A DNA stretch of 64,000 nucleotides, from contig NZ_CP139247.1 of the NCBI RefSeq assembly GCF_034087045.1, forward strand, positions 1,054,001 through 1,118,000. The letters are read 5' to 3'. The notes beneath the pieces were generated by a model. The model worked only from the letters and a program-made list of their open reading frames with translations. It had not been told where the DNA came from and made no database searches. Below are positions 1 through 64,000 of this stretch, one piece after another. Position 1 is the first letter of the stretch. Every line of letters starts with the position of its first letter. The stretch is from Chitinophaga sancti. Lineage in GTDB: Bacteria; Bacteroidota; Bacteroidia; Chitinophagales; Chitinophagaceae. The position numbers were made by a program, and so were the translations under genes.

Positions 1-1
1 G

Positions 2-178
2 GAAAACTGTAAAGCAACACTGGAGCATACAGATACTCAACCTGAAATTGCCGAATGGGCGGTGACGGTATTCGGGGCAAGAATAGGAGATACTGGGATG
101 AATGGCATGACGCCCGAAGAAGCAGAAGCATCTATCGATGAAATAGTGATCAATGATATCTGTAAACTGGTTAACTAA
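2..178 (+). CDS. 3' end of an unrecognised protein (partial)
   Basis: The window opens inside a gene. The frame starting at base 2 stays open for 58 codons and ends with TAA at 176-178. The visible C-terminal part is acidic (for example MTPEEAEASIDEIV) and shows no motif I recognise. It runs tail to tail against the next gene, with one base between the stops. Function unknown; most of the gene lies outside the window. Confidence 0.6.
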   Translation, partial: ENCKATLEHTDTQPEIAEWAVTVFGARIGDTGMNGMTPEEAEASIDEIVINDICKLVN

Positions 179-179
179 A

Positions 180-839
180 TTAAGCATCTTCAAACATCGT
201 TCCTTTCAACCAATATCCATAACCATCTATCGCCATCCACAATTCTTTCTTTAAACGCAGGAATTCCGTAGTATCGATCTCACCATTCAAACGCCTTTCT
301 TCAAGTGCCTCCATATCCAGTTTCTTTTGTTTGCGTTTTTGGGCATATCCAAATAACTCTGCATCCTTTTTTCTTTTTTCAATATACCTCTCAGTTTGCA
401 AATAGTGATTGGGCTGGTCGGTAACCCTTTCCAGTGTATATCCGCCCCTTTCAATACCGATAAATGTCCGGTATTGCAAAGTAGGTTGTTGCCGCACGAA
501 CATTTCGAATCCATCACTGATAAAAGATATATCTCCATTACGCGTAACGATCGTCCAATTGTGCCCGGACCTTTCAATATAATCAATCTGAAATCCATCA
601 CTTCTTACCACATCCATATCGAATCTTAATTCCCTGATTTGTTTAAATACAAACGTACAGGGAGCTATCCAGAAAGTAAACCAGAATCCTTTTACTGCTG
701 GTTCATTAGATTTAAAAATGTAATCTATATCAAGTTCCAGATCTCCCGTCATGGCCATCTCATATATGGTCACGTCATGCCAGTTCATATTATCAAAATC
801 TGCCTCAGTCCAGATTGGCTTTTCTAAAATATATTCCAT
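180..839 (-). CDS. Hypothetical protein with SHOCT-like tail
   Basis: A 219-residue soluble protein without signal peptide or membrane segment. The N-terminal half (residues 1-140) has an aromatic-rich pattern (FWFTFWIAP, then a mixed beta region) that I cannot assign to a named function. Residues 150-180 are strongly charged. The stretch LEERRLNGEIDTTEFLRLKK near residue 180-200 resembles the SHOCT motif (L..L...G.I...EF...K), a short C-terminal helix-turn-helix found on many unrelated proteins. ATG start at 839. The gene faces away from the next membrane protein, with 27 bases between the two starts. The SHOCT reading is an inference from pattern only. Confidence 0.7.
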   Translation of the reverse strand: MEYILEKPIWTEADFDNMNWHDVTIYEMAMTGDLELDIDYIFKSNEPAVKGFWFTFWIAPCTFVFKQIRELRFDMDVVRSDGFQIDYIERSGHNWTIVTRNGDISFISDGFEMFVRQQPTLQYRTFIGIERGGYTLERVTDQPNHYLQTERYIEKRKKDAELFGYAQKRKQKKLDMEALEERRLNGEIDTTEFLRLKKELWMAIDGYGYWLKGTMFEDA

Positions 840-866
840 GCTGTATATTACATAAAAATTAACCCT

Positions 867-1316
867 TTGATAAAAAAATTACTTGCCCGTCCTTATCACC
901 TGTTTTTGCTGATAGCTGTCGTTTTGTTCGTCTTATCCTTCTTTCATTTCAAAAACTCAGTAGATTTTCATGTACATGATACCTATTATGTCATGAATGT
1001 TTCTTCTATTTACTGGGGACTATCGCTATTCTTTTGGCTTTTCTGGATGATCTATCACTTCAGCTATTGGTTATTATACAGCAATAAACTTATTTGGTGG
1101 CATCTGATGGGAATTATAATTTCCAATGCTGCAATTATTCTTTATGGTCGATATCAAATATCCAGCATTAGGCATTATTATCAATACTCCAACTTTGAAG
1201 AGGTTAACACCTATCTGCAGATAGGACGAATCATCGCGGTAACCATTATCGCTATTCAATTTCTTTATCCCATCAACCTACTACTGGGGCTAATAAAACG
1301 TTTCAAAAAGAGGTAA
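867..1316 (+). CDS. Small membrane protein with HDTYYV motif
   Basis: A 149-residue integral membrane protein with about four hydrophobic segments (residues 10-27, 48-70, 80-95, 120-140) and a basic C-terminus (KRFKKR). Residues 33-43 read VDFHVHDTYYV. In haem-copper oxidase subunit I the HDTYYV motif lies next to the proton channel and active site, so the protein may be a small relative or fragment of that fold, but the other haem and copper ligands are absent. The start is TTG at 867; no ATG is available in frame. It is followed by an 11-bp repeat array and a strong terminator. Confidence 0.6.
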   Translation: MIKKLLARPYHLFLLIAVVLFVLSFFHFKNSVDFHVHDTYYVMNVSSIYWGLSLFFWLFWMIYHFSYWLLYSNKLIWWHLMGIIISNAAIILYGRYQISSIRHYYQYSNFEEVNTYLQIGRIIAVTIIAIQFLYPINLLLGLIKRFKKR

Positions 1317-1318
1317 TC

Positions 1319-1424
1319 CTATACTATTTCTATACTCATTCTATACTTGTTCTATACTTGTTCTATACTCATTCTATACTCATTCTATACTGCTAAAAGC
1401 TCGCTACAATACTCCTTCTATACT
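1319..1424. repeat. 11-bp periodic array (CTATACT)
   Basis: CTATACT begins at 1319, 1330, 1341, 1352, 1363, 1374 and 1385, an exact 11-base step seven times in a row. An eighth copy lies at 1418, exactly three periods later, after a degenerate stretch. The four bases between copies alternate between forms such as CATT and TGTT. The array sits in the convergent gap between two genes, just before the terminator. Function unknown. Confidence 0.9.
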
Positions 1425-1427
1425 CAA

Positions 1428-1467
1428 AATAGAAAAAGGCAACCATCTCTGATTGCCTTTTTCTATT
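1428..1467. terminator. Bidirectional terminator
   Basis: A perfect inverted repeat, AATAGAAAAAGGCAA at 1428-1442 and its complement at 1453-1467, with a 10-base loop. It is flanked by A and T runs, so it can stop transcription from both convergent neighbours. Confidence 0.85.
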
Positions 1468-1483
1468 GGACTTGATTCTTCTA

Positions 1484-2308
1484 CTATCCCTTGATAAATT
1501 CTAACAGATCCTTATTAATAGTCTCCGCTTCAGTCGTTGGCATACCATGCGGGAAACCCGGATAAGTAATCAGCTTACCATTCTTCAGCAACTTAACCGC
1601 CTTTAAAGCAGTGATCTGATAAGGTACAATCTGATCATCTTCCCCATGCATTACCAGCACAGGCACCTCTACACTTTTCAGATCTTCTGTAAAATCAGTT
1701 TCTGAAAAAGCCTTGATACAGTCATAATGAGCCTTGATACCACCCATCATACCCTGACGCCACCAATTATCTTTCACACCCTGCTTTACATTTGCACCTT
1801 CACGGTTGTAACCAAAGAACGGAGTCGGGAAATCATGAAAATACTGTGCTCTGTTAGTACCAGTACCTACACGAATTTCATCGAATACAGACAATGGAAC
1901 ACCATCAGGATTGCTCTCTGTCTTCACCATAATAGGCGTTACAGCACTGATCAGTACCGCCTTTGCCACACGACCGTTTCCACCATGTTTAGCTACATAG
2001 CGGATCACTTCACCACCACCGGTAGAGTGACCAATGTGAATTGCATTTTTCAGATCCAGTGCCTTGGTCAGTTCTGCCACATCTTCTACATAAGTATCCA
2101 TTTCATTGCCGGTAGCTGTCTGTGTAGAACGGCCATGCCCTCTGCGGTCATGTGCAATGACTCTGTAACCTTGTTCAACGAAGAACATCATTTGTAAATC
2201 CCAGTCATCAGAAGATAAAGGCCAACCATGATGAAATACAATTGGCTGTCCGGTACCCCAATCTTTGTAATAAATCTCTGTACCGTCTTTAACTATAATC
2301 TTACTCAT
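1484..2308 (-). CDS. Alpha/beta hydrolase, chloroperoxidase-like
   Basis: A 274-residue cytoplasmic protein of the alpha/beta hydrolase fold, close in pattern to non-haem chloroperoxidases and related esterases. An oxyanion-site motif HHGWPLSSDDWD appears near residue 26, the nucleophile elbow GHSTGG near residues 93-98, an acid in HGEDDQIVP near 220, and the catalytic histidine in PGFPHGMP near 255, so the triad is complete. Length is typical of the group. The family hydrolyses small esters or lactones and can form peracids in vitro; the natural substrate cannot be told from sequence. It is monocistronic, with an empty 300-base region upstream. Confidence 0.88.
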   Translation of the reverse strand: MSKIIVKDGTEIYYKDWGTGQPIVFHHGWPLSSDDWDLQMMFFVEQGYRVIAHDRRGHGRSTQTATGNEMDTYVEDVAELTKALDLKNAIHIGHSTGGGEVIRYVAKHGGNGRVAKAVLISAVTPIMVKTESNPDGVPLSVFDEIRVGTGTNRAQYFHDFPTPFFGYNREGANVKQGVKDNWWRQGMMGGIKAHYDCIKAFSETDFTEDLKSVEVPVLVMHGEDDQIVPYQITALKAVKLLKNGKLITYPGFPHGMPTTEAETINKDLLEFIKG

Positions 2309-2610
2309 ATTGCAGTTTTGTTTAGCTTTTTTGTGATAACTAAAGTTACTTCGAAATTAGATTGGGAAATGCCCAAGTAACATGCCATATTATCGGTTTT
2401 CTTGTCCGATTCATGGCTTATTGTAAGAAGCCTTAGAACACCCGTTGCTACAAAGAATAATATGATCATAAATGATAATAGGCAAGGCTAAATATTTTCG
2501 GCTCCTGTTTGCGCTTTAAACAAACAATGCAAAGCGGAATAACAAATCTTTAGAACAATAATATTACAGTACTTTCACAAGTATATTCAAAACGGGGTTC
2601 AGGGAACAAA
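2309..2610. other. Intergenic region, no gene seen
   Basis: AT-rich leader of the hydrolase gene and tail of the CPBP gene. Read on the minus strand, TAACTTTA about 35 bases upstream of the hydrolase start is a near match to the Bacteroidota -7 element TAnnTTTG. No open frame or RNA structure stands out. Confidence 0.4.
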
Positions 2611-3273
2611 TTATAGCTTAACCTTTTTGTAGAATTTTTTCAAATACCATGCAGTAAAAAGTGGCAATGCAAAGAGTTGTAATAAGAACACCAGCAGTGA
2701 TGAAATTCCTGTTAATCCTGCGCTACTGGCTTTGATGAATAACTGCTTTCCCAATGGTCCTGCTGAAAAAATAAGAATATTGATCAGGTTCCATCCTAGG
2801 TGTAATCCTATGGGTAAATACATGGTCTGTGTATTTGCAAAAGCATACGCCAGCGTTAAACCGATTATACCGGTAATCACCAACACCAATAAAGCCATAC
2901 CCGGATTACCATATACTTCATAAGAAAAGATGTGATAGATGCCAAAGCATAATGCAGATAATATACATGCCCTGGTGATGCCTAATTTCCTGATAGCAAT
3001 ATAAAGCAAAGCACCTCTGAATGCCAGCTCTTCGAATAATACTGATTTCAATACCCACCATATAACATTTATTGAAATCATTTTATGAAGCCTCCAATGA
3101 ATGGTAGTGAGCAAATGATACACCGTACAGCAAATAGCCGCTCCCAGCAAACCATACCCCAGATCCCGCATTCTTTTGGGTTGAATACCGATACCCAAAG
3201 CTGTGAGATGCTTCTTTTCAAAAAACCAGAGTAATAACCATGAAATGATCAGCTCGACTATAATACCAGCCAT
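2611..3273 (-). CDS. CPBP family intramembrane metalloprotease
   Basis: A 220-residue polytopic membrane protein of the CPBP (CAAX protease/bacteriocin-processing, Abi) family. The signature motif EELAFRGALL lies near residue 97, the second motif with its histidine in FGIYHIFS near residue 130, and the third in GLHLGWNLIN near residue 175. These supply the glutamates and histidines of the active site inside the membrane. Family members cleave prenylated proteins, peptides or bacteriocins, or act in self-immunity; the substrate here is unknown. ATG at 3273. Confidence 0.85.
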   Translation of the reverse strand: MAGIIVELIISWLLLWFFEKKHLTALGIGIQPKRMRDLGYGLLGAAICCTVYHLLTTIHWRLHKMISINVIWWVLKSVLFEELAFRGALLYIAIRKLGITRACILSALCFGIYHIFSYEVYGNPGMALLVLVITGIIGLTLAYAFANTQTMYLPIGLHLGWNLINILIFSAGPLGKQLFIKASSAGLTGISSLLVFLLQLFALPLFTAWYLKKFYKKVKL

Positions 3274-3340
3274 GTATACGTTTAATTTTTAAACCTAAAA
3301 TTATTATGTTGCTTTGTGAATTATTTATTATCAACAACCT

Positions 3341-4069
3341 ATGCTTCTGAATGTACCTGGCTTTAAGATCAATATAAAGCAATATCAACACCGCACCAAA
3401 CACCGCCACGACGCCGGCTATTCCGGTAGAATTACAGATAGGGGGCGGATCATTATTCAAAAGAACTGGTATACCACCGTAAGCGTACAAAAGGCATACA
3501 TTGTAAAATGGAAAAATTGGGGGACAACGCTAGCTAGCGCAGACATCCATTTCAGCTTATATGATAAAAGCCGAAATAAAGTAGACTCCTTTATCCAGGT
3601 TTCAGGACAGGTACTTCCAGGCAAGTCGACTGAGGTTCCTTTCCAGCTCCAGTTTGATAAAGTATCCCTTATTGTGGACGCTGTAGAAGTCCATACTCAG
3701 GGCACTGAGCCGATCTATACCCGCATAATTAAAGGCGTACCACGTATGTGGAGCTTTAAAATCTGGATAATGGCAGCTGTCATGACCTTTTTTGTTTCCG
3801 TGGCATTGACGAAGATTTCTGCGCCTGAATTTCCAGCTTCGATCCTGCCTATTCTGGCTATTACAGCATTCGCGATGGCTTTTATGAACAGAACGCCTAT
3901 ATGGTTCATGTTTATCTATTTAATTCTGGTACCATTTACTGGATATGATAATGATCTGAAAGGACAAATCGTTGTATATGGAGTGGGTTACCTGGTGTTG
4001 GTATGGAATAAGAGAGCTAATCTCAGGGATTTTCTGTGTCCGAATGCGACTCCCTGGTCATTGCTGTAA
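3341..4069 (+). CDS. Hypothetical membrane protein, start uncertain
   Basis: The frame gives 242 residues. The first ~35 residues (MLLNVPGFKINIKQYQHRTK and on) do not look like natural protein, whereas from about residue 38 (IIIQKNWYTTVSVQ) the composition is normal, so the true start may be a rare codon near 3440 or the 5' end may be damaged. Residues 38-125 form a soluble beta-rich part. About 130-205 contain three or four hydrophobic segments. No family recognised. The 3' end overlaps the convergent next gene by 47 bases. Confidence 0.55.
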   Translation: MLLNVPGFKINIKQYQHRTKHRHDAGYSGRITDRGRIIIQKNWYTTVSVQKAYIVKWKNWGTTLASADIHFSLYDKSRNKVDSFIQVSGQVLPGKSTEVPFQLQFDKVSLIVDAVEVHTQGTEPIYTRIIKGVPRMWSFKIWIMAAVMTFFVSVALTKISAPEFPASILPILAITAFAMAFMNRTPIWFMFIYLILVPFTGYDNDLKGQIVVYGVGYLVLVWNKRANLRDFLCPNATPWSLL

Positions 4070-4850
4070 GCGGGATGATCTGCATTTCAGTCAATTTGTT
4101 TTTTAATTGAGTAGCGTACCTGTGTGCGAATTCCTCCCGTTCGCTGGCAGGTATGCTTCTATATAGAACCCATCGTTGATCCCAAGCATCATAGCCTTCA
4201 TCCTCATTTCCAGGGCGCTCCACCACTGTCAGGTAATGTACATAATGCCCTATTTCATGAGGCAAACTCCTGTATAATTGTGTGTTCCGCACATGCTCCG
4301 GTGTCAACGCTGCCGTCAGCGACCTGCCATCGTCTACAAAAAGATGTCCATCTTCTTTGAGCCGGTTTATTTCTTTTTGATCATTTAACGCGAGGGATCT
4401 GGCCCATTTCAGTGGCTTTGTATAATCGGCAGCTTCCAGAATAATAGCAGGCCCGTAATTCTTTTCAAACTCATATGAATATATCAGCCGTCCCCATACA
4501 GGAGATAGTATATTTTCCTTTCTTTTGGGCTGACGGAGTATGATGAATTTCAGACCTTTACAATCTTCAGGAGTAATGTGCTCAATTACTGTTGCAATAT
4601 CTTCAATAGAACAGGCATGTTGTGAATCAGATCTTGTTTCTTCTACTACAAACAGGAGCTCATTCCCATTGATGGCCACCTCATGTTTCGTATAATTCCC
4701 CAGACGTTCATAAAAGCCCTTCAGATCTGGACTACGGGGAATAGTCAGCTTATTAGCCTGACCATGGCCCTGCTTTTTAGTACCGATATTCCTATTTCTT
4801 CTTGACGGGTTGAACATAAAACAAGTATACAAAAACAGGACGACAATCAT
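4023..4850 (-). CDS. Putative HEIGH-motif metalloprotease-like protein
   Basis: A 275-residue protein. LPHEIGHYVHYL near residues 198-209 contains a zincin-type HExxH site, and acidic residues follow (GNEDEGYDAW), one of which could be the third ligand. The first ~12 residues are hydrophobic (MIVVLFLYTCFMF) and are followed by SRRNRN, so this is either a short membrane anchor or the real start is the ATG at 4817. The middle part (residues 60-190) is not recognised. A peptidase role is inferred from the HExxH motif only. It is divergent from the next gene. Confidence 0.6.
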   Translation of the reverse strand: MIVVLFLYTCFMFNPSRRNRNIGTKKQGHGQANKLTIPRSPDLKGFYERLGNYTKHEVAINGNELLFVVEETRSDSQHACSIEDIATVIEHITPEDCKGLKFIILRQPKRKENILSPVWGRLIYSYEFEKNYGPAIILEAADYTKPLKWARSLALNDQKEINRLKEDGHLFVDDGRSLTAALTPEHVRNTQLYRSLPHEIGHYVHYLTVVERPGNEDEGYDAWDQRWVLYRSIPASEREEFAHRYATQLKNKLTEMQIIPLTAMTRESHSDTENP

Positions 4851-4901
4851 GATACATCACTGATACAAAAAGTTTACTTTTAGGGTCCTAATACCTATGA
4901 T

Positions 4902-5591
4902 ATGTTTAAGACAAAAGAACCTGAAACTTTTGAGCTGGTAAACATTGATCCGGACGATATTACCTTCTTCATTCCGGAAATTGAAGCTTATTTCAGGATC
5001 CATTTTTATGAGGAAGAATTACTCAGGGTATTCACATTCGGTAATCTCTGTGACCTTATTGTCAACAAGTTAGAAGAGAAAGAAACCAATGACTGTACCA
5101 CCCAACAGGCATTCTACAGAATCCGAAAGGCAATCATGGAGGGGCAACTATATGATCAAAATAAATTGAGTCCCAATACCACGCTGGAAGAATTATTCCC
5201 TCTCAAACAAAGATATCAGCTGATCGAAAAATTTGAATTCCATTTAGGCTTTAAAGTACAGCTACTTGAACCAGGAAAAGGGTGGCCATTATTCATAGGT
5301 CGATTCGCATTTCTTGTATCCGTCGTTACCATGTTCTGTTCTATACTAGCCGGATTTGCAGGCATTATTCTTTCCATGGCCATCATTGCACTTGCAAAAA
5401 TGCCGGGCAAAAAACTTGCAATAAAAACAGTGAGAGAACTGGCAGAAAAGATCGCAATGGAGAACTATAATCAAATAAGGCGCACGCCTTCCTCAGTCGA
5501 TCAGCAAGCAATCGTTATAAAAGTAAAAGACCTCTTCAGGAAACATTTTGACTTAGAAAATTCCGCGCTCACAAGAGACGCAAAGTTTTAA
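4902..5591 (+). CDS. Acyl-carrier-like hypothetical membrane protein
   Basis: A 229-residue protein. Residues 10-80 resemble the acyl-carrier-like proteins common in Bacteroidota (early acidic region, then FTFGNLCDLIVNKL), but no clear phosphopantetheine serine motif is visible. Residues 128-165 form two close hydrophobic segments (a hairpin in the membrane), and the last ~60 residues are soluble and charged. Function unknown. A TACTTTTA sequence about 30 bases upstream is a weak -7 match. Confidence 0.65.
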   Translation: MFKTKEPETFELVNIDPDDITFFIPEIEAYFRIHFYEEELLRVFTFGNLCDLIVNKLEEKETNDCTTQQAFYRIRKAIMEGQLYDQNKLSPNTTLEELFPLKQRYQLIEKFEFHLGFKVQLLEPGKGWPLFIGRFAFLVSVVTMFCSILAGFAGIILSMAIIALAKMPGKKLAIKTVRELAEKIAMENYNQIRRTPSSVDQQAIVIKVKDLFRKHFDLENSALTRDAKF

Positions 5592-5623
5592 TTGAGAGGG
5601 AATTTCCCTCCCAATTCTTAAAC

Positions 5624-6595
5624 TTATATCCCCGTCAACTGTGCAGAAAGCTCCCAAAGGCGCTTTGCCTGTCCGTGGTCAATGGCATACAGCTTCACAC
5701 CAGTCAAAGTCGTCCCCACTAAAATGTCCGCAATATTGCAGTCCTCACAATACACCCCACCAAGCCCTTCCAGCAAAGGCGAAGTGGCAGCCCATACCTG
5801 TGTAGCTGCGCCTTGTTCCGGCGTTTTAAAAGTCGGATCTAACGGATTGCCTTCCTGATCAATCCAGCCACTGTTAACCATTTCATCATTGGTTAAAAAT
5901 CGCTGAAGCGGCGTAAAAATTTTCCCGGGATGAAGCGAAAATGCGCTGATACCAACGTCTTTTCCCAATTCATCTAAGTGAACTGCAAATAATGCATTGG
6001 CAGTTTTGGATTGTCCATAAGCCTGCCATTTGTCATACCCTTCATTAAAGTGCAGATCATGCCAGCGGATGGCAGAAATTTGATGACCGGCAGACGAAAC
6101 GGCAACCACTCTCGCACCACCAATTAACGCAGGCCATAGATGATTAACCAGCGCAAAATGCCCCAGGTGGTTGACAGCGAATTGCGATTCCCAACCATTT
6201 CCTATACGATGTTCAGGACAAGCCATGATACCTGCACTGTTGATGACGATATCAATATGCTTTTCGTTGAACAGAACAGTATTTGCAAACGCCCGCACAC
6301 TATTCAGATCGGCTAAATCCAGGTTGCCTACCTCAATATCTGACAGTCCATTGAAGCCCGACAATCTCTTGGATCCTGATTGGTCATTAAAGGCAGCTTT
6401 TGCAGCATGAACATCTCTCGCTCCAACAATGATATGGGCGCCCGCCTCAGACAAGGCTCGGCTTGTAGCTAGACCCAAACCAGAATGGCCACCGGTAATG
6501 ACAACCGTTTTTCCATGTAAATCCAAACCTGTCAGTACATCACTTGCTGTGGAACTTTTATCATAAGGAGATATAATCGGATGTTGTTGACTCAT
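5624..6595 (-). CDS. Short-chain dehydrogenase/reductase
   Basis: A 323-residue SDR with an N-terminal extension of about 25 residues. The nucleotide-binding motif TGGHSGLG lies near residue 34-41, NSAG near 115, the catalytic serine in VAVSSAGH near 165 and YGQSK near 190, so the Ser-Tyr-Lys set is complete. The lack of an acidic residue after the second beta strand (VGARD) would fit NADP preference. It resembles the retinol-dehydrogenase-like group. Substrate unknown. It is divergent from the AraC gene, which probably controls it. Confidence 0.85.
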   Translation of the reverse strand: MSQQHPIISPYDKSSTASDVLTGLDLHGKTVVITGGHSGLGLATSRALSEAGAHIIVGARDVHAAKAAFNDQSGSKRLSGFNGLSDIEVGNLDLADLNSVRAFANTVLFNEKHIDIVINSAGIMACPEHRIGNGWESQFAVNHLGHFALVNHLWPALIGGARVVAVSSAGHQISAIRWHDLHFNEGYDKWQAYGQSKTANALFAVHLDELGKDVGISAFSLHPGKIFTPLQRFLTNDEMVNSGWIDQEGNPLDPTFKTPEQGAATQVWAATSPLLEGLGGVYCEDCNIADILVGTTLTGVKLYAIDHGQAKRLWELSAQLTGI

Positions 6596-6629
6596 AGTAA
6601 ATCGTTATTATTGAACTCTAAATTACCAC

Positions 6630-6683
6630 GACTGAACTAGACGATCCATACACTTCAGTCCAAATTATTTATTCAATCGTCTA
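6630..6683. promoter_or_regulatory. Nested inverted repeats in SDR/AraC divergent promoter
   Basis: Two interlocked inverted repeats fill the 100-base divergent region: GACTGAA (6630-6636) with TTCAGTC (6654-6660), and TAGACGAT (6638-6645) with ATCGTCTA (6676-6683). They are good candidates for the operator of the neighbouring AraC regulator; binding is inferred. Confidence 0.5.
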
Positions 6684-6695
6684 AGTTTTTAACTT

Positions 6696-7604
6696 ATGGA
6701 TGTATTATCAGATGTATTGACCCTCCTTAGACCACAAACCTTTGTATCGGCAGGATTAGATGCGGGTACAGCGTGGGCCATTCAGTTCCCCGGGCATGAA
6801 GGGATTAAATTTAATGCAGTATTAAAGGGCAGTTGTTACTTACAGGTGGATGGTGACGAAAATGTATATCACTTAAATGCGGGTGATTGCTTTTTACTTA
6901 CCAGTGGAAAACCATTCGCGATGGGGTCGGATCTATCAATCCCTAAAATCCACTCAGACACGATATATAAACATGCAAAAGAGGGTATTGCCACATGCAA
7001 TGGGGGAGGTAGTTTATTCCTGACAGGGGCACGATTTCATTTTAATAATCAATCTGCTAAATTGCTTTTCGGTCAATTGCCGCCAGTCGTGTATGTCCCT
7101 GAAAAATATGATCAGGCAGCGGTACTGAGATGGGGAATTGAGCGATTCACGACCGAGTTCCGGTCAGAACGGTTTGGCAGAAAAACCATCCTTGAACACC
7201 TCGCACCGATCATGCTGGTGCAGACATTGCGGATATATATGTCTTCTCCTGACGCTAAAAATCAGGGATGGTTTGCGGCCGCTATTCATCCCAACTTAGG
7301 GGCGGTCATGCAGGCGATACATAGCAGCCCTCAGGAGAAATGGACAGTGGAAAAGCTGTGTGAGATAGCGTGTATGTCCCGCTCAGGATTTGCCTTGAAA
7401 TTTAAGCAGATCATTGGTCAGGCGCCATTGGAATATTTAACGAATTGGCGAATGTTCATCGCTGCAGAATCGCTGAAAAACACAGGCCAGGCAATATCCG
7501 AAATTGCGTTGGCGGTTGGGTATGAGTCAGAGAGTGCCTTTAGTGCTGCATTTAAGAAAATAATGGGTGTACCTCCGAGGGCTTATAAAGGAATCCGCCA
7601 TTAA
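6696..7604 (+). CDS. AraC family transcriptional regulator
   Basis: A 302-residue protein. Residues 1-190 form a cupin-type sensor domain of the AraC_binding_6 kind (HLNAGDCFLLTSGKPF near 60-75). Residues 200-300 carry the two helix-turn-helix AraC domain: WTVEKLCEIACMSRSGFALK is the first and SEIALAVGYESESAFSAAFK with the family signature is the second. The gene starts 100 bases from the divergent SDR gene, the typical layout for a local regulator of a reductase, so it probably responds to the SDR substrate. Inducer unknown. Confidence 0.9.
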   Translation: MDVLSDVLTLLRPQTFVSAGLDAGTAWAIQFPGHEGIKFNAVLKGSCYLQVDGDENVYHLNAGDCFLLTSGKPFAMGSDLSIPKIHSDTIYKHAKEGIATCNGGGSLFLTGARFHFNNQSAKLLFGQLPPVVYVPEKYDQAAVLRWGIERFTTEFRSERFGRKTILEHLAPIMLVQTLRIYMSSPDAKNQGWFAAAIHPNLGAVMQAIHSSPQEKWTVEKLCEIACMSRSGFALKFKQIIGQAPLEYLTNWRMFIAAESLKNTGQAISEIALAVGYESESAFSAAFKKIMGVPPRAYKGIRH

Positions 7605-7687
7605 TAAGGGATCAGCCATTAAATAACCGGTTCCGTTTTATCTCACGGCCTTTTCTCAATAAGGCAGCATGATAAACAGTGGGTACA

Positions 7688-8395
7688 TCATTGTACCAGT
7701 TTCTGATAATAAACAGGATCAATATGATCTCTAACCTCCTCCTTCTTCCATTTCTTCCTCCTTTCCATTTCCTGCTCACTCACCTCATTCGACACAAATG
7801 ATCCCACCCGCACCTCACCATCCGGCTCATATCTGGCGACAATAACCCCGGTAGTCGAAATCCCTGACTCCGTCATTTTCCATTGCTGCGCAGCCGTGCC
7901 GTCTGCAAATAACTTCTTCCCTTTCCCCAAAGTGATTGGGTATATCCATGTATACAACACATCCACCAATTGATTTGCAAACAATGTTTGTGCTAATCCA
8001 CCACTACCATGCACCAGCAAATTCGGACCATCCTGTTCTTTCAATTTCTTCAATTCATTCACCACATCCTTACTAATCAATGTCGAATGGGCCCACGAAG
8101 TATCAATAGGCGTAGTTGCCACCACATACTTATTGATTTGATTGAACCTCTCACCAATCGGATTATCGCTATTATAAGGCCAGTAGGCTGCAAATATTTC
8201 GTAAGTTCGCCGCCCCAGCAACAAATCAAATGGCTCTGACATAATTTTGGTTAGCGCATTTTTCGTCAGCTCATCAGAATACCCAAACTGCCATCCTCCC
8301 CATTTGAATCCATTTGTAGTATCTTCTTCCGGTCCACCTGGCGCTTGCAGTACACCATCCATCGTCAGAAATGTAGTTACAATTATTTTTCGCAT
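7688..8395 (-). CDS. Dihydrofolate reductase family protein (RibD C-terminal type)
   Basis: A 235-residue protein with the RibD C-terminal/DHFR-like fold. The N-terminal strand KIIVTTFLTMDGVLQ, the cofactor motif LLGRRTYEIF near residue 60 and VHGSGGLAQTL near 128 are typical of the small 'dihydrofolate reductase family' enzymes. They are NADPH-dependent reductases of mostly unknown substrate. About 45 residues at the C-terminus (after residue 190) are charged and not part of the core. It runs towards the AraC gene. Confidence 0.82.
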   Translation of the reverse strand: MRKIIVTTFLTMDGVLQAPGGPEEDTTNGFKWGGWQFGYSDELTKNALTKIMSEPFDLLLGRRTYEIFAAYWPYNSDNPIGERFNQINKYVVATTPIDTSWAHSTLISKDVVNELKKLKEQDGPNLLVHGSGGLAQTLFANQLVDVLYTWIYPITLGKGKKLFADGTAAQQWKMTESGISTTGVIVARYEPDGEVRVGSFVSNEVSEQEMERRKKWKKEEVRDHIDPVYYQKLVQ

Positions 8396-8716
8396 AGCTT
8401 GTATTTTTATTACCCTAAAGCTAATGCTCTTTAAAAAAATGAATGGGGTAGGAGTGCGACAATTATACTGGCGGCTTGCGACAATATTTTATCATAATTC
8501 TTGAATACTCGCCCCCTTATATATTGATTAATATTGCGGGAAGGGAAGCTGCATCCTATTATCACTTACAGTGATTCCAGCGAATTTGTTGGTAAATAGA
8601 AGCAGAAAGATTGTAAGTATGAATGTTATGATGGGAAATTGAAAGGACCCCTGAATGGAGGAGTCAACTAGTATTGCCTTTATTAGCATTTTCAAAAAAT
8701 CAGCCAATTGATCTGC
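8396..8716. other. Intergenic region with possible gene debris
   Basis: About 320 bases without a convincing gene. Near 8600-8660 on the plus strand a short open stretch reads like protein (for example YDGKLKGPLNGGVN) but has a stop just upstream and no start, so it may be debris of a lost gene or chance. Confidence 0.3.
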
Positions 8717-9352
8717 TTACTTCGCTGAGTTAATTAACTCTTTATAAGTTGTGGGCCAATATTCGTCTAACCAGTAATATCCATTATCCTTTTTTATTTG
8801 CGACTCTATTAACGCCCACAACTCAAGAAACTTTTCGGGTTGCATCGCAAATGAACGACTTGCCCCTTCTATAAAATACAAGCATTGGCTATATGACCCA
8901 TTTTTGTCAGACTCATAAAGTCGCATAAAACCAGGATACAAAACTCTTTTAGACAATTTGAAATACAATTCGAAGCAGGAGGGAGGGTATTCGTCAAAAC
9001 TAATTTGGTGAAATATAAGATCATATAGCGTATGGGGTAACCAAAGAATATCGTGATCCCTAAATACCTCTTCATTGTCAAATACAACAATAGCTTGCAG
9101 TAACATCATCTCAAGAATAATCCCCCATTCTTCTATGTAATCATTACAGAAAAAACATTCACCTCTCAATAATTCAGCCAGGTTAGCCAGGCTTTGATAC
9201 TCTTTGTTTTCGGCATGTTGTCTGATTATTTGAATCAGGATTTGGCTATTTTGCTTTATAATTTCTTCTGAATATTCAGTTACACCTGGGCTGATGACTT
9301 TCCCTTCCCTAAGAAACTGTTTTATCCAGATTTGGTATTTTTGGAAATCCAT
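8717..9352 (-). CDS. Hypothetical protein
   Basis: A 211-residue soluble, acidic and mostly helical protein rich in Trp, Tyr and Phe, with a CFFC pair near residue 71. No signal peptide. I do not recognise the family; size and composition would suit an immunity-type protein, but no toxin gene is next to it. It is more AT-rich than the core genes to its right and lies beside the AbiEii-type module, consistent with accessory DNA. Confidence 0.6.
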   Translation of the reverse strand: MDFQKYQIWIKQFLREGKVISPGVTEYSEEIIKQNSQILIQIIRQHAENKEYQSLANLAELLRGECFFCNDYIEEWGIILEMMLLQAIVVFDNEEVFRDHDILWLPHTLYDLIFHQISFDEYPPSCFELYFKLSKRVLYPGFMRLYESDKNGSYSQCLYFIEGASRSFAMQPEKFLELWALIESQIKKDNGYYWLDEYWPTTYKELINSAK

Positions 9353-9500
9353 TGATTGTAGGGATTACAATTCAAGAATATTTCAGACTAAAGTAGAGAT
9401 ATTAATACTCGTTCGCAAATTGTATAAAACAAAAAGGCCTGCTTTTCTTTGCTAAAAGGAGAATCATCTAACCAATTGCTGGATGACTTTAAATTATTTA

Positions 9501-10145
9501 TCAAACTGTAAGTCGTCGAACCTCGTCCTTAATTCCCTCCCAATCCTTTTCCTTATAACAGATAGGATCAGGCATCTGATCTGCAACTGTAAAATCAGAA
9601 AGCCCCTTAAGCACATCTTCAATCTCAAACCATGGATACTTTTTCTTATAAACGTCTAATAAATCGGGAAATCTATACGTTTCAAGAATCTCCGACAGAT
9701 CCCAGAAATCCTTCTTACGACCACCTCTTGAAATCGTATCCAGCTTCATTGCTGCAATATCTTCCATAGCAGCCAATCTAATTCCCTCTTCTTCTATAGG
9801 AGCAAACAAAAATGGTGCATCCCAATACAGAATATCTGTCTTAATAGCGGTTTCTTCATCACTTCCAATAAACAGATTAAATCCACGGTTATTAACCAAC
9901 CCAATAAACGGACTAGTCTCCTCTACATATTGAAAGTTAAATTTTAGTATCTCTAATATATGATCAAACGGAATCTCTCCATAAGGGCCATCACAAAACA
10001 GATCTATGTCCACAGACTCTCTGTGTCCTCTTAACAAACTAAGAGCTGTTCCCCCAACCAATCTAAAATCAGATAGTTCAGGTAAGCTCATTAACCGACT
10101 TAAAACATTGAATAGTTCTTCGCTCGTTGTATTCCGGTAGAGCAT
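9501..10145 (-). CDS. AbiEii-type nucleotidyltransferase toxin
   Basis: A 214-residue protein of the nucleotidyl transferase AbiEii/AbiGii family. VGGTALSLLRGHRESVDIDL at residues 27-46 contains the GG[ST] motif and the paired aspartates of the polymerase-beta fold; the third acidic position is probably in KTDILY near 103. RGGRKKDFWDL near 138-148 is the K...D..D motif shared by this family. AbiEii toxins transfer nucleotides to tRNA or other RNA and block growth, and several act in phage defence. The start overlaps the upstream partner gene by 46 bases, so the two are translationally linked. Confidence 0.85.
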   Translation of the reverse strand: MLYRNTTSEELFNVLSRLMSLPELSDFRLVGGTALSLLRGHRESVDIDLFCDGPYGEIPFDHILEILKFNFQYVEETSPFIGLVNNRGFNLFIGSDEETAIKTDILYWDAPFLFAPIEEEGIRLAAMEDIAAMKLDTISRGGRKKDFWDLSEILETYRFPDLLDVYKKKYPWFEIEDVLKGLSDFTVADQMPDPICYKEKDWEGIKDEVRRLTV

Positions 10146-10411
10146 TTATAATCACTATTGTGAAGGTGGAAAAGTCTGCGTGAAATAACTTGTGCCCGTG
10201 GCAAAAGGCTTTGAGAATTAGTAAGAATTGCTTGTACTTTATCCCTGCCATAATAGCGAATAACTTCCCGTATATCATTTGAGGTTCCCCGTTCCATTGC
10301 TCTGACAACAGTAAATTCTGGATAACGATCAAAGTCTAATCGCTTCAGATCCACATCCCAGAAAGCTCTTCGGGATAATACTGGTTTCGCTATGTCAGGA
10401 TTCGTTTGCAC
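10100..10411 (-). CDS. DUF6922-like antitoxin partner
   Basis: A 103-residue protein. The N-terminal 55 residues (SRRAFWDVDLKRLDFDRYPE, then a helical part ending REVIRYYGRDKVQ) match the pattern of the small DUF6922-type proteins usually found just before AbiEii toxins in Bacteroidota; the antitoxin role is inferred from this position. The start is GTG at 10411; a stop (TAG) lies only two codons upstream. A perfect -7 element, TATATTTG, ends five bases before this GTG, so the transcript would be leaderless or nearly so. The 46-base overlap with the toxin is long for such a pair. Confidence 0.65.
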   Translation of the reverse strand: MQTNPDIAKPVLSRRAFWDVDLKRLDFDRYPEFTVVRAMERGTSNDIREVIRYYGRDKVQAILTNSQSLLPRAQVISRRLFHLHNSDYKCSTGIQRAKNYSMF

Positions 10412-10415
10412 TATT

Positions 10416-10423
10416 CAAATATA
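10416..10423 (-). promoter_or_regulatory. -7 promoter element of the toxin-antitoxin operon
   Basis: Read on the minus strand this is TATATTTG, a perfect match to the Bacteroidota -7 consensus TAnnTTTG. It lies immediately upstream of the GTG start at 10411. Confidence 0.55.
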
Positions 10424-10440
10424 CTAAAAGTGAGGCAATA

Positions 10441-10470
10441 TTGTATGATTGTATATGTACGATCATACAA
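10441..10470. promoter_or_regulatory. 30-bp palindrome upstream of the toxin-antitoxin operon
   Basis: Outer arms TTGTATGAT (10441-10449) and ATCATACAA (10462-10470), inner arms GTA and TAC around TATG, with a single mismatched pair. It lies 18 bases upstream of the -7 element and is a likely autoregulatory operator; binding is inferred. Confidence 0.6.
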
Positions 10471-10496
10471 CATCAGGCACATACCAAAAACAAAAA

Positions 10497-10518
10497 AGGC
10501 CTGCATCACTGCAAGCCT
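10497..10518 (-). terminator. Hairpin downstream of tRNA-Asn
   Basis: AGGCCTGC and GCAAGCCT pair with one mismatch around CATCACT's loop, followed on the minus strand by a run of T (complement of AAAAAA at 10492-10497). It probably ends the tRNA transcript. Confidence 0.6.
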
Positions 10519-10529
10519 ATTCTTCTTCG

Positions 10530-10603
10530 CTCCCCCTTCAGGACTTGAACCTGAGACCCTCTGATTAACAGTCAGATGCTCTAACCAACTGAGCTAAGGA
10601 GGA
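10530..10603 (-). tRNA. tRNA-Asn(GTT)
   Basis: A 74-base cloverleaf on the minus strand: acceptor TCCTCCT with AGGGGGA (one G-T pair), D arm GCTC...GAGC, anticodon stem CTGA/TCAG with anticodon GTT, T arm TCAGG-TTCAAGT-CCTGA, discriminator G. The CCA end is not encoded (CGA follows). Confidence 0.95.
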
Positions 10604-10669
10604 GTGTTTTCCCCGTTTCGGGATTGCAAAGATAGGAATTTTTTTATTCCTCCAAAATATTTTTTAAAA

Positions 10670-12247
10670 TTATTTTACCAAAACCAACAAACGCTCTCCC
10701 ACAGCCCCTTTCCGCGTTGAAAAATTCACAAACTCCCCATCCAGCTTCGTCACCGGAAAATGCGAAAATGACTTCACTACTTCACACACATGCCCCTGCA
10801 CCTTTAACGAATCTACCTGGTCCCTCGTCGTATACACCAACACCGGCGGCTGCAACAACGTATCCGACCTTAACACCGGCGCATCCAGATAAAAATTAAA
10901 CGCATAAGAATTCGCCTTATACAACAACACCGCCCCTCCACGCAAATGCTCATTCGCATAAAAGGCCGCCGAACTCCCACTCTGATACCCCAACACATCC
11001 GGATAAAACATCCCATTCAAAAACAAATTCAATATCACCGACATCAAACACGTCCTGAAAAATACCTTCTCCACCTTCACTATAAAAAACACCACTACCA
11101 CTGCCGCTATCAACCCTACAAAAACCCAATTAATCTGAGGCCGATATAAAGCCCATAATCCCACTATCGCTACCGCCATTATACTAATAATCACCTTTTG
11201 CGTAATCACGAAAAATTTCGGCTTATTTAGCGAAAGTATATACTGCGCCGTGAGTATCGCGAAAAACGGAAAAATGATATTCAGATAATGCGGCAACTGA
11301 AACTTCGACAAACTAAACAATACAAACGTTGACAACGCCCCGCTGATACAATAAAACTCCACTGCTACCTTCCGCTTCCTGATAAACTGTATCACCGCCG
11401 CATACAACATTACCGACCACGGCAAAAACGCCCACAACACCGTATGAAAAAAGAACGAAGGATCACCCGAACCTTTAATAGGCCCCGTATTCATAAACCG
11501 TCCAAACTGACTATCCCAAAAGAAGAACCGAATACCAGACACCCCTGTTCGCCCAAACACCACCTTCTCCGGATGTGCATCAAACTGTGTATACAACGCA
11601 TCCAACTCCGGCGTAATAAACACCAATACCAACACCCCCACTATCAACCACCGGTAATGAAACAACTCTTTCCACTGCTTCGTAAATATATACTGTCCAG
11701 CTATCGCACACCCCACCGGCACTAACGCAAACGGGCCCTTGGTCATCACCGCACATGCTGTAAACAATGCCCCCAGCAACAACCGGCGCTTATATAAAAA
11801 GTAAACAGCACCTATGATCAAACCAGTCAGATATGGCTCCGCCCGTACATCCGTACTGGATATTACCAGGTGCTCCGCCGTCAGTAATATACATACCGAC
11901 CACCGCGCCACCTTCTCCCCATAAAGATCAAAGGCAAAACGATACGTAAAGTACACCCCCATCATCAAAAAGAGGAAGGCTGGCAACTTGTAAGCAAATG
12001 TGTTAATCCCGAAAATCTGGTAGCTAAAAGCCATCATCCAGAAAGGAAAGTGAGGTTTGTCCAGCCACTCCTGACCATCCGCAAATAAATTCAGATAATC
12101 ATGATGCTGCACCATATACTTCGCTATACCAGCATACAATGCACCATCGGGCTCCATAATTGTAACAGACAATCCTGTCATATGCATGAAGATAAGCAGG
12201 CCAATGATCCACCAGCTTATCTTCTTCTCAGAGAAGTTATCAGACAT
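10670..12247 (-). CDS. GT39/ArnT-type membrane glycosyltransferase
   Basis: A 525-residue polytopic membrane protein of the dolichyl-phosphate-mannose mannosyltransferase superfamily (GT39/GT83, PMT_2). The first luminal loop holds the catalytic aspartate (MEPDGALYAGIAKYM, about residue 30), DKPHFPFW follows near 65, and STDVRAEPYL near 125-135 corresponds to the DEARY-type motif of ArnT. About eleven membrane segments follow, then a periplasmic C-terminal domain of ~130 residues. Such enzymes transfer sugars from polyprenyl phosphate to lipid A, proteins or glycans. ATG at 12247 is preferred over an in-frame TTG two codons upstream. GC is higher than in the accessory region to its left. Confidence 0.85.
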   Translation of the reverse strand: MSDNFSEKKISWWIIGLLIFMHMTGLSVTIMEPDGALYAGIAKYMVQHHDYLNLFADGQEWLDKPHFPFWMMAFSYQIFGINTFAYKLPAFLFLMMGVYFTYRFAFDLYGEKVARWSVCILLTAEHLVISSTDVRAEPYLTGLIIGAVYFLYKRRLLLGALFTACAVMTKGPFALVPVGCAIAGQYIFTKQWKELFHYRWLIVGVLVLVFITPELDALYTQFDAHPEKVVFGRTGVSGIRFFFWDSQFGRFMNTGPIKGSGDPSFFFHTVLWAFLPWSVMLYAAVIQFIRKRKVAVEFYCISGALSTFVLFSLSKFQLPHYLNIIFPFFAILTAQYILSLNKPKFFVITQKVIISIMAVAIVGLWALYRPQINWVFVGLIAAVVVVFFIVKVEKVFFRTCLMSVILNLFLNGMFYPDVLGYQSGSSAAFYANEHLRGGAVLLYKANSYAFNFYLDAPVLRSDTLLQPPVLVYTTRDQVDSLKVQGHVCEVVKSFSHFPVTKLDGEFVNFSTRKGAVGERLLVLVK

Positions 12248-12410
12248 GCGCAAATATTACATCGCTGAAGCTAAATAGCAAGGTCTTTAATAGAAATTTA
12301 ACACGGCTACCAAACACAATCGGGCTTTCAACCGCTGCCACCAAACAAATAGAACTCTCTACAGCCCAAATAAATCCAACCTTCCACCTCTATCCCAAAA
12401 ACCACCCCTT

Positions 12411-12749
12411 CTACCATCCAAACAACCCCGACTTCTCCATCCCCAAATACCACCCATCCTCCCGCTTTTCAATCGGATATGTCTTCAAAAAATACCCTTC
12501 CCCACTGGTATTCCGCCCATTCTTCACACTAAACCGATACCTGTGCAGCGGACATACCACATTCCCATCCTCATCGACCCAGCCATCCGCCATCACCCCA
12601 CTGGCATGCGGACACTTATACGCAAACGCATACAAAGCCCCTTCATACCTGGTAAAAGAAATCTTTTTCCCCTCTACCTCCAGTATGGTCAGGTCCTTCT
12701 CGCCAATCCCCGGATCGGCAAAACGATGCCATGTATACGTCTTCGCCAT
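12411..12749 (-). CDS. Rieske 2Fe-2S protein
   Basis: A 112-residue soluble Rieske ferredoxin-like protein. The cluster ligands are in CPHASG near residue 45 and CPLHRYRF near 65 (CxH...CxxH, 17 residues between), and the proline loop follows. Single-domain forms like this are similar to the small subunit NirD or to electron donors of oxygenases; no partner oxygenase or reductase is in the window. It starts five bases downstream of hflX, so both are probably co-transcribed, which is a positional fact rather than proof of shared function. Confidence 0.88.
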   Translation of the reverse strand: MAKTYTWHRFADPGIGEKDLTILEVEGKKISFTRYEGALYAFAYKCPHASGVMADGWVDEDGNVVCPLHRYRFSVKNGRNTSGEGYFLKTYPIEKREDGWYLGMEKSGLFGW

Positions 12750-12754
12750 AAAGA

Positions 12755-13969
12755 TTAATAAAAGAATTCTGTTTTATAAGGATAACGCTCCCTATACAGC
12801 TGTGCCACCTTATCCATGATCGTCTTTCGCAACTCATCGATGTTCTGACGTTCCAACGCAGAAATGAACACACAATTCCCCTGTGTCCTGGTTTCCCAAT
12901 CGCTTTTCAACTGTGCAAGTATATCCTGCTTCACATCATCCGCCAGCCACTTGTCGAAAGTATTCTTCTCGTACAGATCCATCTTATTAAAGATCATGAT
13001 GGTCGGCTTGTCAAACGCTTTCAGCTCCTGCAGGGTGCGGTTCACCACCTCTACCTGATCCTCATACTGTGGGTGGGAAATGTCTACTACATGCAACAAG
13101 ATATCGCTTTCCCTTACCTCATCCAAGGTAGACTTAAAACTCTCTACCAGGTGGTGGGGCAGTTTACGGATAAAACCTACCGTATCACTCAGCAGGAAAG
13201 GCGTCTGTTCAAACACTACCTTACGGGTAGTCGTATCCAGCGTAGCAAACAGCTTATTTTCTGCAAATACCTCACTCTTAGCCAGCGTGTTCATTATGGT
13301 GCTCTTACCTACGTTGGTATATCCCACCAGTGCCACCCGAATAAATTCTCCACGGTCCTTACGTTGTGTAAGTGATTGTTTATCAATCTCCAATAACCTT
13401 TTCCTCAACAGAGAGATCTTATCCTTTACTATACGACGGTCCGTTTCAATTTCCGTTTCACCCGGACCACGGCTACCAATACCACCTCCCTGTCTTTCCA
13501 GGTGACTCCACATACCTCTCAGTCTTGGCAGTATGTACTGGTACTGAGCCAGTTCTACCTGCACCTTGGCCTGTGCGGTACGAGCCCTGCGGGCGAAGAT
13601 ATCCAGGATCAGGTCACTTCGGTCAATCACCTTAATTTTCAATACATCCTGTATATTAGATATCTGGGAACCAGTCAGTTCATCATCAAAGATGACCAGG
13701 TTGATATTTCTCCCCTGTACAAAGTCTCTTATTTCTTCCAGCTTTCCCTTCCCTACGAAAGTTGCTCTGTCAGGATGTTGCAGTTTTTGGGTAAACCTTT
13801 TTACAGTCGTAGCGCCGGCCGTCTCTGCCAGGAACACCAGCTCATCCAGGTACTCCTGTACCTGACGCTCGTTTTGCTGCTCCTTATGTATCAACCCCAC
13901 GATTACCACCCGCTCTTCCTGCTCAACAATTTGTTTTTTCTCAATCAATGTCTGTAATAATTTTAGCAA
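12755..13969 (-). CDS. hflX: GTPase HflX
   Basis: A 404-residue ribosome-associated GTPase. The N-terminal HflX domain contains the glycine-rich linker GGGIGSRGPGETEIE near 160. The G domain shows G1 VGYTNVGKST (about 212-221), G3 DTVGFIRKLPHHL near 262 and G4 FNKMD near 335. HflX binds the 50S subunit, splits stalled or heat-stressed 70S ribosomes and helps rescue them. Length is normal for Bacteroidota. The 5' end faces the S9 peptidase gene across a 62-base gap. Confidence 0.95.
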   Translation of the reverse strand: MLKLLQTLIEKKQIVEQEERVVIVGLIHKEQQNERQVQEYLDELVFLAETAGATTVKRFTQKLQHPDRATFVGKGKLEEIRDFVQGRNINLVIFDDELTGSQISNIQDVLKIKVIDRSDLILDIFARRARTAQAKVQVELAQYQYILPRLRGMWSHLERQGGGIGSRGPGETEIETDRRIVKDKISLLRKRLLEIDKQSLTQRKDRGEFIRVALVGYTNVGKSTIMNTLAKSEVFAENKLFATLDTTTRKVVFEQTPFLLSDTVGFIRKLPHHLVESFKSTLDEVRESDILLHVVDISHPQYEDQVEVVNRTLQELKAFDKPTIMIFNKMDLYEKNTFDKWLADDVKQDILAQLKSDWETRTQGNCVFISALERQNIDELRKTIMDKVAQLYRERYPYKTEFFY

Positions 13970-14031
13970 AGGTAAGAAAAGGCATCAGACTAACATTTTT
14001 CCTACTTTTAGCGTCCAAACAAAATCTGAAC

Positions 14032-16038
14032 ATGCATAAACCTCTTTTGTTAACATCACTATTCATCACAACTATGGCAATGGCCCAGGAGAAAATGACA
14101 CCTGAACGGCTCTGGCAACTGGGCAGAGTGAGCGGGGAATCGGTTACAACAGATGGAAAGTCTGTAATTTTTAGCGTGTCTAACTATAATATCGCTGAAA
14201 ACAAAAGTGAAAAGAACCTCTGGTCCATCCCTGTGACCGGTGGCGCTGCCAAACAGCTCACCGCCTCCCCCGGAGGCGAAGGAGACGTAAGTACCCTGCC
14301 TGGCAACAAAATCGGCTACTCCCTCAAAGGACAATGGTGGGAAATGAACGCCGATGGCAGTGGCGCTACCCAAAAAACACAGGGAGAGGACGCACTGTCC
14401 AACATCCGCATCTCTCCCGATGGCAAATACATCCTCTTTTCTAAAGAAGTAAAACTCCAGAAAGTAAGCGGTGCTGACCACTATCCTGACCTGCCAAAAT
14501 CCAATGTGCAGATCTACGATAACCTGAACTACCGCCACTGGGATACCTGGGAAGACGGCAACTTCCAGCACGTTTTCTACGCCACTTACGATGATGGCAA
14601 AATCGGTACCCCTGTCGATATCATGCCGAACGAACCCTACGATTGTCCGACCATGCCATTCGGTGGTGCAGAAGATATGATCTGGAGCCCTGACAGCAAA
14701 AGCATCATTTATGTCACTAAAAAGAAGGTAGGCAAGGAATATGCCCTCAGCACCAACACCGACATTTACGAATACAACCTCGCTGACAAAACCACTAAAA
14801 ACCTCTCTGAAGCTAATAAAGGGTACGATGTGAGCCCGGCTTTCAGCCCTGACGGCAAATCCCTCGCATGGCTCTCTATGGCCCACGATGGTTACGAATC
14901 CGACAAAAACGACATCACTATCCTGGATCGCAGCACCGGCACCAAAACCAATCTGACCAAAGACTGGGACAACACCGTCGCTTCTTTCCACTGGAGCAAA
15001 GATGGCAAACAACTCTTCTTCCTCGCAGTGATCAAAGGCACTGAACAGCTGCACGAACTCACCCTGGCTTCAAAAGCGATCCGCCAGGTTACCACTGGCG
15101 ACTTCGACATCTCCGACATCGTAGGTCAGGCTGGCAATACCCTGGTAGTAGCCCGCACAGATATGAACCATGCCGCAGAACTCTTTACCGTAGCCCTGCC
15201 AAAAGGTACCATCTCTCCGCTCACCACCGTGAACAAAGCCATCTATGACAACACTGCCATGTGTAAAATAGAAAAACGCTGGACCAAAACTACCGATGGC
15301 AAGGATATGCTGAGCTGGGTGATCTATCCGCCTAACTTCGATCCAAACAAGAAATATCCAACCCTGCTGTATTGCCAGGGTGGCCCCCAGTCGGCTGTAT
15401 CACAATTCTATTCTTTCCGCTGGAACTTTCAGCTCATGGCATCTCAAGGCTATATCATCGTGGCACCTAACCGCCGTGGTATGCCAGGTCATGGTGTGGA
15501 ATGGAATGCAAGCATCAGTAAAGACTGGGGTGGTCAGCCCATCCGCGACTACCTGAGCGCCATCGACGATGTAAGCAAAGAAGCATATGTAGACAAGAAC
15601 CGACTGGGCGCCGTAGGCGCCAGCTATGGTGGTTACTCTGTATACATGCTGGCGGGTGTTCACGAAAACCGCTTCAAAACCTTTATCGCCCATGATGGTC
15701 TCTTTGATCTGAAAAGCTGGTATGGCACTACCGAAGAACTGTTCTTCGCCAACTGGGATATCGGCGCTTACTTCGATCCTGCAAATACCAATGCTTACAA
15801 GCAATTCAACCCAAGTGAATACGCGAATAAGTGGAATACACCTATCCTTATTATCCAGGGTGGGGTTGACTTCCGCGTACCGATCGAACAGGGTTTACAG
15901 GCCTTCCAGCTCGCACAGCTGAAAGGGATTAAGAGCAAACTGCTCTATTTCCCCGAAGAAAACCACTGGGTGCTAAAAGCACAAAATGCCATGGTATGGC
16001 AACGTGAATTCTTCAAATGGCTCACTGAAACTTTATAA
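14032..16038 (+). CDS. S9 family prolyl oligopeptidase-type peptidase
   Basis: A 668-residue secreted or periplasmic serine peptidase. ATG at 14032 is chosen because it gives a clean signal peptide (MHKPLLLTSLFITTMAMA, cut before Q); the frame is open further upstream but that part overlaps hflX and is not protein-like. Residues 25-400 form a WD40/TolB-like beta-propeller with repeated SPDGK units. The C-terminal alpha/beta hydrolase domain has the nucleophile in GASYGG (Ser about 531), the acid in GGVDFRVP (about 612) and the histidine in EENHWVLK (about 644). The family (DPP/acylaminoacyl peptidase type) trims short peptides for nutrition. It is followed by a strong terminator. Confidence 0.93.
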   Translation: MHKPLLLTSLFITTMAMAQEKMTPERLWQLGRVSGESVTTDGKSVIFSVSNYNIAENKSEKNLWSIPVTGGAAKQLTASPGGEGDVSTLPGNKIGYSLKGQWWEMNADGSGATQKTQGEDALSNIRISPDGKYILFSKEVKLQKVSGADHYPDLPKSNVQIYDNLNYRHWDTWEDGNFQHVFYATYDDGKIGTPVDIMPNEPYDCPTMPFGGAEDMIWSPDSKSIIYVTKKKVGKEYALSTNTDIYEYNLADKTTKNLSEANKGYDVSPAFSPDGKSLAWLSMAHDGYESDKNDITILDRSTGTKTNLTKDWDNTVASFHWSKDGKQLFFLAVIKGTEQLHELTLASKAIRQVTTGDFDISDIVGQAGNTLVVARTDMNHAAELFTVALPKGTISPLTTVNKAIYDNTAMCKIEKRWTKTTDGKDMLSWVIYPPNFDPNKKYPTLLYCQGGPQSAVSQFYSFRWNFQLMASQGYIIVAPNRRGMPGHGVEWNASISKDWGGQPIRDYLSAIDDVSKEAYVDKNRLGAVGASYGGYSVYMLAGVHENRFKTFIAHDGLFDLKSWYGTTEELFFANWDIGAYFDPANTNAYKQFNPSEYANKWNTPILIIQGGVDFRVPIEQGLQAFQLAQLKGIKSKLLYFPEENHWVLKAQNAMVWQREFFKWLTETL

Positions 16039-16043
16039 ATACC

Positions 16044-16080
16044 AAAGAGCGTGTATCAAACATAAGATACACGCTCTTTT
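16044..16080 (+). terminator. Rho-independent terminator of the S9 peptidase
   Basis: Perfect stem AAAGAGCGTGTATC (16044-16057) with GATACACGCTCTTT (16066-16079), eight-base loop, followed by T residues. Confidence 0.85.
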
Positions 16081-16145
16081 AATTCGGATACCTGATAAAG
16101 TTTATGTGATTCTATTGATCTTTTTAAAGCCCAAACTTACCCCCA

Positions 16146-16922
16146 ATGAACACCATCAATCTCCACGTGCAAGACAATATTGCAACCATCACGCTCAATC
16201 GCCCCGATGTTTACAACGCATTTAATGATGAACAAAGCTATGAGCTGCAGGACGCCCTGAAGCAGGTAGAAAAAGATCCGCAGGTAAGAGCCGTGGTCCT
16301 TACCGGTGCCGGCAAAGCATTTTGCAGCGGACAGGACCTGAAGGCCGCCATGGAAGCCGGCGATCGTAAGCTGAGTGAATCTCTGCATAAGCGGTACAAC
16401 CCTATCATCCGGGCCATCCGCAATATGCCCAAGCCCGTTATCTGCAAATTGAATGGCGTAGCCGCCGGCGCAGGATGCTCGCTGGCACTGGCCTGCGACC
16501 TGATCATTGCCAGTGAATCGGCCTCTATGATTGAAATCTTTATCAATATCGCCCTGGTGCTGGATTCCGGATCATCTTATTTCCTGCCCCGTACTGTTGG
16601 CTACCACAGAGCGTTCGAGCTGGCCACCAAAGCCACAAAACTCTTAGCCACCGAAGCCTTGGAACTGGGACTGGTCAATAAAGTAGTAAAAGGAGAGGAA
16701 CTGGATCAGGCTGTTGAGGCAGAAGCATTGTTTTATGCCAATGCACCTACCAAAGCCATTGCACTATTAAAGAAAATGCTGACCAAAGGAATGACTGAAG
16801 ACCTGGATACCGTATTGGATTACGAAGCATACTGCCAGGAAATCGCCGGTAAAACTACCGACAATAAAGAGGGAATCAGGGCATTCATCGAGAAAAGAAA
16901 ACCTGTCTTCACAGGTAATTAA
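16146..16922 (+). CDS. Enoyl-CoA hydratase/isomerase family protein
   Basis: A 258-residue crotonase-fold enzyme. The first oxyanion region is GAGKAFCSGQDL (about residues 55-66) and the second is NGVAAGAGCSLALACDL (about 103-119). EIFINIALVLDSGSSYFLPR near 130-150 follows the pattern of PaaG/PaaB-like 2-(1,2-epoxyphenyl)acetyl-CoA isomerases, where the aspartate of LDSG matters. The enzyme acts on acyl-CoA esters in beta-oxidation-type or phenylacetate-type pathways; no other genes of either pathway are nearby, so the exact reaction is open. Confidence 0.88.
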   Translation: MNTINLHVQDNIATITLNRPDVYNAFNDEQSYELQDALKQVEKDPQVRAVVLTGAGKAFCSGQDLKAAMEAGDRKLSESLHKRYNPIIRAIRNMPKPVICKLNGVAAGAGCSLALACDLIIASESASMIEIFINIALVLDSGSSYFLPRTVGYHRAFELATKATKLLATEALELGLVNKVVKGEELDQAVEAEALFYANAPTKAIALLKKMLTKGMTEDLDTVLDYEAYCQEIAGKTTDNKEGIRAFIEKRKPVFTGN

Positions 16923-16926
16923 ATAA

Positions 16927-16957
16927 GTAGCGGTCTGACCTAAGGTCAGACCGCTAC
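16927..16957. terminator. Bidirectional hairpin
   Basis: Perfect 14-base stem GTAGCGGTCTGACC (16927-16940) with its complement (16944-16957) and a TAA loop, placed between convergent genes. The flanking A/T runs are short. Confidence 0.75.
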
Positions 16958-16979
16958 AAAATATGTTATCATTATACGA

Positions 16980-17681
16980 CTAGAGGCCGCTCAAGCTGAT
17001 ACCAAAGGAATAAGCGTTTACTGAATATGAGCTGTTATCTTTAAACATTCCATTCAGCGCATAAGTACCAAATATAGCAAAGTTGCCATAACCTACTCTT
17101 GCTGTACCTACCAAACGGAAGGTATTAAACCAGTATGTACTGCCTTCTTTTTCAATAACTTTAAACCCACTGCTGCTACCAACTGTACGGGTATGGGCAT
17201 TCAGCAGGTAACCCGCTTTCAGACCAATCGCACCCTTGAAACCTTTGTTAGCATTGTCTGGTACCTGACGGAAACGCAGTTCCAAAGGGATCTCCAGGTA
17301 AGTAGTACTCAATTTTGATTTCTTATACGCATCTGTAGAGGTTTTGGACGGAACACTCGTATTCGTGATGTCCAGCGTCATGCCGTTAAAAATATAGTTG
17401 TCAGACCCTATTCCTAAACCCGGCGCAATGCTCATATTACTTCCTGGCAGCTGAATGTCGTACATCAGGGCAACATTAATCGTCCGGTTAAACTTGGTAT
17501 CGAGGTTACCAGCACCTGTACCAGTCAGGCCAACATACCCCAATTCGATCACCAGGAAATCCTTGGAATGCTTATTGCCCGTCTTTGCTTTTGTCGAAAC
17601 GATAGTGCTAGGCGTGTTATCCTGGGCAAAAATTCCGAAAGAAACGCCCAGTAAACCAAGCGTAAAGAATATTTTCTTCAT
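16980..17681 (-). CDS. Outer-membrane beta-barrel (porin family) protein
   Basis: A 233-residue protein with a signal peptide (MKKIFFTLGLLGVSFGIFAQ, cut near 19). The mature part alternates polar and hydrophobic residues in strands such as INVALMYDIQLPG and LEIPLELRFRQ and ends in a strand (AYSFGISLSGL) typical of barrels inserted by BAM. It matches the general 'PorT/outer membrane beta-barrel' group of Bacteroidota. Ligand or role unknown. Monocistronic. Confidence 0.8.
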   Translation of the reverse strand: MKKIFFTLGLLGVSFGIFAQDNTPSTIVSTKAKTGNKHSKDFLVIELGYVGLTGTGAGNLDTKFNRTINVALMYDIQLPGSNMSIAPGLGIGSDNYIFNGMTLDITNTSVPSKTSTDAYKKSKLSTTYLEIPLELRFRQVPDNANKGFKGAIGLKAGYLLNAHTRTVGSSSGFKVIEKEGSTYWFNTFRLVGTARVGYGNFAIFGTYALNGMFKDNSSYSVNAYSFGISLSGL

Positions 17682-17844
17682 GTTTAAGTATAAAGTCTTG
17701 AAAAAGAATATTAGGCAAATTTAATGGAATAGGAATAAAACAAAGGGTTAAAATATTCCCAAAATCCCCTTCCGGCTCAGACCTCCCTTTTTGTAAAATG
17801 AATTTTAATCTATAACTTTTGCCGTTTAATCTGTTTTAATACCT

Positions 17845-18585
17845 ATGATCGAGAATGCCCCCAACGAACAGGAGGAACAGGAATGCCCTGATGCCTGCTT
17901 TCAATGTAATAGCCCGGATTATGAACCCGGCTATACCGTCAGGTTATGTAAAACATGCCGAAAACGATTTAGCCGCTACCCGTTAAAGAAAAATATCTTG
18001 CTGGGAGCCATCGGGTTAGGCATCCTCTTCGCCTTTTCTCTATACAGGTTCCAGGATCACTTTAAGGCCGCTATCTCTTACGAGAAAGGAATCACTTATG
18101 CTGATAACCGGGATTTTGTGTCTGCCGAAAATGAATTTCAATCCATACTTAAGAACTACCCACAGAACGATGCTTCCAAAGTGCATCTGCTCACTGCTTA
18201 TTTTTACAATAATAAATTGGGAGCGGCTGATTCGATAAGAAATGAATTAGAAAAAAATCCATCTCTCAGGTATAAAGAGGACCTGACAGAAGAAGTAGCC
18301 ACTTTCAAAGACCTGTGGGATAAAACCCAGGCTCAAAACCCGGACATGGTCATTGCCGGGGAATACCTCGACATAAACCGTCTGCCAGAAGCAGATAGTT
18401 TATTAAGAAAACTCGTTCATGCTAATCCTACCAACTGGACCGCATCTCTGCTCCTCTCTAAATGTCTGAGACAGGAACAAAAATACACAGAAGCGCTATC
18501 CATATGTGATCGCATGCTATCCTATAATCATCAACTTCCAGCTGCGCTCGCAGAAAAAGCGATCCTGCTGAAAACAGCAAAATAA
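17845..18585 (+). CDS. Zinc-ribbon, membrane-anchored TPR protein
   Basis: A 246-residue protein. Residues 17-42 contain a probable zinc ribbon: CFQC, then 17 residues, then CKTC. A single membrane segment follows (about 52-68, ILLGAIGLGILFAFSLY). The rest is helical with TPR-like pairs (YEKGITYADNRDFVSAENEF, VIAGEYLDINRLPEADSLL, LSKCLRQEQKYTEALSIC). It could be an adaptor that tethers partners at the membrane. It is separated by only three bases from the following HEFAH membrane protein, so the two are probably co-transcribed and may work together. Confidence 0.75.
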   Translation: MIENAPNEQEEQECPDACFQCNSPDYEPGYTVRLCKTCRKRFSRYPLKKNILLGAIGLGILFAFSLYRFQDHFKAAISYEKGITYADNRDFVSAENEFQSILKNYPQNDASKVHLLTAYFYNNKLGAADSIRNELEKNPSLRYKEDLTEEVATFKDLWDKTQAQNPDMVIAGEYLDINRLPEADSLLRKLVHANPTNWTASLLLSKCLRQEQKYTEALSICDRMLSYNHQLPAALAEKAILLKTAK

Positions 18586-18588
18586 CAT

Positions 18589-19134
18589 ATGATCTTTGTA
18601 CCCGGTATTTATATCATGCTCATCACCTTCCCAGGTGTAGTAGTTCATGAATTCGCGCACCAGTTATTCTGCCGGATCTTCGGCGTTGCAATATTTGAAG
18701 TAAAATATTTCCAGATGGCTAACCCCGCCGGCTATGTAAAACATGAACCGGTACGTAATCCTATTCACCAGCTGTTCATCTGCATCGGACCATTTATTAT
18801 CAATACCCTACTGGGACTGGCTATCGCCTTTCCTGCAGCTGTACCCGTATTTATTCTTGGTGAAGGGAACTTCCTGGATTTTGTCATGCTGTACTTTGGG
18901 TTCTCTATCGCTATGCATGCCTTTCCCAGCACCACAGATGCCAAAGTGCTGTGGGACACCATCTGGCATGGAGAAAATATCCCCTTATGGCTCAAAATCC
19001 TCACCGTTCCCATCGTAGCGCTTATCTACCTGGGTGCAGCAGGATCTATGTTCATGCTGAATTTACTGTATGGAATGGGAATCGCGTTTGGCTTACCTGT
19101 GCTGATTATGAAATTCCTGGCTAATTATTACTAA
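18589..19134 (+). CDS. Membrane protein with HEFAH motif (M50-like/DUF3267-type)
   Basis: A 181-residue polytopic membrane protein. VVHEFAHQLFCRIFG near residues 18-32 is a HExxH motif at the end of the first membrane segment, as in site-2-protease-like and DUF3267-type metalloproteases. A later aspartate (STTDAKVLWD, about 115-124) is well placed for the third ligand. Four hydrophobic segments. Proteolytic activity is inferred from the motif. It is coupled to the zinc-ribbon/TPR gene upstream and its stop overlaps the convergent helicase gene by four bases. Confidence 0.78.
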   Translation: MIFVPGIYIMLITFPGVVVHEFAHQLFCRIFGVAIFEVKYFQMANPAGYVKHEPVRNPIHQLFICIGPFIINTLLGLAIAFPAAVPVFILGEGNFLDFVMLYFGFSIAMHAFPSTTDAKVLWDTIWHGENIPLWLKILTVPIVALIYLGAAGSMFMLNLLYGMGIAFGLPVLIMKFLANYY

Positions 19135-22100
19135 CTGAAGAGGTACAATACATCTTCCTTCGTCAGCTTCTTGATAAAGCCGCTATCGTCAGCAATGATT
19201 TCCTTTACCAGTGATTTCTTACGCTCCTGCAGCTGAAGGATTTTTTCCTCTACGGTATCCTTACAGATCATGCGGTAGGCAAAGATGTTTTTCGTTTGCC
19301 CAATACGGTGCGTACGGTCTATTGCCTGTTGCTCTACAGCCGGGTTCCACCATGGGTCTACTATATATACATAGTCTGCCGCTGTGAGGTTCAGACCCAC
19401 ACCACCCGCTTTGAGGGAGATGAGGAATACACGGCATTCTTCATTGTTCTGGAAATTCTGGATCGCCCTTTCACGCTCGCTGGTACTGGTGCTACCATCA
19501 AAATACTCAAACTGTACTTTCATGTGCTGCAGCTTTTCCCTGATCAGGCCCAGCATTCCGAGGAACTGGGAGAAGATCAGCACCTTGTGGTTACTGATGT
19601 TCTCTGACATTTCGCGGGTCAGCTCATGTAGCTTCACGGAGTGATTTGGATACTGCTCTGTCTCATTGAGGATAGCAGGGGAGTCACAGATCTGGCGCAG
19701 TTTCATCAGACCTTGCAGAATGGTAAGCTGTGAACGCTCCATACCCTGATCTTCTATTACCCCCAGGATCTTGCTACGATAAGAGTTGCGGTATGCATCA
19801 TAAATATGCCTTTGCTCCGCATCCATTTCACAGAAGATCACGGTCTCAATCTTCTCAGGCAGATCCTTTGCTACCTGCTCCTTAGTACGGCGCAATATGA
19901 AAGGATAGATCAGTTTACGCAGGTGATCCTTGCGCTCTTCGTCCTGGAACTTGTCAATCGGTGTGGCAAATTCATTGCGGAAGAAGTCTACACTACCCAG
20001 CATTCCCGGGTTCAGGAAGTTCATCTGGGCATATATATCAAATGTGTTGTTCTGCATCGGGGTACCACTCAGCGCCAGCTTGTTGCGGGTATTGAGCAGT
20101 TGTGCAGCCTTGGTCACCTTACTTTGCGGGTTCTTGATAGCCTGCGATTCATCCAGTACTACATAGTCCAGCGCCAGTTTCATCAGCAATGTAATGTCAC
20201 TGCGCAGGGTACCATAGGTGGTGATCAGGATATCGAATTTTTGTAACGTTTCTGCATCCTTCAGCCGGGCAGGGCCATGATGTATATGATATTTCATGGA
20301 AGGGGTAAACTTCCTGATTTCATTTTCCCAGTTATAGATCAGCGTAGTAGGACATACTACCAGCGCCATGCACTTATCGTCGTTTTTGTTCTTGTAGTGC
20401 TGTATAAAGGTCAGCGCCTGAATGGTCTTACCAAGACCCATGTCATCTGCCAGAATACCGCCCCACTTCACTTCGTCGAGGTAGTTCAGCCACTGGAACC
20501 CGCTCTCCTGGTATGGACGGAGGGTCGCATGGAGGTTGTGAGGCAGGTCGATGTTGCGGATCTCGTCGAACTGCAACAGCTTTCTACGCTTGGATTCCAA
20601 CTCCATCAGGATCGCTTCGTCATCAATAAACTCATAGAGTTCATCAATCACGCTGAAGTTGTACTTGCTCAGTTTCAGCGCACCCTTATCTTTTTCTTCC
20701 CCGATCTTGAAGAGCAGGGAATATTTCTTCAGCCATTCTTCCGGCAGCAGCCCCAGAGAGCCATCTGCCAGTTGTACATAGTTCTGTTTGTTGTTCAGCG
20801 CGTGCTTGATATCACGGATGCTTACTTTCTGATCACCATACAATACTTCGATCTGGGCATCGAACCAGTCGATGCCAGAGCTGATCTGTAAGTTGGTAAC
20901 CGGTTTGTAGGCACTGAATTTAAAGTTCTTCAGGTTCTCAAACCCAAACACACGTACATTCATTTCCTTCAGGGCATCGAAGAAGAGGAAGAACCAGTTG
21001 TTCTTCAGCGCTTCTTTTGCTCTCAGGAAGAAATAGTTGTTATTGGTAGGTGAGGAGAAGCTGGTATGCAGGGCAGACAGCTTTTCTACGAACTGCTGCT
21101 CCGCCTCTTTATTCCGGTGAATGATCAGCACCTTGTTCCCTTCCTGCACGGTGATTTTCGAATCATCATTCCACTCCACTTCCTGCCCATGATAGGCGAA
21201 GCCCGGCTGGATAATGAACGTTTCCCCCACTTCACGCAGGAATACCCTGGCCTCAGGCACCACATCATCTACTTCTGCCAGCAGGGTATGATCAAATTGT
21301 ATATTATACTGTTTGCTCAGTGGCAACAGGTAATCTTTCAGATAAGTACCCCATTCACCAGCCGGAATGCGCAGGCGGCCCTGTTCGCGGAACAGTTCTA
21401 CGTGCAGTGCATCCTGTGGATTTTCGAACAGGTACAATACGCCATTTTTCAGAAACAGGATCGGGCTGTCCCATTCATTGTCCGATACACTCATCAATTC
21501 CCCCTGTATAGATACATGGCAGGTGATCTCGATGGCATCCTTGCCTGCATGTGTCTTGAAGATGGGTTGCACCCTTTCCCCCGCCAGCTGTACGATCTGA
21601 AGGTTCCTGGTTTTAAATGGCTGACGGTTGGGCAACAGGAACAATAAGCCATGGGCTGCTATCTGCGGAAACAATTTGGCAAGCTTGGGATGCAGGTATT
21701 CCAGCATCAGCTCTTTGGTTTCCGTAGGCAGGGCCGACTCGTTATTGTCGTGGGTGATGTTTTCCCATATGCCCGCAAAAGGGGAATTCTTGCTCAGGAA
21801 CTTGCTCACTTCCGTACCCTGCACCTTACGGATAGGGGTGATGAGGTCGCGATCAGGTTCTTTATATTGGTAAAAATCAACGTACTTGGTCAGGTCCAGC
21901 CTATTCACCAGCGATACAAACGCATCTCCCTCATCGTTCACTTCTCCGCTCACCAGGTCAATCCTGAAGAAAGGGTACAACGACTCGTTGGCATTGAATA
22001 CAATACCCAGTCTGTGAGTGATCACAGCCGCCGTTTCAGTAGGAGGGGGCGGTGCTGGCTGACGGCCGGCATTCAGTCCATCTACTCTTTTGATACTCGG

Positions 22101-22874
22101 ATCCAATACCCGCAGGAACGGTTTTCCTTCCATATAAGAGAAGGTGAATTTACCATCCAGGTCATCACTGAGAGAGTAACCATATAGTGCAAGCAGTTTG
22201 TTTTTCTCCTTATCCCAGTTACGCAGACTATCAAAGTAGTAAGGCCCCTGTGTGTTCAGCAGGTTCAGGAACAGGGCGGTTTTATGCTTACAGATCGCAT
22301 GTTCCGACTCATCGCAGGTACAACTGGTATCAAAAAAACGCTCCTCGTTCCGCTGCAGAATAACAGGGTATTCGGTACCGTTGTCTTTCACAATCGCCTC
22401 TACTTTCTCATCTTTTGCTGACTGAACTTTGATGGCTTTGCTCTGTTTGGCCAGTTTTTCCGCTTCCATGAACAGGTCATTGGAGGTGAGGAGCTTCAGG
22501 GCCTTTATATCAATCGACTTAATTTTTACCAGCGTATGCTGCTGGCTATATGAAGTTCCAAAACTTTCAAACTGGTTCTTGTCCAGCATTTCCTGCAACT
22601 GGAACATGGCAGCAGCCTCATGACGGCAAATGTCTCCCAGGTTGTAGGGACATTGACAGCGCACAGACATGTTGCTGGTCTCGTGATATTTATTGATGGA
22701 AACGCGGTAGTAGTTAGCATGGGTATCGCTCTTCACCCGAAAGGTGGCCGATTTCAGGATAGGGTCTGCCTCAATCAATTCCACACCACCATTAGCAAAT
22801 ATGCGTTTCCCCCTGCGGATCACCTCATCGGTTCCGTTATTGTACACATATTTGAGCAACTGGGGTAGCGACAT
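19131..22874 (-). CDS. SWIM-domain SNF2-family helicase
   Basis: A 1247-residue protein of the bacterial SNF2 (RapA-like) group. Two CxC...CxH SWIM-type zinc motifs are visible, CQCPYNLGDICRH at residues 73-85 and CTCDESEHAICKH near 185-197. A long middle region (about 200-760) follows. The SNF2 ATPase has Walker A DDMGLGKTIQAL near 805, the Walker B variant DESQAIKN near 905, FILRRTK near 1000 and the helicase C motif VDPWWNPAVEQQAIDRTHRI near 1185. Such proteins remodel protein-DNA or RNA polymerase complexes. Monocistronic; the targets are unknown. Confidence 0.9.
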   Translation of the reverse strand: MSLPQLLKYVYNNGTDEVIRRGKRIFANGGVELIEADPILKSATFRVKSDTHANYYRVSINKYHETSNMSVRCQCPYNLGDICRHEAAAMFQLQEMLDKNQFESFGTSYSQQHTLVKIKSIDIKALKLLTSNDLFMEAEKLAKQSKAIKVQSAKDEKVEAIVKDNGTEYPVILQRNEERFFDTSCTCDESEHAICKHKTALFLNLLNTQGPYYFDSLRNWDKEKNKLLALYGYSLSDDLDGKFTFSYMEGKPFLRVLDPSIKRVDGLNAGRQPAPPPPTETAAVITHRLGIVFNANESLYPFFRIDLVSGEVNDEGDAFVSLVNRLDLTKYVDFYQYKEPDRDLITPIRKVQGTEVSKFLSKNSPFAGIWENITHDNNESALPTETKELMLEYLHPKLAKLFPQIAAHGLLFLLPNRQPFKTRNLQIVQLAGERVQPIFKTHAGKDAIEITCHVSIQGELMSVSDNEWDSPILFLKNGVLYLFENPQDALHVELFREQGRLRIPAGEWGTYLKDYLLPLSKQYNIQFDHTLLAEVDDVVPEARVFLREVGETFIIQPGFAYHGQEVEWNDDSKITVQEGNKVLIIHRNKEAEQQFVEKLSALHTSFSSPTNNNYFFLRAKEALKNNWFFLFFDALKEMNVRVFGFENLKNFKFSAYKPVTNLQISSGIDWFDAQIEVLYGDQKVSIRDIKHALNNKQNYVQLADGSLGLLPEEWLKKYSLLFKIGEEKDKGALKLSKYNFSVIDELYEFIDDEAILMELESKRRKLLQFDEIRNIDLPHNLHATLRPYQESGFQWLNYLDEVKWGGILADDMGLGKTIQALTFIQHYKNKNDDKCMALVVCPTTLIYNWENEIRKFTPSMKYHIHHGPARLKDAETLQKFDILITTYGTLRSDITLLMKLALDYVVLDESQAIKNPQSKVTKAAQLLNTRNKLALSGTPMQNNTFDIYAQMNFLNPGMLGSVDFFRNEFATPIDKFQDEERKDHLRKLIYPFILRRTKEQVAKDLPEKIETVIFCEMDAEQRHIYDAYRNSYRSKILGVIEDQGMERSQLTILQGLMKLRQICDSPAILNETEQYPNHSVKLHELTREMSENISNHKVLIFSQFLGMLGLIREKLQHMKVQFEYFDGSTSTSERERAIQNFQNNEECRVFLISLKAGGVGLNLTAADYVYIVDPWWNPAVEQQAIDRTHRIGQTKNIFAYRMICKDTVEEKILQLQERKKSLVKEIIADDSGFIKKLTKEDVLYLFS

Positions 22875-23068
22875 AGTATCAGTTTGCCTTATTTTATTCT
22901 GACCACTTGCGGGTTAAAAACTAAAATATTTAGCAGATGGCTAGAAGGCAATTCACAAAAGTACACAGAAAAATCGTAAAAAAGATGAGCGGGAGGGACG
23001 CAGTGAAGGGTCAGACAAGGTCCCTGCAGACAAACCCCTGAACAGAAGAGGGTTTCAATAAAATGAAT

Positions 23069-23098
23069 AGTCCCCGGCAAGGAAAATCGCCGGGGACT
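23069..23098 (-). terminator. Terminator downstream of comB
   Basis: Perfect 10-base stem AGTCCCCGGC (23069-23078) with GCCGGGGACT (23089-23098), ten-base loop, between the comB and SNF2 genes. Confidence 0.75.
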
Positions 23099-23105
23099 TT
23101 AAGAT

Positions 23106-23837
23106 TTATTTTACAATTACCAACTCTCCATTTTTATAAAGCGGAAGCACATTTGCCCCGTCGGGAGTCAGGCAATACTGAATGTCTTTTTGCAGACCAA
23201 ACTTCGCCAGACGCTTGTAATGCGATGCCTGGGTCATCATTTCCTGGATATTATCCTTGTTGGAGGTATACAGCATTTCAGCAGCCAGGGCAGCATCATC
23301 ATTAATAATGAAGTGCTCCTTAATACGACTGATCACAGCACCGGCAAAGAGTGTATCTTCCAGGTTCACCTTATCCTTCCAGGCAGCGCAACCCAGTATC
23401 ACGGGACGCTTTTGCGCAATCAGGTAATCGCACACCGCAGAGAGGTTAGGGAAAGAACCCGTAATGATCTGTTCCGCATCCTTAGCCATATGCAACAGCT
23501 TGGTGCCATTGGTAGTAGTGAGCACCAGTGTTTTGCCCCCGATAAACTCGCGGGTGTATTCAAAAGGTGAATTACCATGCTCCAGACCTTCAGCTACCCG
23601 GCCGTCTCTTTCACCGGCAGTGATAGCGCCCAGTTCGGCGCCGATATGGATACAATCCGGCACAGTGGCTACCGGTATTACCCTGTCAGCGCCATTGTAC
23701 AGTGCTGTACAAATGGTGGATGTGGCTCTCAAAACATCGATAATCACTACAATACTACCTTTTATCTCATGCAGGTGCAGTAAAGCAGGCGATAAACATA
23801 CTTCTAAAGATGGTAACTGTGTTTCTTCTTTGCTCAT
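23106..23837 (-). CDS. comB: 2-phosphosulfolactate phosphatase family protein
   Basis: A 243-residue ComB-family protein. The signature DVLRATSTICTAL lies near residues 34-46, AGERDGRVAEGLEHGNSP near 75-92 and TTTNGTKL near 105-112. The founding archaeal enzyme makes sulfolactate in coenzyme M synthesis. Bacterial members are widespread where no coenzyme M is known, so the substrate here may be another phosphate ester. ATG at 23837 is chosen because it lies two bases after the stop of the upstream gene; a longer frame would overlap that gene. It is probably in one operon with the SRPBCC gene and gcvT. Confidence 0.85.
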   Translation of the reverse strand: MSKEETQLPSLEVCLSPALLHLHEIKGSIVVIIDVLRATSTICTALYNGADRVIPVATVPDCIHIGAELGAITAGERDGRVAEGLEHGNSPFEYTREFIGGKTLVLTTTNGTKLLHMAKDAEQIITGSFPNLSAVCDYLIAQKRPVILGCAAWKDKVNLEDTLFAGAVISRIKEHFIINDDAALAAEMLYTSNKDNIQEMMTQASHYKRLAKFGLQKDIQYCLTPDGANVLPLYKNGELVIVK

Positions 23838-23839
23838 TA

Positions 23840-24313
23840 TCAATCTAGTATTACTCTCCATTTTTCGCTCTCCGCGTAGTCCTTGATGACATCATTACGC
23901 ATCTTCAGCAACTGCGTCATGTACTTGTTCAGATACAACTTCTCAAACCATCTGCCCAGACGCCCGTAAGGGGTGCCATATTCAAATACATCAATAGCAA
24001 TCGTAGCATTCTCGATTTGCTTAAAATGATGTTCATGCTTCATGTAGGTAAAGTCTCCGTCTACCATCTCGTCACAGAAATACTCTTTAGGACGCATCTC
24101 TGTAATGCGGGTGGTCAGCTGTCTGATTTTACCCAAATGTTTAGCTTGCCAGGTCACTGTTTCGTCAGCTTCAATCAAACCGTTTACACGGCCTTTTATC
24201 GCGTCTTCCTGCAGGTGCGACATACTGCGCTTATGCAGGGTGATACTCCGGCTCAGGTCAAAAACCCTGTCCATTGGAGCACGAATTACAGTAGTTAGAT
24301 GAATGGTAGGCAT
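23840..24313 (-). CDS. SRPBCC family protein
   Basis: A 157-residue START/SRPBCC-fold protein (polyketide cyclase/dehydrase-like). The start IHLTTVIRAPMDRVFDLSRS is the typical first strand and helix, and the long C-terminal helix LYLNKYMTQLLKMRNDVIKD closes the ligand cavity. No catalytic residues are evident; these proteins bind hydrophobic ligands. It lies between gcvT (25 bases upstream) and comB (2 bases downstream) on the same strand. Confidence 0.82.
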   Translation of the reverse strand: MPTIHLTTVIRAPMDRVFDLSRSITLHKRSMSHLQEDAIKGRVNGLIEADETVTWQAKHLGKIRQLTTRITEMRPKEYFCDEMVDGDFTYMKHEHHFKQIENATIAIDVFEYGTPYGRLGRWFEKLYLNKYMTQLLKMRNDVIKDYAESEKWRVILD

Positions 24314-24338
24314 AGCGATATGGTTTTAAAAAGGTGTA

Positions 24339-25427
24339 TTAGCTTAAGAACGGTACTTTCACCACCTTGGCTTTCAATAGCTTATCCCTTACAGCTACAA
24401 AGATCTCGGAATCCAGCGCGGCAAAAGGTGTTTGAACATAGCCCAGACCTACCGCTTTCTGCATAGAAGGCGATTGTGTACCAGAAGTAACGCGGCCTAT
24501 GACCTGACCATTGGCATCCTTGATCTCATAGTCATGACGGGGAATGCCCTTGTCAACCATTTCAAAACCTACCAGTTTCTGTTTCAAACCGGCAGCCTTT
24601 TGCGCTTCAAAGATACTACGAGCCGTAAATTCTTTTGTAAATTTCGTGATCCATCCCAGCCCTGCTTCAAGCGGAGAAGTACTGTCGTCAATATCATTGC
24701 CATACAGACAGAAGCCCATTTCCAGTCGCAGGGTATCTCTTGCTCCCAGACCAATAGGTTTCAGACCTTTAGGACCACCCACCGCGAAGATGGCATCCCA
24801 GATCTTGTCTGCATTATCGTCTTTATCTTCAAAATAGATCTCAATACCACCAGCACCGGTATAACCTGTAGCACTGATGATCACATTGGACACACCAGCA
24901 AATTCACCTTTCGCGAAAGTGTAGTATTTCAGGTTTACAAGGTCTGTACTGGTCAGGGATTGCAGCATGCTCGTAGCGTTAGGACCCTGAATAGCCAGCA
25001 GACAGGTGCGGTCAGAAATGTTCTGCATGTCCACACCTTTTGTATTGAATTTGCTGATCCAGTTCCAGTCTTTTTCGATGTTGCTGGCATTTACCACCAG
25101 CATATATACCTTATTTTCCTCGATGCAGTACACCAGGAGGTCATCCACAATACCACCTTCTTCATTAGGCAGACAGCTATATTGTGCTTTTCCAGCCGTC
25201 AGTTTGGAGGCATCATTACTGGTTACCCGTTGAATCAGATCCAGCGCATGCTCCCCTTTTAACATGAACTCACCCATATGGCTGACGTCAAATACCCCGG
25301 CATTCGTGCGTACTGCCAAATGCTCATCATTGATACCAGTGTAAGAGATAGGCATGTTGTAACCTGCGAAGGCTGCCATCTTAGCGCCCAGCGCTATGTG
25401 TTTGTTTGTAAATGGTGTGTTCTTCAT
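24339..25427 (-). CDS. gcvT: Aminomethyltransferase (glycine cleavage T protein)
   Basis: A 362-residue T protein of the glycine cleavage system, which transfers the methylene group from the H-protein aminomethyl arm to tetrahydrofolate and releases ammonia. Visible family sequences include the start of the folate-binding domain ([20 protein letters not shown]), the conserved DVSHMGEF with its aspartate near 47, and [20 protein letters not shown] near 225-245. Length is normal. gcvH and gcvP are not in the window. The upstream region is too short and unstructured for a glycine riboswitch. Confidence 0.95.
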
Positions 25428-25487
25428 AATCTAATGATCGGTAATTGTTTTGGGTATGCTTATAGTTTAGTTTTTGTTTAAGCCCCG

Positions 25488-25495
25488 CAAAAATA
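25488..25495 (-). promoter_or_regulatory. -7 element upstream of gcvT
   Basis: Read on the minus strand it is TATTTTTG, a match to TAnnTTTG, about 60 bases upstream of the gcvT start. No good -33 TTTG is found at the usual distance. Confidence 0.4.
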
Positions 25496-25707
25496 GGTTG
25501 ATTTTCCAAATTCGGCGAAATTGGACCAATAATTGCCTTTTCCGTCACAATAGTTATGCTGCAGCGACATAAATTTGAACCGGGAATCTAAACAACGTAT
25601 AGGATATGAATGTTATTATCCCGCGGTGTATGATTTGCTAACCAACAACTTAGATACCGGGTTATCTCTTGCTTGGAATGACTATCGTCTCTTGATCTCT
25701 TTAAAAT

Positions 25708-27333
25708 ATGCATACAACTGTGAAGCACTCCATTTGGCTGCTGGCGCTAGTGCTGCCTTCTGCGCAACTGACCGCCCAAAAGAAAGCCGACCGTAAAACT
25801 CTGGGAAACCTACAGACCCACATTAGCTACCTGGCCAGCGACAAATTGGAAGGACGCCTCACGGGCAGTCCCGGTGAACAATTGGCAGCTAGCTACATTT
25901 CAGCACAAATGAAACAAGCCGGCCTGACTCCCAAAGGAGACAATGGCTACCTCCAGACCTTCCCTGTCAATGAAGGCAAAACCATCGGTCCTTCCAGCTC
26001 CCTGACAATCAATAACAACGCGCTCACCCCTGTTGAACAGTACATTCCATTGCCTTTCAGCGCCCAAAAGAGTGCAAAAGGCGATGTAATGCCAGCGGTA
26101 AATGAACCGGATAATATCTGGTTGCTCAATGTAAAAGACATTGAATCAGACCCACATACTGATCCCCTGGAAATCTACCACCAGGCAGCTGCAGAAGCAG
26201 CAAAAGCCGGAGCAACCGGGGTTGTTTTCTACAATGGCCCTGAAGCTGCTGCCGATGTACTTAAATGGTTGTCTAAAGAAACCACTCCGCTCACCATTCC
26301 GGTGATGTGGGTGACAGACGGTATCAGCAAAACCATGGAGCATGCTGAAGAAGTTCAGGTGAGTATGAATGTGGTCTTTGGCGCCAGTAAACGCACCGGC
26401 ACCAATGTAATTGGTTTTTTGGACAATAAAGCACCTGCTACTATCATTATAGGTGCTCACTTTGACCACCTTGGCAAAGGAGAGGACCATAACTCCCTGA
26501 CCCCCAATGATAAATCTATTCACAATGGCGCCGATGACAATGCCAGTGGTACAGCAGCGCTGATTGAACTGGCCCGCTTACTGAAAGGTGCGCATTTCAA
26601 TAAATACAACTTCCTGTTCACCGCCTTCTCCGGGGAAGAACTAGGACTCTTTGGTTCCAAATATCTCGCAGATCATCCCCCTGTGCAGCTGGAATCGGTG
26701 GATTATATGATCAATATGGATATGATAGGCCGCCTGGATACATCCAAAGGTCTGCAGGTAGGAGGGGTAGGCACTTCTCCCGTATGGCCGGAGGTCCTGA
26801 AAGGAGTGGCGCCGGCAGGCCTAAAACTGACTTTCGATTCTTCAGGGACAGGACCTTCCGATCATACTTCTTTTTATCTGAAAAATATACCGGTGCTGTT
26901 TTTCTTCACCGGCTCCCATGCTGATTATCACAAACCTTCTGACGATGCGGACAGGATAAATTATAATGGTGAAGTAGTGGTGCTGAAGATGGTATATGAT
27001 ATCGTGGAAAAAACGAATGGCATGACCAAACTGGCATTTACCAAAACGAAGGATAAGCAGATGGGTACCAGTGCCCGCTTCTCTGTTACACTGGGTATTA
27101 TGCCCGATTATACCTGGCAAAAGAATGGCGTACATGTAGATGCGGTCACAGAGGGAAAAACCGCATACAAAGCGGGTTTAGCTGTGAATGACATCATTAT
27201 TAAGCTGGGTAACCATACTGTCGCCAACCTCGAAGATTACATGCAGGCCCTCGCCAGCTTCAAAAAAGGCGACAAGACAACTGTATGGGTAAAAAGAGGT
27301 GCACAGGAAAAGAAATTCGATATCCAATTCTAA
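25708..27333 (+). CDS. M28 family zinc peptidase with PDZ domain
   Basis: A 541-residue secreted aminopeptidase-like enzyme. A signal peptide occupies about residues 1-23 (LLALVLPSAQLTA, cut before Q). A PA insert is seen at about 110-220. The M28 catalytic core has its zinc ligands in GAHFDHLG (His near 250), ADDNASG (Asp near 276), SGEELG (Glu pair near 309), NMDMIG (Asp near 337) and SHADYHKPSDD (His near 408). A PDZ domain (about 455-541, VTEGKTAYKAGLAVNDII) closes the protein. The family removes N-terminal residues from peptides outside the cell or in the periplasm. Monocistronic and followed by a strong hairpin. Confidence 0.93.
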   Translation: MHTTVKHSIWLLALVLPSAQLTAQKKADRKTLGNLQTHISYLASDKLEGRLTGSPGEQLAASYISAQMKQAGLTPKGDNGYLQTFPVNEGKTIGPSSSLTINNNALTPVEQYIPLPFSAQKSAKGDVMPAVNEPDNIWLLNVKDIESDPHTDPLEIYHQAAAEAAKAGATGVVFYNGPEAAADVLKWLSKETTPLTIPVMWVTDGISKTMEHAEEVQVSMNVVFGASKRTGTNVIGFLDNKAPATIIIGAHFDHLGKGEDHNSLTPNDKSIHNGADDNASGTAALIELARLLKGAHFNKYNFLFTAFSGEELGLFGSKYLADHPPVQLESVDYMINMDMIGRLDTSKGLQVGGVGTSPVWPEVLKGVAPAGLKLTFDSSGTGPSDHTSFYLKNIPVLFFFTGSHADYHKPSDDADRINYNGEVVVLKMVYDIVEKTNGMTKLAFTKTKDKQMGTSARFSVTLGIMPDYTWQKNGVHVDAVTEGKTAYKAGLAVNDIIIKLGNHTVANLEDYMQALASFKKGDKTTVWVKRGAQEKKFDIQF

Positions 27334-27360
27334 ACAGACCACAGAAGACGCATACGCACG

Positions 27361-27402
27361 CACAAAAAACGCTTTTGCCATACGGCAAAAGCGTTTTTTG
27401 TG
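27361..27402. terminator. Strong terminator after M28 peptidase
   Basis: A perfect 19-base stem (27361-27379 with 27384-27402, starting CACAAAAAACGC) with a four-base loop; the right arm contains six T residues. Confidence 0.9.
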
Positions 27403-27446
27403 CTATTTTTTCTAAATCCGGTATCTTGCAGCTTCAATATCGTGAT

Positions 27447-27848
27447 ATGAAGCCTGTTTTGTTGATATTTACGGTAGCCACCATCTTCTTTTCGTGTAAT
27501 CAGTCGCGTAACGATAACCGGGATGCCTCAGCTTACGACGTCGTGACCGAGAAAAGCTATGTGCTACGCAATGCCCAACCAGTGAGTAGTGACTCCCTTA
27601 CCAATATCGTCTTACTGCGTCAGGAAGAAATGGCCCGCATACTGGAAAGACATGGGTTCAAAAAACACCTCGTCACCAAAGACAGCCTCCTCTTCCGCCG
27701 TGCAAACGGATTGGAAGTTATGCTCGAACTACCGGCGCCTGAAGATGCCTGGCAGTCAAATACGATCATCGCATTTGACCCGCAGAAAAGCCCGCTGTTC
27801 ATCAACCTGAAAAAAGATAGCACGCAGGTGACCAATTATATTAAATAA
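27447..27848 (+). CDS. Small lipoprotein, function unknown
   Basis: A 133-residue protein. ATG at 27447 gives a lipoprotein signal MKPVLLIFTVATIFFSC; the longer frame upstream runs back through the terminator and is not used. The mature part is charged and mixed alpha/beta with no recognised domain. It ends 14 bases before the nrtR-like gene, so the two may share a transcript. Confidence 0.75.
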   Translation: MKPVLLIFTVATIFFSCNQSRNDNRDASAYDVVTEKSYVLRNAQPVSSDSLTNIVLLRQEEMARILERHGFKKHLVTKDSLLFRRANGLEVMLELPAPEDAWQSNTIIAFDPQKSPLFINLKKDSTQVTNYIK

Positions 27849-27862
27849 CCCTCTTACATCAT

Positions 27863-28549
27863 TTGGGACCTAGACAAGACATACGCCTTTGTGTTGATGC
27901 AGTTGTATTTGGTTACACTGCCAAAGGAAGCATTTCCGTATTGCTGATCAAGCGGACAATAGACCCTTTTATTCACGACTGGGCACTACCCGGTGGCTTC
28001 GTGCTGAATGGCGAAACACTGGAAGACGCCGTAACACGCGAACTGCTCACCGAAGCCGGTGTGCATATCAACTACCTGGAACAGCTGTATACCTTCGGCA
28101 GACCAGAACGCGATCCCCGTGGCAGGATTATTTCCATCGCCTTCTTCGGACTCGTCAATCCTACTAACTTCAAGCTGGCGGCCAGCTCAGATGCTGAAGA
28201 TGCCCGCTGGTTCGATATAAAACATTTACCCGCATTGGCGTTTGACCACGGCGAAATCGTATCTACCGCTGTCAAAAGATTGCGTAACAAAATCCGGTAC
28301 GAACCTATCGGCTTCGAATTGCTGGATAAGAAGTTTCCTATTTCTGACCTGGAAAAACTATATGAAACTGTTCTGGACCGCCCCATAGACAGACGTAACT
28401 TCCAGAAGAAAATGAATCACTTTGGGATATTAATGGAACATAATGAAAAACTAAAACATCCCTCCGCAGGCAGACCCGCCAAGTTGTACAGTTTCAATGA
28501 AGAACGGTATTTTCAATTGAAGCAGGAAGGAATTATGTTCGAAATCTAA
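27863..28549 (+). CDS. nrtR: NrtR-like Nudix-related transcriptional regulator
   Basis: A 228-residue protein: a Nudix-fold domain (about 1-140) and a C-terminal winged helix (about 150-228, with DRRNFQKKMNHFG and a GRPAKLY wing). The Nudix box reads GETLEDAVTRELLTEAGV, so the usual RE-U-x-EE-x-GU is RELLTEAG: the first catalytic glutamate of the EE pair is threonine. NrtR proteins keep the fold, bind ADP-ribose or related compounds instead of cleaving them, and repress NAD genes. The next two genes are NAD salvage enzymes with operator-like palindromes in front, which supports this role. The start is TTG at 27863; no ATG fits. Confidence 0.85.
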   Translation: MGPRQDIRLCVDAVVFGYTAKGSISVLLIKRTIDPFIHDWALPGGFVLNGETLEDAVTRELLTEAGVHINYLEQLYTFGRPERDPRGRIISIAFFGLVNPTNFKLAASSDAEDARWFDIKHLPALAFDHGEIVSTAVKRLRNKIRYEPIGFELLDKKFPISDLEKLYETVLDRPIDRRNFQKKMNHFGILMEHNEKLKHPSAGRPAKLYSFNEERYFQLKQEGIMFEI

Positions 28550-28573
28550 TGGATCATAAATGACATTCTTTAT

Positions 28574-28609
28574 ATCCCCCTACCTGTAAAAAAGGAGGGG
28601 GATTTTTTT
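28574..28609 (+). terminator. Terminator of nrtR
   Basis: Stem ATCCCCCTACCT (28574-28585) with AGGAGGGGGAT (28593-28603), one bulged A, followed by six more T residues. It isolates nrtR from the NAD salvage genes. Confidence 0.85.
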
Positions 28610-28613
28610 ATCA

Positions 28614-28656
28614 TTGATAATCAATACGTAAACTATATTTGTGTACATTTCACCAA
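28614..28656 (+). promoter_or_regulatory. Distal promoter/operator of nadM
   Basis: TTG at 28614-28616, 17 bases, then a perfect -7 element TATATTTG (28634-28641). The -7 box runs into TTGTGTA (28639-28645), the same half-site as in the proximal operator; its right arm is degenerate here (CACCAAA). Confidence 0.55.
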
Positions 28657-28662
28657 AAATAT

Positions 28663-28710
28663 TTTGCGTATATAAAAGAACCCTTTTATATTTGTGTAGA
28701 AGTTACACAA
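28663..28710 (+). promoter_or_regulatory. Proximal promoter/operator of nadM
   Basis: TTTG at 28663-28666, 20 bases, then TATATTTG at 28687-28694: both parts of the Bacteroidota promoter with good spacing. Overlapping the -7 box is a perfect inverted repeat TTGTGTA (28692-28698), five bases, TACACAA (28704-28710). A bound dimer would cover the promoter, as expected for NrtR repression. The identical 12-mer TATATTTGTGTA occurs 53 bases upstream, close to five helical turns. Confidence 0.7.
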
Positions 28711-28721
28711 AACACTGGTAT

Positions 28722-29633
28722 ATGACAACGCTAAAACCGACAGGAGTAATCATCGCCCGCTTTCAGACACCCAGCCTTCACGAAGGTCACCTGGAACTGA
28801 TCCGGCAGGTAAAGCAAAAGCATAACCGCCTTATCATCGTACTCGGCGTAAGCCCGGTGAAAGGTAGCCGCAAGCATCCGCTGGATTATTATACCAGGGA
28901 AAGAATGATCAAACAACTCTTCTCCGATATTATCATCCTCCCGCTGAGCGATCAGGCCGATGATAAAGTATGGTCATCCAAACTGGATGAATTGCTTTCG
29001 ACTAACTTCCCCCACGAATCATTCGTGCTGTACGGCAGCCGGGATAGTTTCATCCCTTACTACGGTGGCCGATATCCAACCAATGACCTGCCTCCTGTAA
29101 AGGACTACAATGCTACCGCCCTGCGCGAAGCAGTGTCTGACAAAGTGTTTGATACTGAAGAATTCAGAGCCGGCATTATCTACAATACATACAATCAGTT
29201 TCCGAAAGTATATCCAACCGTAGATATCGCCGTATTCAGACACAATCGCACAGAATTGTTACTGGGTCGCAAACCTGCCGAACATGCCTGGCGCCTGCCC
29301 GGTGGTTTCACAGATCCTGAAGATCAAAACTTTGATGCCGCCGCCCGCCGCGAATTGCAGGAAGAATGTGGTCAACTGGAAACCAGCCCTATGCAATACG
29401 AACTCTCCATGCAGATGGACGACTGGCGCTACCGCTCCGAAGTAGACAAGATCATTACGACCTTATTCAGTACTGACCTGATATTCGGAGAACCCATTGC
29501 TGCAGACGATATCGCCGCCCTGCGCTGGGTACCGGTTAACAAGCTCAGTGAAATGATCGCTAACGGTGACATCCAACCTGTACACATCCCATTACTGGAA
29601 AAACTTGCTGATAAATATTCTGCTAACGCCTAA
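28722..29633 (+). CDS. nadM: Bifunctional NMN adenylyltransferase/Nudix hydrolase
   Basis: A 303-residue enzyme of the NadM-Nudix type. The N-terminal nucleotidyltransferase (about 1-170) has ARFQTPSLHEGHLELI with the HxGH signature and VSPVKGSRKHPLDYYTRERM further on; it makes NAD from NMN and ATP. The C-terminal Nudix domain (about 180-303) has an intact box ending RELQEECG, unlike the regulator upstream, and would hydrolyse ADP-ribose. ATG at 28722 is chosen because the upstream part of the frame lies in the promoter. It is followed 11 bases later by nadV, giving a two-step nicotinamide salvage operon. Confidence 0.92.
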   Translation: MTTLKPTGVIIARFQTPSLHEGHLELIRQVKQKHNRLIIVLGVSPVKGSRKHPLDYYTRERMIKQLFSDIIILPLSDQADDKVWSSKLDELLSTNFPHESFVLYGSRDSFIPYYGGRYPTNDLPPVKDYNATALREAVSDKVFDTEEFRAGIIYNTYNQFPKVYPTVDIAVFRHNRTELLLGRKPAEHAWRLPGGFTDPEDQNFDAAARRELQEECGQLETSPMQYELSMQMDDWRYRSEVDKIITTLFSTDLIFGEPIAADDIAALRWVPVNKLSEMIANGDIQPVHIPLLEKLADKYSANA

Positions 29634-29644
29634 ATCAAAGAATC

Positions 29645-31060
29645 ATGACAAAGGAAAACCTCATACTCTTAGCCGACGCCTATAAATACTCTCACCACAA
29701 ACTGTACATACCCGGTACTGAATATATCTACTCCTACCTTGAAAGCCGGGGCGGCAAGTTCAACGAAACTGTATTCTACGGTCTCCAATACCTGCTCATG
29801 GAATACCTGCAAGGCGTAGTGATCACCAAAGAAAAAATTGACGAAGCAGAAATTGAATTGAATGAAGTATTTGGTCGCAACGATATATTCGATCGCACCA
29901 AATTTGAATATATCATCGAGCAACATGGCGGTCGCCTGCCAATAAGAATCAAAGCCGTTCCGGAAGGTACCGTCACCGCTACACACAATGTACTGATGAC
30001 TATCGAAAACACCGATCCAAATTGCTTCTGGCTCACCAACTTCCTCGAAACACTGCTTATGCAGGTGTGGTACCCAAGTACCGTTGCTACCATGAGTCGT
30101 GAAATCAAAAAAGTCGTAAAGAAATATTACGATGAAACCGCCAGCCCCGCATCTTTCGCAGGTATCGACTTCGTGCTGAATGACTTCGGCTTCCGTGGCG
30201 CCAGCTCTGTAGAAAGCGCAGGATGGGGTGGTAGTGCACACCTGATCAACTTTGCAGGTAGCGATACCATCATCGGTTCTACATTTGCCAAAAGATATTA
30301 CAAAGCACCTACCGCTCCCGGCCTCTCTATTCCTGCTACAGAACACTCTATCATGACCTTGTTAGGTGAACCGGGAGAAAAGGAGATCTTCAAACATGTT
30401 CTGGATAGTTTCCCAATCGGCACTATTGCCTGCGTATCTGATTCTTACAACATTATCAGAGCCTGTGAAGAATACTGGGGCACTGAATTGAAAGAACAGA
30501 TCCTGCAAAGAGAAGGTACATTGGTGATCCGCCCTGATAGCGGCGATGCTGTTGCAACCCTGTTGAAAGTATTCGAAGTACTCACCGAAAAATTCGGCTA
30601 TACGATCAATGAAAAAGGTTACAAAGTATTGCCTCCGCAGGTACGTGTCATCCAGGGTGATGGCATTAGCTATTCTTCTATCCCCACCATCTACGAAGCA
30701 TTGAAGAATGCTGGTATCAGCGCCGAAAACCTGGTATTGGGTATGGGTGGAGCACTGTTACAAAGAGTGAACAGAGATACACAGGAATACGCTTTAAAAT
30801 GCGCTTACGCAGTGGTAAATGGGAAGGGCATCAATGTACAGAAAAACCCTTTGGAACTGGATGCTAACGGTAACACCCGTGTATCTTTCAAGAAATCCAA
30901 ATCCGGCAAACAGGTATTAGTAAAAAAAGATGGCGCCTTTGTCACCATCCCCGAAAGTGAGTCTGCCGGCCTTAAAGATGAATTGGTTACCGTGTTTGAA
31001 AATGGAGAAATAAAAACTTCATATACATTTAACGATATCAAGACCAGAGCACAGATCTGA
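29645..31060 (+). CDS. nadV: Nicotinamide phosphoribosyltransferase
   Basis: A 471-residue NAMPT/NadV-type enzyme that makes NMN from nicotinamide and phosphoribosyl pyrophosphate. The start NLILLADAYKYSHHKLYIPG is typical of the family, FVLNDFGFRGASS near 178-190 and IPATEHSIM near 232 belong to the nicotinamide-binding site, and VIRPDSGD near 297 and VIQGDGISY near 335 are phosphate-binding parts. Length fits the NAMPT group rather than the nicotinic acid enzyme PncB. The NMN product is the substrate of the enzyme encoded just upstream. Confidence 0.94.
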   Translation: MTKENLILLADAYKYSHHKLYIPGTEYIYSYLESRGGKFNETVFYGLQYLLMEYLQGVVITKEKIDEAEIELNEVFGRNDIFDRTKFEYIIEQHGGRLPIRIKAVPEGTVTATHNVLMTIENTDPNCFWLTNFLETLLMQVWYPSTVATMSREIKKVVKKYYDETASPASFAGIDFVLNDFGFRGASSVESAGWGGSAHLINFAGSDTIIGSTFAKRYYKAPTAPGLSIPATEHSIMTLLGEPGEKEIFKHVLDSFPIGTIACVSDSYNIIRACEEYWGTELKEQILQREGTLVIRPDSGDAVATLLKVFEVLTEKFGYTINEKGYKVLPPQVRVIQGDGISYSSIPTIYEALKNAGISAENLVLGMGGALLQRVNRDTQEYALKCAYAVVNGKGINVQKNPLELDANGNTRVSFKKSKSGKQVLVKKDGAFVTIPESESAGLKDELVTVFENGEIKTSYTFNDIKTRAQI

Positions 31061-31089
31061 CCTTTCATCTATTGTTTGTCTCTTCATAC

Positions 31090-31125
31090 GGCCTGCGGCA
31101 ATTCCTGAAATGCCCGCCGCAGGCC
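31090..31125. terminator. Hairpin after nadV
   Basis: GGCCTGCGGC (31090-31099) pairs perfectly with GCCGCAGGCC (31116-31125) across a 16-base loop. No T run follows, so it may be a processing or attenuating structure rather than a simple terminator. Confidence 0.5.
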
Positions 31126-31325
31126 TCGTCCCTAGCAAAAAGAAACGCTTCTATACAGAGCTGGTACAACATCGCACCTAAGCCGGCTTTACAAATAGTT
31201 ATACTCCAGCATGGAGGCGTTACTGCAAAAAAAGCCGGCTGTTGACCTTCTTAACACCCTCTCTCTTGCCTGTGTAAGAGGGAGGGTGTCTTGTGTAAAT
31301 ACTCACTGTTTTGTAATTTCCCACC

Positions 31326-32909
31326 ATGTTTTTACTAATTCCGGGTAGACATCACCTATTGTCAGACTTTCAGTTCAAGTACCTGCACAGATTATTGCAG
31401 AACCAACTGGAAGGAGAGCAGGATGTTCAGGGCCAGGCTATGCCAGCTTCCGCTATCACAGCGGTTATATTTGCCGTTACTTCCGCCAATCACCTGGGTA
31501 CAAAGCGTAACCCGGTTCCTTTCTATCTCCGCTCCATGATCATCCAGGAGTTTTCCAGTTACCTGGATATCCCAGTGTTTGTATATGGAATAGACGATGT
31601 GGGCGAGATCAATGACTTTGCAGGCTATACCCTCAAGAGTATCCGTCATAGCAGCGAAGGATTACACCAGCTCACGCCGGAAAATACCGTGGTCATTTGC
31701 AGTACGCCGGTAAAGGATATGTACACTTCTCTTGGGTACAAAGTATTGCCTGCGGAACTGGATATCACCACCGGCAACCTGGAACATCCGTTGCCGTGGG
31801 ACATTGTTCGCCTCATAGCCCAATCTCCGGACTGGCAAAAGGATAGAACGGTATTGGATCTCATCCATCCTGCCTCTTTCAAGATCTGGAAGCAGTACAA
31901 GATAGGGGAGAAGGTGCAGCACATTCTCAAAGATCCTATCATCGGAGCGGATGGTGACCTCACCGCTACCCGCGATTACAACGCCTATGTAAAACAAATG
32001 GACGACATTGCTGCCCTGAAATACCAGGAGACAGCTCCCTATATACAACCCGGCAACATCGGTGATATTGGCTGTGCAGCCGGATCATGGATCAAAATGG
32101 GCTGCGAAGATGATCGCCTCCATGAATGTGATTTCTATGGTATCGAAGTGTCCCGTCATCTCTTTGAAATATGCTACCAGCGTAAACACAATGGCGATTT
32201 CGCGAATCCATCCGTCTTCTTCTCCCAGAAGAATGCAGTGACTAGTCTTGTCTTCGATGCAAGTAGTATGAATACCATTCATACCTCTTCGCTTACCCAC
32301 GAAATTGCCTCTTATGGCAGTGAGCAGGACCTGCGTGATTTCATCGCCAACCGTTACCAGGAGCTGGCTCCCGGTGGTGTATGGATCAACAGGGATGTGG
32401 TAGGGCCTGAGAACAAAGACGAAATTGTGTTACTCTGGCTGGATCATACAGATGGTGAAAACAAACTTCCTGCACAAGGTATCACCGACAATCAGGAACT
32501 GGCTGCTGCATTGGAGAAACTCTCTACCCGGGCTAAGTTCATTCGCTTTGCCCAGGATTTCCGCCACCAGGAAGATTATAAACTGGCTTATGAATGGGTC
32601 ACCATCGGTGGGCAAACCTATTGCCGCCTGCGTATGCAGGATGCCTGTGAGTTCCTCTTTACAAAAGATTATACTGATAACTGGTTGAGTGAAATGCACG
32701 AAACCTTCTGTTTCTGGAGTTTTGCGGACTGGCAAAAAGAGCTGGAAACTGCCGGCTTCAGAGTAGACAGATTGTCTAAGCCATATAGGAATGAATGGAT
32801 TGTAGAAAACAGGTTGGAAGGGAAAACAAAACTTTTCAGGCAGGAAGAAGATCTTTTACAGGAGATACCTTTTCCTGTATCACATATGCTGCTCTTAGCA
32901 AGAAAATAA
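31326..32909 (+). CDS. NMNAT-like/SAM methyltransferase fusion, uncharacterised
   Basis: A 527-residue cytoplasmic protein with two parts. Residues 1-190 resemble a nucleotidylyltransferase fold: LIPGRHHLLSDFQFKYLHRL sits where NMN adenylyltransferases have GRxxPxHxGH, and TSANHLGTKRNPVPFYLRSM looks like their TxxNPFtxxxR motif, but the HxGH itself is not kept. Residues ~235-420 are a class I methyltransferase with motif I GDIGCAAGSW near 246. The last ~100 residues are alpha/beta without recognised motifs. It follows nadV after 265 bases, and TTGTGTA, the nadM operator half-site, occurs at 31291. A role in nicotinamide or NAD metabolism is inferred from context; the reaction is unknown. Confidence 0.7.
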   Translation: MFLLIPGRHHLLSDFQFKYLHRLLQNQLEGEQDVQGQAMPASAITAVIFAVTSANHLGTKRNPVPFYLRSMIIQEFSSYLDIPVFVYGIDDVGEINDFAGYTLKSIRHSSEGLHQLTPENTVVICSTPVKDMYTSLGYKVLPAELDITTGNLEHPLPWDIVRLIAQSPDWQKDRTVLDLIHPASFKIWKQYKIGEKVQHILKDPIIGADGDLTATRDYNAYVKQMDDIAALKYQETAPYIQPGNIGDIGCAAGSWIKMGCEDDRLHECDFYGIEVSRHLFEICYQRKHNGDFANPSVFFSQKNAVTSLVFDASSMNTIHTSSLTHEIASYGSEQDLRDFIANRYQELAPGGVWINRDVVGPENKDEIVLLWLDHTDGENKLPAQGITDNQELAAALEKLSTRAKFIRFAQDFRHQEDYKLAYEWVTIGGQTYCRLRMQDACEFLFTKDYTDNWLSEMHETFCFWSFADWQKELETAGFRVDRLSKPYRNEWIVENRLEGKTKLFRQEEDLLQEIPFPVSHMLLLARK

Positions 32910-32997
32910 TTTAAGCCGGCCGCAGGCTATCAACAAGCCTCCGCAAAAAAATCGCTTTCGCCGAAGGTAAAAGCATTTTTGGGACTAAAAACAAAAA

Positions 32998-33021
32998 GGC
33001 CGGAGTACGACTACTCCGGCC
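32998..33021. terminator. Bidirectional terminator
   Basis: Perfect stem GGCCGGAGTA (32998-33007) with TACTCCGGCC (33012-33021), four-base loop, preceded by an A run, between convergent genes. Confidence 0.85.
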
Positions 33022-33079
33022 ACTTCTTAAACCTACAACTGTTACACTGTGTTTGTAACGTATCTTAAATATCTTTTTT

Positions 33080-36000
33080 CTAATTCAATGATGCCTCCTC
33101 AATCTCTGCTGCATAAGGCGCCACCAGTCTTTGTCTGATCAGTCGCTTTGCAGAAGGCTTATTCCATCCAAACCTGTCCATAAAACCATCCACAATCTTG
33201 TACACAACCGGTACTACAATCAATGTCAGGAACATAGAACTGATCAGGCCTCCAATGATCACCCACGCCAAACCATTCTTCGTTGCAGATACCCCACCCG
33301 TTGCCAACGCAATCGGCAACATACCAATCACCATCGCAATCGTCGTCATCAGGATCGGACGCAGACGCGCATTGTTCGCATGAATCAGCGCCTCATTCGT
33401 AGACTGACCCTGCTCTTTCATCTGGTTCGTAAAGTCCACAAGGATAATCGCGTTCTTCGCCACCAGGCCAATCAACATAATCATACCCAGGATGGTAAAG
33501 ATGTTCAGCGTATTATTCGTCAGCGCCAGGGCCAGCAGGGCTCCAATAATCGCCAGCGGAATAGAGAACAACACCACGAATGGATAAATATAGTTGTCAT
33601 ACAGCGCCACCATGATCAGGTATACCATCACAATAGAGATCAGCAATGCCGCACCCATCGTACCAAATGAATCACCCTGATTCTCTGCATCACCCGCCCA
33701 CAGGTAGCTTACACCCACCGGCTTGCGCAGTGGCTCAATCTTTTTGGCAAATTCTGCCTGCACCGTACCTGATGGCACACCAATCACCTGGGATTTTACA
33801 GATACTGATGTATTCTTATCTCTTCTCTCCAACTGGCTTGGACCAGAACCTTCAGAAACGGTAGCGAACTGAGATAATTTGACGAGTTGTCCTTTGTTAT
33901 TTACAAACTGAATATTTGATACATCCGTCAGATTCTTCCTATCAAAATCATCAAAGCGGATATTGATATCATACTCATAATCCCCTTGTCTGAACTTAAT
34001 CTTACTATCATCAGCAGTACCACTAAAAGCGGTTTGCATAGTACCACCCACATTTTCCAGTGTCAATCCCAACGCAGACATCTTATCACGATCCACCGCT
34101 ACGTTGATTTCCGGGTTACCTTCTTCTACAGAGAGCTTTGCATCACTGGTACCATCTATTTTCTTCAACACTGCCATCGCCTCTTTTGCAAACACCATGG
34201 CACTATCCAGTTCGGAACCCATTACCACCAGTTCAATCGGTGCGGATTCCGCAGTACCCAGGATGCTCACATCCATGGTTTTTACTTTTACACCCGGCAG
34301 TATCTTACGTAACTCAACTTTCATTTGCGCCGCATAGATATCTGCACTTACCGCGCGCTCTTTAGCATCTACCATCATCACAGTGATCTCTGATTTATAG
34401 GCGGTAGACTGCGAAGTACCAAACCCATCCTCACTCGTCTGACCTACTGTCGTAATCAAACGGGTTACTTCTTTCTGTTTGGAGAGTAAAGCTTCCGCCT
34501 TGCGGGTAGCCTGATTACTCTGTTCTACAGATGCATCTTTTGGCATCTCTAACACTACGATAAACTGTCCGCGGTCACCTTTCGGGATAAATTCACCACC
34601 GATATAACCATTCACTACCAGGCTGAAAGAAGCTACCAGCAATACAATCGCTGCCAGAATCGTCCAGCGCTTATGGTTCAGCGCCCATTTCAATATACCT
34701 GTCATCCACTCTGTAAAGGATGTCAGCTGACGCTCAAACCACAGAATGAATTTCTCAAACCAGTTCTTACCTGTGATGTGTTCCAGCTTACCAAAGCGGG
34801 AAGATAACAGCGGCACGATCATGAAGGAAGACAATAAACTCAACATGGTAGAGATCATCACCACCACACAGAACTGACGCACAATCTGCGATACCATTTC
34901 ATTCGTCAGAGAAATCGGCAGGAATACTACCACGATTACCAGGGTAATGGAAGTAACGGTAAAACCGATTTCTTTCACCCCGTCAAAGGCCGCTCTTACC
35001 CTGTTTTTACCCATCTCCATGTGACGGTATATATTCTCCAGCACCACGATCGCATCATCCACCAGGATGCCTACCACCAGCGATAAACCCAGCAGTGACA
35101 TCAGGTTCAGAGAGAACCCCATCAGCTTCATTCCAATGAAGGTCGCTACCAATGATGCAGGAATAGAAATCATTACGAAGATCGCACTCCGAATACTGTG
35201 CAGGAACAACAGCATCACCGCAGCCACCAGCAGGATCGCGATTATCAGGTCATGAATCACGGAGTCAGCAGATTCCAGCGTAAAGTCGGAAGAGTCATTC
35301 GCAATAAATATCTTCAGGTGAAAAGATGCATAATCATGCTCAATCTCTGCAATCGCTTTCTTCATTTCCTCACTCACTGTTACAGCATTCGCATCAGATT
35401 GTTTCTGCACCATCAATGCAATCGCGCTTGTACCATCTACACGTGCTATGCGGTCTACGTCTTTCTGTGCATCCTGCACATCAGCAATATCTTTCAGTCT
35501 GATCTGTGTACCATCATCGCTTGTGCTGAGTACCAGGTTGCGCAACTGATCCACATCTTTATATTTACCAGCCAGGCGGATCAGGATCTGCTGATCGAGT
35601 GTCTTTACCTTACCGGTAGGGAAGTCGAGGTTCGCATTCGTTACTACAGAACGTACTGTATTGATGGACATTTTATAAGCTTCCAGCTTATGAGGGTCTA
35701 CATTGATCTGTATCTCTCTTTCCTGACCACCAATCACTGAAACCTGGGCCACACCACCCAAACGGGACAGCAATGGCTGAATCTTTTTATCTACCAGGTC
35801 ATAAAACTGCTTGCTATCCATATCAGCAGTAGCAGACAATGTCATGATAGGTAAGTCATCCAGGGAAAACTTAGTCAGTGATGGCGTCTTTGCATCAGAA
35901 GGCAGATCAGACAGTACAGCGTTTACTTTACGCTGTGCATCCTGCAGGGCAATATCTACATTCGCATCATTATTCAACTGTACACTTACAGTAGATAAGC

Positions 36001-36259
36001 TTTCGTTGGATTTGGAAATGATCTTTTTGATCTTCTCCATAGAAGCCACCGCATCCTCAATCTTCTTGGTGATTGTGCTTTCCACCTCTTTAGGCGAAGC
36101 ACCGGGATATACGGTAGCAATAGTTACCACCGGTTGACTAAACTTAGGCAACAACTCGTAGTTGAGTGACTGATAACTCATCACCCCCAGCAAAGTAAGG
36201 ATGGTGAATACCACGACTACGATAGTAGGCCGCTTGATGGATATTTCTGTAATCTTCAT
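33080..36259 (-). CDS. RND efflux pump, inner-membrane permease
   Basis: A 1059-residue resistance-nodulation-division transporter of the HAE1 (AcrB-like) family. The N-terminal helix KRPTIVVVVFTILTLLGVMS, two large periplasmic loops and twelve membrane segments are present. The proton relay aspartate pair is seen in LVVGILVDDAIVVLENIYRH near residue 400. Such pumps take drugs, bile salts or lipids from the periplasm or inner membrane and export them through an outer-membrane channel. It is the last gene of a five-gene operon with two TetR regulators, the outer-membrane factor and the adaptor. Confidence 0.95.
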   Translation of the reverse strand: MKITEISIKRPTIVVVVFTILTLLGVMSYQSLNYELLPKFSQPVVTIATVYPGASPKEVESTITKKIEDAVASMEKIKKIISKSNESLSTVSVQLNNDANVDIALQDAQRKVNAVLSDLPSDAKTPSLTKFSLDDLPIMTLSATADMDSKQFYDLVDKKIQPLLSRLGGVAQVSVIGGQEREIQINVDPHKLEAYKMSINTVRSVVTNANLDFPTGKVKTLDQQILIRLAGKYKDVDQLRNLVLSTSDDGTQIRLKDIADVQDAQKDVDRIARVDGTSAIALMVQKQSDANAVTVSEEMKKAIAEIEHDYASFHLKIFIANDSSDFTLESADSVIHDLIIAILLVAAVMLLFLHSIRSAIFVMISIPASLVATFIGMKLMGFSLNLMSLLGLSLVVGILVDDAIVVLENIYRHMEMGKNRVRAAFDGVKEIGFTVTSITLVIVVVFLPISLTNEMVSQIVRQFCVVVMISTMLSLLSSFMIVPLLSSRFGKLEHITGKNWFEKFILWFERQLTSFTEWMTGILKWALNHKRWTILAAIVLLVASFSLVVNGYIGGEFIPKGDRGQFIVVLEMPKDASVEQSNQATRKAEALLSKQKEVTRLITTVGQTSEDGFGTSQSTAYKSEITVMMVDAKERAVSADIYAAQMKVELRKILPGVKVKTMDVSILGTAESAPIELVVMGSELDSAMVFAKEAMAVLKKIDGTSDAKLSVEEGNPEINVAVDRDKMSALGLTLENVGGTMQTAFSGTADDSKIKFRQGDYEYDINIRFDDFDRKNLTDVSNIQFVNNKGQLVKLSQFATVSEGSGPSQLERRDKNTSVSVKSQVIGVPSGTVQAEFAKKIEPLRKPVGVSYLWAGDAENQGDSFGTMGAALLISIVMVYLIMVALYDNYIYPFVVLFSIPLAIIGALLALALTNNTLNIFTILGMIMLIGLVAKNAIILVDFTNQMKEQGQSTNEALIHANNARLRPILMTTIAMVIGMLPIALATGGVSATKNGLAWVIIGGLISSMFLTLIVVPVVYKIVDGFMDRFGWNKPSAKRLIRQRLVAPYAAEIEEASLN

Positions 36260-36289
36260 TATTTTCTTTTTTTACCCGGAATGTCCTGA

Positions 36290-37363
36290 TTATCCTTTCG
36301 CCTGTTGTTGCACAGTTACCTTAGCACCATCTGTCAGGTTGATCTGACCGGCAGTGATCACCGTTTCACCTTCATTCAGTCCTTCCCTTATTTCTACCCT
36401 GTCACCGAAAATGCGGCCTGCTACTACTTTACGCAGTTTAGCTGTATTGTTATCAAATACATACACCTGGTTGCTGTTTACACCACCTACAAAAGAGGTG
36501 CGTGGAACCAGGATCATAGGCGCAGCATTTTTAATATCGAAATGAGCGGTACCAAACATACCGGCACGCAGTTGCTTGCCGCTGATGTTAGTTACTTCCA
36601 TTTCTACAGGGTAGTTCAGGGTATTATCACCTTTGGCAGCGATGAAAGTGATTTTACCTTCATAGCTTACTTCAGGGAATACGTTGGTCGTTACATTTAC
36701 TTTGTCGCCTTCTTTCAGGGTTACTACCTGTATTTCCGGTACGGATACAGCGAGTTTCAGACGGCTTACATCCACGATGTCGAACAGTTTGTTGCCAGGA
36801 GAGAGGTAAGCACCCTGTTCTACATATTTCTTATTGATGATGCCTGATATCGGCGCTTTAATATAAGTATCGCTCACACGGCGGGTAGCAGCGGTGTAGC
36901 GGGTTTGTGCCAGTTCATACTGAAGGGTGGCATCGTCCACTTGTTTCTTTGTCACACCACCTGTTTTAAAGGCAGCCTCATATCTTTCTTTATCTACACG
37001 CAGTTGTTCAAGATTTACTTTGGCTGATTGCAGATCAGTACCCAGGATCTCACCATCTACATAGGCCATCACCTGACCTTGTTTTACCACGCTACCTTCG
37101 TCTACCAGCAGTTTGGTAATACGGCCGGAAGTCTCCGCCAGGTAATCCAGTTCACGTACTGGTTCAAAGTTTCCGTTTGCGAGGAAACCCTGTGAAAAAT
37201 CTTCTTTACTCACCTTTTCAGTCAGTACTGGTATCTCACCGGCGTTACTCTTTTTTACAAACTCAGTTTTGGCTTCGTTGGCTTTTTTATTGGCACCTAG
37301 TTTCCACATGATCAATACCACAGCGGCGATGGTCACTAAGCTCCAGATAATAATTTTTTTCAT
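36290..37363 (-). CDS. RND efflux periplasmic adaptor (MFP/HlyD family)
   Basis: A 357-residue membrane fusion protein. An N-terminal anchor (IIIWSLVTIAAVVLIMWKL) is followed by the barrel-sandwich (lipoyl-like) domain with GRITKLLVDEGSVVKQGQVM near 89-108, a helical hairpin (about 115-160), the second half of the lipoyl domain near 175-190, a beta-barrel domain and a membrane-proximal domain (REGLNEGETVITAG near 328). It bridges the pump and the outer-membrane factor. It lies 30 bases upstream of the pump gene. Confidence 0.94.
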   Translation of the reverse strand: MKKIIIWSLVTIAAVVLIMWKLGANKKANEAKTEFVKKSNAGEIPVLTEKVSKEDFSQGFLANGNFEPVRELDYLAETSGRITKLLVDEGSVVKQGQVMAYVDGEILGTDLQSAKVNLEQLRVDKERYEAAFKTGGVTKKQVDDATLQYELAQTRYTAATRRVSDTYIKAPISGIINKKYVEQGAYLSPGNKLFDIVDVSRLKLAVSVPEIQVVTLKEGDKVNVTTNVFPEVSYEGKITFIAAKGDNTLNYPVEMEVTNISGKQLRAGMFGTAHFDIKNAAPMILVPRTSFVGGVNSNQVYVFDNNTAKLRKVVAGRIFGDRVEIREGLNEGETVITAGQINLTDGAKVTVQQQAKG

Positions 37364-37400
37364 AAAGGTCCAGTATACAGTTTTAAAGAAGGTGATTTTG

Positions 37401-38756
37401 TTAGTTCAACAGGGATTTAAGATTCCCGTTGGATTTGATAATGTCCAGTTCAGCCAGTTTATATTGCAACAATGCTTCGTTGTAATTATTCTGTGCTTCT
37501 GTGAGCGAAGTTTCTGAGTCCAGCAGGTCAGTCAGGCTGGCCAGTCCCAGGTTGTAGTTGTTCTGGGTGGAGGTATACACCTCACTGGCCAGTTCTACGT
37601 TTTCCTTTTGTGCATGGATGGTGCTCAGGTTGTTCTGGGCCTGCAGTTTGGCATTTTCAAACTGTGTGTTCAGTGCCAGTGCAGTTTCTTCTTTCTGCTT
37701 GCTCAGTTCTTTCAGTGTCACATTTGCCTGGCTTACTCTTGAGCGACGTGCAAAACCGTCGAAGATAGGCACCTTCAGTGTCAGGCTTACAGAAGCCATA
37801 TCGTACCAGCTGGAAGTAGAGCCCCCTGATTTGGATTTAAGAAAATCGAACTTATCGCTGATACCATTGTAAGAGTAGTTACCACCCAGCTGCAGGGTAG
37901 GGTAGAACTGCGCGATGTAAGCTTTCTTCTGATAGGTTTGCAGTTCTTCCTGCTTGCTCAGCAGTTTATATTCAATCCTGTTGTCCAGTGCCACGCCTCC
38001 GAAATCGGCTGCATTCGCTGTTTTGCTTTCGATCTCTTTGAAAGAGGTAGCCGGCAGTTCCAGCGGTGTGCTCATGGACATACCCATCTGCATTTTCAGC
38101 TGATTGGCCTGGATCAGGAATTGGTTTTGCGCATTGATGCGCTGTGTTTTATAGTTAGTAAGGTTTACACGCATTCTGTCCAGGTCTATTTTGCGGGCGA
38201 GGCCATTTTCAACCTGTGTGGCAGTAGTGTTTACCAGTTGTTGTAGTTTGTCAATATTTGCATCCAGTACAGTAGTTTTTTCACGGCTTACCAGTGCTGC
38301 ATAGTAAAGGCTGGTTACGTTGTAGATCACAGTCTCTTCACTCTGCGCGGTTTGCATACGGTAGTATTCTTCACCTGCTTTTGCGGCTTTGAGACCGGTA
38401 AATACAGACTGGTTATATACTTCCTGTGTTAAAGAGCCTGATGCTACAAGGTTGTGCGTCACACCTGCGGTAAGCAGTACGGTTTTGCCTGGTTCACCGA
38501 CAAATTCACCGGGAATAGGTAATACCTGTTTCTTGATATTGTTAGTATAACTTCCGTTGGCATTGACTTGCGGCAGTGCCTGACCTCTTACTTCACTGGT
38601 CTTGAACCTCCCCATATCTTCTTCAAGCCTGGTGCGGGCCAGGGCCTGATTGTTGGCGAGGGCATATTTCAGGCAGTCCTGTAAAGTCAATGCGGATTGC
38701 GCATAGGAAGCCCTGATCCCCGCCAGGAGGACAAGTGTAAACATGATCTTTTTCAT
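37401..38756 (-). CDS. TolC family outer-membrane factor
   Basis: A 451-residue outer-membrane efflux protein. A signal peptide (MKKIMFTLVLLAGIRASYA) is followed by two internally similar halves of long coiled helices, including LTLQDCLKYALANNQALART at the start and YNLGLASLTDLLDSETSLTE near residue 400, both typical of the OEP family. The trimer forms the outer-membrane exit duct. It is located in the operon between the TetR genes and the adaptor gene. Confidence 0.93.
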   Translation of the reverse strand: MKKIMFTLVLLAGIRASYAQSALTLQDCLKYALANNQALARTRLEEDMGRFKTSEVRGQALPQVNANGSYTNNIKKQVLPIPGEFVGEPGKTVLLTAGVTHNLVASGSLTQEVYNQSVFTGLKAAKAGEEYYRMQTAQSEETVIYNVTSLYYAALVSREKTTVLDANIDKLQQLVNTTATQVENGLARKIDLDRMRVNLTNYKTQRINAQNQFLIQANQLKMQMGMSMSTPLELPATSFKEIESKTANAADFGGVALDNRIEYKLLSKQEELQTYQKKAYIAQFYPTLQLGGNYSYNGISDKFDFLKSKSGGSTSSWYDMASVSLTLKVPIFDGFARRSRVSQANVTLKELSKQKEETALALNTQFENAKLQAQNNLSTIHAQKENVELASEVYTSTQNNYNLGLASLTDLLDSETSLTEAQNNYNEALLQYKLAELDIIKSNGNLKSLLN

Positions 38757-38799
38757 CCGTATGTTTCTTTGAATTACTTTTTAGTTGGCGGATTCGGTT

Positions 38800-39432
38800 T
38801 TAATGAGTGATGCCGGTTGTAGATTCTTCGTGTATAGGTAAATATTGTGCTGCCAGTTTTCTTCCTTCAAGAGTAGCTACACCCAGAATAAAATGTTTCG
38901 TTAGTTGTTCCATTACTTCATGCATGTCGAACTGCATGACAGGGTATTGTTCAGGATCGAATACGGTTTCAAGCTGTAGCTGCCTCATACGGCTGATGAT
39001 GTTCATATTCAGATCACTTCTGTACACCCCTTCTTCAATGCCACGCTGTAAATTCTCATTGATACCATGCAGTACACAATCCTTCTTAAATTCTTCGATT
39101 CGCTTCCAGATAGCCGGATGGTATTTCTGTATTTCGTACAGCATGACGGGGTTGATTGTTTTGCCCATCATCTCCATGTATTCCAGCTCTTTGATCAGCT
39201 CTTCAATGGCATTGGCGGAGTTTTGGCGAAAGTCCTGGAAATGCTCGATATGACTGTCAAGTACGAATTTCATGCCTTCCAGCACCAGGTCTTCCTTGTC
39301 TTCAAAATGCTCGTATACCGTCTTTTTAGAAACGCCGGTTTCTTTTGAAATGTCAAACATCGTTACGCTCTTGATGCCATACAAACGGAACATCCTCAGC
39401 GCTGTCTCCATTATCCTTTCTTTTACGCCCAT
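38800..39432 (-). CDS. TetR family regulator (operon gene 2)
   Basis: A 210-residue TetR-type repressor. The helix-turn-helix is GIKSVTMFDISKETGVSKKTVYEHFEDK (about 19-46, shown here only by its ends and spacing: T at 24, KKTVYEHF at 37-44). The ligand-binding domain has no assigned family. It starts 7 bases downstream of the first TetR gene and ends 43 bases before the outer-membrane factor, so it is co-transcribed with the pump. Two adjacent repressors suggest two input signals or a heteromeric regulator. Confidence 0.88.
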   Translation of the reverse strand: MGVKERIMETALRMFRLYGIKSVTMFDISKETGVSKKTVYEHFEDKEDLVLEGMKFVLDSHIEHFQDFRQNSANAIEELIKELEYMEMMGKTINPVMLYEIQKYHPAIWKRIEEFKKDCVLHGINENLQRGIEEGVYRSDLNMNIISRMRQLQLETVFDPEQYPVMQFDMHEVMEQLTKHFILGVATLEGRKLAAQYLPIHEESTTGITH

Positions 39433-39439
39433 GGTAACC

Positions 39440-40045
39440 TCATTGCTTTATGCCTTTAACAAAAATCTCGGTGAGTAACCGCTGTTTATCTATTACCTTT
39501 TCTACTTCTTCTGGTTCTATTTCCAATTTTGGATTGAAGCAATCCAATGCCGAAAAGCGCAATCCTTCTATAGCCTGACTATATAAGGTGGCCGTTTCGC
39601 TGATGTTTTTGATCTTAAAGTCGCCTGCTGCCACACCTTTTTCCATTACCCGGGTCATCATGGCCAGTTCTCTTTCCTTCATGATGGTCATAGCACGGAT
39701 GGTCTCTGCACTATTATCATTCAGGATCTTGAACATTTCCAGGCGGCAGTACCTGAGTACAAACTGTCGTTTTATTTCGAGGAGGTTCGTAAGTATGCTG
39801 GCCGCAGGCAGATCTTTATCTGCTTCTGCTTCCTGCTCTGCCATAAAGAACTCCCCGATCCTTTCGAGCACGGCAAAGTGCAGACTCTTTTTGTCGGAAA
39901 AATAATAATATAAGGAAGCCTTTGAACAATGCAGATCGTCCGCAATCTCATTCATGGTAGTCTTGGAAGCAGTGTAATTAGAGAATCTCTTTAACGCTGC
40001 ATCCACGATCTTATCCCGCATTTCGTCCTTGGTTTCTGCGATCAT
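39440..40045 (-). CDS. TetR family regulator (operon gene 1)
   Basis: A 201-residue TetR-type repressor, first gene of the efflux operon. The DNA-binding domain shows TTMNEIADDLHCSKASLYYY near residues 28-47 with YYYFSDKKSLH following. The C-terminal ligand domain is helical and not assigned. The start codon is separated by one base from a 28-base operator-like box, so autoregulation is likely. It differs clearly in sequence from the second TetR gene. Confidence 0.88.
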   Translation of the reverse strand: MIAETKDEMRDKIVDAALKRFSNYTASKTTMNEIADDLHCSKASLYYYFSDKKSLHFAVLERIGEFFMAEQEAEADKDLPAASILTNLLEIKRQFVLRYCRLEMFKILNDNSAETIRAMTIMKERELAMMTRVMEKGVAAGDFKIKNISETATLYSQAIEGLRFSALDCFNPKLEIEPEEVEKVIDKQRLLTEIFVKGIKQ

Positions 40046-40046
40046 T

Positions 40047-40074
40047 AACTTTTTGACTTTTTTAGTTTCGAAGT
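40047..40074 (-). promoter_or_regulatory. Operator-like box 1 of the efflux operon
   Basis: This AT-rich box, read on the minus strand, contains CGAAACTAAAAAAGTCAAAAAG and is an inverted copy of box 2 at 40133-40160 (differences are small insertions in the A runs). It abuts the TetR start codon, where a bound repressor would block expression. Confidence 0.6.
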
Positions 40075-40132
40075 CAAAAGTAGAAAAGTTTAATCAAATA
40101 GAGAAGAAAAGACGTCATTTAACAATTGATTA

Positions 40133-40160
40133 ACTTTTCGAACTAAAAAGTCAAAAAGTT
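40133..40160 (+). promoter_or_regulatory. Operator-like box 2 of the efflux operon
   Basis: The mate of box 1 in opposite orientation: CGAACTAAAAAGTCAAAAAG on the plus strand, 58 bases away. The region between the two boxes presumably holds the operon promoter. Confidence 0.6.
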
Positions 40161-40345
40161 AGAATGGGGTCAACATAAATGTATTTCAATAAGTTATAAG
40201 TATTATAATATGCAATTTATCGTATGGGAGTGTTTATCAGTAGAATTTCAGGTTTAGCCGACACATTTCGACTATACATCTCAAAAAATGAAATTTATGC
40301 GCTATAGGCATTCCTTTTGCCTTTACATCAGCAAATACAATCTAT

Positions 40346-40849
40346 ATGAAAAAGTTTATTTTCCTTTTTGTAGCAGTGATCGGATTCACTGTAGCGAGTA
40401 AAGCCCAGGTAAATGTTTCTGTCAATATTGGCGCACAGCCAGCATGGGGTCCTACCGGGTATGACCACGTAGATTATTATTATCTGCCAGATATTGATTG
40501 CTATTATGACGTACCAAACAAGGTATATGTATATCCAAATGGTAATAGCTGGGTAAGAGCGAAACAATTGCCTGCCAAGTACCGTAACGTTGACCTGTAC
40601 AACGCGCACAAGGTGGTGATCAATGGTGATAAAAGACCTTACCAGAATGCTGCCAAATACCGTCAGGAATATGGTGGATACAAGGGTAAACATGATCAGA
40701 GTCCTATTCGTGACAGCAAGGAAGAAAAATATTTCGAAAGCAAGGGTCATCCTCAGCACTCACAGTGGCAGAAGGATCATAAGAACAACGGTAAGAAAGG
40801 TAACAATCGTAACAACAGAGACGATCGTCAGGGTCCTGACCGTCACTAA
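40346..40849 (+). CDS. Secreted basic protein, function unknown
   Basis: A 167-residue protein with a signal peptide (MKKFIFLFVAVIGFTVASKA, cut before Q). The mature N-terminal part is tyrosine-rich (GYDHVDYYYLPDIDCYYDV), with a single Cys. The last ~60 residues are rich in Lys, Asn, Asp and Arg (NNGKKGNNRNNRDD) and probably disordered. Similar small secreted proteins are common in Bacteroidota but have no known role. Followed by a terminator. Confidence 0.8.
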   Translation: MKKFIFLFVAVIGFTVASKAQVNVSVNIGAQPAWGPTGYDHVDYYYLPDIDCYYDVPNKVYVYPNGNSWVRAKQLPAKYRNVDLYNAHKVVINGDKRPYQNAAKYRQEYGGYKGKHDQSPIRDSKEEKYFESKGHPQHSQWQKDHKNNGKKGNNRNNRDDRQGPDRH

Positions 40850-40880
40850 TCATTCGAAGGAAGGCCTTTTATCCCCCCTC

Positions 40881-40919
40881 AAAAAAATAGCTTCCGCCAG
40901 TGGTGGAAGCTATTTTTTT
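40881..40919. terminator. Terminator
   Basis: AAAAAAATAGCTTCC pairs with GGAAGCTATTTTTTT around a small inner stem (CCA/TGG). It serves the secreted-protein gene and, by symmetry, the opposite strand. Confidence 0.85.
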
Positions 40920-40930
40920 ATAAAAAGAAA

Positions 40931-40957
40931 AGCCGTCCCACTGGGTGCAGGACGGCC
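40931..40957 (-). terminator. Hairpin downstream of the aminotransferase
   Basis: GCCGTCC (40932-40938) with GGACGGC (40950-40956), followed on the minus strand by TTTTCTTTTT. Confidence 0.7.
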
Positions 40958-41000
40958 TTCTGGATTGTAATGCTTGCCATTCAAAATATCTTCTGACAGC

Positions 41001-42260
41001 TTAGCTCAGTTTTTCGAGCGCCGCTTTCAGGGTAGCCAGCATAGCTGGGATTTCTTCTTTTACGCAGGTACCTACGCTCAGGCGATACCATGGAGATTGC
41101 TTGCTTGCACCGAATGCATAGAAAGGAACCAACCCCAGTTTCGCTTCGTTCAGCAGGTAAGAAGTTACCGCTGCCTGGTCTTCCAGTACGGTACCATCAG
41201 CAGTTTTCTTGCCTTTCAGATCGATTTTCAGGGTCAGGTAAATAGCAGCCTGAGGAGCAATTGCTTCTACAGAGTGACCTGCTTTTTTCAGTGCATCGAA
41301 ACCTTCATAGATCTTTTCGAGTCTTTCTTCAACTTCAGCTTTGAAGCTTTTCAGGTAAGTATTTACCTCTCCTTTACGACGCAGGTAGCGGGCAGCAGCA
41401 TGTTGTTCTGCCATAGGGCTCCATGCACCTACGTGAGACAGGATGGCTTTCATCTTGCCTATTACATGTGCAGGGCCCAGCGCCCAACCGACTCTAACAC
41501 CGGTAGCGGCAAAAGCCTTACTCATACCATCGATGAAGATAGTGTAATCTCTCAGTTCAGGACGCAGACCAACAGGGGTGTGGTGGTGAGTCTGACCGAA
41601 AGTGAGCACCCAGTACATCTGATCGAACAGTATATACAATGGTTTCTCGTCAGCGCCGCGGCTCTTGTTTTCAGCAATTACCAGGTCGCAGATCTCTTCC
41701 AGCTGTTGCTTGCCAAAAGCGGTACCGGTTGGGTTCTGCGGAGAGCAGAGCGCCAGCAGGGTAGCACCTTTCAGCAACGGTTTCAGTTCAGCTGCAGTCG
41801 GCATGAAGTCGTTTTCTGGTTTAGTTTCCAGTACTACGTGTTCAGCCTCCAGGAAGTGGGTATAATGGTTGTTGTTCCAGGATGGAGTAGCATAAACTAC
41901 CTTCTCACCCCGGTCCAGGATTGTTCTGAAAGTGGCATAAATGATAGGACGACCTCCACATGAAATCACGATCTCTTTGGTAGGATCGTAGGTCAGCTGC
42001 TCATGTTCGGCAATGAACTCGCTTACTGCCTTTCTCAGTTCCAGGATACCATCTGCCGGTGGGTAGTTGGTTAATCCTTCCTTGTAGGCAGTAATAATCT
42101 CTTGCTCAAACTCAGCCGGAATGGGGAATACTTTGGGGTCAAAATCCCCAATCGTAAAATTGTAGATTTTCTCACCCTTGGCCTGCTTCTCCTTTATCTC
42201 ACCGGCCAGCTTAATAATTTCAGACCCGATCAACGTTTCGGCTAAATGAGACAGTTTCAT
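41001..42260 (-). CDS. Class I/II pyridoxal-phosphate aminotransferase
   Basis: A 419-residue fold-type I aminotransferase, similar to aspartate and aromatic aminotransferases. ISCGGRPIIYATF near 108, SPQNPTGTAFGKQQ near 190 with the conserved NPTG, and DGMSKAFAATGVRVGW near 247-262 with the Schiff-base lysine (SKAF) are visible. Arg near 388 (WYRLSVGT) should bind the substrate carboxylate. The real substrate (aspartate or another amino acid) cannot be settled by sequence alone. Monocistronic. Confidence 0.9.
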   Translation of the reverse strand: MKLSHLAETLIGSEIIKLAGEIKEKQAKGEKIYNFTIGDFDPKVFPIPAEFEQEIITAYKEGLTNYPPADGILELRKAVSEFIAEHEQLTYDPTKEIVISCGGRPIIYATFRTILDRGEKVVYATPSWNNNHYTHFLEAEHVVLETKPENDFMPTAAELKPLLKGATLLALCSPQNPTGTAFGKQQLEEICDLVIAENKSRGADEKPLYILFDQMYWVLTFGQTHHHTPVGLRPELRDYTIFIDGMSKAFAATGVRVGWALGPAHVIGKMKAILSHVGAWSPMAEQHAAARYLRRKGEVNTYLKSFKAEVEERLEKIYEGFDALKKAGHSVEAIAPQAAIYLTLKIDLKGKKTADGTVLEDQAAVTSYLLNEAKLGLVPFYAFGASKQSPWYRLSVGTCVKEEIPAMLATLKAALEKLS

Positions 42261-42426
42261 AACCCAAAAGATTTTTTAGTGTTTAATAGATTTTTTGCGC
42301 CCGCAAAGCTAACGGATATGCAACTCATTTAAAACAAATGGTTGATTTTTTTACAACATTCCAAATTTGAACGGTTATTTTTAATTTAATTCAATAAATC
42401 TGCCATTTTATGGCATTTTATCTAAC

Positions 42427-42441
42427 ATAACATTTTGTTAT
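42427..42441. promoter_or_regulatory. 15-bp palindrome upstream of dnaN
   Basis: ATAACA, TTT, TGTTAT: a perfect short inverted repeat in an AT-rich part of the 390-base gap between the aminotransferase and dnaN. Possible protein-binding site. Confidence 0.35.
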
Positions 42442-42483
42442 AATGTAGCCTGGTTTATAGGAGAGTACACATTGACATAGGTC

Positions 42484-42518
42484 TTTTCCACATACCCATG
42501 CAGGTTTCATGTGGAAAA
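42484..42518. promoter_or_regulatory. Inverted pair of DnaA-box-like sites
   Basis: TTTTCCACAT (42484-42493) and its exact complement ATGTGGAAAA (42509-42518), 15 bases apart. TTTTCCACA differs from the DnaA consensus TTATCCACA at one base. The pair lies 130 bases upstream of dnaN. Either DnaA control of dnaN or part of an origin is possible; dnaA itself is not in the window. Confidence 0.5.
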
Positions 42519-42569
42519 AAGCTATAGAATGCCTGATTCTAACGCTGTTCGTAGATTGACAATTCTTTC

Positions 42570-42577
42570 TATCTTTG
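42570..42577 (+). promoter_or_regulatory. -7 element of dnaN
   Basis: TATCTTTG, a perfect TAnnTTTG match, about 75 bases upstream of the dnaN start. The -33 region is weak (TTCG). Confidence 0.5.
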
Positions 42578-42650
42578 TTTGCTCAGGTTGTATAACCTCA
42601 CCGCCTTTACAGCGGGAATTCCTTAGTAAGTATAATAACAACATATCAAC

Positions 42651-43769
42651 ATGAAGTTTATCGTTTCTTCCTCTACTTTGTTAAAACAATTACAGCAGAT
42701 CAGCGGGGTTATCAACTCCAACACGGTATTGCCTATATTGGAAGATTTCCTATTCATCATTGACAGGAACGAACTAACAGTAGTGGCTACAGACCTGGAG
42801 ACTGTTATGAAAGTGAAGCTGGAGGTAGAAGCCAAGGAAGCCGGCCGCATCTGTATTCCGGCCAAAATCCTGATGGACTCCCTGAAAAATCTGCCTGATC
42901 AGCCACTTACTTTCAACATCGACCTGAATTCCTACGCGGTTGAAATCACATCGGACAACGGTAAGTACAAGGTGATGGGTGAAAACCCGGAAAATTTCCC
43001 GAAAGAACCGGCAGCAGATGATACCACTTCCTTTACATTGACCTCTACCGCACTGGTAACAGCCATCAACAAGACCCTGTTTGCCGTAAGTAACGATGAC
43101 CTGCGCCCGGCTATGACAGGCGTGTTCTTCGAACTGACACCAACCAGCCTGACTTTTGTAGCAACCGATGCGCACCGCCTGGTGAAATATGTAAGAACTG
43201 GTGTGGAATGCCCTAAAGCAGAGACTTTCATCGTGCCTAAGAAGCCTTTGAACCTGCTGAAATCAGCCCTGCCTGACAATGATAGCGAAATCAAGATTGC
43301 TTATAGCCAGAATCACTTCTTTGTAACACACGATGGTGCTCAGATGATCTGTCGTCTGATCGATGCCCGTTTCCCTGATTACAAGGTGGTAATTCCAAAG
43401 GATAATCCTTATCGCCTTACCCTGGTAAAGAGCGATTTCCAGAACGCCCTGAAACGTGTAAGTGTTTTTGCAAACAAGAGCACCAACCAGGTTGCCCTGA
43501 GCATTACTGGTAGCGAACTGCAACTCTCTGCACAGGATGTGGATTTCTCTTTCGAAGGTAATGAGCGTATGAACTGCTCCTACACCGGCGATGATATGCA
43601 GATTGCATTCAATGCGAAATTCCTCATTGAAATGCTGAATGCTGCAGAAGGTGATGAAATTACAATCGAGCTGTCTACACCCACCAAAGCAGGTATCCTG
43701 AAACCTTCTGAAAAAGAAGAGAATGAGGATCTGCTGATGCTGGTAATGCCGCTGATGCTGAATAACTAA
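42651..43769 (+). CDS. dnaN: DNA polymerase III beta subunit (sliding clamp)
   Basis: A 372-residue clamp protein of normal length. The start MKFIVSSSTLLKQLQQISGV is typical, and three successive domains of about 120 residues each are visible; the C-terminal end (LLMLVMPLMLNN) contains the usual M[PV]M[RL] motif near the hydrophobic cleft that binds polymerases. Two clamps form a ring around DNA and give replication its processivity. It is alone in its transcription unit, without dnaA or recF next to it, which is common in Bacteroidota. Two strong hairpins follow. Confidence 0.97.
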   Translation: MKFIVSSSTLLKQLQQISGVINSNTVLPILEDFLFIIDRNELTVVATDLETVMKVKLEVEAKEAGRICIPAKILMDSLKNLPDQPLTFNIDLNSYAVEITSDNGKYKVMGENPENFPKEPAADDTTSFTLTSTALVTAINKTLFAVSNDDLRPAMTGVFFELTPTSLTFVATDAHRLVKYVRTGVECPKAETFIVPKKPLNLLKSALPDNDSEIKIAYSQNHFFVTHDGAQMICRLIDARFPDYKVVIPKDNPYRLTLVKSDFQNALKRVSVFANKSTNQVALSITGSELQLSAQDVDFSFEGNERMNCSYTGDDMQIAFNAKFLIEMLNAAEGDEITIELSTPTKAGILKPSEKEENEDLLMLVMPLMLNN

Positions 43770-43790
43770 TTCTTCATTACATTTCTTCGT

Positions 43791-43826
43791 CTTTTTGGGT
43801 GCGGCATGCACGCCGCACCCAAAAAG
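43791..43826. terminator. dnaN terminator, first hairpin
   Basis: CTTTTTGGGTGCGGC (43791-43805) pairs perfectly with GCCGCACCCAAAAAG (43812-43826), six-base loop. Confidence 0.85.
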
Positions 43827-43834
43827 ACACCCAC

Positions 43835-43873
43835 AAAAAAGTCACTCCCGCCTTCGGCAGGAGTGACTTTTTT
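43835..43873 (+). terminator. dnaN terminator, second hairpin
   Basis: AAAAAAGTCACTCC with GGAGTGACTTTTTT around an inner stem GCC-TTCG-GGC (UUCG tetraloop), nine bases after the first hairpin. Confidence 0.9.
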
Positions 43874-44020
43874 GCTTGATGAATATTTTCTTTTAATACA
43901 TAACCCAATCACCCACATAAGTCTGCCTAATTTATTGGCCCACAGCCACTTTCAGCCTTTTTATTCCCCAAATTTTCCGTAATTTAATACATCCATTGTC
44001 CCATAAATAAATTCCCGTGT

Positions 44021-44827
44021 ATGGAATCGTTCTTCAATAACATTCCTTCTTACTACCGCACCGCAATACTCGTTGGTGGCCTGGTCCTTCTTTGGGTTTT
44101 TGAAGGCGCCTTTCCCAGACTTTATTTCAAATCAAACCGCTACCGCCACGCCGGCACAAACCTCTTCTTCACCCTTACCACCGCCGTCGTAAACTTTGCC
44201 CTCGCCTTCCTCATCGTAAAAGCATGTACATTTACCACCAACAACCATTTTGGCCTTCTTTACCTTGTACCGTTACCTAACTGGCTCCATGCCATTCTCG
44301 CCATCCTTATGATGGACCTGATCGGAGCCTACCTCGTTCACCTGATCCAGCACAAAATAGCCTGGATGTGGCACTTCCATAAGATCCACCACATCGACAC
44401 CGCTGTAGATGCCACCACCGCCCTCCGGCACCACCCCATAGAAAGCATCTTCCGCGTCATCGCTCTCTTTGTCGCTGTCATCACCATGGGTATCCCCATC
44501 TGGATGGTATTCCTGTACCAAACCATCTCTGCATTCATGTCCCAGTTCAACCATGCTAATATCCACCTCCCTAAATGGCTGGATAATGCCCTGAGCTGGA
44601 TCATCGTATCGCCAGACATGCATAAGGTACACCACAGCCATTTACAACCGGAAACGGACACTAATTACGCTAATATTTTTTCAATTTGGGACCGCCTCTT
44701 TGGCACGTTTAAGAAGGTAAATGATACCACTTCTCTGAAGTATGGACTGGATGAATACCAGGACGAAAGGTATCAGCAGATAGGGGCACTACTAAAAGCA
44801 CCATTCGACAAACCTTTAAATCAATAA
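44021..44827 (+). CDS. Sterol desaturase/fatty acid hydroxylase family protein
   Basis: A 268-residue polytopic membrane protein with the di-iron histidine motifs of the family: HLIQH near 107, HFHKIHH near 118-124, and HKVHH near 204-208, plus HH in ALRHHPIE near 137. Four to five membrane segments. The family inserts oxygen or double bonds into lipids such as sterols, carotenoids or sphingoid bases; the substrate here is not clear. It is probably co-transcribed with the small membrane protein gene four bases downstream. Confidence 0.9.
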   Translation: MESFFNNIPSYYRTAILVGGLVLLWVFEGAFPRLYFKSNRYRHAGTNLFFTLTTAVVNFALAFLIVKACTFTTNNHFGLLYLVPLPNWLHAILAILMMDLIGAYLVHLIQHKIAWMWHFHKIHHIDTAVDATTALRHHPIESIFRVIALFVAVITMGIPIWMVFLYQTISAFMSQFNHANIHLPKWLDNALSWIIVSPDMHKVHHSHLQPETDTNYANIFSIWDRLFGTFKKVNDTTSLKYGLDEYQDERYQQIGALLKAPFDKPLNQ

Positions 44828-44831
44828 ATAT

Positions 44832-45092
44832 ATGCAACAGCACACCACTTCGTCCACGTCCACTAAAGTTGCCTGCTACATTTCCCTGTTCGCAGGCGTA
44901 TCTTCCGCTGTGTATGCATTCGTGGCAAGAAACCCAGAAACAGGTCTTGTCTTTGCTATTGCAGCCATCATCATGGGTGGACTCTCAGATATAAAAGCCC
45001 GTAAGAATATTGATGATATGCAGGTCGCTACCGCCGGTATATTCATGGCCGTTGTTGCCCTCGCAGTTACCTTATGGCAAATGTATAGCTGA
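44832..45092 (+). CDS. Small two-helix membrane protein
   Basis: An 86-residue protein with three hydrophobic stretches (about 13-31, 36-49 and 64-82) and a Ser/Thr-rich N-terminus. No family recognised. It starts four bases after the hydroxylase gene, so it is likely to be translated from the same mRNA and could assist it. Confidence 0.7.
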   Translation: MQQHTTSSTSTKVACYISLFAGVSSAVYAFVARNPETGLVFAIAAIIMGGLSDIKARKNIDDMQVATAGIFMAVVALAVTLWQMYS

Positions 45093-45118
45093 TTCACTCC
45101 GGAGGGAGAGGAGTGAAC

Positions 45119-45634
45119 TTACTTACGTGACTTCACTTTTTTCCCTCCTGTTTCTTTCCTGTATTTTTCCAGGTATCCCTCTGCGGCCTTCACAGGAAAC
45201 AAGACCAGTGAAGTATCCGTAAGGTCTCTGATTATTACAGTATCTATGGTTCTTGTACTATCCGATGATTTCACCCCTTCTGCATGATTCCACAGTAATA
45301 ATGTATCATGTTGTAACGCCCATTTTTCATACACCAGCGAGTACATATTGATCGCAATCGCTTTCCTGTTTTTCTTCAATTCCATACCCTGCCACTCATT
45401 GTCCTTCCCCGTTACAGGCTGCAACCACTTCCCAATCAGTTTTGCCGTGTCGATTACTATGGTATCTGCTACTACGGTAACAGTTGAGTCTTCTACAATA
45501 GAAGGCACTGTATCCATTGCAGGCGCATATACCGGGGTATCCATAACAGCCTCCTCTTTCCCAGGCTTACGCGAGTGATGACAGGCAAATGAAAAGATGG
45601 TGATAAAACTCACCAGCAGCATGCTATTTTTCAT
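45119..45634 (-). CDS. Lipocalin-like lipoprotein
   Basis: A 171-residue lipoprotein with signal MKNSMLLVSFITIFSFAC. A threonine/valine-rich linker (about 30-65) precedes the folded part, which starts with LIGKWLQPVTGKDNEWQGM, the GxW pattern of Bacteroidota lipocalin-like lipoproteins, and ends in a basic tail (KKVKSRK). Ligand unknown. It converges with the small membrane protein gene. Confidence 0.72.
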   Translation of the reverse strand: MKNSMLLVSFITIFSFACHHSRKPGKEEAVMDTPVYAPAMDTVPSIVEDSTVTVVADTIVIDTAKLIGKWLQPVTGKDNEWQGMELKKNRKAIAINMYSLVYEKWALQHDTLLLWNHAEGVKSSDSTRTIDTVIIRDLTDTSLVLFPVKAAEGYLEKYRKETGGKKVKSRK

Positions 45635-45674
45635 ACGCTCAAAGATATGGACTTTTTCCCCTACCTTTATGCTT

Positions 45675-45768
45675 CACTTTAGGGGTGTTTTCCAGGCCAC
45701 CATACCCGGAAAGCTGAGATGAGACCCTCAGTACCTGACGCAGCTCATACTGCCGTAGGGAAAAGTAC
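45675..45768 (+). ncRNA. TPP riboswitch (THI element)
   Basis: The conserved parts of the thiamin pyrophosphate riboswitch appear in order on the plus strand: AGGGGTG (45681-45687), GCTGAGAT (45713-45720), ACCC (45724-45727), ACCTGA (45733-45738) and CGTAGGGAA (45754-45762), with ACTTT/AAAGT as the closing P1 stem. A short hairpin TACAGC...GCTGTA (45773-45791) follows as possible expression platform. It precedes thiS by about 100 bases and should lower expression of the operon when TPP is abundant. Confidence 0.93.
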
Positions 45769-45864
45769 TTGATACAGCTTCTTTTGCTGTAGATATAAGT
45801 AACCTGAATCCTCACATCTTCTACCATCCTTAAAGTTTATTGTTTCACCTTAATTCATGCATTC

Positions 45865-46068
45865 ATGGAAGTGACTGTAAACAATAAACTTTATGCGGTG
45901 CAGCAGGGAACAACCATCGCTGCCCTCTTACAGTTTATTCAACTACCATCCGACAAAGGACTGGCCGTGGCTATCAACAGGGAGGTAATACCTAAACCCG
46001 CATGGCCGCAACACATCTTGCAAACCGCAGATAGTATTACTATCATCCGCGCTACACAGGGAGGTTAA
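45865..46068 (+). CDS. thiS: Sulfur carrier protein ThiS
   Basis: A 67-residue ubiquitin-like protein ending in ...ATQGG, the diglycine tail that is converted to a thiocarboxylate to donate sulfur for the thiazole ring. The ubiquitin-like start MEVTVNNKLYAVQQGTTIAA is typical. First gene of the riboswitch-controlled thiamin operon. The adenylating enzyme ThiF that would charge it is not seen in this window. Confidence 0.92.
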   Translation: MEVTVNNKLYAVQQGTTIAALLQFIQLPSDKGLAVAINREVIPKPAWPQHILQTADSITIIRATQGG

Positions 46069-46081
46069 TTTTTTCATTTAA

Positions 46082-47752
<1,671 letters not shown>

Positions 47753-47810
47753 TCTGACTGTTATACAATTGCGGTACAGTTTTGGAACCATTTAATCAAA
47801 CTCCAATACT

Positions 47811-48428
47811 TTGATACAGATCATCACACATACTGGCAAGATCAATCACGAACCTACACTCTGGTTACAATTGTTGCAGGCAGGCGCCGATAGTATACTG
47901 GTACGTAAACCAGGCTGGCAGGAGGCGGATTACGAGATGTTGTTGCTCGAAGCAAATCCATCCTGTTACCCTCACCTCATCATAGCCGATCATCCTGCTT
48001 TATGTGAGCGCTATGGCCTGTTAGGGATACATTTTGGGGAGGCCATCAGGGGATCTGTCTCCCAGGAAGAACTGCTTCGCTTCCAGCAGTTAGGTTGCAT
48101 GCTCAGCACAAGTATTCATAGTGTGATGACCTTACAGGTAGTGAGTAATATCTGGAATCAGGTGCTCATAAGCCCGGTGTTTGATAGTATTTCCAAAACC
48201 GGATATAAAGCCGCGTTTGACACCAACTTCCGGTTGGACAAAGATGGCTATGCAGGCAATGTACTTGCGTTGGGAGGCATTAATCAGCATACTGCTGACA
48301 AAGCCCGCCATATGCTATTTGATGGCATTGCCCTGCATGGCGCCATCTGGCAACATCCGGAACGTGCAGTACGGAACTTTATCAGTATCCGTGATGCATG
48401 GTCAGGCAATTCATTCAGCTCATCATGA
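47811..48428 (+). CDS. ThiE/TenI-like paralogue
   Basis: A 205-residue TIM-barrel protein of the thiamin phosphate synthase/TenI family. It keeps the general plan (AGADSILVRKPG, LIIADHPALCERYGLLGIHF, LSTSIHS, LALGGI, IALHGAIW) but differs from the true ThiE downstream at positions for pyrophosphate binding (no NDD and no TKTK-type loop). TenI in other bacteria is a thiazole tautomerase, a likely role here. The start is TTG at 47811. Its stop overlaps the next start (ATGA). Confidence 0.8.
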   Translation: MIQIITHTGKINHEPTLWLQLLQAGADSILVRKPGWQEADYEMLLLEANPSCYPHLIIADHPALCERYGLLGIHFGEAIRGSVSQEELLRFQQLGCMLSTSIHSVMTLQVVSNIWNQVLISPVFDSISKTGYKAAFDTNFRLDKDGYAGNVLALGGINQHTADKARHMLFDGIALHGAIWQHPERAVRNFISIRDAWSGNSFSSS

Positions 48429-49057
48429 TTTCTATTCAGTACATTTCACAGCAGACTGACACCTACTCACATCTTGACAATATACGCATGGCTTGCGAAG
48501 CAGGCTGTAAATGGATACAATTGCGCATGAAGCATGCGGATGTTCCTACCATTACAGCAACAGCCGCACTGGCGAAAGAAGTATGTGATGCACATAATGC
48601 TACACTTATTATTAATGATCATCCTGACATTGCAGCATTAGTGGGTGCACACGGCACACACGTGGGTAAAGAGGATATGACGGTCGCCGCCGCACGTCGG
48701 ATAGTTGGCCCACATAAAATTGTGGGTGGCACAGCCAATACCCTTCAAGACATCATGCGGCATGTAGCAGATGGCGCCGATTATGTAGGCGTGGGACCTT
48801 ATCGTTTTACGAAAACGAAGCAAAACCTGAGTCCGGTTTTAGGACTGGAAGGTATTCGCAATATCCTGTCTCAATTGTCGGTTCGCATACCAGTTATCGC
48901 CATTGGCGGTATTGAGCGGGAAGATGTTCCTGACCTGTTCAGTACAGGTATTCAGGGCATTGCCGTGAGTGGCCTTATTACACACGCGCCCGATAAGCGG
49001 CAGTTATTATCTACACTTTATCAAACCATCACACATGCAGGCATTGAAAATAGCTGA
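48425..49057 (+). CDS. thiE: Thiamin phosphate synthase
   Basis: A 210-residue ThiE that joins hydroxymethylpyrimidine pyrophosphate with thiazole phosphate. Typical motifs: CKWIQLRMK near 27-35, [20 protein letters not shown] near 60-80, [16 protein letters not shown] near 120-135 and VIAIGGI near 157. ATG at 48425 overlaps the preceding stop by four bases; a longer frame is possible but would overlap more. Its 3' end overlaps thiG by 23 bases. Confidence 0.93.
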
Positions 49058-49802
49058 TCATACATTTACCTCCCGGTTGTTTTCAGGCACGGGAAAGTTT
49101 GCTTCTCTACAGATAATGGAACAGGCACTGTTGGCAGCTGCTACACAACTGGTGACAGTGGCACTTAAGAGAGTCGATATCCATGATATAGGTGATAATA
49201 TGCTTCGTCATTTGCAGGCTTTTAAGTTAATGCCTAACACCTCTGGTGTGCGTACGGCCCATGAAGCAGTATATGCTGCACAACTTGCCCGCGAAGCACT
49301 GGAAACAAACTGGGTCAAATTAGAAATCCATCCTGATCCCCGATACCTGATGCCGGATCCTATTGAGACATTGAAAGCTGCAGAAGAACTGGTAAAACTG
49401 GGTTTTGTGGTTTTGCCATATGTACATGCAGATCCTGTATTATGTAAGCGGTTAGAACAGGTAGGGGTAGCGGCAGTCATGCCTTTAGGTGCTCCCATTG
49501 GTAGTAACAAAGGCTTACGCACGGCGGATTTCCTTGAAATCATCATTGAGCAGAGCAATATCCCTGTCGTAGTTGATGCCGGTATTGGCAGTCCGTCCGA
49601 TGCTGCGAAGGCGATGGAAATGGGTGCTGATGCCGTACTGGTCAATACTGCCATTGCAGTGGCAAAAGATCCGGTAGCAATGGCGCAGGCATTTGCAACG
49701 GCAGTAGTGGCAGGCAGACAGGCATATGAAGCTGGATTGGCCCCCATATATAAACAGGCAGTAGCTTCCAGCCCTCTTATTGGATTCTTAGATGAAGTAT
49801 AA
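49035..49802 (+). CDS. thiG: Thiazole synthase
   Basis: A 255-residue TIM-barrel enzyme that builds the thiazole phosphate ring from deoxyxylulose phosphate, dehydroglycine and ThiS thiocarboxylate. [12 protein letters not shown] near 38-50 contains the lysine expected for the imine, [14 protein letters not shown] near 95-108 and [20 protein letters not shown] near 180-200 are typical. ATG at 49035 fits homologues; the frame upstream is thiE in another register. The stop is followed two bases later by thiH. Confidence 0.95.
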
Positions 49803-49804
49803 GT

Positions 49805-50914
49805 ATGGCAGATTTTAAATCACTCTTTTCCCAATATGATTGGGAGCAGGTCAAAGCAGGTATCTATGCAAAAACAGCTGTAGATGTGGAACAGGCTTTG
49901 CATAGCAGCCGACGTACGCTTGAAGATTTCAAAGCATTGATATCACCAGCGGCTACGCCTTATCTCGCGGATATGGCGGCTTTAAGTCAGCAGCTCACCA
50001 GGCAGCGGTTTGGCAATACGATGCAATTGTATATTCCACTTTATCTGAGCAATGAATGTCAGAACATTTGTACATATTGCGGTTTTAGTCTTGACAATAA
50101 GATTGCCCGCAAAACGCTGAACAGGGGAGAGGTGCTGGCAGAAGTAAAGGCAATAAAAGACATGGGATACGACCATGTATTACTGGTAACAGGCGAAGCG
50201 CAGCAAACAGTTGGGCTTCCCTATTTCAGGGAAATGCTAGAACTGATCAGGCCTCACTTTGCCAATATTTCTATGGAAGTACAACCCATGGATCAGTCAG
50301 ATTATGAAGCGCTGATTCCACTGGGCTTGCATAGTGTATTGGTCTACCAGGAAACTTACCATGAAGCAGATTATAAATTGCATCATCCCAAAGGACGGAA
50401 ATCTAATTTCAACTATCGGCTTGATACTCCTGATCGCCTGGGCAAAGCGGGTATTCACAAGATAGGATTGGGAGTATTAATTGGTTTGGAAGACTGGCGT
50501 ACGGATAGTTTCTTCACTGCTTTGCATTTGCAATATTTAGAAAAGACTTATTGGCAAACCCGGTACAGTCTTTCATTTCCGCGTCTACGTCCTTGTGCCG
50601 GCGGCTTGATGCCAAAGACGGTCATGAATGACAGGGAACTGGTACAATTGATCTGCGCTTATCGCTTATTATCACCAGAGGTAGAGTTGAGTCTTTCTAC
50701 CCGCGAGTCTCCGCGATTCAGAGATCATGTAATTCAGTTGGGTATAACTACAATGAGTGCGGGGTCGCGTACAAACCCGGGAGGGTATACGATAGATGCG
50801 GATTCATTGGAGCAGTTTGAGATTTCGGATGAACGAAGCCCTTTTGAAATTGCTGCTATGCTACAGGCAAATGGCTATGAGGCAGTCTGGAAAGATTGGG
50901 ATAAAGCTTTTTAG
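49805..50914 (+). CDS. thiH: 2-iminoacetate synthase
   Basis: A 369-residue radical SAM enzyme that cleaves tyrosine to dehydroglycine and p-cresol for thiazole synthesis; its presence shows an anaerobic-type thiazole route rather than ThiO. The cluster motif CQNICTYC lies at about residues 85-92. The C-terminal BATS-type part includes SAGSRTNPGGY near 318. It is the last gene of the operon and is followed by a terminator. Confidence 0.95.
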   Translation: MADFKSLFSQYDWEQVKAGIYAKTAVDVEQALHSSRRTLEDFKALISPAATPYLADMAALSQQLTRQRFGNTMQLYIPLYLSNECQNICTYCGFSLDNKIARKTLNRGEVLAEVKAIKDMGYDHVLLVTGEAQQTVGLPYFREMLELIRPHFANISMEVQPMDQSDYEALIPLGLHSVLVYQETYHEADYKLHHPKGRKSNFNYRLDTPDRLGKAGIHKIGLGVLIGLEDWRTDSFFTALHLQYLEKTYWQTRYSLSFPRLRPCAGGLMPKTVMNDRELVQLICAYRLLSPEVELSLSTRESPRFRDHVIQLGITTMSAGSRTNPGGYTIDADSLEQFEISDERSPFEIAAMLQANGYEAVWKDWDKAF

Positions 50915-50945
50915 AATCGCAATTCTAAGCCCACCGAAAAAATAC

Positions 50946-50973
50946 AACAGTCCCACCAGCTGGCGGGACTGTT
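50946..50973 (+). terminator. Terminator of the thi operon
   Basis: AACAGTCCC with GGGACTGTT plus a short inner pairing, followed by ATTTTTA. Confidence 0.85.
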
Positions 50974-51126
50974 ATTTTTACCTAAATCCATTACTGAAAT
51001 TTGTTACTTATAAATATAAGTAGCCGCTTAATCTTTGAATTCAAATGTAAGTTGCCCATAATGAACAACAGCATTACGCTTCATTTTGAACAAAAAGAAC
51101 AGCCAGGCTTATAATAAACAACATGT

Positions 51127-51588
51127 TCAGTGAACAACTTTTTCCAGATCCCGATACGTTCTCACAGTATCATGAGCACTCTTCAGCGCTCTGCGCTGAT
51201 TTGCCACCAAATCCCGAATGCTGTATGGCATGGAGATGCTGGAGCCCAACACATCCTCATAAGTCCGCTGCGTAGCATCTTCCCCATACTCACATGCAGA
51301 CAGGATAGAATGCCTGTCATGCCCTGAAAAAGTAGCTTTCACATCCATCCAGGTTCTGTACAGCTTACCATAAATAGTAGTATTGTGCGTAGGTTCCGCG
51401 CCACCATCCTTCAATATATTATTCAGTTGATCTATATATGTAATGCTTTCTTCTTTCATTCTCTGGAACAGTGCTTTCAGGTCGGCATCATCTGTCTGAT
51501 CAATGGCTTTACGATATCCCTCTACTCTGTCATTATTGATCCGGGTCAGATCATTCAGGGCTTCTATCAATTTCTCGTTCAATTGCAT
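51127..51588 (-). CDS. PA2169-family four-helix-bundle protein
   Basis: A 153-residue ferritin-like helical bundle of the DUF2383/PA2169 group. The start (MQLNEKLIEALNDLTRINND) and ALFQRMKEESITYIDQLNNI are typical helices. The role of the family is unknown; members are often linked to stress responses. It lies near two further ferritin-like genes and a small membrane peptide of a stress-linked type. Confidence 0.82.
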   Translation of the reverse strand: MQLNEKLIEALNDLTRINNDRVEGYRKAIDQTDDADLKALFQRMKEESITYIDQLNNILKDGGAEPTHNTTIYGKLYRTWMDVKATFSGHDRHSILSACEYGEDATQRTYEDVLGSSISMPYSIRDLVANQRRALKSAHDTVRTYRDLEKVVH

Positions 51589-51639
51589 GATGATAGTTTT
51601 AAAAATGAATGAAGATGGTTGTGTTCTTTAGTTTCAAAA

Positions 51640-51885
51640 ATGTTACCAGCCTTTTCAGATACCGTGGTTTATTGGCTGGCCCGCAATGAATATACTTACT
51701 GCCGACGGAAAGCACTTATCAGTAGCGTACATTTTACCTCCCTCCGGGGAATATGTTCTACAAAGCCTTTTGGTCGCAAATGCAGTATGTATAAGGATTC
51801 CGGGGTGCTAAAACGGTTTACACCGCTGTCAGAAGCACTTCTCAAAGCAGAGCTGCTTAACTGGCATAAAATTTCTATTCCTTAA
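51640..51885 (+). CDS. Small hypothetical protein (doubtful)
   Basis: An open frame of 81 codons from ATG 51640, basic with several Cys, ending 20 bases before the Lmo0937-like gene. No recognised domain. The composition is only partly protein-like, so it may be spurious; an upstream ATG at 51619 is also in frame. Confidence 0.3.
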   Translation: MLPAFSDTVVYWLARNEYTYCRRKALISSVHFTSLRGICSTKPFGRKCSMYKDSGVLKRFTPLSEALLKAELLNWHKISIP

Positions 51886-51905
51886 GATAACCAAATCTTT
51901 TTGAT

Positions 51906-52058
51906 ATGAACGGCTTACTTTATTTAATCGCGATTATTCTGATCATCGGATGGGTTTTGGGCGTGTTTGTTTACTCCGCAGGTAGTTTAATTCACACTTT
52001 GCTGGTATTAGCAATTATTGCTATCCTCGTAAATATAATACGCGGTAGAGCTGTTTAA
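51906..52058 (+). CDS. Lmo0937-family small membrane protein
   Basis: A 50-residue protein with two membrane segments (LLYLIAIILIIGWVLGVFVY and HTLLVLAIIAILVNII) and a short basic end (RGRAV). The pattern is that of the Lmo0937/DUF5670 family of tiny hydrophobic proteins found in Bacteroidota and Firmicutes, often next to stress genes. ATG at 51906. Function unknown. Confidence 0.85.
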   Translation: MNGLLYLIAIILIIGWVLGVFVYSAGSLIHTLLVLAIIAILVNIIRGRAV

Positions 52059-52092
52059 AACAGACTACCTCAGAATAAGAAATTTCATTGAC

Positions 52093-52134
52093 ACAGCCGA
52101 CTTTAAGAAGGTAATTCTTCTTGAGGTCGGCTGT
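52093..52134 (+). terminator. Terminator
   Basis: Outer stem ACAGCCGAC (52093-52101) with GTCGGCTGT (52126-52134) and an inner stem AAGAA/TTCTT. No long T run follows. Confidence 0.65.
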
Positions 52135-52327
52135 AACATGTTATCTATATTCAATTCGTCTAAAAACAGCCTCAGTAAAGGTTTTTCAGAAAAATAAAAC
52201 CAGATTTAAATCATGCCCGTATATCTGATTGTTACACTTGTGAAAAATTACCCGAATCGACCATTTAAAGTTGTAGCTAGTCATGTAATGTTTGTTTCAT
52301 TTCTCTAATTCTAAAAACTCCTTTCTT

Positions 52328-53032
52328 ATGTTCACACGGAAAACCCACTCCGTAACCAGTAATGGTAACGAGGATGGCTTTGCCATGCCTAATGTACATC
52401 GCCGTACATTTCTCAAATATGCAGGTATGAGTGCTGCTATACTTTCTGCAGGCTCGGTATTAAGTAGTTGTAGTGATGATGATACTAATGATGGTACAGG
52501 TGTTAGCCTCGGTAGTGGGGATGTCGCCGTATTAAATTATGCTTTCGCACTCGAACAACTGGAAGCAGCATTTTATACACAGGTAATTCTTACACCGTAT
52601 TCCGGCATCACCGACGAAGAAATGACACTGCTGACCGATATTCGCAATCATGAAATTGCACATCGTGAATTCTTCCGTAAAGCCCTCAGTACAGGAGCTA
52701 TCCAGGATTTACAGGTCGATTTCAGCACCATCGATTTTACCAGCAGAGATAAGGTACTTGCAGCAGCACAAACATTCGAAGACCTGGGGGTTGCAGCATA
52801 CAACGGCGCCGGTAAATACATTACTACGCCTGCTTACCTGGCACTGGCTGGAAAAATTGTATCTGTAGAAGCGCGTCATGCGGCTTATATCCGCGATCTG
52901 GTAAGTAATGGCTCCTTCTCTTCCAATGCAGATAGTAATGGTCTGGATGGGGCTAAAACACCTACTGACGTATTCGCCGCCGCCGGTGTATATATCAAAA
53001 CCCAGATCAATACCAACACCCTTCCCAAATAA
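52328..53032 (+). CDS. Ferritin-like protein with Tat-type lipoprotein signal
   Basis: A 234-residue protein. ATG at 52328 is used rather than a TTG at 52292. Near residue 25 the signal reads HRRTFLKYAGMSAAILSAGS and ends in VLSSC, combining a twin-arginine motif with a lipobox. The mature part is a ferritin_2-type domain: LNYAFALEQLEAAFYTQ, IRNHEIAHREFFRKAL with E and ExxH-like metal residues, and VEARHAAYIRDL. It may bind iron or act in oxidative stress at the cell envelope. Paired with the next ferritin-like gene after 17 bases. Confidence 0.85.
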   Translation: MFTRKTHSVTSNGNEDGFAMPNVHRRTFLKYAGMSAAILSAGSVLSSCSDDDTNDGTGVSLGSGDVAVLNYAFALEQLEAAFYTQVILTPYSGITDEEMTLLTDIRNHEIAHREFFRKALSTGAIQDLQVDFSTIDFTSRDKVLAAAQTFEDLGVAAYNGAGKYITTPAYLALAGKIVSVEARHAAYIRDLVSNGSFSSNADSNGLDGAKTPTDVFAAAGVYIKTQINTNTLPK

Positions 53033-53049
53033 CTTTAAATTCTACAATC

Positions 53050-53862
53050 ATGGACCTGCAAAATATCTTTTCTGAAATAGAGAAAAAAGATCCTGAAATT
53101 TATGACAGGCTGGATTCCCGCAGAAATGTGATGAAGCAGTTTGGCCGTGTGATGGCTTTGACAGCTGTACCTTTTGCACTTGGCAGCATGTTGAAAAAAG
53201 CGTATGGCCGTACACCCTCAGATGTACTGGCAGTGCTGAATTTTGCACTCACACTGGAATACCTGGAAGCATCTTTCTATGCAGAGGCAATCACGCATAC
53301 TTCCTTATTCCCAACCGCCGCATCTCTTAATGCATTTACGACTATTGGTACACATGAAAATGCGCATGTTGCTTTTCTGAAAAGCGCCATTACCAGTTCA
53401 AGTGGTACACCTGTTGATAAACCAACCTTCGACTTTACTGCGGGTGGTACTTTCAGCGATGTATTTACTAACTACGCGACACTGCTGGGCGTAGCACAGG
53501 CATTTGAAGATACCGGTGTAAGAGCCTACAAAGGACAGGCGGCTACACTGATGGAAAATCCGACGGTGCTCACTGCAGCATTGCAGATTCACTCTATCGA
53601 AGCAAGGCATGCTGCGCATATCCGTTCTATGCGCCGGGCATCTACCGGGAATACTAAAATAAAACCATGGATCACCGGTAAGTATACCGACATTGCCGCT
53701 ACACAACCTGTATATAATGGTGAAGAAAATGAGATACAGGCAAACGTAACGATTACGGGCATTACTACATTGGTAACACAGGATGCTGCGACAGAATCAT
53801 TTGATGAACCGCTCACAAAAGATGAGGTATTAGCGATTGCGAATCTCTTTATCGTATCGTAA
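53050..53862 (+). CDS. Ferritin-like domain protein
   Basis: A 270-residue paralogue of the preceding gene. A signal-like segment (about 28-45, FGRVMALTAVPFALGSML) is preceded by SRRNVMKQ, a weaker twin-arginine-type start and without a lipobox. The ferritin_2 domain shows LNFALTLEYLEASFYAEA, GTHENAHVAFLKSA and IEARHAAHIRSM. A C-terminal extension of ~60 residues follows. The pair is probably an operon; both have the E, ExxH and E..H metal-site pattern. Confidence 0.85.
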   Translation: MDLQNIFSEIEKKDPEIYDRLDSRRNVMKQFGRVMALTAVPFALGSMLKKAYGRTPSDVLAVLNFALTLEYLEASFYAEAITHTSLFPTAASLNAFTTIGTHENAHVAFLKSAITSSSGTPVDKPTFDFTAGGTFSDVFTNYATLLGVAQAFEDTGVRAYKGQAATLMENPTVLTAALQIHSIEARHAAHIRSMRRASTGNTKIKPWITGKYTDIAATQPVYNGEENEIQANVTITGITTLVTQDAATESFDEPLTKDEVLAIANLFIVS

Positions 53863-53898
53863 TCCTTTTCGCTGGCCGAAGGCCAAAAATTTTTTTTG

Positions 53899-53932
53899 AA
53901 AAAGCTTTTGCCTTTGGCAAAGGCTTTTTTTC
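53899..53932 (+). terminator. Terminator of the ferritin-like pair
   Basis: AAAGCTTTTGCC (53901-53912) with GGCAAAGGCTTT (53916-53927) and a run of T. A smaller GGCC-GAA-GGCC hairpin followed by T residues lies just before it. Confidence 0.75.
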
Positions 53933-53956
53933 TTAAAGGGCTTTACCTTTGCAGCT

Positions 53957-55066
53957 ATGAGAAAATATCTTTTGTTTAGCCTGCTCTTTGCAGCTTGCAG
54001 CACCTCCCGTCAATCTGTGAATACTTTGGATGTATCTCAACTCCACCTGCTCCACAAGCACGTTATCCCTTACAATACAACCTTCAACGGTACGACAATA
54101 GGAGGTCTCTCAGGTATCGACTACGACAGCGCCCGCAACGAATATTACCTCATCTGCGATGACCGCTCTGAACACGAAGCAGCCCGTTACTATACCGCAC
54201 AGGTACCGGTAAATGATGACAAGGTGACCTTCACCGCCGTAAATACTCTCCCTATGCGCGATGGACGTCCTTTTCCTGCTACAAAAAACTTCGCACCAGA
54301 TCCGGAAGCCATGCGCTACAACCCACACACTGATCACCTCATCTGGAGCAGTGAAGGAGAGCGCATCGTGAATGCCAAAGACACCATACTAAAAGATCCG
54401 GCTATATACGAACTCTCCCGCGACGGGCATTTTTCCGATACCTTCCCCATCCCAGCACAAATGCAGATGAAAGCTACCAACAATGGTCCCCGCAAAAACG
54501 GTACTTTCGAAGGACTGGCTTTCACCCCGGATGGAAAATACATGTTCGTCAGTGTAGAAGAACCCCGTTATGAAGATGGTCCCCGTGCAGGACTGAAAGA
54601 CACCACTGCCTGGATCCGCATTATCAAATACAATCTGCAAACCAGGCAACCCATTGCTCAGTTTGCCTACAAACTGGCACCTATCGCAGCAGCACCTGTA
54701 CCTGCCGATGGTTTTGCCATCAATGGTATTCCTGATATACTGGTGCTTTCAGAAAACCAACTGCTCATCATGGAGCGCTCTTTCTCTACCGGGGTAAAGA
54801 ATTGTACCATCCGCCTCTACAAGGCAGACCTTTCCCATGCCACAGATGTATCGGCTATTCAATCTTTGCAGATAGATACGCACTTTACGCCTGTAGTGAA
54901 AAAACCTTTGTTCAATTTTGAAAGTCTGAATACCTATGTGGATAATGTGGAAGGAATGACCTTTGGCCCACTACTGCCAAATGGCCACAGGAGCCTTATT
55001 TGTGTGGCAGACAATAATTTCTCCGACAAGGAAGAAACACAATTCTACATTTTCGAAATCAAATAA
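53957..55066 (+). CDS. Phytase-like esterase lipoprotein
   Basis: A 369-residue lipoprotein with signal MRKYLLFSLLFAAC. The mature part is a beta-propeller of the 'esterase-like activity of phytase' family: GGLSGIDYDSARNEYYLICD near 50, FEGLAFTPDGKYMFVSVEEP near 180-200, and VEGMTFGPLLPNGHRSLICV near 330-350. The family is named for weak similarity to phytase; the true substrate is unknown. Monocistronic. Confidence 0.87.
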   Translation: MRKYLLFSLLFAACSTSRQSVNTLDVSQLHLLHKHVIPYNTTFNGTTIGGLSGIDYDSARNEYYLICDDRSEHEAARYYTAQVPVNDDKVTFTAVNTLPMRDGRPFPATKNFAPDPEAMRYNPHTDHLIWSSEGERIVNAKDTILKDPAIYELSRDGHFSDTFPIPAQMQMKATNNGPRKNGTFEGLAFTPDGKYMFVSVEEPRYEDGPRAGLKDTTAWIRIIKYNLQTRQPIAQFAYKLAPIAAAPVPADGFAINGIPDILVLSENQLLIMERSFSTGVKNCTIRLYKADLSHATDVSAIQSLQIDTHFTPVVKKPLFNFESLNTYVDNVEGMTFGPLLPNGHRSLICVADNNFSDKEETQFYIFEIK

Positions 55067-55200
55067 CAATAGTATTTTATCAATGAGTGGTATCATCTGG
55101 TTGCATAGTTGGAAATCAAATGATTGTCAACTATATTAGAGAATCATTCTACATTTTGAATGTATAATCTATGCCAATTTTTAGGCTATCCGTGAAGACC

Positions 55201-55959
55201 CTATATTCCATTTGACGCAGTCAAAATAATAGGTTCCCCACTCGTTACGAGCACAGTATGCTCATGCTGGGCCACAAAACTACCATCTTTGGTCACCAGT
55301 GTCCAGCCATCCCCCAATGTTTCAGCAAAGTTAGCCCCGGTAGAGATAAAGGTCTCGATCGCAACCACAGAATTGCTGCGGAAACGGGTTCTGTTGAACC
55401 GGTCGTAGAAGTTAGGGATCTCTCTTGGCGCTTCGTGCAGACTTCTGCCTATTCCATGACCCACCAGGTTCCTGATCACCCTGTATCCTTTTTCTCTGGC
55501 AGCATCTTCCACAATACGACCAATGTGGGAGAGGCGTACACCATCGCTGATATTGCTGATAGCTTTGTGCAGGATTTCGATAGAGGCATTGACAAGATGG
55601 GCATGGTGGTGAATATCCTCGCCTAAAATGAAGGAGCCGCCATTGTCAGCATAGTATCCAGCCAGTTCTGCGGACACATCCACATTGACCAGGTCGCCGG
55701 GTTGTAAAATTCTTTTTACAGAAGGGATACCATGGGCTACTTCATTGTTCACGCTAATGCAGGTAAAGCCAGGGAATCCGTAAGTGATTTTTGGTGCTGA
55801 TCTGGCGCCCATTTGTTGTAATAAGGCACCCCCATACTCATCCAGTTCTTTCGTAGACATGCCGGGTGTAGCATATTGACGCATCTGCTGTAACACTTTG
55901 CCAACTACTTCACTGATGGCCTGCATGCCGGTTAGTTCGGCTGTGGATGTAATGGACAT
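55201..55959 (-). CDS. map: Methionine aminopeptidase, type I
   Basis: A 252-residue enzyme that removes the initiator methionine from new proteins. The metal ligands are visible in VNVDVSAELAGYYADNGGSF (two Asp), HGIGRSLHE (His), a Glu in VAIETF and a Glu in QHEHTVLV. ATG at 55959 is chosen because AGGAGG lies four bases upstream, a rare strong Shine-Dalgarno site for this window; the frame extends 31 codons further but that part is a repeat-rich leader. It lies 141 bases downstream of tmk on the same strand. Confidence 0.95.
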   Translation of the reverse strand: MSITSTAELTGMQAISEVVGKVLQQMRQYATPGMSTKELDEYGGALLQQMGARSAPKITYGFPGFTCISVNNEVAHGIPSVKRILQPGDLVNVDVSAELAGYYADNGGSFILGEDIHHHAHLVNASIEILHKAISNISDGVRLSHIGRIVEDAAREKGYRVIRNLVGHGIGRSLHEAPREIPNFYDRFNRTRFRSNSVVAIETFISTGANFAETLGDGWTLVTKDGSFVAQHEHTVLVTSGEPIILTASNGI

Positions 55960-55968
55960 AATTCCTCC

Positions 55969-56072
55969 TTTTTTTCTGAAAATGGATTTGGTGAAAGGTC
56001 TTCCCCTTAAGGAAATTTTTTTTCTGAAAATGAGGCGCATGCCTGTTGGCAAATGGATTTTTTCAGAAAAAA
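55969..56072 (-). repeat. Short repeats in the map leader
   Basis: TTTTTTTCTGAAAAT occurs exactly at 55969-55983 and 56017-56031 (48-base step), and ATTTTTTCAGAAAAAA at 56057-56072 is an inverted relative. On the minus strand they lie in the gap between tmk and map. Possible regulatory or terminator-like structures. Confidence 0.5.
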
Positions 56073-56100
56073 CCTGCTGATTTCCACTTTCAGGAATGTA

Positions 56101-56793
56101 TTAAATCAGTTTTTCAAGGCAGGCTATAATGCTGGCATGGATGTCTGCAATGGTCCGCATCTCGTTTGCCCCATTATAGCATACTATTTTGGTAATGGCA
56201 GGGTCTGTATCTGCCAGGATTTCGTATTCTTTTTTCACCGCGAGCTGGAGGGAGAAGTCCTTTTCATGAATGTCTTCCTTACCATTCAGGTAGCTGCGGT
56301 CTTCATTTTTCATTCTTTTGGTCAGTGCCTGCTCGGTGTGGGAGAAAGGCACATCCAGGTAAATGGAGAGGTCTGGCTGGGGAATACGGTTGTACGCATA
56401 TTCAAACATGTTGATCCAATCCCGCAATTCCTGTTTTCCCACATCTGTACTTAGTTTAGCACACTGAAAGGCGATATTGGACAATACATATCTGTCCACC
56501 AGCACAGTATAGCCATTAGCCAGCCATTCGTTGATAGTGCTGGCAAAGTCTTTTCTGTCTTCTGCAAAAATAAGGGCCACCAATTGTGGGTGTACATTTT
56601 TCACATCGCCAAACTCACCGCGCAGGAATTTAGCTACCAGGTCGCCAAATACGCCTCCGTTCTGACTTCTTGGAAAGTGTACGAAGCGGGTTTCTATTCC
56701 CTGCTGGTGGTAATAATTGGTCAGTAAGTCAATCTGGGTCGATTTTCCTGCCCCATCTAATCCTTCGATGGCTATAAATCTGCTCTTCTGCAT
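56101..56793 (-). CDS. tmk: Thymidylate kinase
   Basis: A 230-residue dTMP kinase. The P-loop GLDGAGKSTQ is at residues 11-20, the DR[YF] motif is LVDRYVLS near 96-103, and the acidic Walker B-like strand follows. It makes dTDP from dTMP for DNA synthesis. Length is normal. It faces the MutS-like gene across the long repeat-bearing gap. Confidence 0.95.
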   Translation of the reverse strand: MQKSRFIAIEGLDGAGKSTQIDLLTNYYHQQGIETRFVHFPRSQNGGVFGDLVAKFLRGEFGDVKNVHPQLVALIFAEDRKDFASTINEWLANGYTVLVDRYVLSNIAFQCAKLSTDVGKQELRDWINMFEYAYNRIPQPDLSIYLDVPFSHTEQALTKRMKNEDRSYLNGKEDIHEKDFSLQLAVKKEYEILADTDPAITKIVCYNGANEMRTIADIHASIIACLEKLI

Positions 56794-56890
56794 TGATCTG
56801 GTTTAGGGGGTAAAGATATTACATCCCGTTCAGGTTTGTGAATCCGGGTTGAGTTGGAAATCCGGTAGCATATCTTGCCCATGAACATAT

Positions 56891-57001
56891 AGGTGACCCG
56901 GTGGTAACTCGCAGATAAGCCGTAGATAACCCGCATCTATATAGATGCGGGTTATCTACGGCTTATTGGCGGCTTATATGCGGGTTATAGGCGGGTTATC
57001 T
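56891..57001. repeat. 11-bp unit array with 52-bp perfect palindrome
   Basis: Five direct 11-base units of the form GCGGGTTATCT run from 56947 to 57001 without gaps. Four units of the reverse form (AGATAACCCGC type) run from 56891 to 56934. A 12-base palindrome ATCTATATAGAT (56935-56946) lies between. The inner units match so well that 56915-56966 is a perfect 52-base palindrome. Located in the divergent gap between tmk and the MutS-like gene. The period equals that of the array at 1319. Confidence 0.92.
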
Positions 57002-57116
57002 CCGGGAGAGTGCTATGGATGAGGGATACAGATGAAGGTGTTATTTTCTGAATAGGCTTTAACATAACCTTAAGGGAGTTAAACATTATTTTTAATGTCT
57101 ATAATCCAGTGACTGT

Positions 57117-58325
57117 ATGCCCTACATTGAAAAAGAAATTATCCGCTTATTTGACTACACCATACATCCTTCATCCAGTGAACGGCTGTATCAGATCTTT
57201 TCTGTACCCCGATTGTCGTTTTCTGCGACTTTGGAGCGGCAGCAGTTATTACAGGCATTTTTGTTTTACTGGGAACGGTTACAGGGTTTTACCTATCATA
57301 AGGCAGACTTGCAGGAGGTATATCAGTTCACCACCTATGTCGAACAGCCGGAGGGTGCTATCGGTCAATATTTTGGGAAGGACAAGTACCAGTTGCAGGG
57401 CAGGTGTTTACAAACGATCCGGTTGCTTCGTAATATTTATGGGAAATACCTGCTACCATTGCATGGCATGCCATTGCTGGAAGATTTTGCAGGGCCGGCC
57501 AGGGAACTCTATGAAGCATTGGAGATCGATAAACTCCCCAAAGAACTAACCTTTCAGCAGACATTTTCTTTTGCCCGCAAACTGGTGGCATGCAGGGAGA
57601 GGAACCTGACAGCCAGGTTCTGGGATGCGCTGTTTGAATATGAGGCCTGGTGGTCGCTGGCCTTGGGTACGATTAAGTACGGATTTACGATTCCGTCCTT
57701 TTCTGCAGATAATTTTGTGATAGAGCAGTTCTGGCACCCTATGGTAACAAATCCGGTCAAGAACAACCTGCAAACGATGAGTAACATGATTGTATTGACA
57801 GGGCCGAATATGTCGGGGAAATCGACGACTTTGAAGGCGATAGGGCTGTGTGTTTCTTTGGCACATATCGGGTTGGCAGTGCCGGCGGAAAATTGTAGGA
57901 TACCATTTTATGACCAGGTGTTAGTGGCGATCAATGTGACGGATGATCTGAAAAATGGGTTTAGTCATTTTATGCAGGAGATCGTGCACCTTAAAAATAC
58001 GGCTATACAGGCAAAGGCGGGGCAGCGATGTTTTGCCATCTTTGATGAGATATTCAGGGGTACGAATATAGATGATGCGATGGAGGTGACGTTTACTACT
58101 ATTAAAGGGTTGAGTCAGTTCAGGCAGTGTCATTTCATTATTTCGACACATTTGTACCAGTTGCAGGGCTTATTACCTCCGGAATTATACGAACCGTATC
58201 AATTACGGGCAGGCATACAGGAGGGGGTACCAGTGAATAATTATCGCCTGGATAGGGGGTGGTCTGACCTGAAGTTCGGCAGACTTATTTTTGAGAAAGA
58301 AGGGTTGAGTCAGTTGCTGGAATAG
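57117..58325 (+). CDS. MutS-like ATPase (short form)
   Basis: A 402-residue protein with only the core helical and ATPase parts of MutS. The P-loop GPNMSGKST lies near 230-238, the Walker B region FAIFDEIFRGTNIDDA near 305-320 and ISTHL near 343. The mismatch-recognition domain I is missing, so it does not replace MutS in mismatch repair. Similar short paralogues are common in Bacteroidota next to unrelated genes; they may act on DNA junctions or RNA, but the role is not known. Confidence 0.88.
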   Translation: MPYIEKEIIRLFDYTIHPSSSERLYQIFSVPRLSFSATLERQQLLQAFLFYWERLQGFTYHKADLQEVYQFTTYVEQPEGAIGQYFGKDKYQLQGRCLQTIRLLRNIYGKYLLPLHGMPLLEDFAGPARELYEALEIDKLPKELTFQQTFSFARKLVACRERNLTARFWDALFEYEAWWSLALGTIKYGFTIPSFSADNFVIEQFWHPMVTNPVKNNLQTMSNMIVLTGPNMSGKSTTLKAIGLCVSLAHIGLAVPAENCRIPFYDQVLVAINVTDDLKNGFSHFMQEIVHLKNTAIQAKAGQRCFAIFDEIFRGTNIDDAMEVTFTTIKGLSQFRQCHFIISTHLYQLQGLLPPELYEPYQLRAGIQEGVPVNNYRLDRGWSDLKFGRLIFEKEGLSQLLE

Positions 58326-58422
58326 CGGGTTGGTTCAACATAAGGGTCCTGGCCCACGGCAATTTTTGGGAGGCTCATTTTTTGCTCAACGGCCACTAAT
58401 TTGGATGGCCATTTTTGAATGC

Positions 58423-58857
58423 TTAATTACCAATTCTCTTTGCAGCAATTTTGCGGTAAGCTTTTAGATATTTGTTTAATCTGGCTACATCTTTTTCAGT
58501 TACTTCCGGGATGCGCTTTATATCCATATTATCCGTGAGGTCGTTCATTTTTACAGCGCAGGATAATGGATTTTGTAAAGTACGATCTACAAAATGATCA
58601 TAGTCTTCATCTTCTGATAATTTAGTAACACCTTTTAAAGCTTCCAGTAGTTTTGGCGGCAGCCCATCAGCAGCCAGCTTTTCAAAAGTCCAGTCAGTAT
58701 CTTCGACTACATCATGGAGTGCACCAACGATTTTTTCTTCTACTGTAATACCCATGTTCATGACTCTTAATACATGTCCGATATAAGGAGCTCCGTACTT
58801 ATCTTTCTGACCGTGATGGGCTGCAACGGCGATTTCAATAGCTCTTTCCAATGTCAT
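58423..58857 (-). CDS. HD-domain hydrolase, small alarmone hydrolase-like
   Basis: A 144-residue protein from ATG 58857 (nine further codons upstream are possible). The HD domain has AVAAHHGQKDKYGAPYIGHV near 8-28, GALHDVVEDT near 50-59 (HDxxED) and a late aspartate in MNDLTDN near 106-112. This set of residues is that of the (p)ppGpp hydrolase domain of SpoT/RelA and of stand-alone small alarmone hydrolases. It has no synthetase domain. The substrate is inferred. Confidence 0.75.
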   Translation of the reverse strand: MTLERAIEIAVAAHHGQKDKYGAPYIGHVLRVMNMGITVEEKIVGALHDVVEDTDWTFEKLAADGLPPKLLEALKGVTKLSEDEDYDHFVDRTLQNPLSCAVKMNDLTDNMDIKRIPEVTEKDVARLNKYLKAYRKIAAKRIGN

Positions 58858-58880
58858 TGTAAAACGGTTTTTCAATCGAT

Positions 58881-59045
58881 TCAAGTTAGCGCAATTTGAT
58901 TAATAAATAATTTACGATCAGCACTGTATTTGATTAAAACCCTGTATACGCCATAATAATCGATAGAGGATTCCGTATCAAGGTCAATACCCCTAACCTG
59001 TTTAGACCAGACTTTGAACTTATCGACTATATTAACTAGTAAGGC
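58881..59045 (-). pseudogene. Truncated gene end beside the tRNA fragment
   Basis: The minus strand is open for 54 codons ending with TGA at 58881-58883, and it reads like a real protein end (FKVWSKQVRGIDLDTE, IDYYGVYRVLIKYSADRK). There is no start codon: the frame is closed by TAA at 59046-59048, six bases before the duplicated tRNA piece. This looks like a gene cut off by the event that placed the tRNA fragment. Family not recognised. Confidence 0.6.
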
Positions 59046-59051
59046 TTAATC

Positions 59052-59105
59052 TTGTGCTCCCAACAGGGCATGATCCTGTGCCCCCTTATTTATGAGTCAG
59101 GTGCT
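59052..59105 (-). repeat. Duplicated 3' half of tRNA-Met (att-like)
   Basis: Bases 59052-59080 are identical to 59825-59853 over 29 bases, covering the 3' end and T arm of the tRNA-Met gene. Identity continues with four mismatches through the anticodon arm to 59105. The D arm and 5' acceptor are missing. It is in the same orientation as the intact tRNA, as expected for an attachment-site repeat. Confidence 0.9.
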
Positions 59106-59158
59106 GTGGTAAAAAAATAGGAAGCCTATTTATTAGACCTCCTATTTAATTTGTCACT

Positions 59159-59413
59159 TTAATAATGATATCTACATTGTAAGATAAGAATAGCATCATC
59201 CAATACTTTATACACTAACCGATGCTCTTGATCTATTCTTCTCGACCTGCAACCCGTTAAATTTTCCTTTAGTGCTTCTGGTTTTCCCAAACCTTCAAAT
59301 GGCTGACGCATCGTATCTTTTATCAGCTCATTAATTTTCTTGAGGATTTTCTTATCTGTCTTTTGCCAATACAAATAATCCTCCCACCCGTTTTGGTCCC
59401 AACTTAATTTCAT
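59159..59413 (-). CDS. yoeB: Txe/YoeB family toxin
   Basis: An 84-residue RelE-superfamily endoribonuclease that cleaves mRNA in the ribosomal A site. MKLSWDQNGWEDYLYWQKTD at the start, GLGKPEALKENLTGCRSRRI near 41-60, and the end CRYHY (His and Tyr of the active site) are all typical of YoeB. ATG overlaps the antitoxin stop by one base (TAATG). Located between the tRNA-Met gene and its partial copy. Confidence 0.94.
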   Translation of the reverse strand: MKLSWDQNGWEDYLYWQKTDKKILKKINELIKDTMRQPFEGLGKPEALKENLTGCRSRRIDQEHRLVYKVLDDAILILQCRYHY

Positions 59414-59667
59414 TAATCGTCGATTAATTCATGTTCTTCATTAATACCATTATTTGTTCTTTCAATCGCCTCCATTAAACGAGTTCTGTTTTTCTCTGAC
59501 TTCATAAGGTGTAATGTTTCCAAAATAGAATTATATTCTTCCAAAGAAATAATTACAACACTTTTATCTCCGCCTCTGGGCACAATAAGCGTATCATGGT
59601 TTTCTGTTACATTATCCAAATGCGCTTTTAGTTGTTGCCTAAACTCGCTATAGTTTACAACTTGCAT
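59413..59667 (-). CDS. yefM: YefM/Phd family antitoxin
   Basis: An 84-residue antitoxin starting at ATG 59667 (MQVVNYSEFRQQLKAHLDNV). The N-terminal dimer/DNA-binding part is followed by SLEEYNSILETLHLM (about 48-62) and an acidic C-terminal tail (NEEHELIDD) that wraps the toxin. It should neutralise YoeB and repress the operon. Confidence 0.93.
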   Translation of the reverse strand: MQVVNYSEFRQQLKAHLDNVTENHDTLIVPRGGDKSVVIISLEEYNSILETLHLMKSEKNRTRLMEAIERTNNGINEEHELIDD

Positions 59668-59793
59668 AAACACGTTATTTTAAAATATGTCTGAGCATAA
59701 AAAATGCTCAGAATGAAAAAAAAAGTTCGCAAATACGTACTTAAATCCGTACAAAATTACGGAATAACTTTGAGATGAACAAGTAAAAACAAA

Positions 59794-59820
59794 AAGCCTC
59801 CGGCGCATTGCCGAAGGCTT
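59794..59820 (-). terminator. Terminator of tRNA-Met
   Basis: AAGCCT-CCGGC and GCCG-AGGCTT pair around GCATT; the minus strand continues with TTTTTG. It is located just 3' of the tRNA gene. Confidence 0.75.
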
Positions 59821-59827
59821 CATTTTG

Positions 59828-59901
59828 TGCTCCCAACAGGGCATGATCCTGTGACCCCCTGATTATGAGTCAGGTGCTCTAACCAACTGAGCTATAGGAG
59901 C
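59828..59901 (-). tRNA. tRNA-Met(CAT)
   Basis: A 74-base cloverleaf on the minus strand: acceptor GCTCCTA with TGGGAGC, D arm like elongator tRNA-Met, anticodon stem CCTGA/TCAGG with anticodon CAT, T stem ACAGG/CCTGT, discriminator A, CCA not encoded. The T loop is ATCATGC instead of TTC-A/G-A-N-T. By overall sequence it is closer to elongator tRNA-Met than to the lysidine-modified tRNA-Ile, but the latter is not excluded. Confidence 0.88.
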
Positions 59902-60008
59902 TGTTCTTTTCAGAACGAAATATATACGTAAACTTTCTCGGGTCCCTTTGCGGGACGGCGAAATTACTTAAAATTTATTCAATTTTCCCAAACCCCAGGT
60001 AAAAATTT

Positions 60009-62678
60009 TTATTCTACCTCCTCTGTCTCGATATAGAAATTCTCATCATCTATATCGAAGTCCGCTGCTGCCTGATTTTGAAGGGTCAGCGTTTTCCATT
60101 CAGTGGTAGGGTAGATCAATTCATGATTTTTTATTTTTACCGGCATCCGGAAATTGGGAACATCAGCTACCCAGCGGTAACGGACCATGAGAGTGGTGCC
60201 TTTTTCGGAAAGGGAATATTCTAAACGGGGAACCCGGGTGTAATGAAGGTATTGATTGAATAAATAGTGATAATCGTTTCCTGTGAAGTCACAGATAAAC
60301 TGTTCCAGCTCATCAGCAGATAAGGTCTGATAGCGAAAATGTTGCTGTATAGCTAATAATAAGCGATTCCAGAGCGAAGTGTCATTGATCACGTTTTGTA
60401 AGGTAAACAGCATTAGGCTTCCTTTTGTGTACATGTCGCTAATGTCATAGAAGATATTATTCACATTGTATACCCCGGTGACTGGTCGGTTGTTTTTTAC
60501 CTGCTCCCGCTGGTCGTTTAGAAACTCGCGGGCAGCGGCTTCGCCATCGCGGCAACCGATATAGAGGCTTTCTGCATAGGTGGCGAAGGCTTCATGGATC
60601 CACATGTCTGCCATGTCTTTACAACTGATGTTGTTTCCCCACCACTCATGGGCCGATTCATGCCAGACCACAAAGGCGAATTCAGGATGTGGATCGTTGG
60701 GGATCCGACCCACACAGACGCCGCTTTGGTGTTCCATGGGGTAAAGGCTTTCTACTAAAGTAAAGCTGTCTTTGGGAAAAGGGTAGGCACCGAAATGCTG
60801 CTCATAACAAGATAACATGGCGGGAACTTCTTTGAAGTATACTTTTGCCTGCTCCAGGTGGTAGGGCATGACATAATAATTCACTCCCTGATCCCTGTAA
60901 TGGATGTATTTTCCAATACTGAAGGTTACATTGTAATTATTAATAGGGTAACTAACCGCCCATTCGAACCTGGTTTTGTGATCAGAAATAGGGATTTGGC
61001 GTTGTAATTGTCCATTGGAGACTTCGGAAAAACCGGAAGGGACGGTGATCCAGATCTGCATACTATCCGGTTCATCTGATAAATGATCCTTGCAAGGCCA
61101 CCATAGGCTAGCCCCTGAACCCTGACAAACAACTTGTGCCCAGGGATTTCCCAGGTCATCTTTGTCCCATAAGACGCCGCCGTTCATACTGATGCTTTTG
61201 TCCGGGACCTGAGGGATGCCTTCATAATAGATGGTGATTTCTTCTATGGAGCCGACAGGTTGCACGCCTGGAAATTTTACAAAGACAGCATTTGCTTCGC
61301 GGGTGAAGGTCAATGACTGGTTTTTGAAAATGATTTCGTTGATTTTCATATTAGCATATAGGTCGATCTGCATTTGATCGAAGGGAGATATGACTTTAAA
61401 GCGGATCTTATTGTTCCCGCTGATGCGTTGGCGATCCAGGTCTATATCCGCATCCAGATGGTAGAAAGTGACGTCATAGCAGGAGCGGAGTGGGGACAAC
61501 ATTCCCCTGAGTGTATCAGCTTGGGTAAAATGCTGGTGAGGGGCGGAAAGGCTGGTATCTTGCTTTAGAGAAAAGGACCTGATTGATTGGAAGGTATCCT
61601 GTGGTAGAGAAAAGGACTTTACTGACCGGGATGTATCCTGCTGTAAGGACAAGGATTTGACTGATTGGAAGGTATCCTGTAGTAGAGAAAAGGAATTTAC
61701 TGACTGAAAAGCATCCTGCTGTAAAGACAAGGATTTGACTGATTGGAAGGTATCCTGTAGTAGAGAAAAGGAATTTACTGACTGAAAAGCATCCTGCTGT
61801 AAAGACAAAGATTTTACAGCCTGTAAAGAATCCTTCAATAAAGACACACTTTTTACCGACAGAAAAAAATCCGCCCGCCAGGCTACATCTTTTAAATGTC
61901 TCTTATTACTATTAATCACCGTCTCCCAATGCCGCCTTACATCCTGCAAATAATATTTCCCATTTTCCTGCTGATAAGTCACAATCATCTGAATCTGCTC
62001 AAAATCCATGGATGCTCGGATAAATTTTGACATTATGGTATACCGGATCCCCCCTCTGCCATGCTTATTTACATGCCTGATCCCTGCCGGACTTGCCACT
62101 AATTCACACCTCACCAGTGCCAGACTGGCCGTATCAATAAATAACCGCCCACTCACAAATCCATTTTTGCTGTTGTTCTTAGGTACCACCACTATTACCA
62201 CCTGCTCCCCCAGCAAAGAGTCAACATAATAATTATAGTACCGGAAATAACTGGGATTTAATATACTGTACCTGGTATTCGCATATTTAATAAGGTCTTC
62301 ATGCAAAGCGCCGGCTGGGGCATTGGAAATATTACTGATCCAGTTATAAAACTGAAAGTCAGGGTTGGAAAACATCTTTTTACGGCCCGCCTTCGTCACT
62401 TTCCACTGATCCCCCTTTATTTCCAGTTCGGATTCATTATAGTTGAGCGTATCACCCGCCAACCGGATATCTTCTTTATAAAAGGCCCTCATTGTCACCA
62501 GGCTGGTATCATAGTTCTTAGGAATAGCAGCAATCATTCTTTTGACTATCTCCAGCCCCTGGCCAGGGTGAACAGCGACCTCCCTGAGGTGAATGATCTG
62601 GGGAAAAAGGGAGGTGGGGAATAACAAAAAGAACAGGAGAAATAACCCTTTCAATAACCGGTGAAACAAATACTTCAT
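60009..62678 (-). CDS. M1 family metallopeptidase with internal repeat linker
   Basis: An 889-residue exported protein. ATG at 62678 gives a signal peptide (LLKGLFLLFFLLFPTSLFPQ); a TTG start further up would overlap the regulator gene. Residues ~20-265 form an N-terminal domain of unknown function with a carboxypeptidase-like/outer-membrane flavour. About 273-380 is a tandem 13-residue repeat. The M1 aminopeptidase part follows: MEHQSGV near 650 in place of GAMEN, HESAHEWWG near 672-680 (zinc histidines) and the third ligand in WIHEAFATYAE near 697. It probably trims peptides in the periplasm. The regulator just upstream probably belongs with it. Confidence 0.88.
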   Translation of the reverse strand: MKYLFHRLLKGLFLLFFLLFPTSLFPQIIHLREVAVHPGQGLEIVKRMIAAIPKNYDTSLVTMRAFYKEDIRLAGDTLNYNESELEIKGDQWKVTKAGRKKMFSNPDFQFYNWISNISNAPAGALHEDLIKYANTRYSILNPSYFRYYNYYVDSLLGEQVVIVVVPKNNSKNGFVSGRLFIDTASLALVRCELVASPAGIRHVNKHGRGGIRYTIMSKFIRASMDFEQIQMIVTYQQENGKYYLQDVRRHWETVINSNKRHLKDVAWRADFFLSVKSVSLLKDSLQAVKSLSLQQDAFQSVNSFSLLQDTFQSVKSLSLQQDAFQSVNSFSLLQDTFQSVKSLSLQQDTSRSVKSFSLPQDTFQSIRSFSLKQDTSLSAPHQHFTQADTLRGMLSPLRSCYDVTFYHLDADIDLDRQRISGNNKIRFKVISPFDQMQIDLYANMKINEIIFKNQSLTFTREANAVFVKFPGVQPVGSIEEITIYYEGIPQVPDKSISMNGGVLWDKDDLGNPWAQVVCQGSGASLWWPCKDHLSDEPDSMQIWITVPSGFSEVSNGQLQRQIPISDHKTRFEWAVSYPINNYNVTFSIGKYIHYRDQGVNYYVMPYHLEQAKVYFKEVPAMLSCYEQHFGAYPFPKDSFTLVESLYPMEHQSGVCVGRIPNDPHPEFAFVVWHESAHEWWGNNISCKDMADMWIHEAFATYAESLYIGCRDGEAAAREFLNDQREQVKNNRPVTGVYNVNNIFYDISDMYTKGSLMLFTLQNVINDTSLWNRLLLAIQQHFRYQTLSADELEQFICDFTGNDYHYLFNQYLHYTRVPRLEYSLSEKGTTLMVRYRWVADVPNFRMPVKIKNHELIYPTTEWKTLTLQNQAAADFDIDDENFYIETEEVE
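61530..61860 (-). repeat. 39-bp coding tandem repeat
   Basis: About eight units of 39 bases encode 13-residue units of the form S-x-S-L-x-Q-D-x-x-x-S-V-x. A double unit of 78 bases at 61648-61725 is repeated exactly at 61726-61803. Located in the linker of the M1 peptidase gene. Confidence 0.92.
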
Positions 62679-62725
62679 GGCCTCTTTTTCCTGTAAAACA
62701 ACAGGAATATCCGCCACCAGTCTAC

Positions 62726-63829
62726 TCAAATCCGGATTTGATCATTCATTTTGATGTATTCTTTAGGGCTCATCCCCATATTATTTTTAAATGCCCGCTG
62801 GAAAGTAGGAAGGGAATTAAATCCACATTCCAGGGCGAGCCCCATTATAGTAAGATGCTCAAACGACGGATCCGATACCTTTTCTTTGAACATTAATATG
62901 CGGTAATTATTGACAAACTCATTGTAGCTTTTATTCAAATGCTGGTTTAAAACCGCGGAAATAGTTTTGGATGGGAGGCCAGTATGCTTCGACAATAATG
63001 CAAGATTCAGGGAAGAATTTAAAAACAATTGATCCTCTTCCATTGCCTTTTTCAGGAGAGGAACAGCGGTGTTGATGAGTTGAGATTCCAACGGGGCAGG
63101 GGTAGCCTTCACTTCCCGCTCCGGCATCAGCAATCCTTTTATGCCCAAAAAGTACACCAACACCACCATCGGAATATACACGGGGTACCAATCTACCGCA
63201 TTCAACACATAATCAGTCAATTGTGGAATAATATAGGGTATTAGATACAGCAGCCAGACTGCCTGAAAACCCATAAACGCCCCTGTAAACTGTTTCATCC
63301 ACTGCAACCGGTCCTTATGCAGGTTGAACCCTTCCAGATAACGATAGGAACGAAACAGGTAAATAGTGATCGACAACCAGCGGGGAATATCCGAATACAC
63401 ATTATAAGTATCAATAAAGAGCGCCCATGGGCGATTATTATTCACAATTAGCCCGGAAACCATCCCTACTACAAAGATCACTGCCGTTACCTGGGGAACC
63501 ACATCCACTACCACCGGCCAGAAATACCGGCGATACCGCCGCGTAACCCGGAAATCCGGGTCGGTCACCGATCTGACATAGAAATACAAAAATGGTCCGA
63601 TGGGCATTATGATGATCAGGGGTACAAAATTTAACATAAACCCAATCGGGATAGGTAACGAGGATAAATTGCCCAGGTACATATTCAGACAAGCCAGGGT
63701 AATACACAGGATCAGTCCCCCCAGCCACTGGTTGGCGTACTTATTTTTAGAAGAATAGAAGAGTAATCCGCACATAATGAACCCTTGCAGGGTCCCCAGC
63801 AACATCAATGTATTAAACACAAGGTGCAT
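62726..63829 (-). CDS. Membrane-anchored AraC family regulator
   Basis: A 367-residue protein with seven or so membrane segments in residues 1-235 and an AraC-type DNA-binding domain in 255-365. SLNLALLSKHTGLPSKTISA near 273-292 is the first helix-turn-helix and ECGFNSLPTFQRAFKNNMGM near 335-354 carries the family signature. Such regulators are frequent in Bacteroidota and sense unknown signals at the membrane. It lies 47 bases upstream of the M1 peptidase gene on the same strand, so it may control that gene. Confidence 0.9.
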   Translation of the reverse strand: MHLVFNTLMLLGTLQGFIMCGLLFYSSKNKYANQWLGGLILCITLACLNMYLGNLSSLPIPIGFMLNFVPLIIIMPIGPFLYFYVRSVTDPDFRVTRRYRRYFWPVVVDVVPQVTAVIFVVGMVSGLIVNNNRPWALFIDTYNVYSDIPRWLSITIYLFRSYRYLEGFNLHKDRLQWMKQFTGAFMGFQAVWLLYLIPYIIPQLTDYVLNAVDWYPVYIPMVVLVYFLGIKGLLMPEREVKATPAPLESQLINTAVPLLKKAMEEDQLFLNSSLNLALLSKHTGLPSKTISAVLNQHLNKSYNEFVNNYRILMFKEKVSDPSFEHLTIMGLALECGFNSLPTFQRAFKNNMGMSPKEYIKMNDQIRI

Positions 63830-63834
63830 GGAAT

Positions 63835-63850
63835 CAGGTTAAACAACCTG
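63835..63850. promoter_or_regulatory. Short palindrome at the AraC start
   Basis: CAGGTT, AAAC, AACCTG: a perfect inverted repeat five bases upstream of the AraC start, in the divergent gap to the HAD gene. Confidence 0.35.
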
Positions 63851-63916
63851 AAAATAAATAATTTTTTCCGCCGTAGACATTATAATTTGCAACTGAACAG
63901 CAATAGCATTCTAAGT

Positions 63917-64000
63917 ATGAAAGGCATTAAAAACATCATATTCGACCTTGGTGGCGTAATTCTAAATATTGATTATCAGGCGACAAATAAGGCCTTTACA
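63917..64000 (+). CDS. HAD family hydrolase (5' end, partial)
   Basis: ATG at 63917 opens a frame that runs off the window. The visible 28 residues contain IKNIIFDLGGVILNID, the HAD motif I with its nucleophile region (FDLGGV, where aspartate is the nucleophile). The subfamily cannot be told from this part. Confidence 0.8.
   Translation, partial: MKGIKNIIFDLGGVILNIDYQATNKAFT

Follow-up and report, generated by a model that had tools for sequence, protein, structure and literature searches.

The window analysed here, the whole 64-kb stretch of a single-contig 8.32-Mb Chitinophaga genome (G000), carries a mirrored array between a divergent gene pair, with tmk (PF02223) on the left and a gene containing MutS domain V (PF00488) on the right, and this placement, given in the initial annotation, was confirmed with Pfam. 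The array consists of a weak left arm of reverse units, a palindromic centre and a strong right arm of direct units (Table 1). The four reverse and five direct units and their 11-bp register stood as first described, while the centre, counted from the innermost CCG to CGG, spans 14 bp and not 12 bp. In the weak arm, the third unit counted outward from the centre is degenerate. The annotated 52-bp perfect palindrome is present, and no other in the window exceeds 16 bp; a palindrome of 52 bp, described there as unstable, is not known to be notably so. The 11-bp step, likened to one helical turn, agrees with it approximately. A lag scan (score at least 14) identified two period-11 arrays in the window, the mirrored array and another at 1314-1391, and TRF at its lowest threshold reported both together with two short weaker arrays at 4846 and 45146.

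Table 1. Positions of the array parts in the window and of the direct-only arrays in the G000 genome
Feature	Position	Strand	Description
Weak (left) arm	56890..56933	-	four reverse 11-bp units, consensus NNNATAASCCG
Centre	56934..56947	.	14 bp, palindromic, CATCTATATAGATG
Strong (right) arm	56948..57002	+	five direct 11-bp units, CGGSWTATNNN
Perfect palindrome	56915..56966	.	52 bp, 26-bp arms
Right edge	56996..57030	+	TTATCTCC, then weakly conserved tail, window copy GAGAGTGCTATGGATG
Direct-only arrays (genome positions)	213093, 333727, 411882, 581078, 1978943, 2981828, 3826391, 3894271, 4097322, 4202151, 7492442, 7915117		

Direct-only 11-bp arrays (TTCGANTGTTG, TTCGACGCTTG or TTCTATACTCA) were observed at 13 places in G000, including window 1314-1391. 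They lie on the forward strand at ten places between 0.2 and 4.1 Mb, on the reverse strand at 4.20 and 7.49 Mb, and again on the forward strand at 7.92 Mb, and their pattern gave 65 matches compared with 23 for its backward control. A further 11-bp array, unlike these, is located at genome position 7342298, and in a 464-kb sample scanned for periods 5-40, period 11 is the most frequent, with 6 rows. Elsewhere in the window, two small ORFs at 59159-59673 resemble a YoeB/YefM-type toxin-antitoxin pair (judged by eye), and a 39-bp tandem repeat at 61554-61872 corresponds to a 13-residue repeat inside a 906-aa ORF.

The array family in the genome and its relatives

BLAST of the array against G000 returned 27 matches at 14 places (19 of 19 candidates scored), and these 14 copies align gap-free over 140 columns, which puts the array beyond chance. 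Further arrays, which the initial annotation had proposed to search for, are thus present in G000, and more were found in relatives. A chance local duplication, in which the window copy would stand alone, is refuted by the 14 genome-wide copies and by the relatives in other species and genera, and retains virtually no probability. By eye, the strong arm has five units in 12 G000 copies and six in two (L008 and L010), and the unit-counting rule gave five in 11 copies and six in three. The centre of the other copies is mostly CCTCTTTATAGATG or CCTCTATATAGATG. A profile search of G000 to E=10 (150 of 1,426 first-look candidates scored) yielded 36 hits, comprising the 14 full copies (100-117 bits), 20 second hits inside them and two chance-level hits of about 12 bits, with no clear decayed relic among these or the BLAST hits.

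Among 60 genus genomes, 16 gave matches by BLAST, which misses drifted copies, and the profile matched all 12 of the genomes chosen from these 16. The core pattern matched 18 of 79 genus genomes, compared with 4 of 79 (6 matches) for the backward-read control; it also misses drifted versions, as G026 has arrays and no pattern match. One of the 18 genomes (G008) shows a different array among the matches listed, and the reading of arrays covered the pattern-bearing genomes other than G075, with G072 and G076 read at their tmk loci. With core-pattern matches in no more than 18 of the 79 genomes, the genus can do without the element. An order-wide sample gave core-pattern matches in 6 of 396 genomes, of which three belong to the genus, two (G243, Flavisolibacter ginsengisoli, and G203) to other genera of the same family and one (G416) to another family. 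The mirrored layout is kept in G243 and G203 with different unit sequences; G416 was rejected as a family member because its array is direct-only. Among the matches listed in a wider search were Chitinophaga, Flavisolibacter, Paraflavitalea and Niastella, and also unrelated taxa (Paraburkholderia, Streptomyces, Bacilli and others). Outside G000 and its sister genome G014, the number of copies per genome is about 6-27 among the matches listed, estimated by halving the profile matches (each array is usually matched on both strands, and 150 first-look candidates were scored per genome).

When 94 copies of eight genomes were aligned on their centres, the register was kept throughout. The strong arm has exactly five units in 82 of 90 copies of six genomes, while recognisable weak-arm units mostly number 2-4 per copy, with none in six of the seven copies of Chitinophaga sp. 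S165 (G010) by the unit-counting rule. The mirrored layout was also read by eye at 18 loci in G020, C. pinensis YS-16 (G068), G066, G243 and G203. The spacers are genome-specific, with AGG prevailing in G000, CTG frequent in G050 and C. silvisoli (G031), and ATA in G010 and G026, and G020, G066 and G068 carry further unit versions and centres. The centre, 14 bp in the window copy, is about 12-14 bp by eye elsewhere, and the right-edge tail is common to the G000 copies, with different tails in the other genomes profiled. The expectation that spacing stays constant while the unit sequence drifts was borne out across genomes by BLAST, profile, pattern and alignments. By mechanical ORF calls, the MutS-like gene lies inside the flank covered at 5 of 30 tmk loci, and the array is present at all five, leaving no empty site to compare.

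By gene context, the 94 copies divide into 37 with divergent, 44 with tandem and 11 with convergent flanking genes, plus two inside an ORF, in classes drawn from mechanical ORFs, in which some orthologous loci are classed differently and the convergent count includes miscalls. Convergent placement ranges from 0 of 14 copies in G000 to 4 of 14 in G055. As background, a 464-kb sample with ORFs called in the same mechanical way has 76 intergenic gaps of 200-600 nt (23 divergent, 44 tandem and 9 convergent), and the context of the arrays is no different from this background (convergent 11/94 versus 9/76). The neighbours include tmk, an ECF sigma factor, an rpoD-type sigma factor, SRP54, malic enzyme, hisG, lipoate ligase, a pseudouridine synthase, and TetR and AraC regulators, with no functional theme seen by Pfam; three of the G000 flanking genes searched had no family at all. 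No par-like flanking gene was found by Pfam at the 12 of 14 G000 loci covered (all except L011 and L020, with one gene only at two loci). Read by eye, the strands of the 14 G000 copies follow no obvious pattern, and the replication origin did not emerge from GC skew computed for 20 stretches plus the window.

These contexts bear on the reading of the array as an operator of a classical regulon, in which a CarH-, SARP- or OmpR-type regulator bound to tandem 11-bp sites would control the adjacent genes. In the parts of the sources consulted, the MerR-type regulator CarH binds tandem 11-bp direct repeats on one face as an oligomer (PMC9304148), and classical SARP operators combine a 7-bp site with a 4-bp spacer into an 11-bp period that is bound cooperatively (PMC5930380). 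In the description available, parC, the ParR centromere of plasmid R1, likewise contains 11-bp repeats, with ten direct repeats flanking a promoter. Such systems, as far as these accounts describe them, show tandem 11-bp sites to be a well-established arrangement for proteins that bind as oligomers. As described in the same accounts, CarH recognises three or four nnnnTnnACAn repeats at carotenoid promoters, whereas the units here are CGGSWTATNNN, mirrored and beside unrelated genes, and the SARP operator in the cited case has two or three sites, whereas about nine stand here in mirror arrangement, exceeding the operators compared. No compared operator or centromere (CarH, SARP, parC) matches the array in unit, number, mirror layout or setting. 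The parC site, with its two blocks of five repeats, belongs to a plasmid and lies beside parM/parR, whereas about 6-27 chromosomal, mirrored copies occur here with no par genes among the searched neighbours. The presence of TetR-, AraC- and ECF-sigma-type genes near some copies would suit gene control, but the neighbours share no theme and the context equals the background, and the operator reading is decidedly unlikely.

Core constraint, inherited positions and concerted evolution

Comparison of the copies revealed that perfect arms of 26-32 bp are rare, occurring in 2 of 14 copies in G000, 0 of 14 in G014, 2 of 26 in G050, 1 of 14 in G055, 0 of 15 in G031 and 0 of 7 in G010. Within-copy arm pairing exceeded that of arm-shuffled copies in G000 (4 of 500 shuffles reached the value) and G014 (14/500), and was no higher than shuffled in G050 (237/500), G055 (410/500), G031 (493/500) and G010 (403/500). 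Because the pairing excess is confined to G000 and G014 and long perfect arms are rare, the base-perfect palindrome is incidental, and the kept feature is the mirror symmetry of the units. The perfect palindrome, stressed in the initial annotation, therefore lost support and was rejected as the functional feature. The same data concern an RNA element, in which a transcribed hairpin would act as an attenuator, processing site or small RNA. For the window copy, the predicted fold is strong (-73.7 kcal/mol, z -10.2), and the arm pairing in G000 and G014 is in line with such a hairpin, but pairing is not above shuffles in the other four genomes, G-U pairs show no clear excess over shuffles in any of the six, and the orientation to genes is not fixed. 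An Rfam search of the window detected two tRNAs and a TPP riboswitch only, with no match at the array. An RNA element is thus very improbable.

To compare substitution within the unit, we counted changes between G000 and G014 orthologs. In the right arm of 12 pairs (two of the 14 were dropped for a change in unit number), 7 of 360 core CGG/TAT sites changed, compared with 51 of 300 other positions; in the left arm of 14 pairs, the counts were 16 of 336 and 56 of 280, and in flanking intergenic DNA 269 of 3016 sites changed. The whole-array substitution rate is 0.091, compared with 0.089 for intergenic DNA, in a comparison whose coding value is skewed by an insertion in the L005 pair. The array overall thus changes at the intergenic rate, and the core and the layout are the only features in which selection shows. 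Indel events numbered 3 in 1504 array sites (two of them in the pairs differing in unit number) versus 19 in 3016 intergenic sites. In core-intact units of six genomes, CGG and TAT usually enclose GT, CT or GA and in no case CA, with AA in 14 of 64 such units in G031, and copies of G010 and G026 have drifted even in CGG. The core CGG..TAT is constrained, and the spacers are fast-changing.

The sister genome G014 carries all 14 copies, collinear and on the same strand, with aligned pieces mostly 92-98% identical to G000. Between G000, G014, G031 and G050, 11-12 loci are orthologous, as assigned by neighbouring genes, with flank nucleotide identities of 74-99%. The right arms of orthologs are no more alike than those of non-orthologs between G000 and G031 (0.75 and 0.75), G000 and G050 (0.80 and 0.80) or G031 and G050 (0.85 and 0.85), while right-arm paralogs within one genome reach 0.84-0.91. 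An ortholog signal is retained in the close pair G000-G014 (0.90 versus 0.84; 0 of 1000 permutations), and perhaps weakly in G014-G050, where 45 of 1000 permutations reach it. Since diverged orthologs are no more alike than non-orthologs and paralogs are alike, the strong arms within a genome undergo concerted evolution. Homogenisation is missing from the outer left arm (units 3-4), where paralogs show 0.48-0.55, like all comparisons except the close pair, and from left units 1-2 of G031.

An identical 52-bp central block was found at three unlinked G014 loci and in none of the other 91 of the 94 aligned copies; at each locus it covers 6-11 differences relative to the G000 ortholog. In this comparison, unpolarised by an outgroup, the block looks like ectopic gene conversion; the reciprocal scan of G000 gave one 12-bp run. 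The right arm has 36 transversions and 22 transitions, compared with 173 and 231 in the flanks (segments with at most 80 mismatches), and this transversion excess fits an exchange of existing variants.

Mobility and candidate explanations

Nine copies of G050 have homology extending beyond the array. The TIR-like end GGTCGTGTAaCAtTTTG occurs in 8 of the 26 G050 copies, at both ends in four (L066, L068, L070 and L116, with ends 284-410 bp apart) and at one end in four. By eye, 8-bp duplications lie outside the four TIR pairs (7/8, 6/8, 8/8 after a one-base shift, and 7/8), and L102 probably also has 8-bp near-identical flanks. These features resemble those of MITEs, and some G050 copies appear to have been mobilised as MITE-like units. 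In G000, the TIR was found at no place at up to one mismatch (one control match), the best TIR scores equal the background, and none of the 14 copies carries it; arrays inherited across the examined species persist there without TIR ends, which together with the kept array sets them apart from MITEs. By eye, no transposase of an autonomous partner was recognised in the 1.5-kb flanks of the other TIR-like G050 sites.

Further sequences were observed beside the arrays. In G031, an IS3-like remnant lies just right of the array in eight (L136, L137, L138, L139, L140, L142, L144 and L148) of 12 aligned copies (of 15), about 70 bp right of the centre, in one orientation and with several truncation lengths as judged from the sequence; insertions may thus be frequent at the edge of the array. 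Some copies of three genomes also carry a companion block to the right of the array, approximately TCCTGRTATAGGTTTACAC..TTAATAAATCCTG..GTTTACAATC (L070 in G050; L136, L137 and L148 in G031; L221 and L223-L225 in G020). L232, L234 and L239 perhaps represent another short MITE-like family with the end GGTAGTGTATCAATTTGAATT. The window copy, the only version used as query, had no match in 72,556 plasmid records at E 1e-5 and none in a phage collection, which speaks against a phage or plasmid origin of this version.

Known dispersed repeats offer partial parallels. REPINs, in the part of the source consulted (PMC3116915), are intergenic inverted pairs that are alike within a genome and different between genomes, and the array family is likewise intergenic, inverted, alike within genomes and drifting between them, as for BIME-REP elements. 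However, a REPIN comprises two short inverted palindromes, whereas the array has two arms of five and about four 11-bp direct units. PF01797, the Y1/RAYT family, has no match in G000 and is absent from 16 of the 18 pattern-bearing genus genomes (nine matches in G075 and one weak match in G015), while it is present in 17 of the 61 others. A REPIN/BIME-type element moved by a RAYT (Y1) transposase is therefore barely credible. TAACTGA arrays of Beggiatoaceae and some Bacteroidetes, as far as the available description goes, are multi-copy, intergenic arrays of short repeats with no functional theme downstream, as here; they consist of heptamers, nearly all direct, and an RNA role has been proposed for them. 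The literature, judged by titles and abstract starts with subscription journals outside, contained no recognised description of the array element, which is not proof of absence.

We tentatively favour the explanation that the family is an interspersed repeat of mobile origin, the maintained part of which is a putative cooperative array for an oligomeric DNA-binding protein, homogenised by recombination. Because the array as a whole changes at the intergenic rate, the case for constraint lies in the core positions. Such a protein would place one DNA-binding domain on each 11-bp site, roughly along one face of each arm. A transposon-like route may have seeded the copies, and recombination among them may keep them alike; a possible trigger is cleavage of a hairpin that could form at the palindromic centre. 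The short list of the initial annotation (operator, nucleoid site or mobile repeat) was right in kind, and within it a mobile-derived repeat with a constrained, protein-binding-like core is preferred.

The main rival is a purely selfish MITE-like element, in which the array would be internal sequence, perhaps the transposase's own binding sites, with no host function. The TIR-like ends, the 8-bp duplications and the homology beyond the array in G050 argue for it; the coverage of the relic search (150 of 1,426 candidates) and the scarce homogenisation of the left arm weigh against the favoured explanation and toward this rival. Against it are the missing TIR in G000, the persistence of arrays at 11-12 inherited positions, the constrained core, and the fact that neither decayed relics among the G000 hits nor an autonomous element were found, so a purely selfish element appears less probable, though still a serious contender.

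An unlikely but more far-reaching reading regards the copies as chromosome-wide inherited sites, each a mirrored array for one putative oligomeric protein that would co-evolve with its sites in each lineage, their likeness being kept by breaks provoked at the centre and repaired from another copy. If true, the system would parallel, in bacteria, satellite DNA that co-evolves with its binding protein, and the role would be architectural or in segregation and not in gene control. Short dispersed bacterial elements are usually explained by RAYT or IS copying, and the mover of REPINs is missing here; the array positions are inherited, while unlinked copies appear to exchange sequence laterally. 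This raises the questions of what keeps dispersed sequences of about 110 bp homogeneous and which protein requires five sites one way and about four the other, for which the split between spacer and core and the variants of each genome provide ready-made specificity controls.
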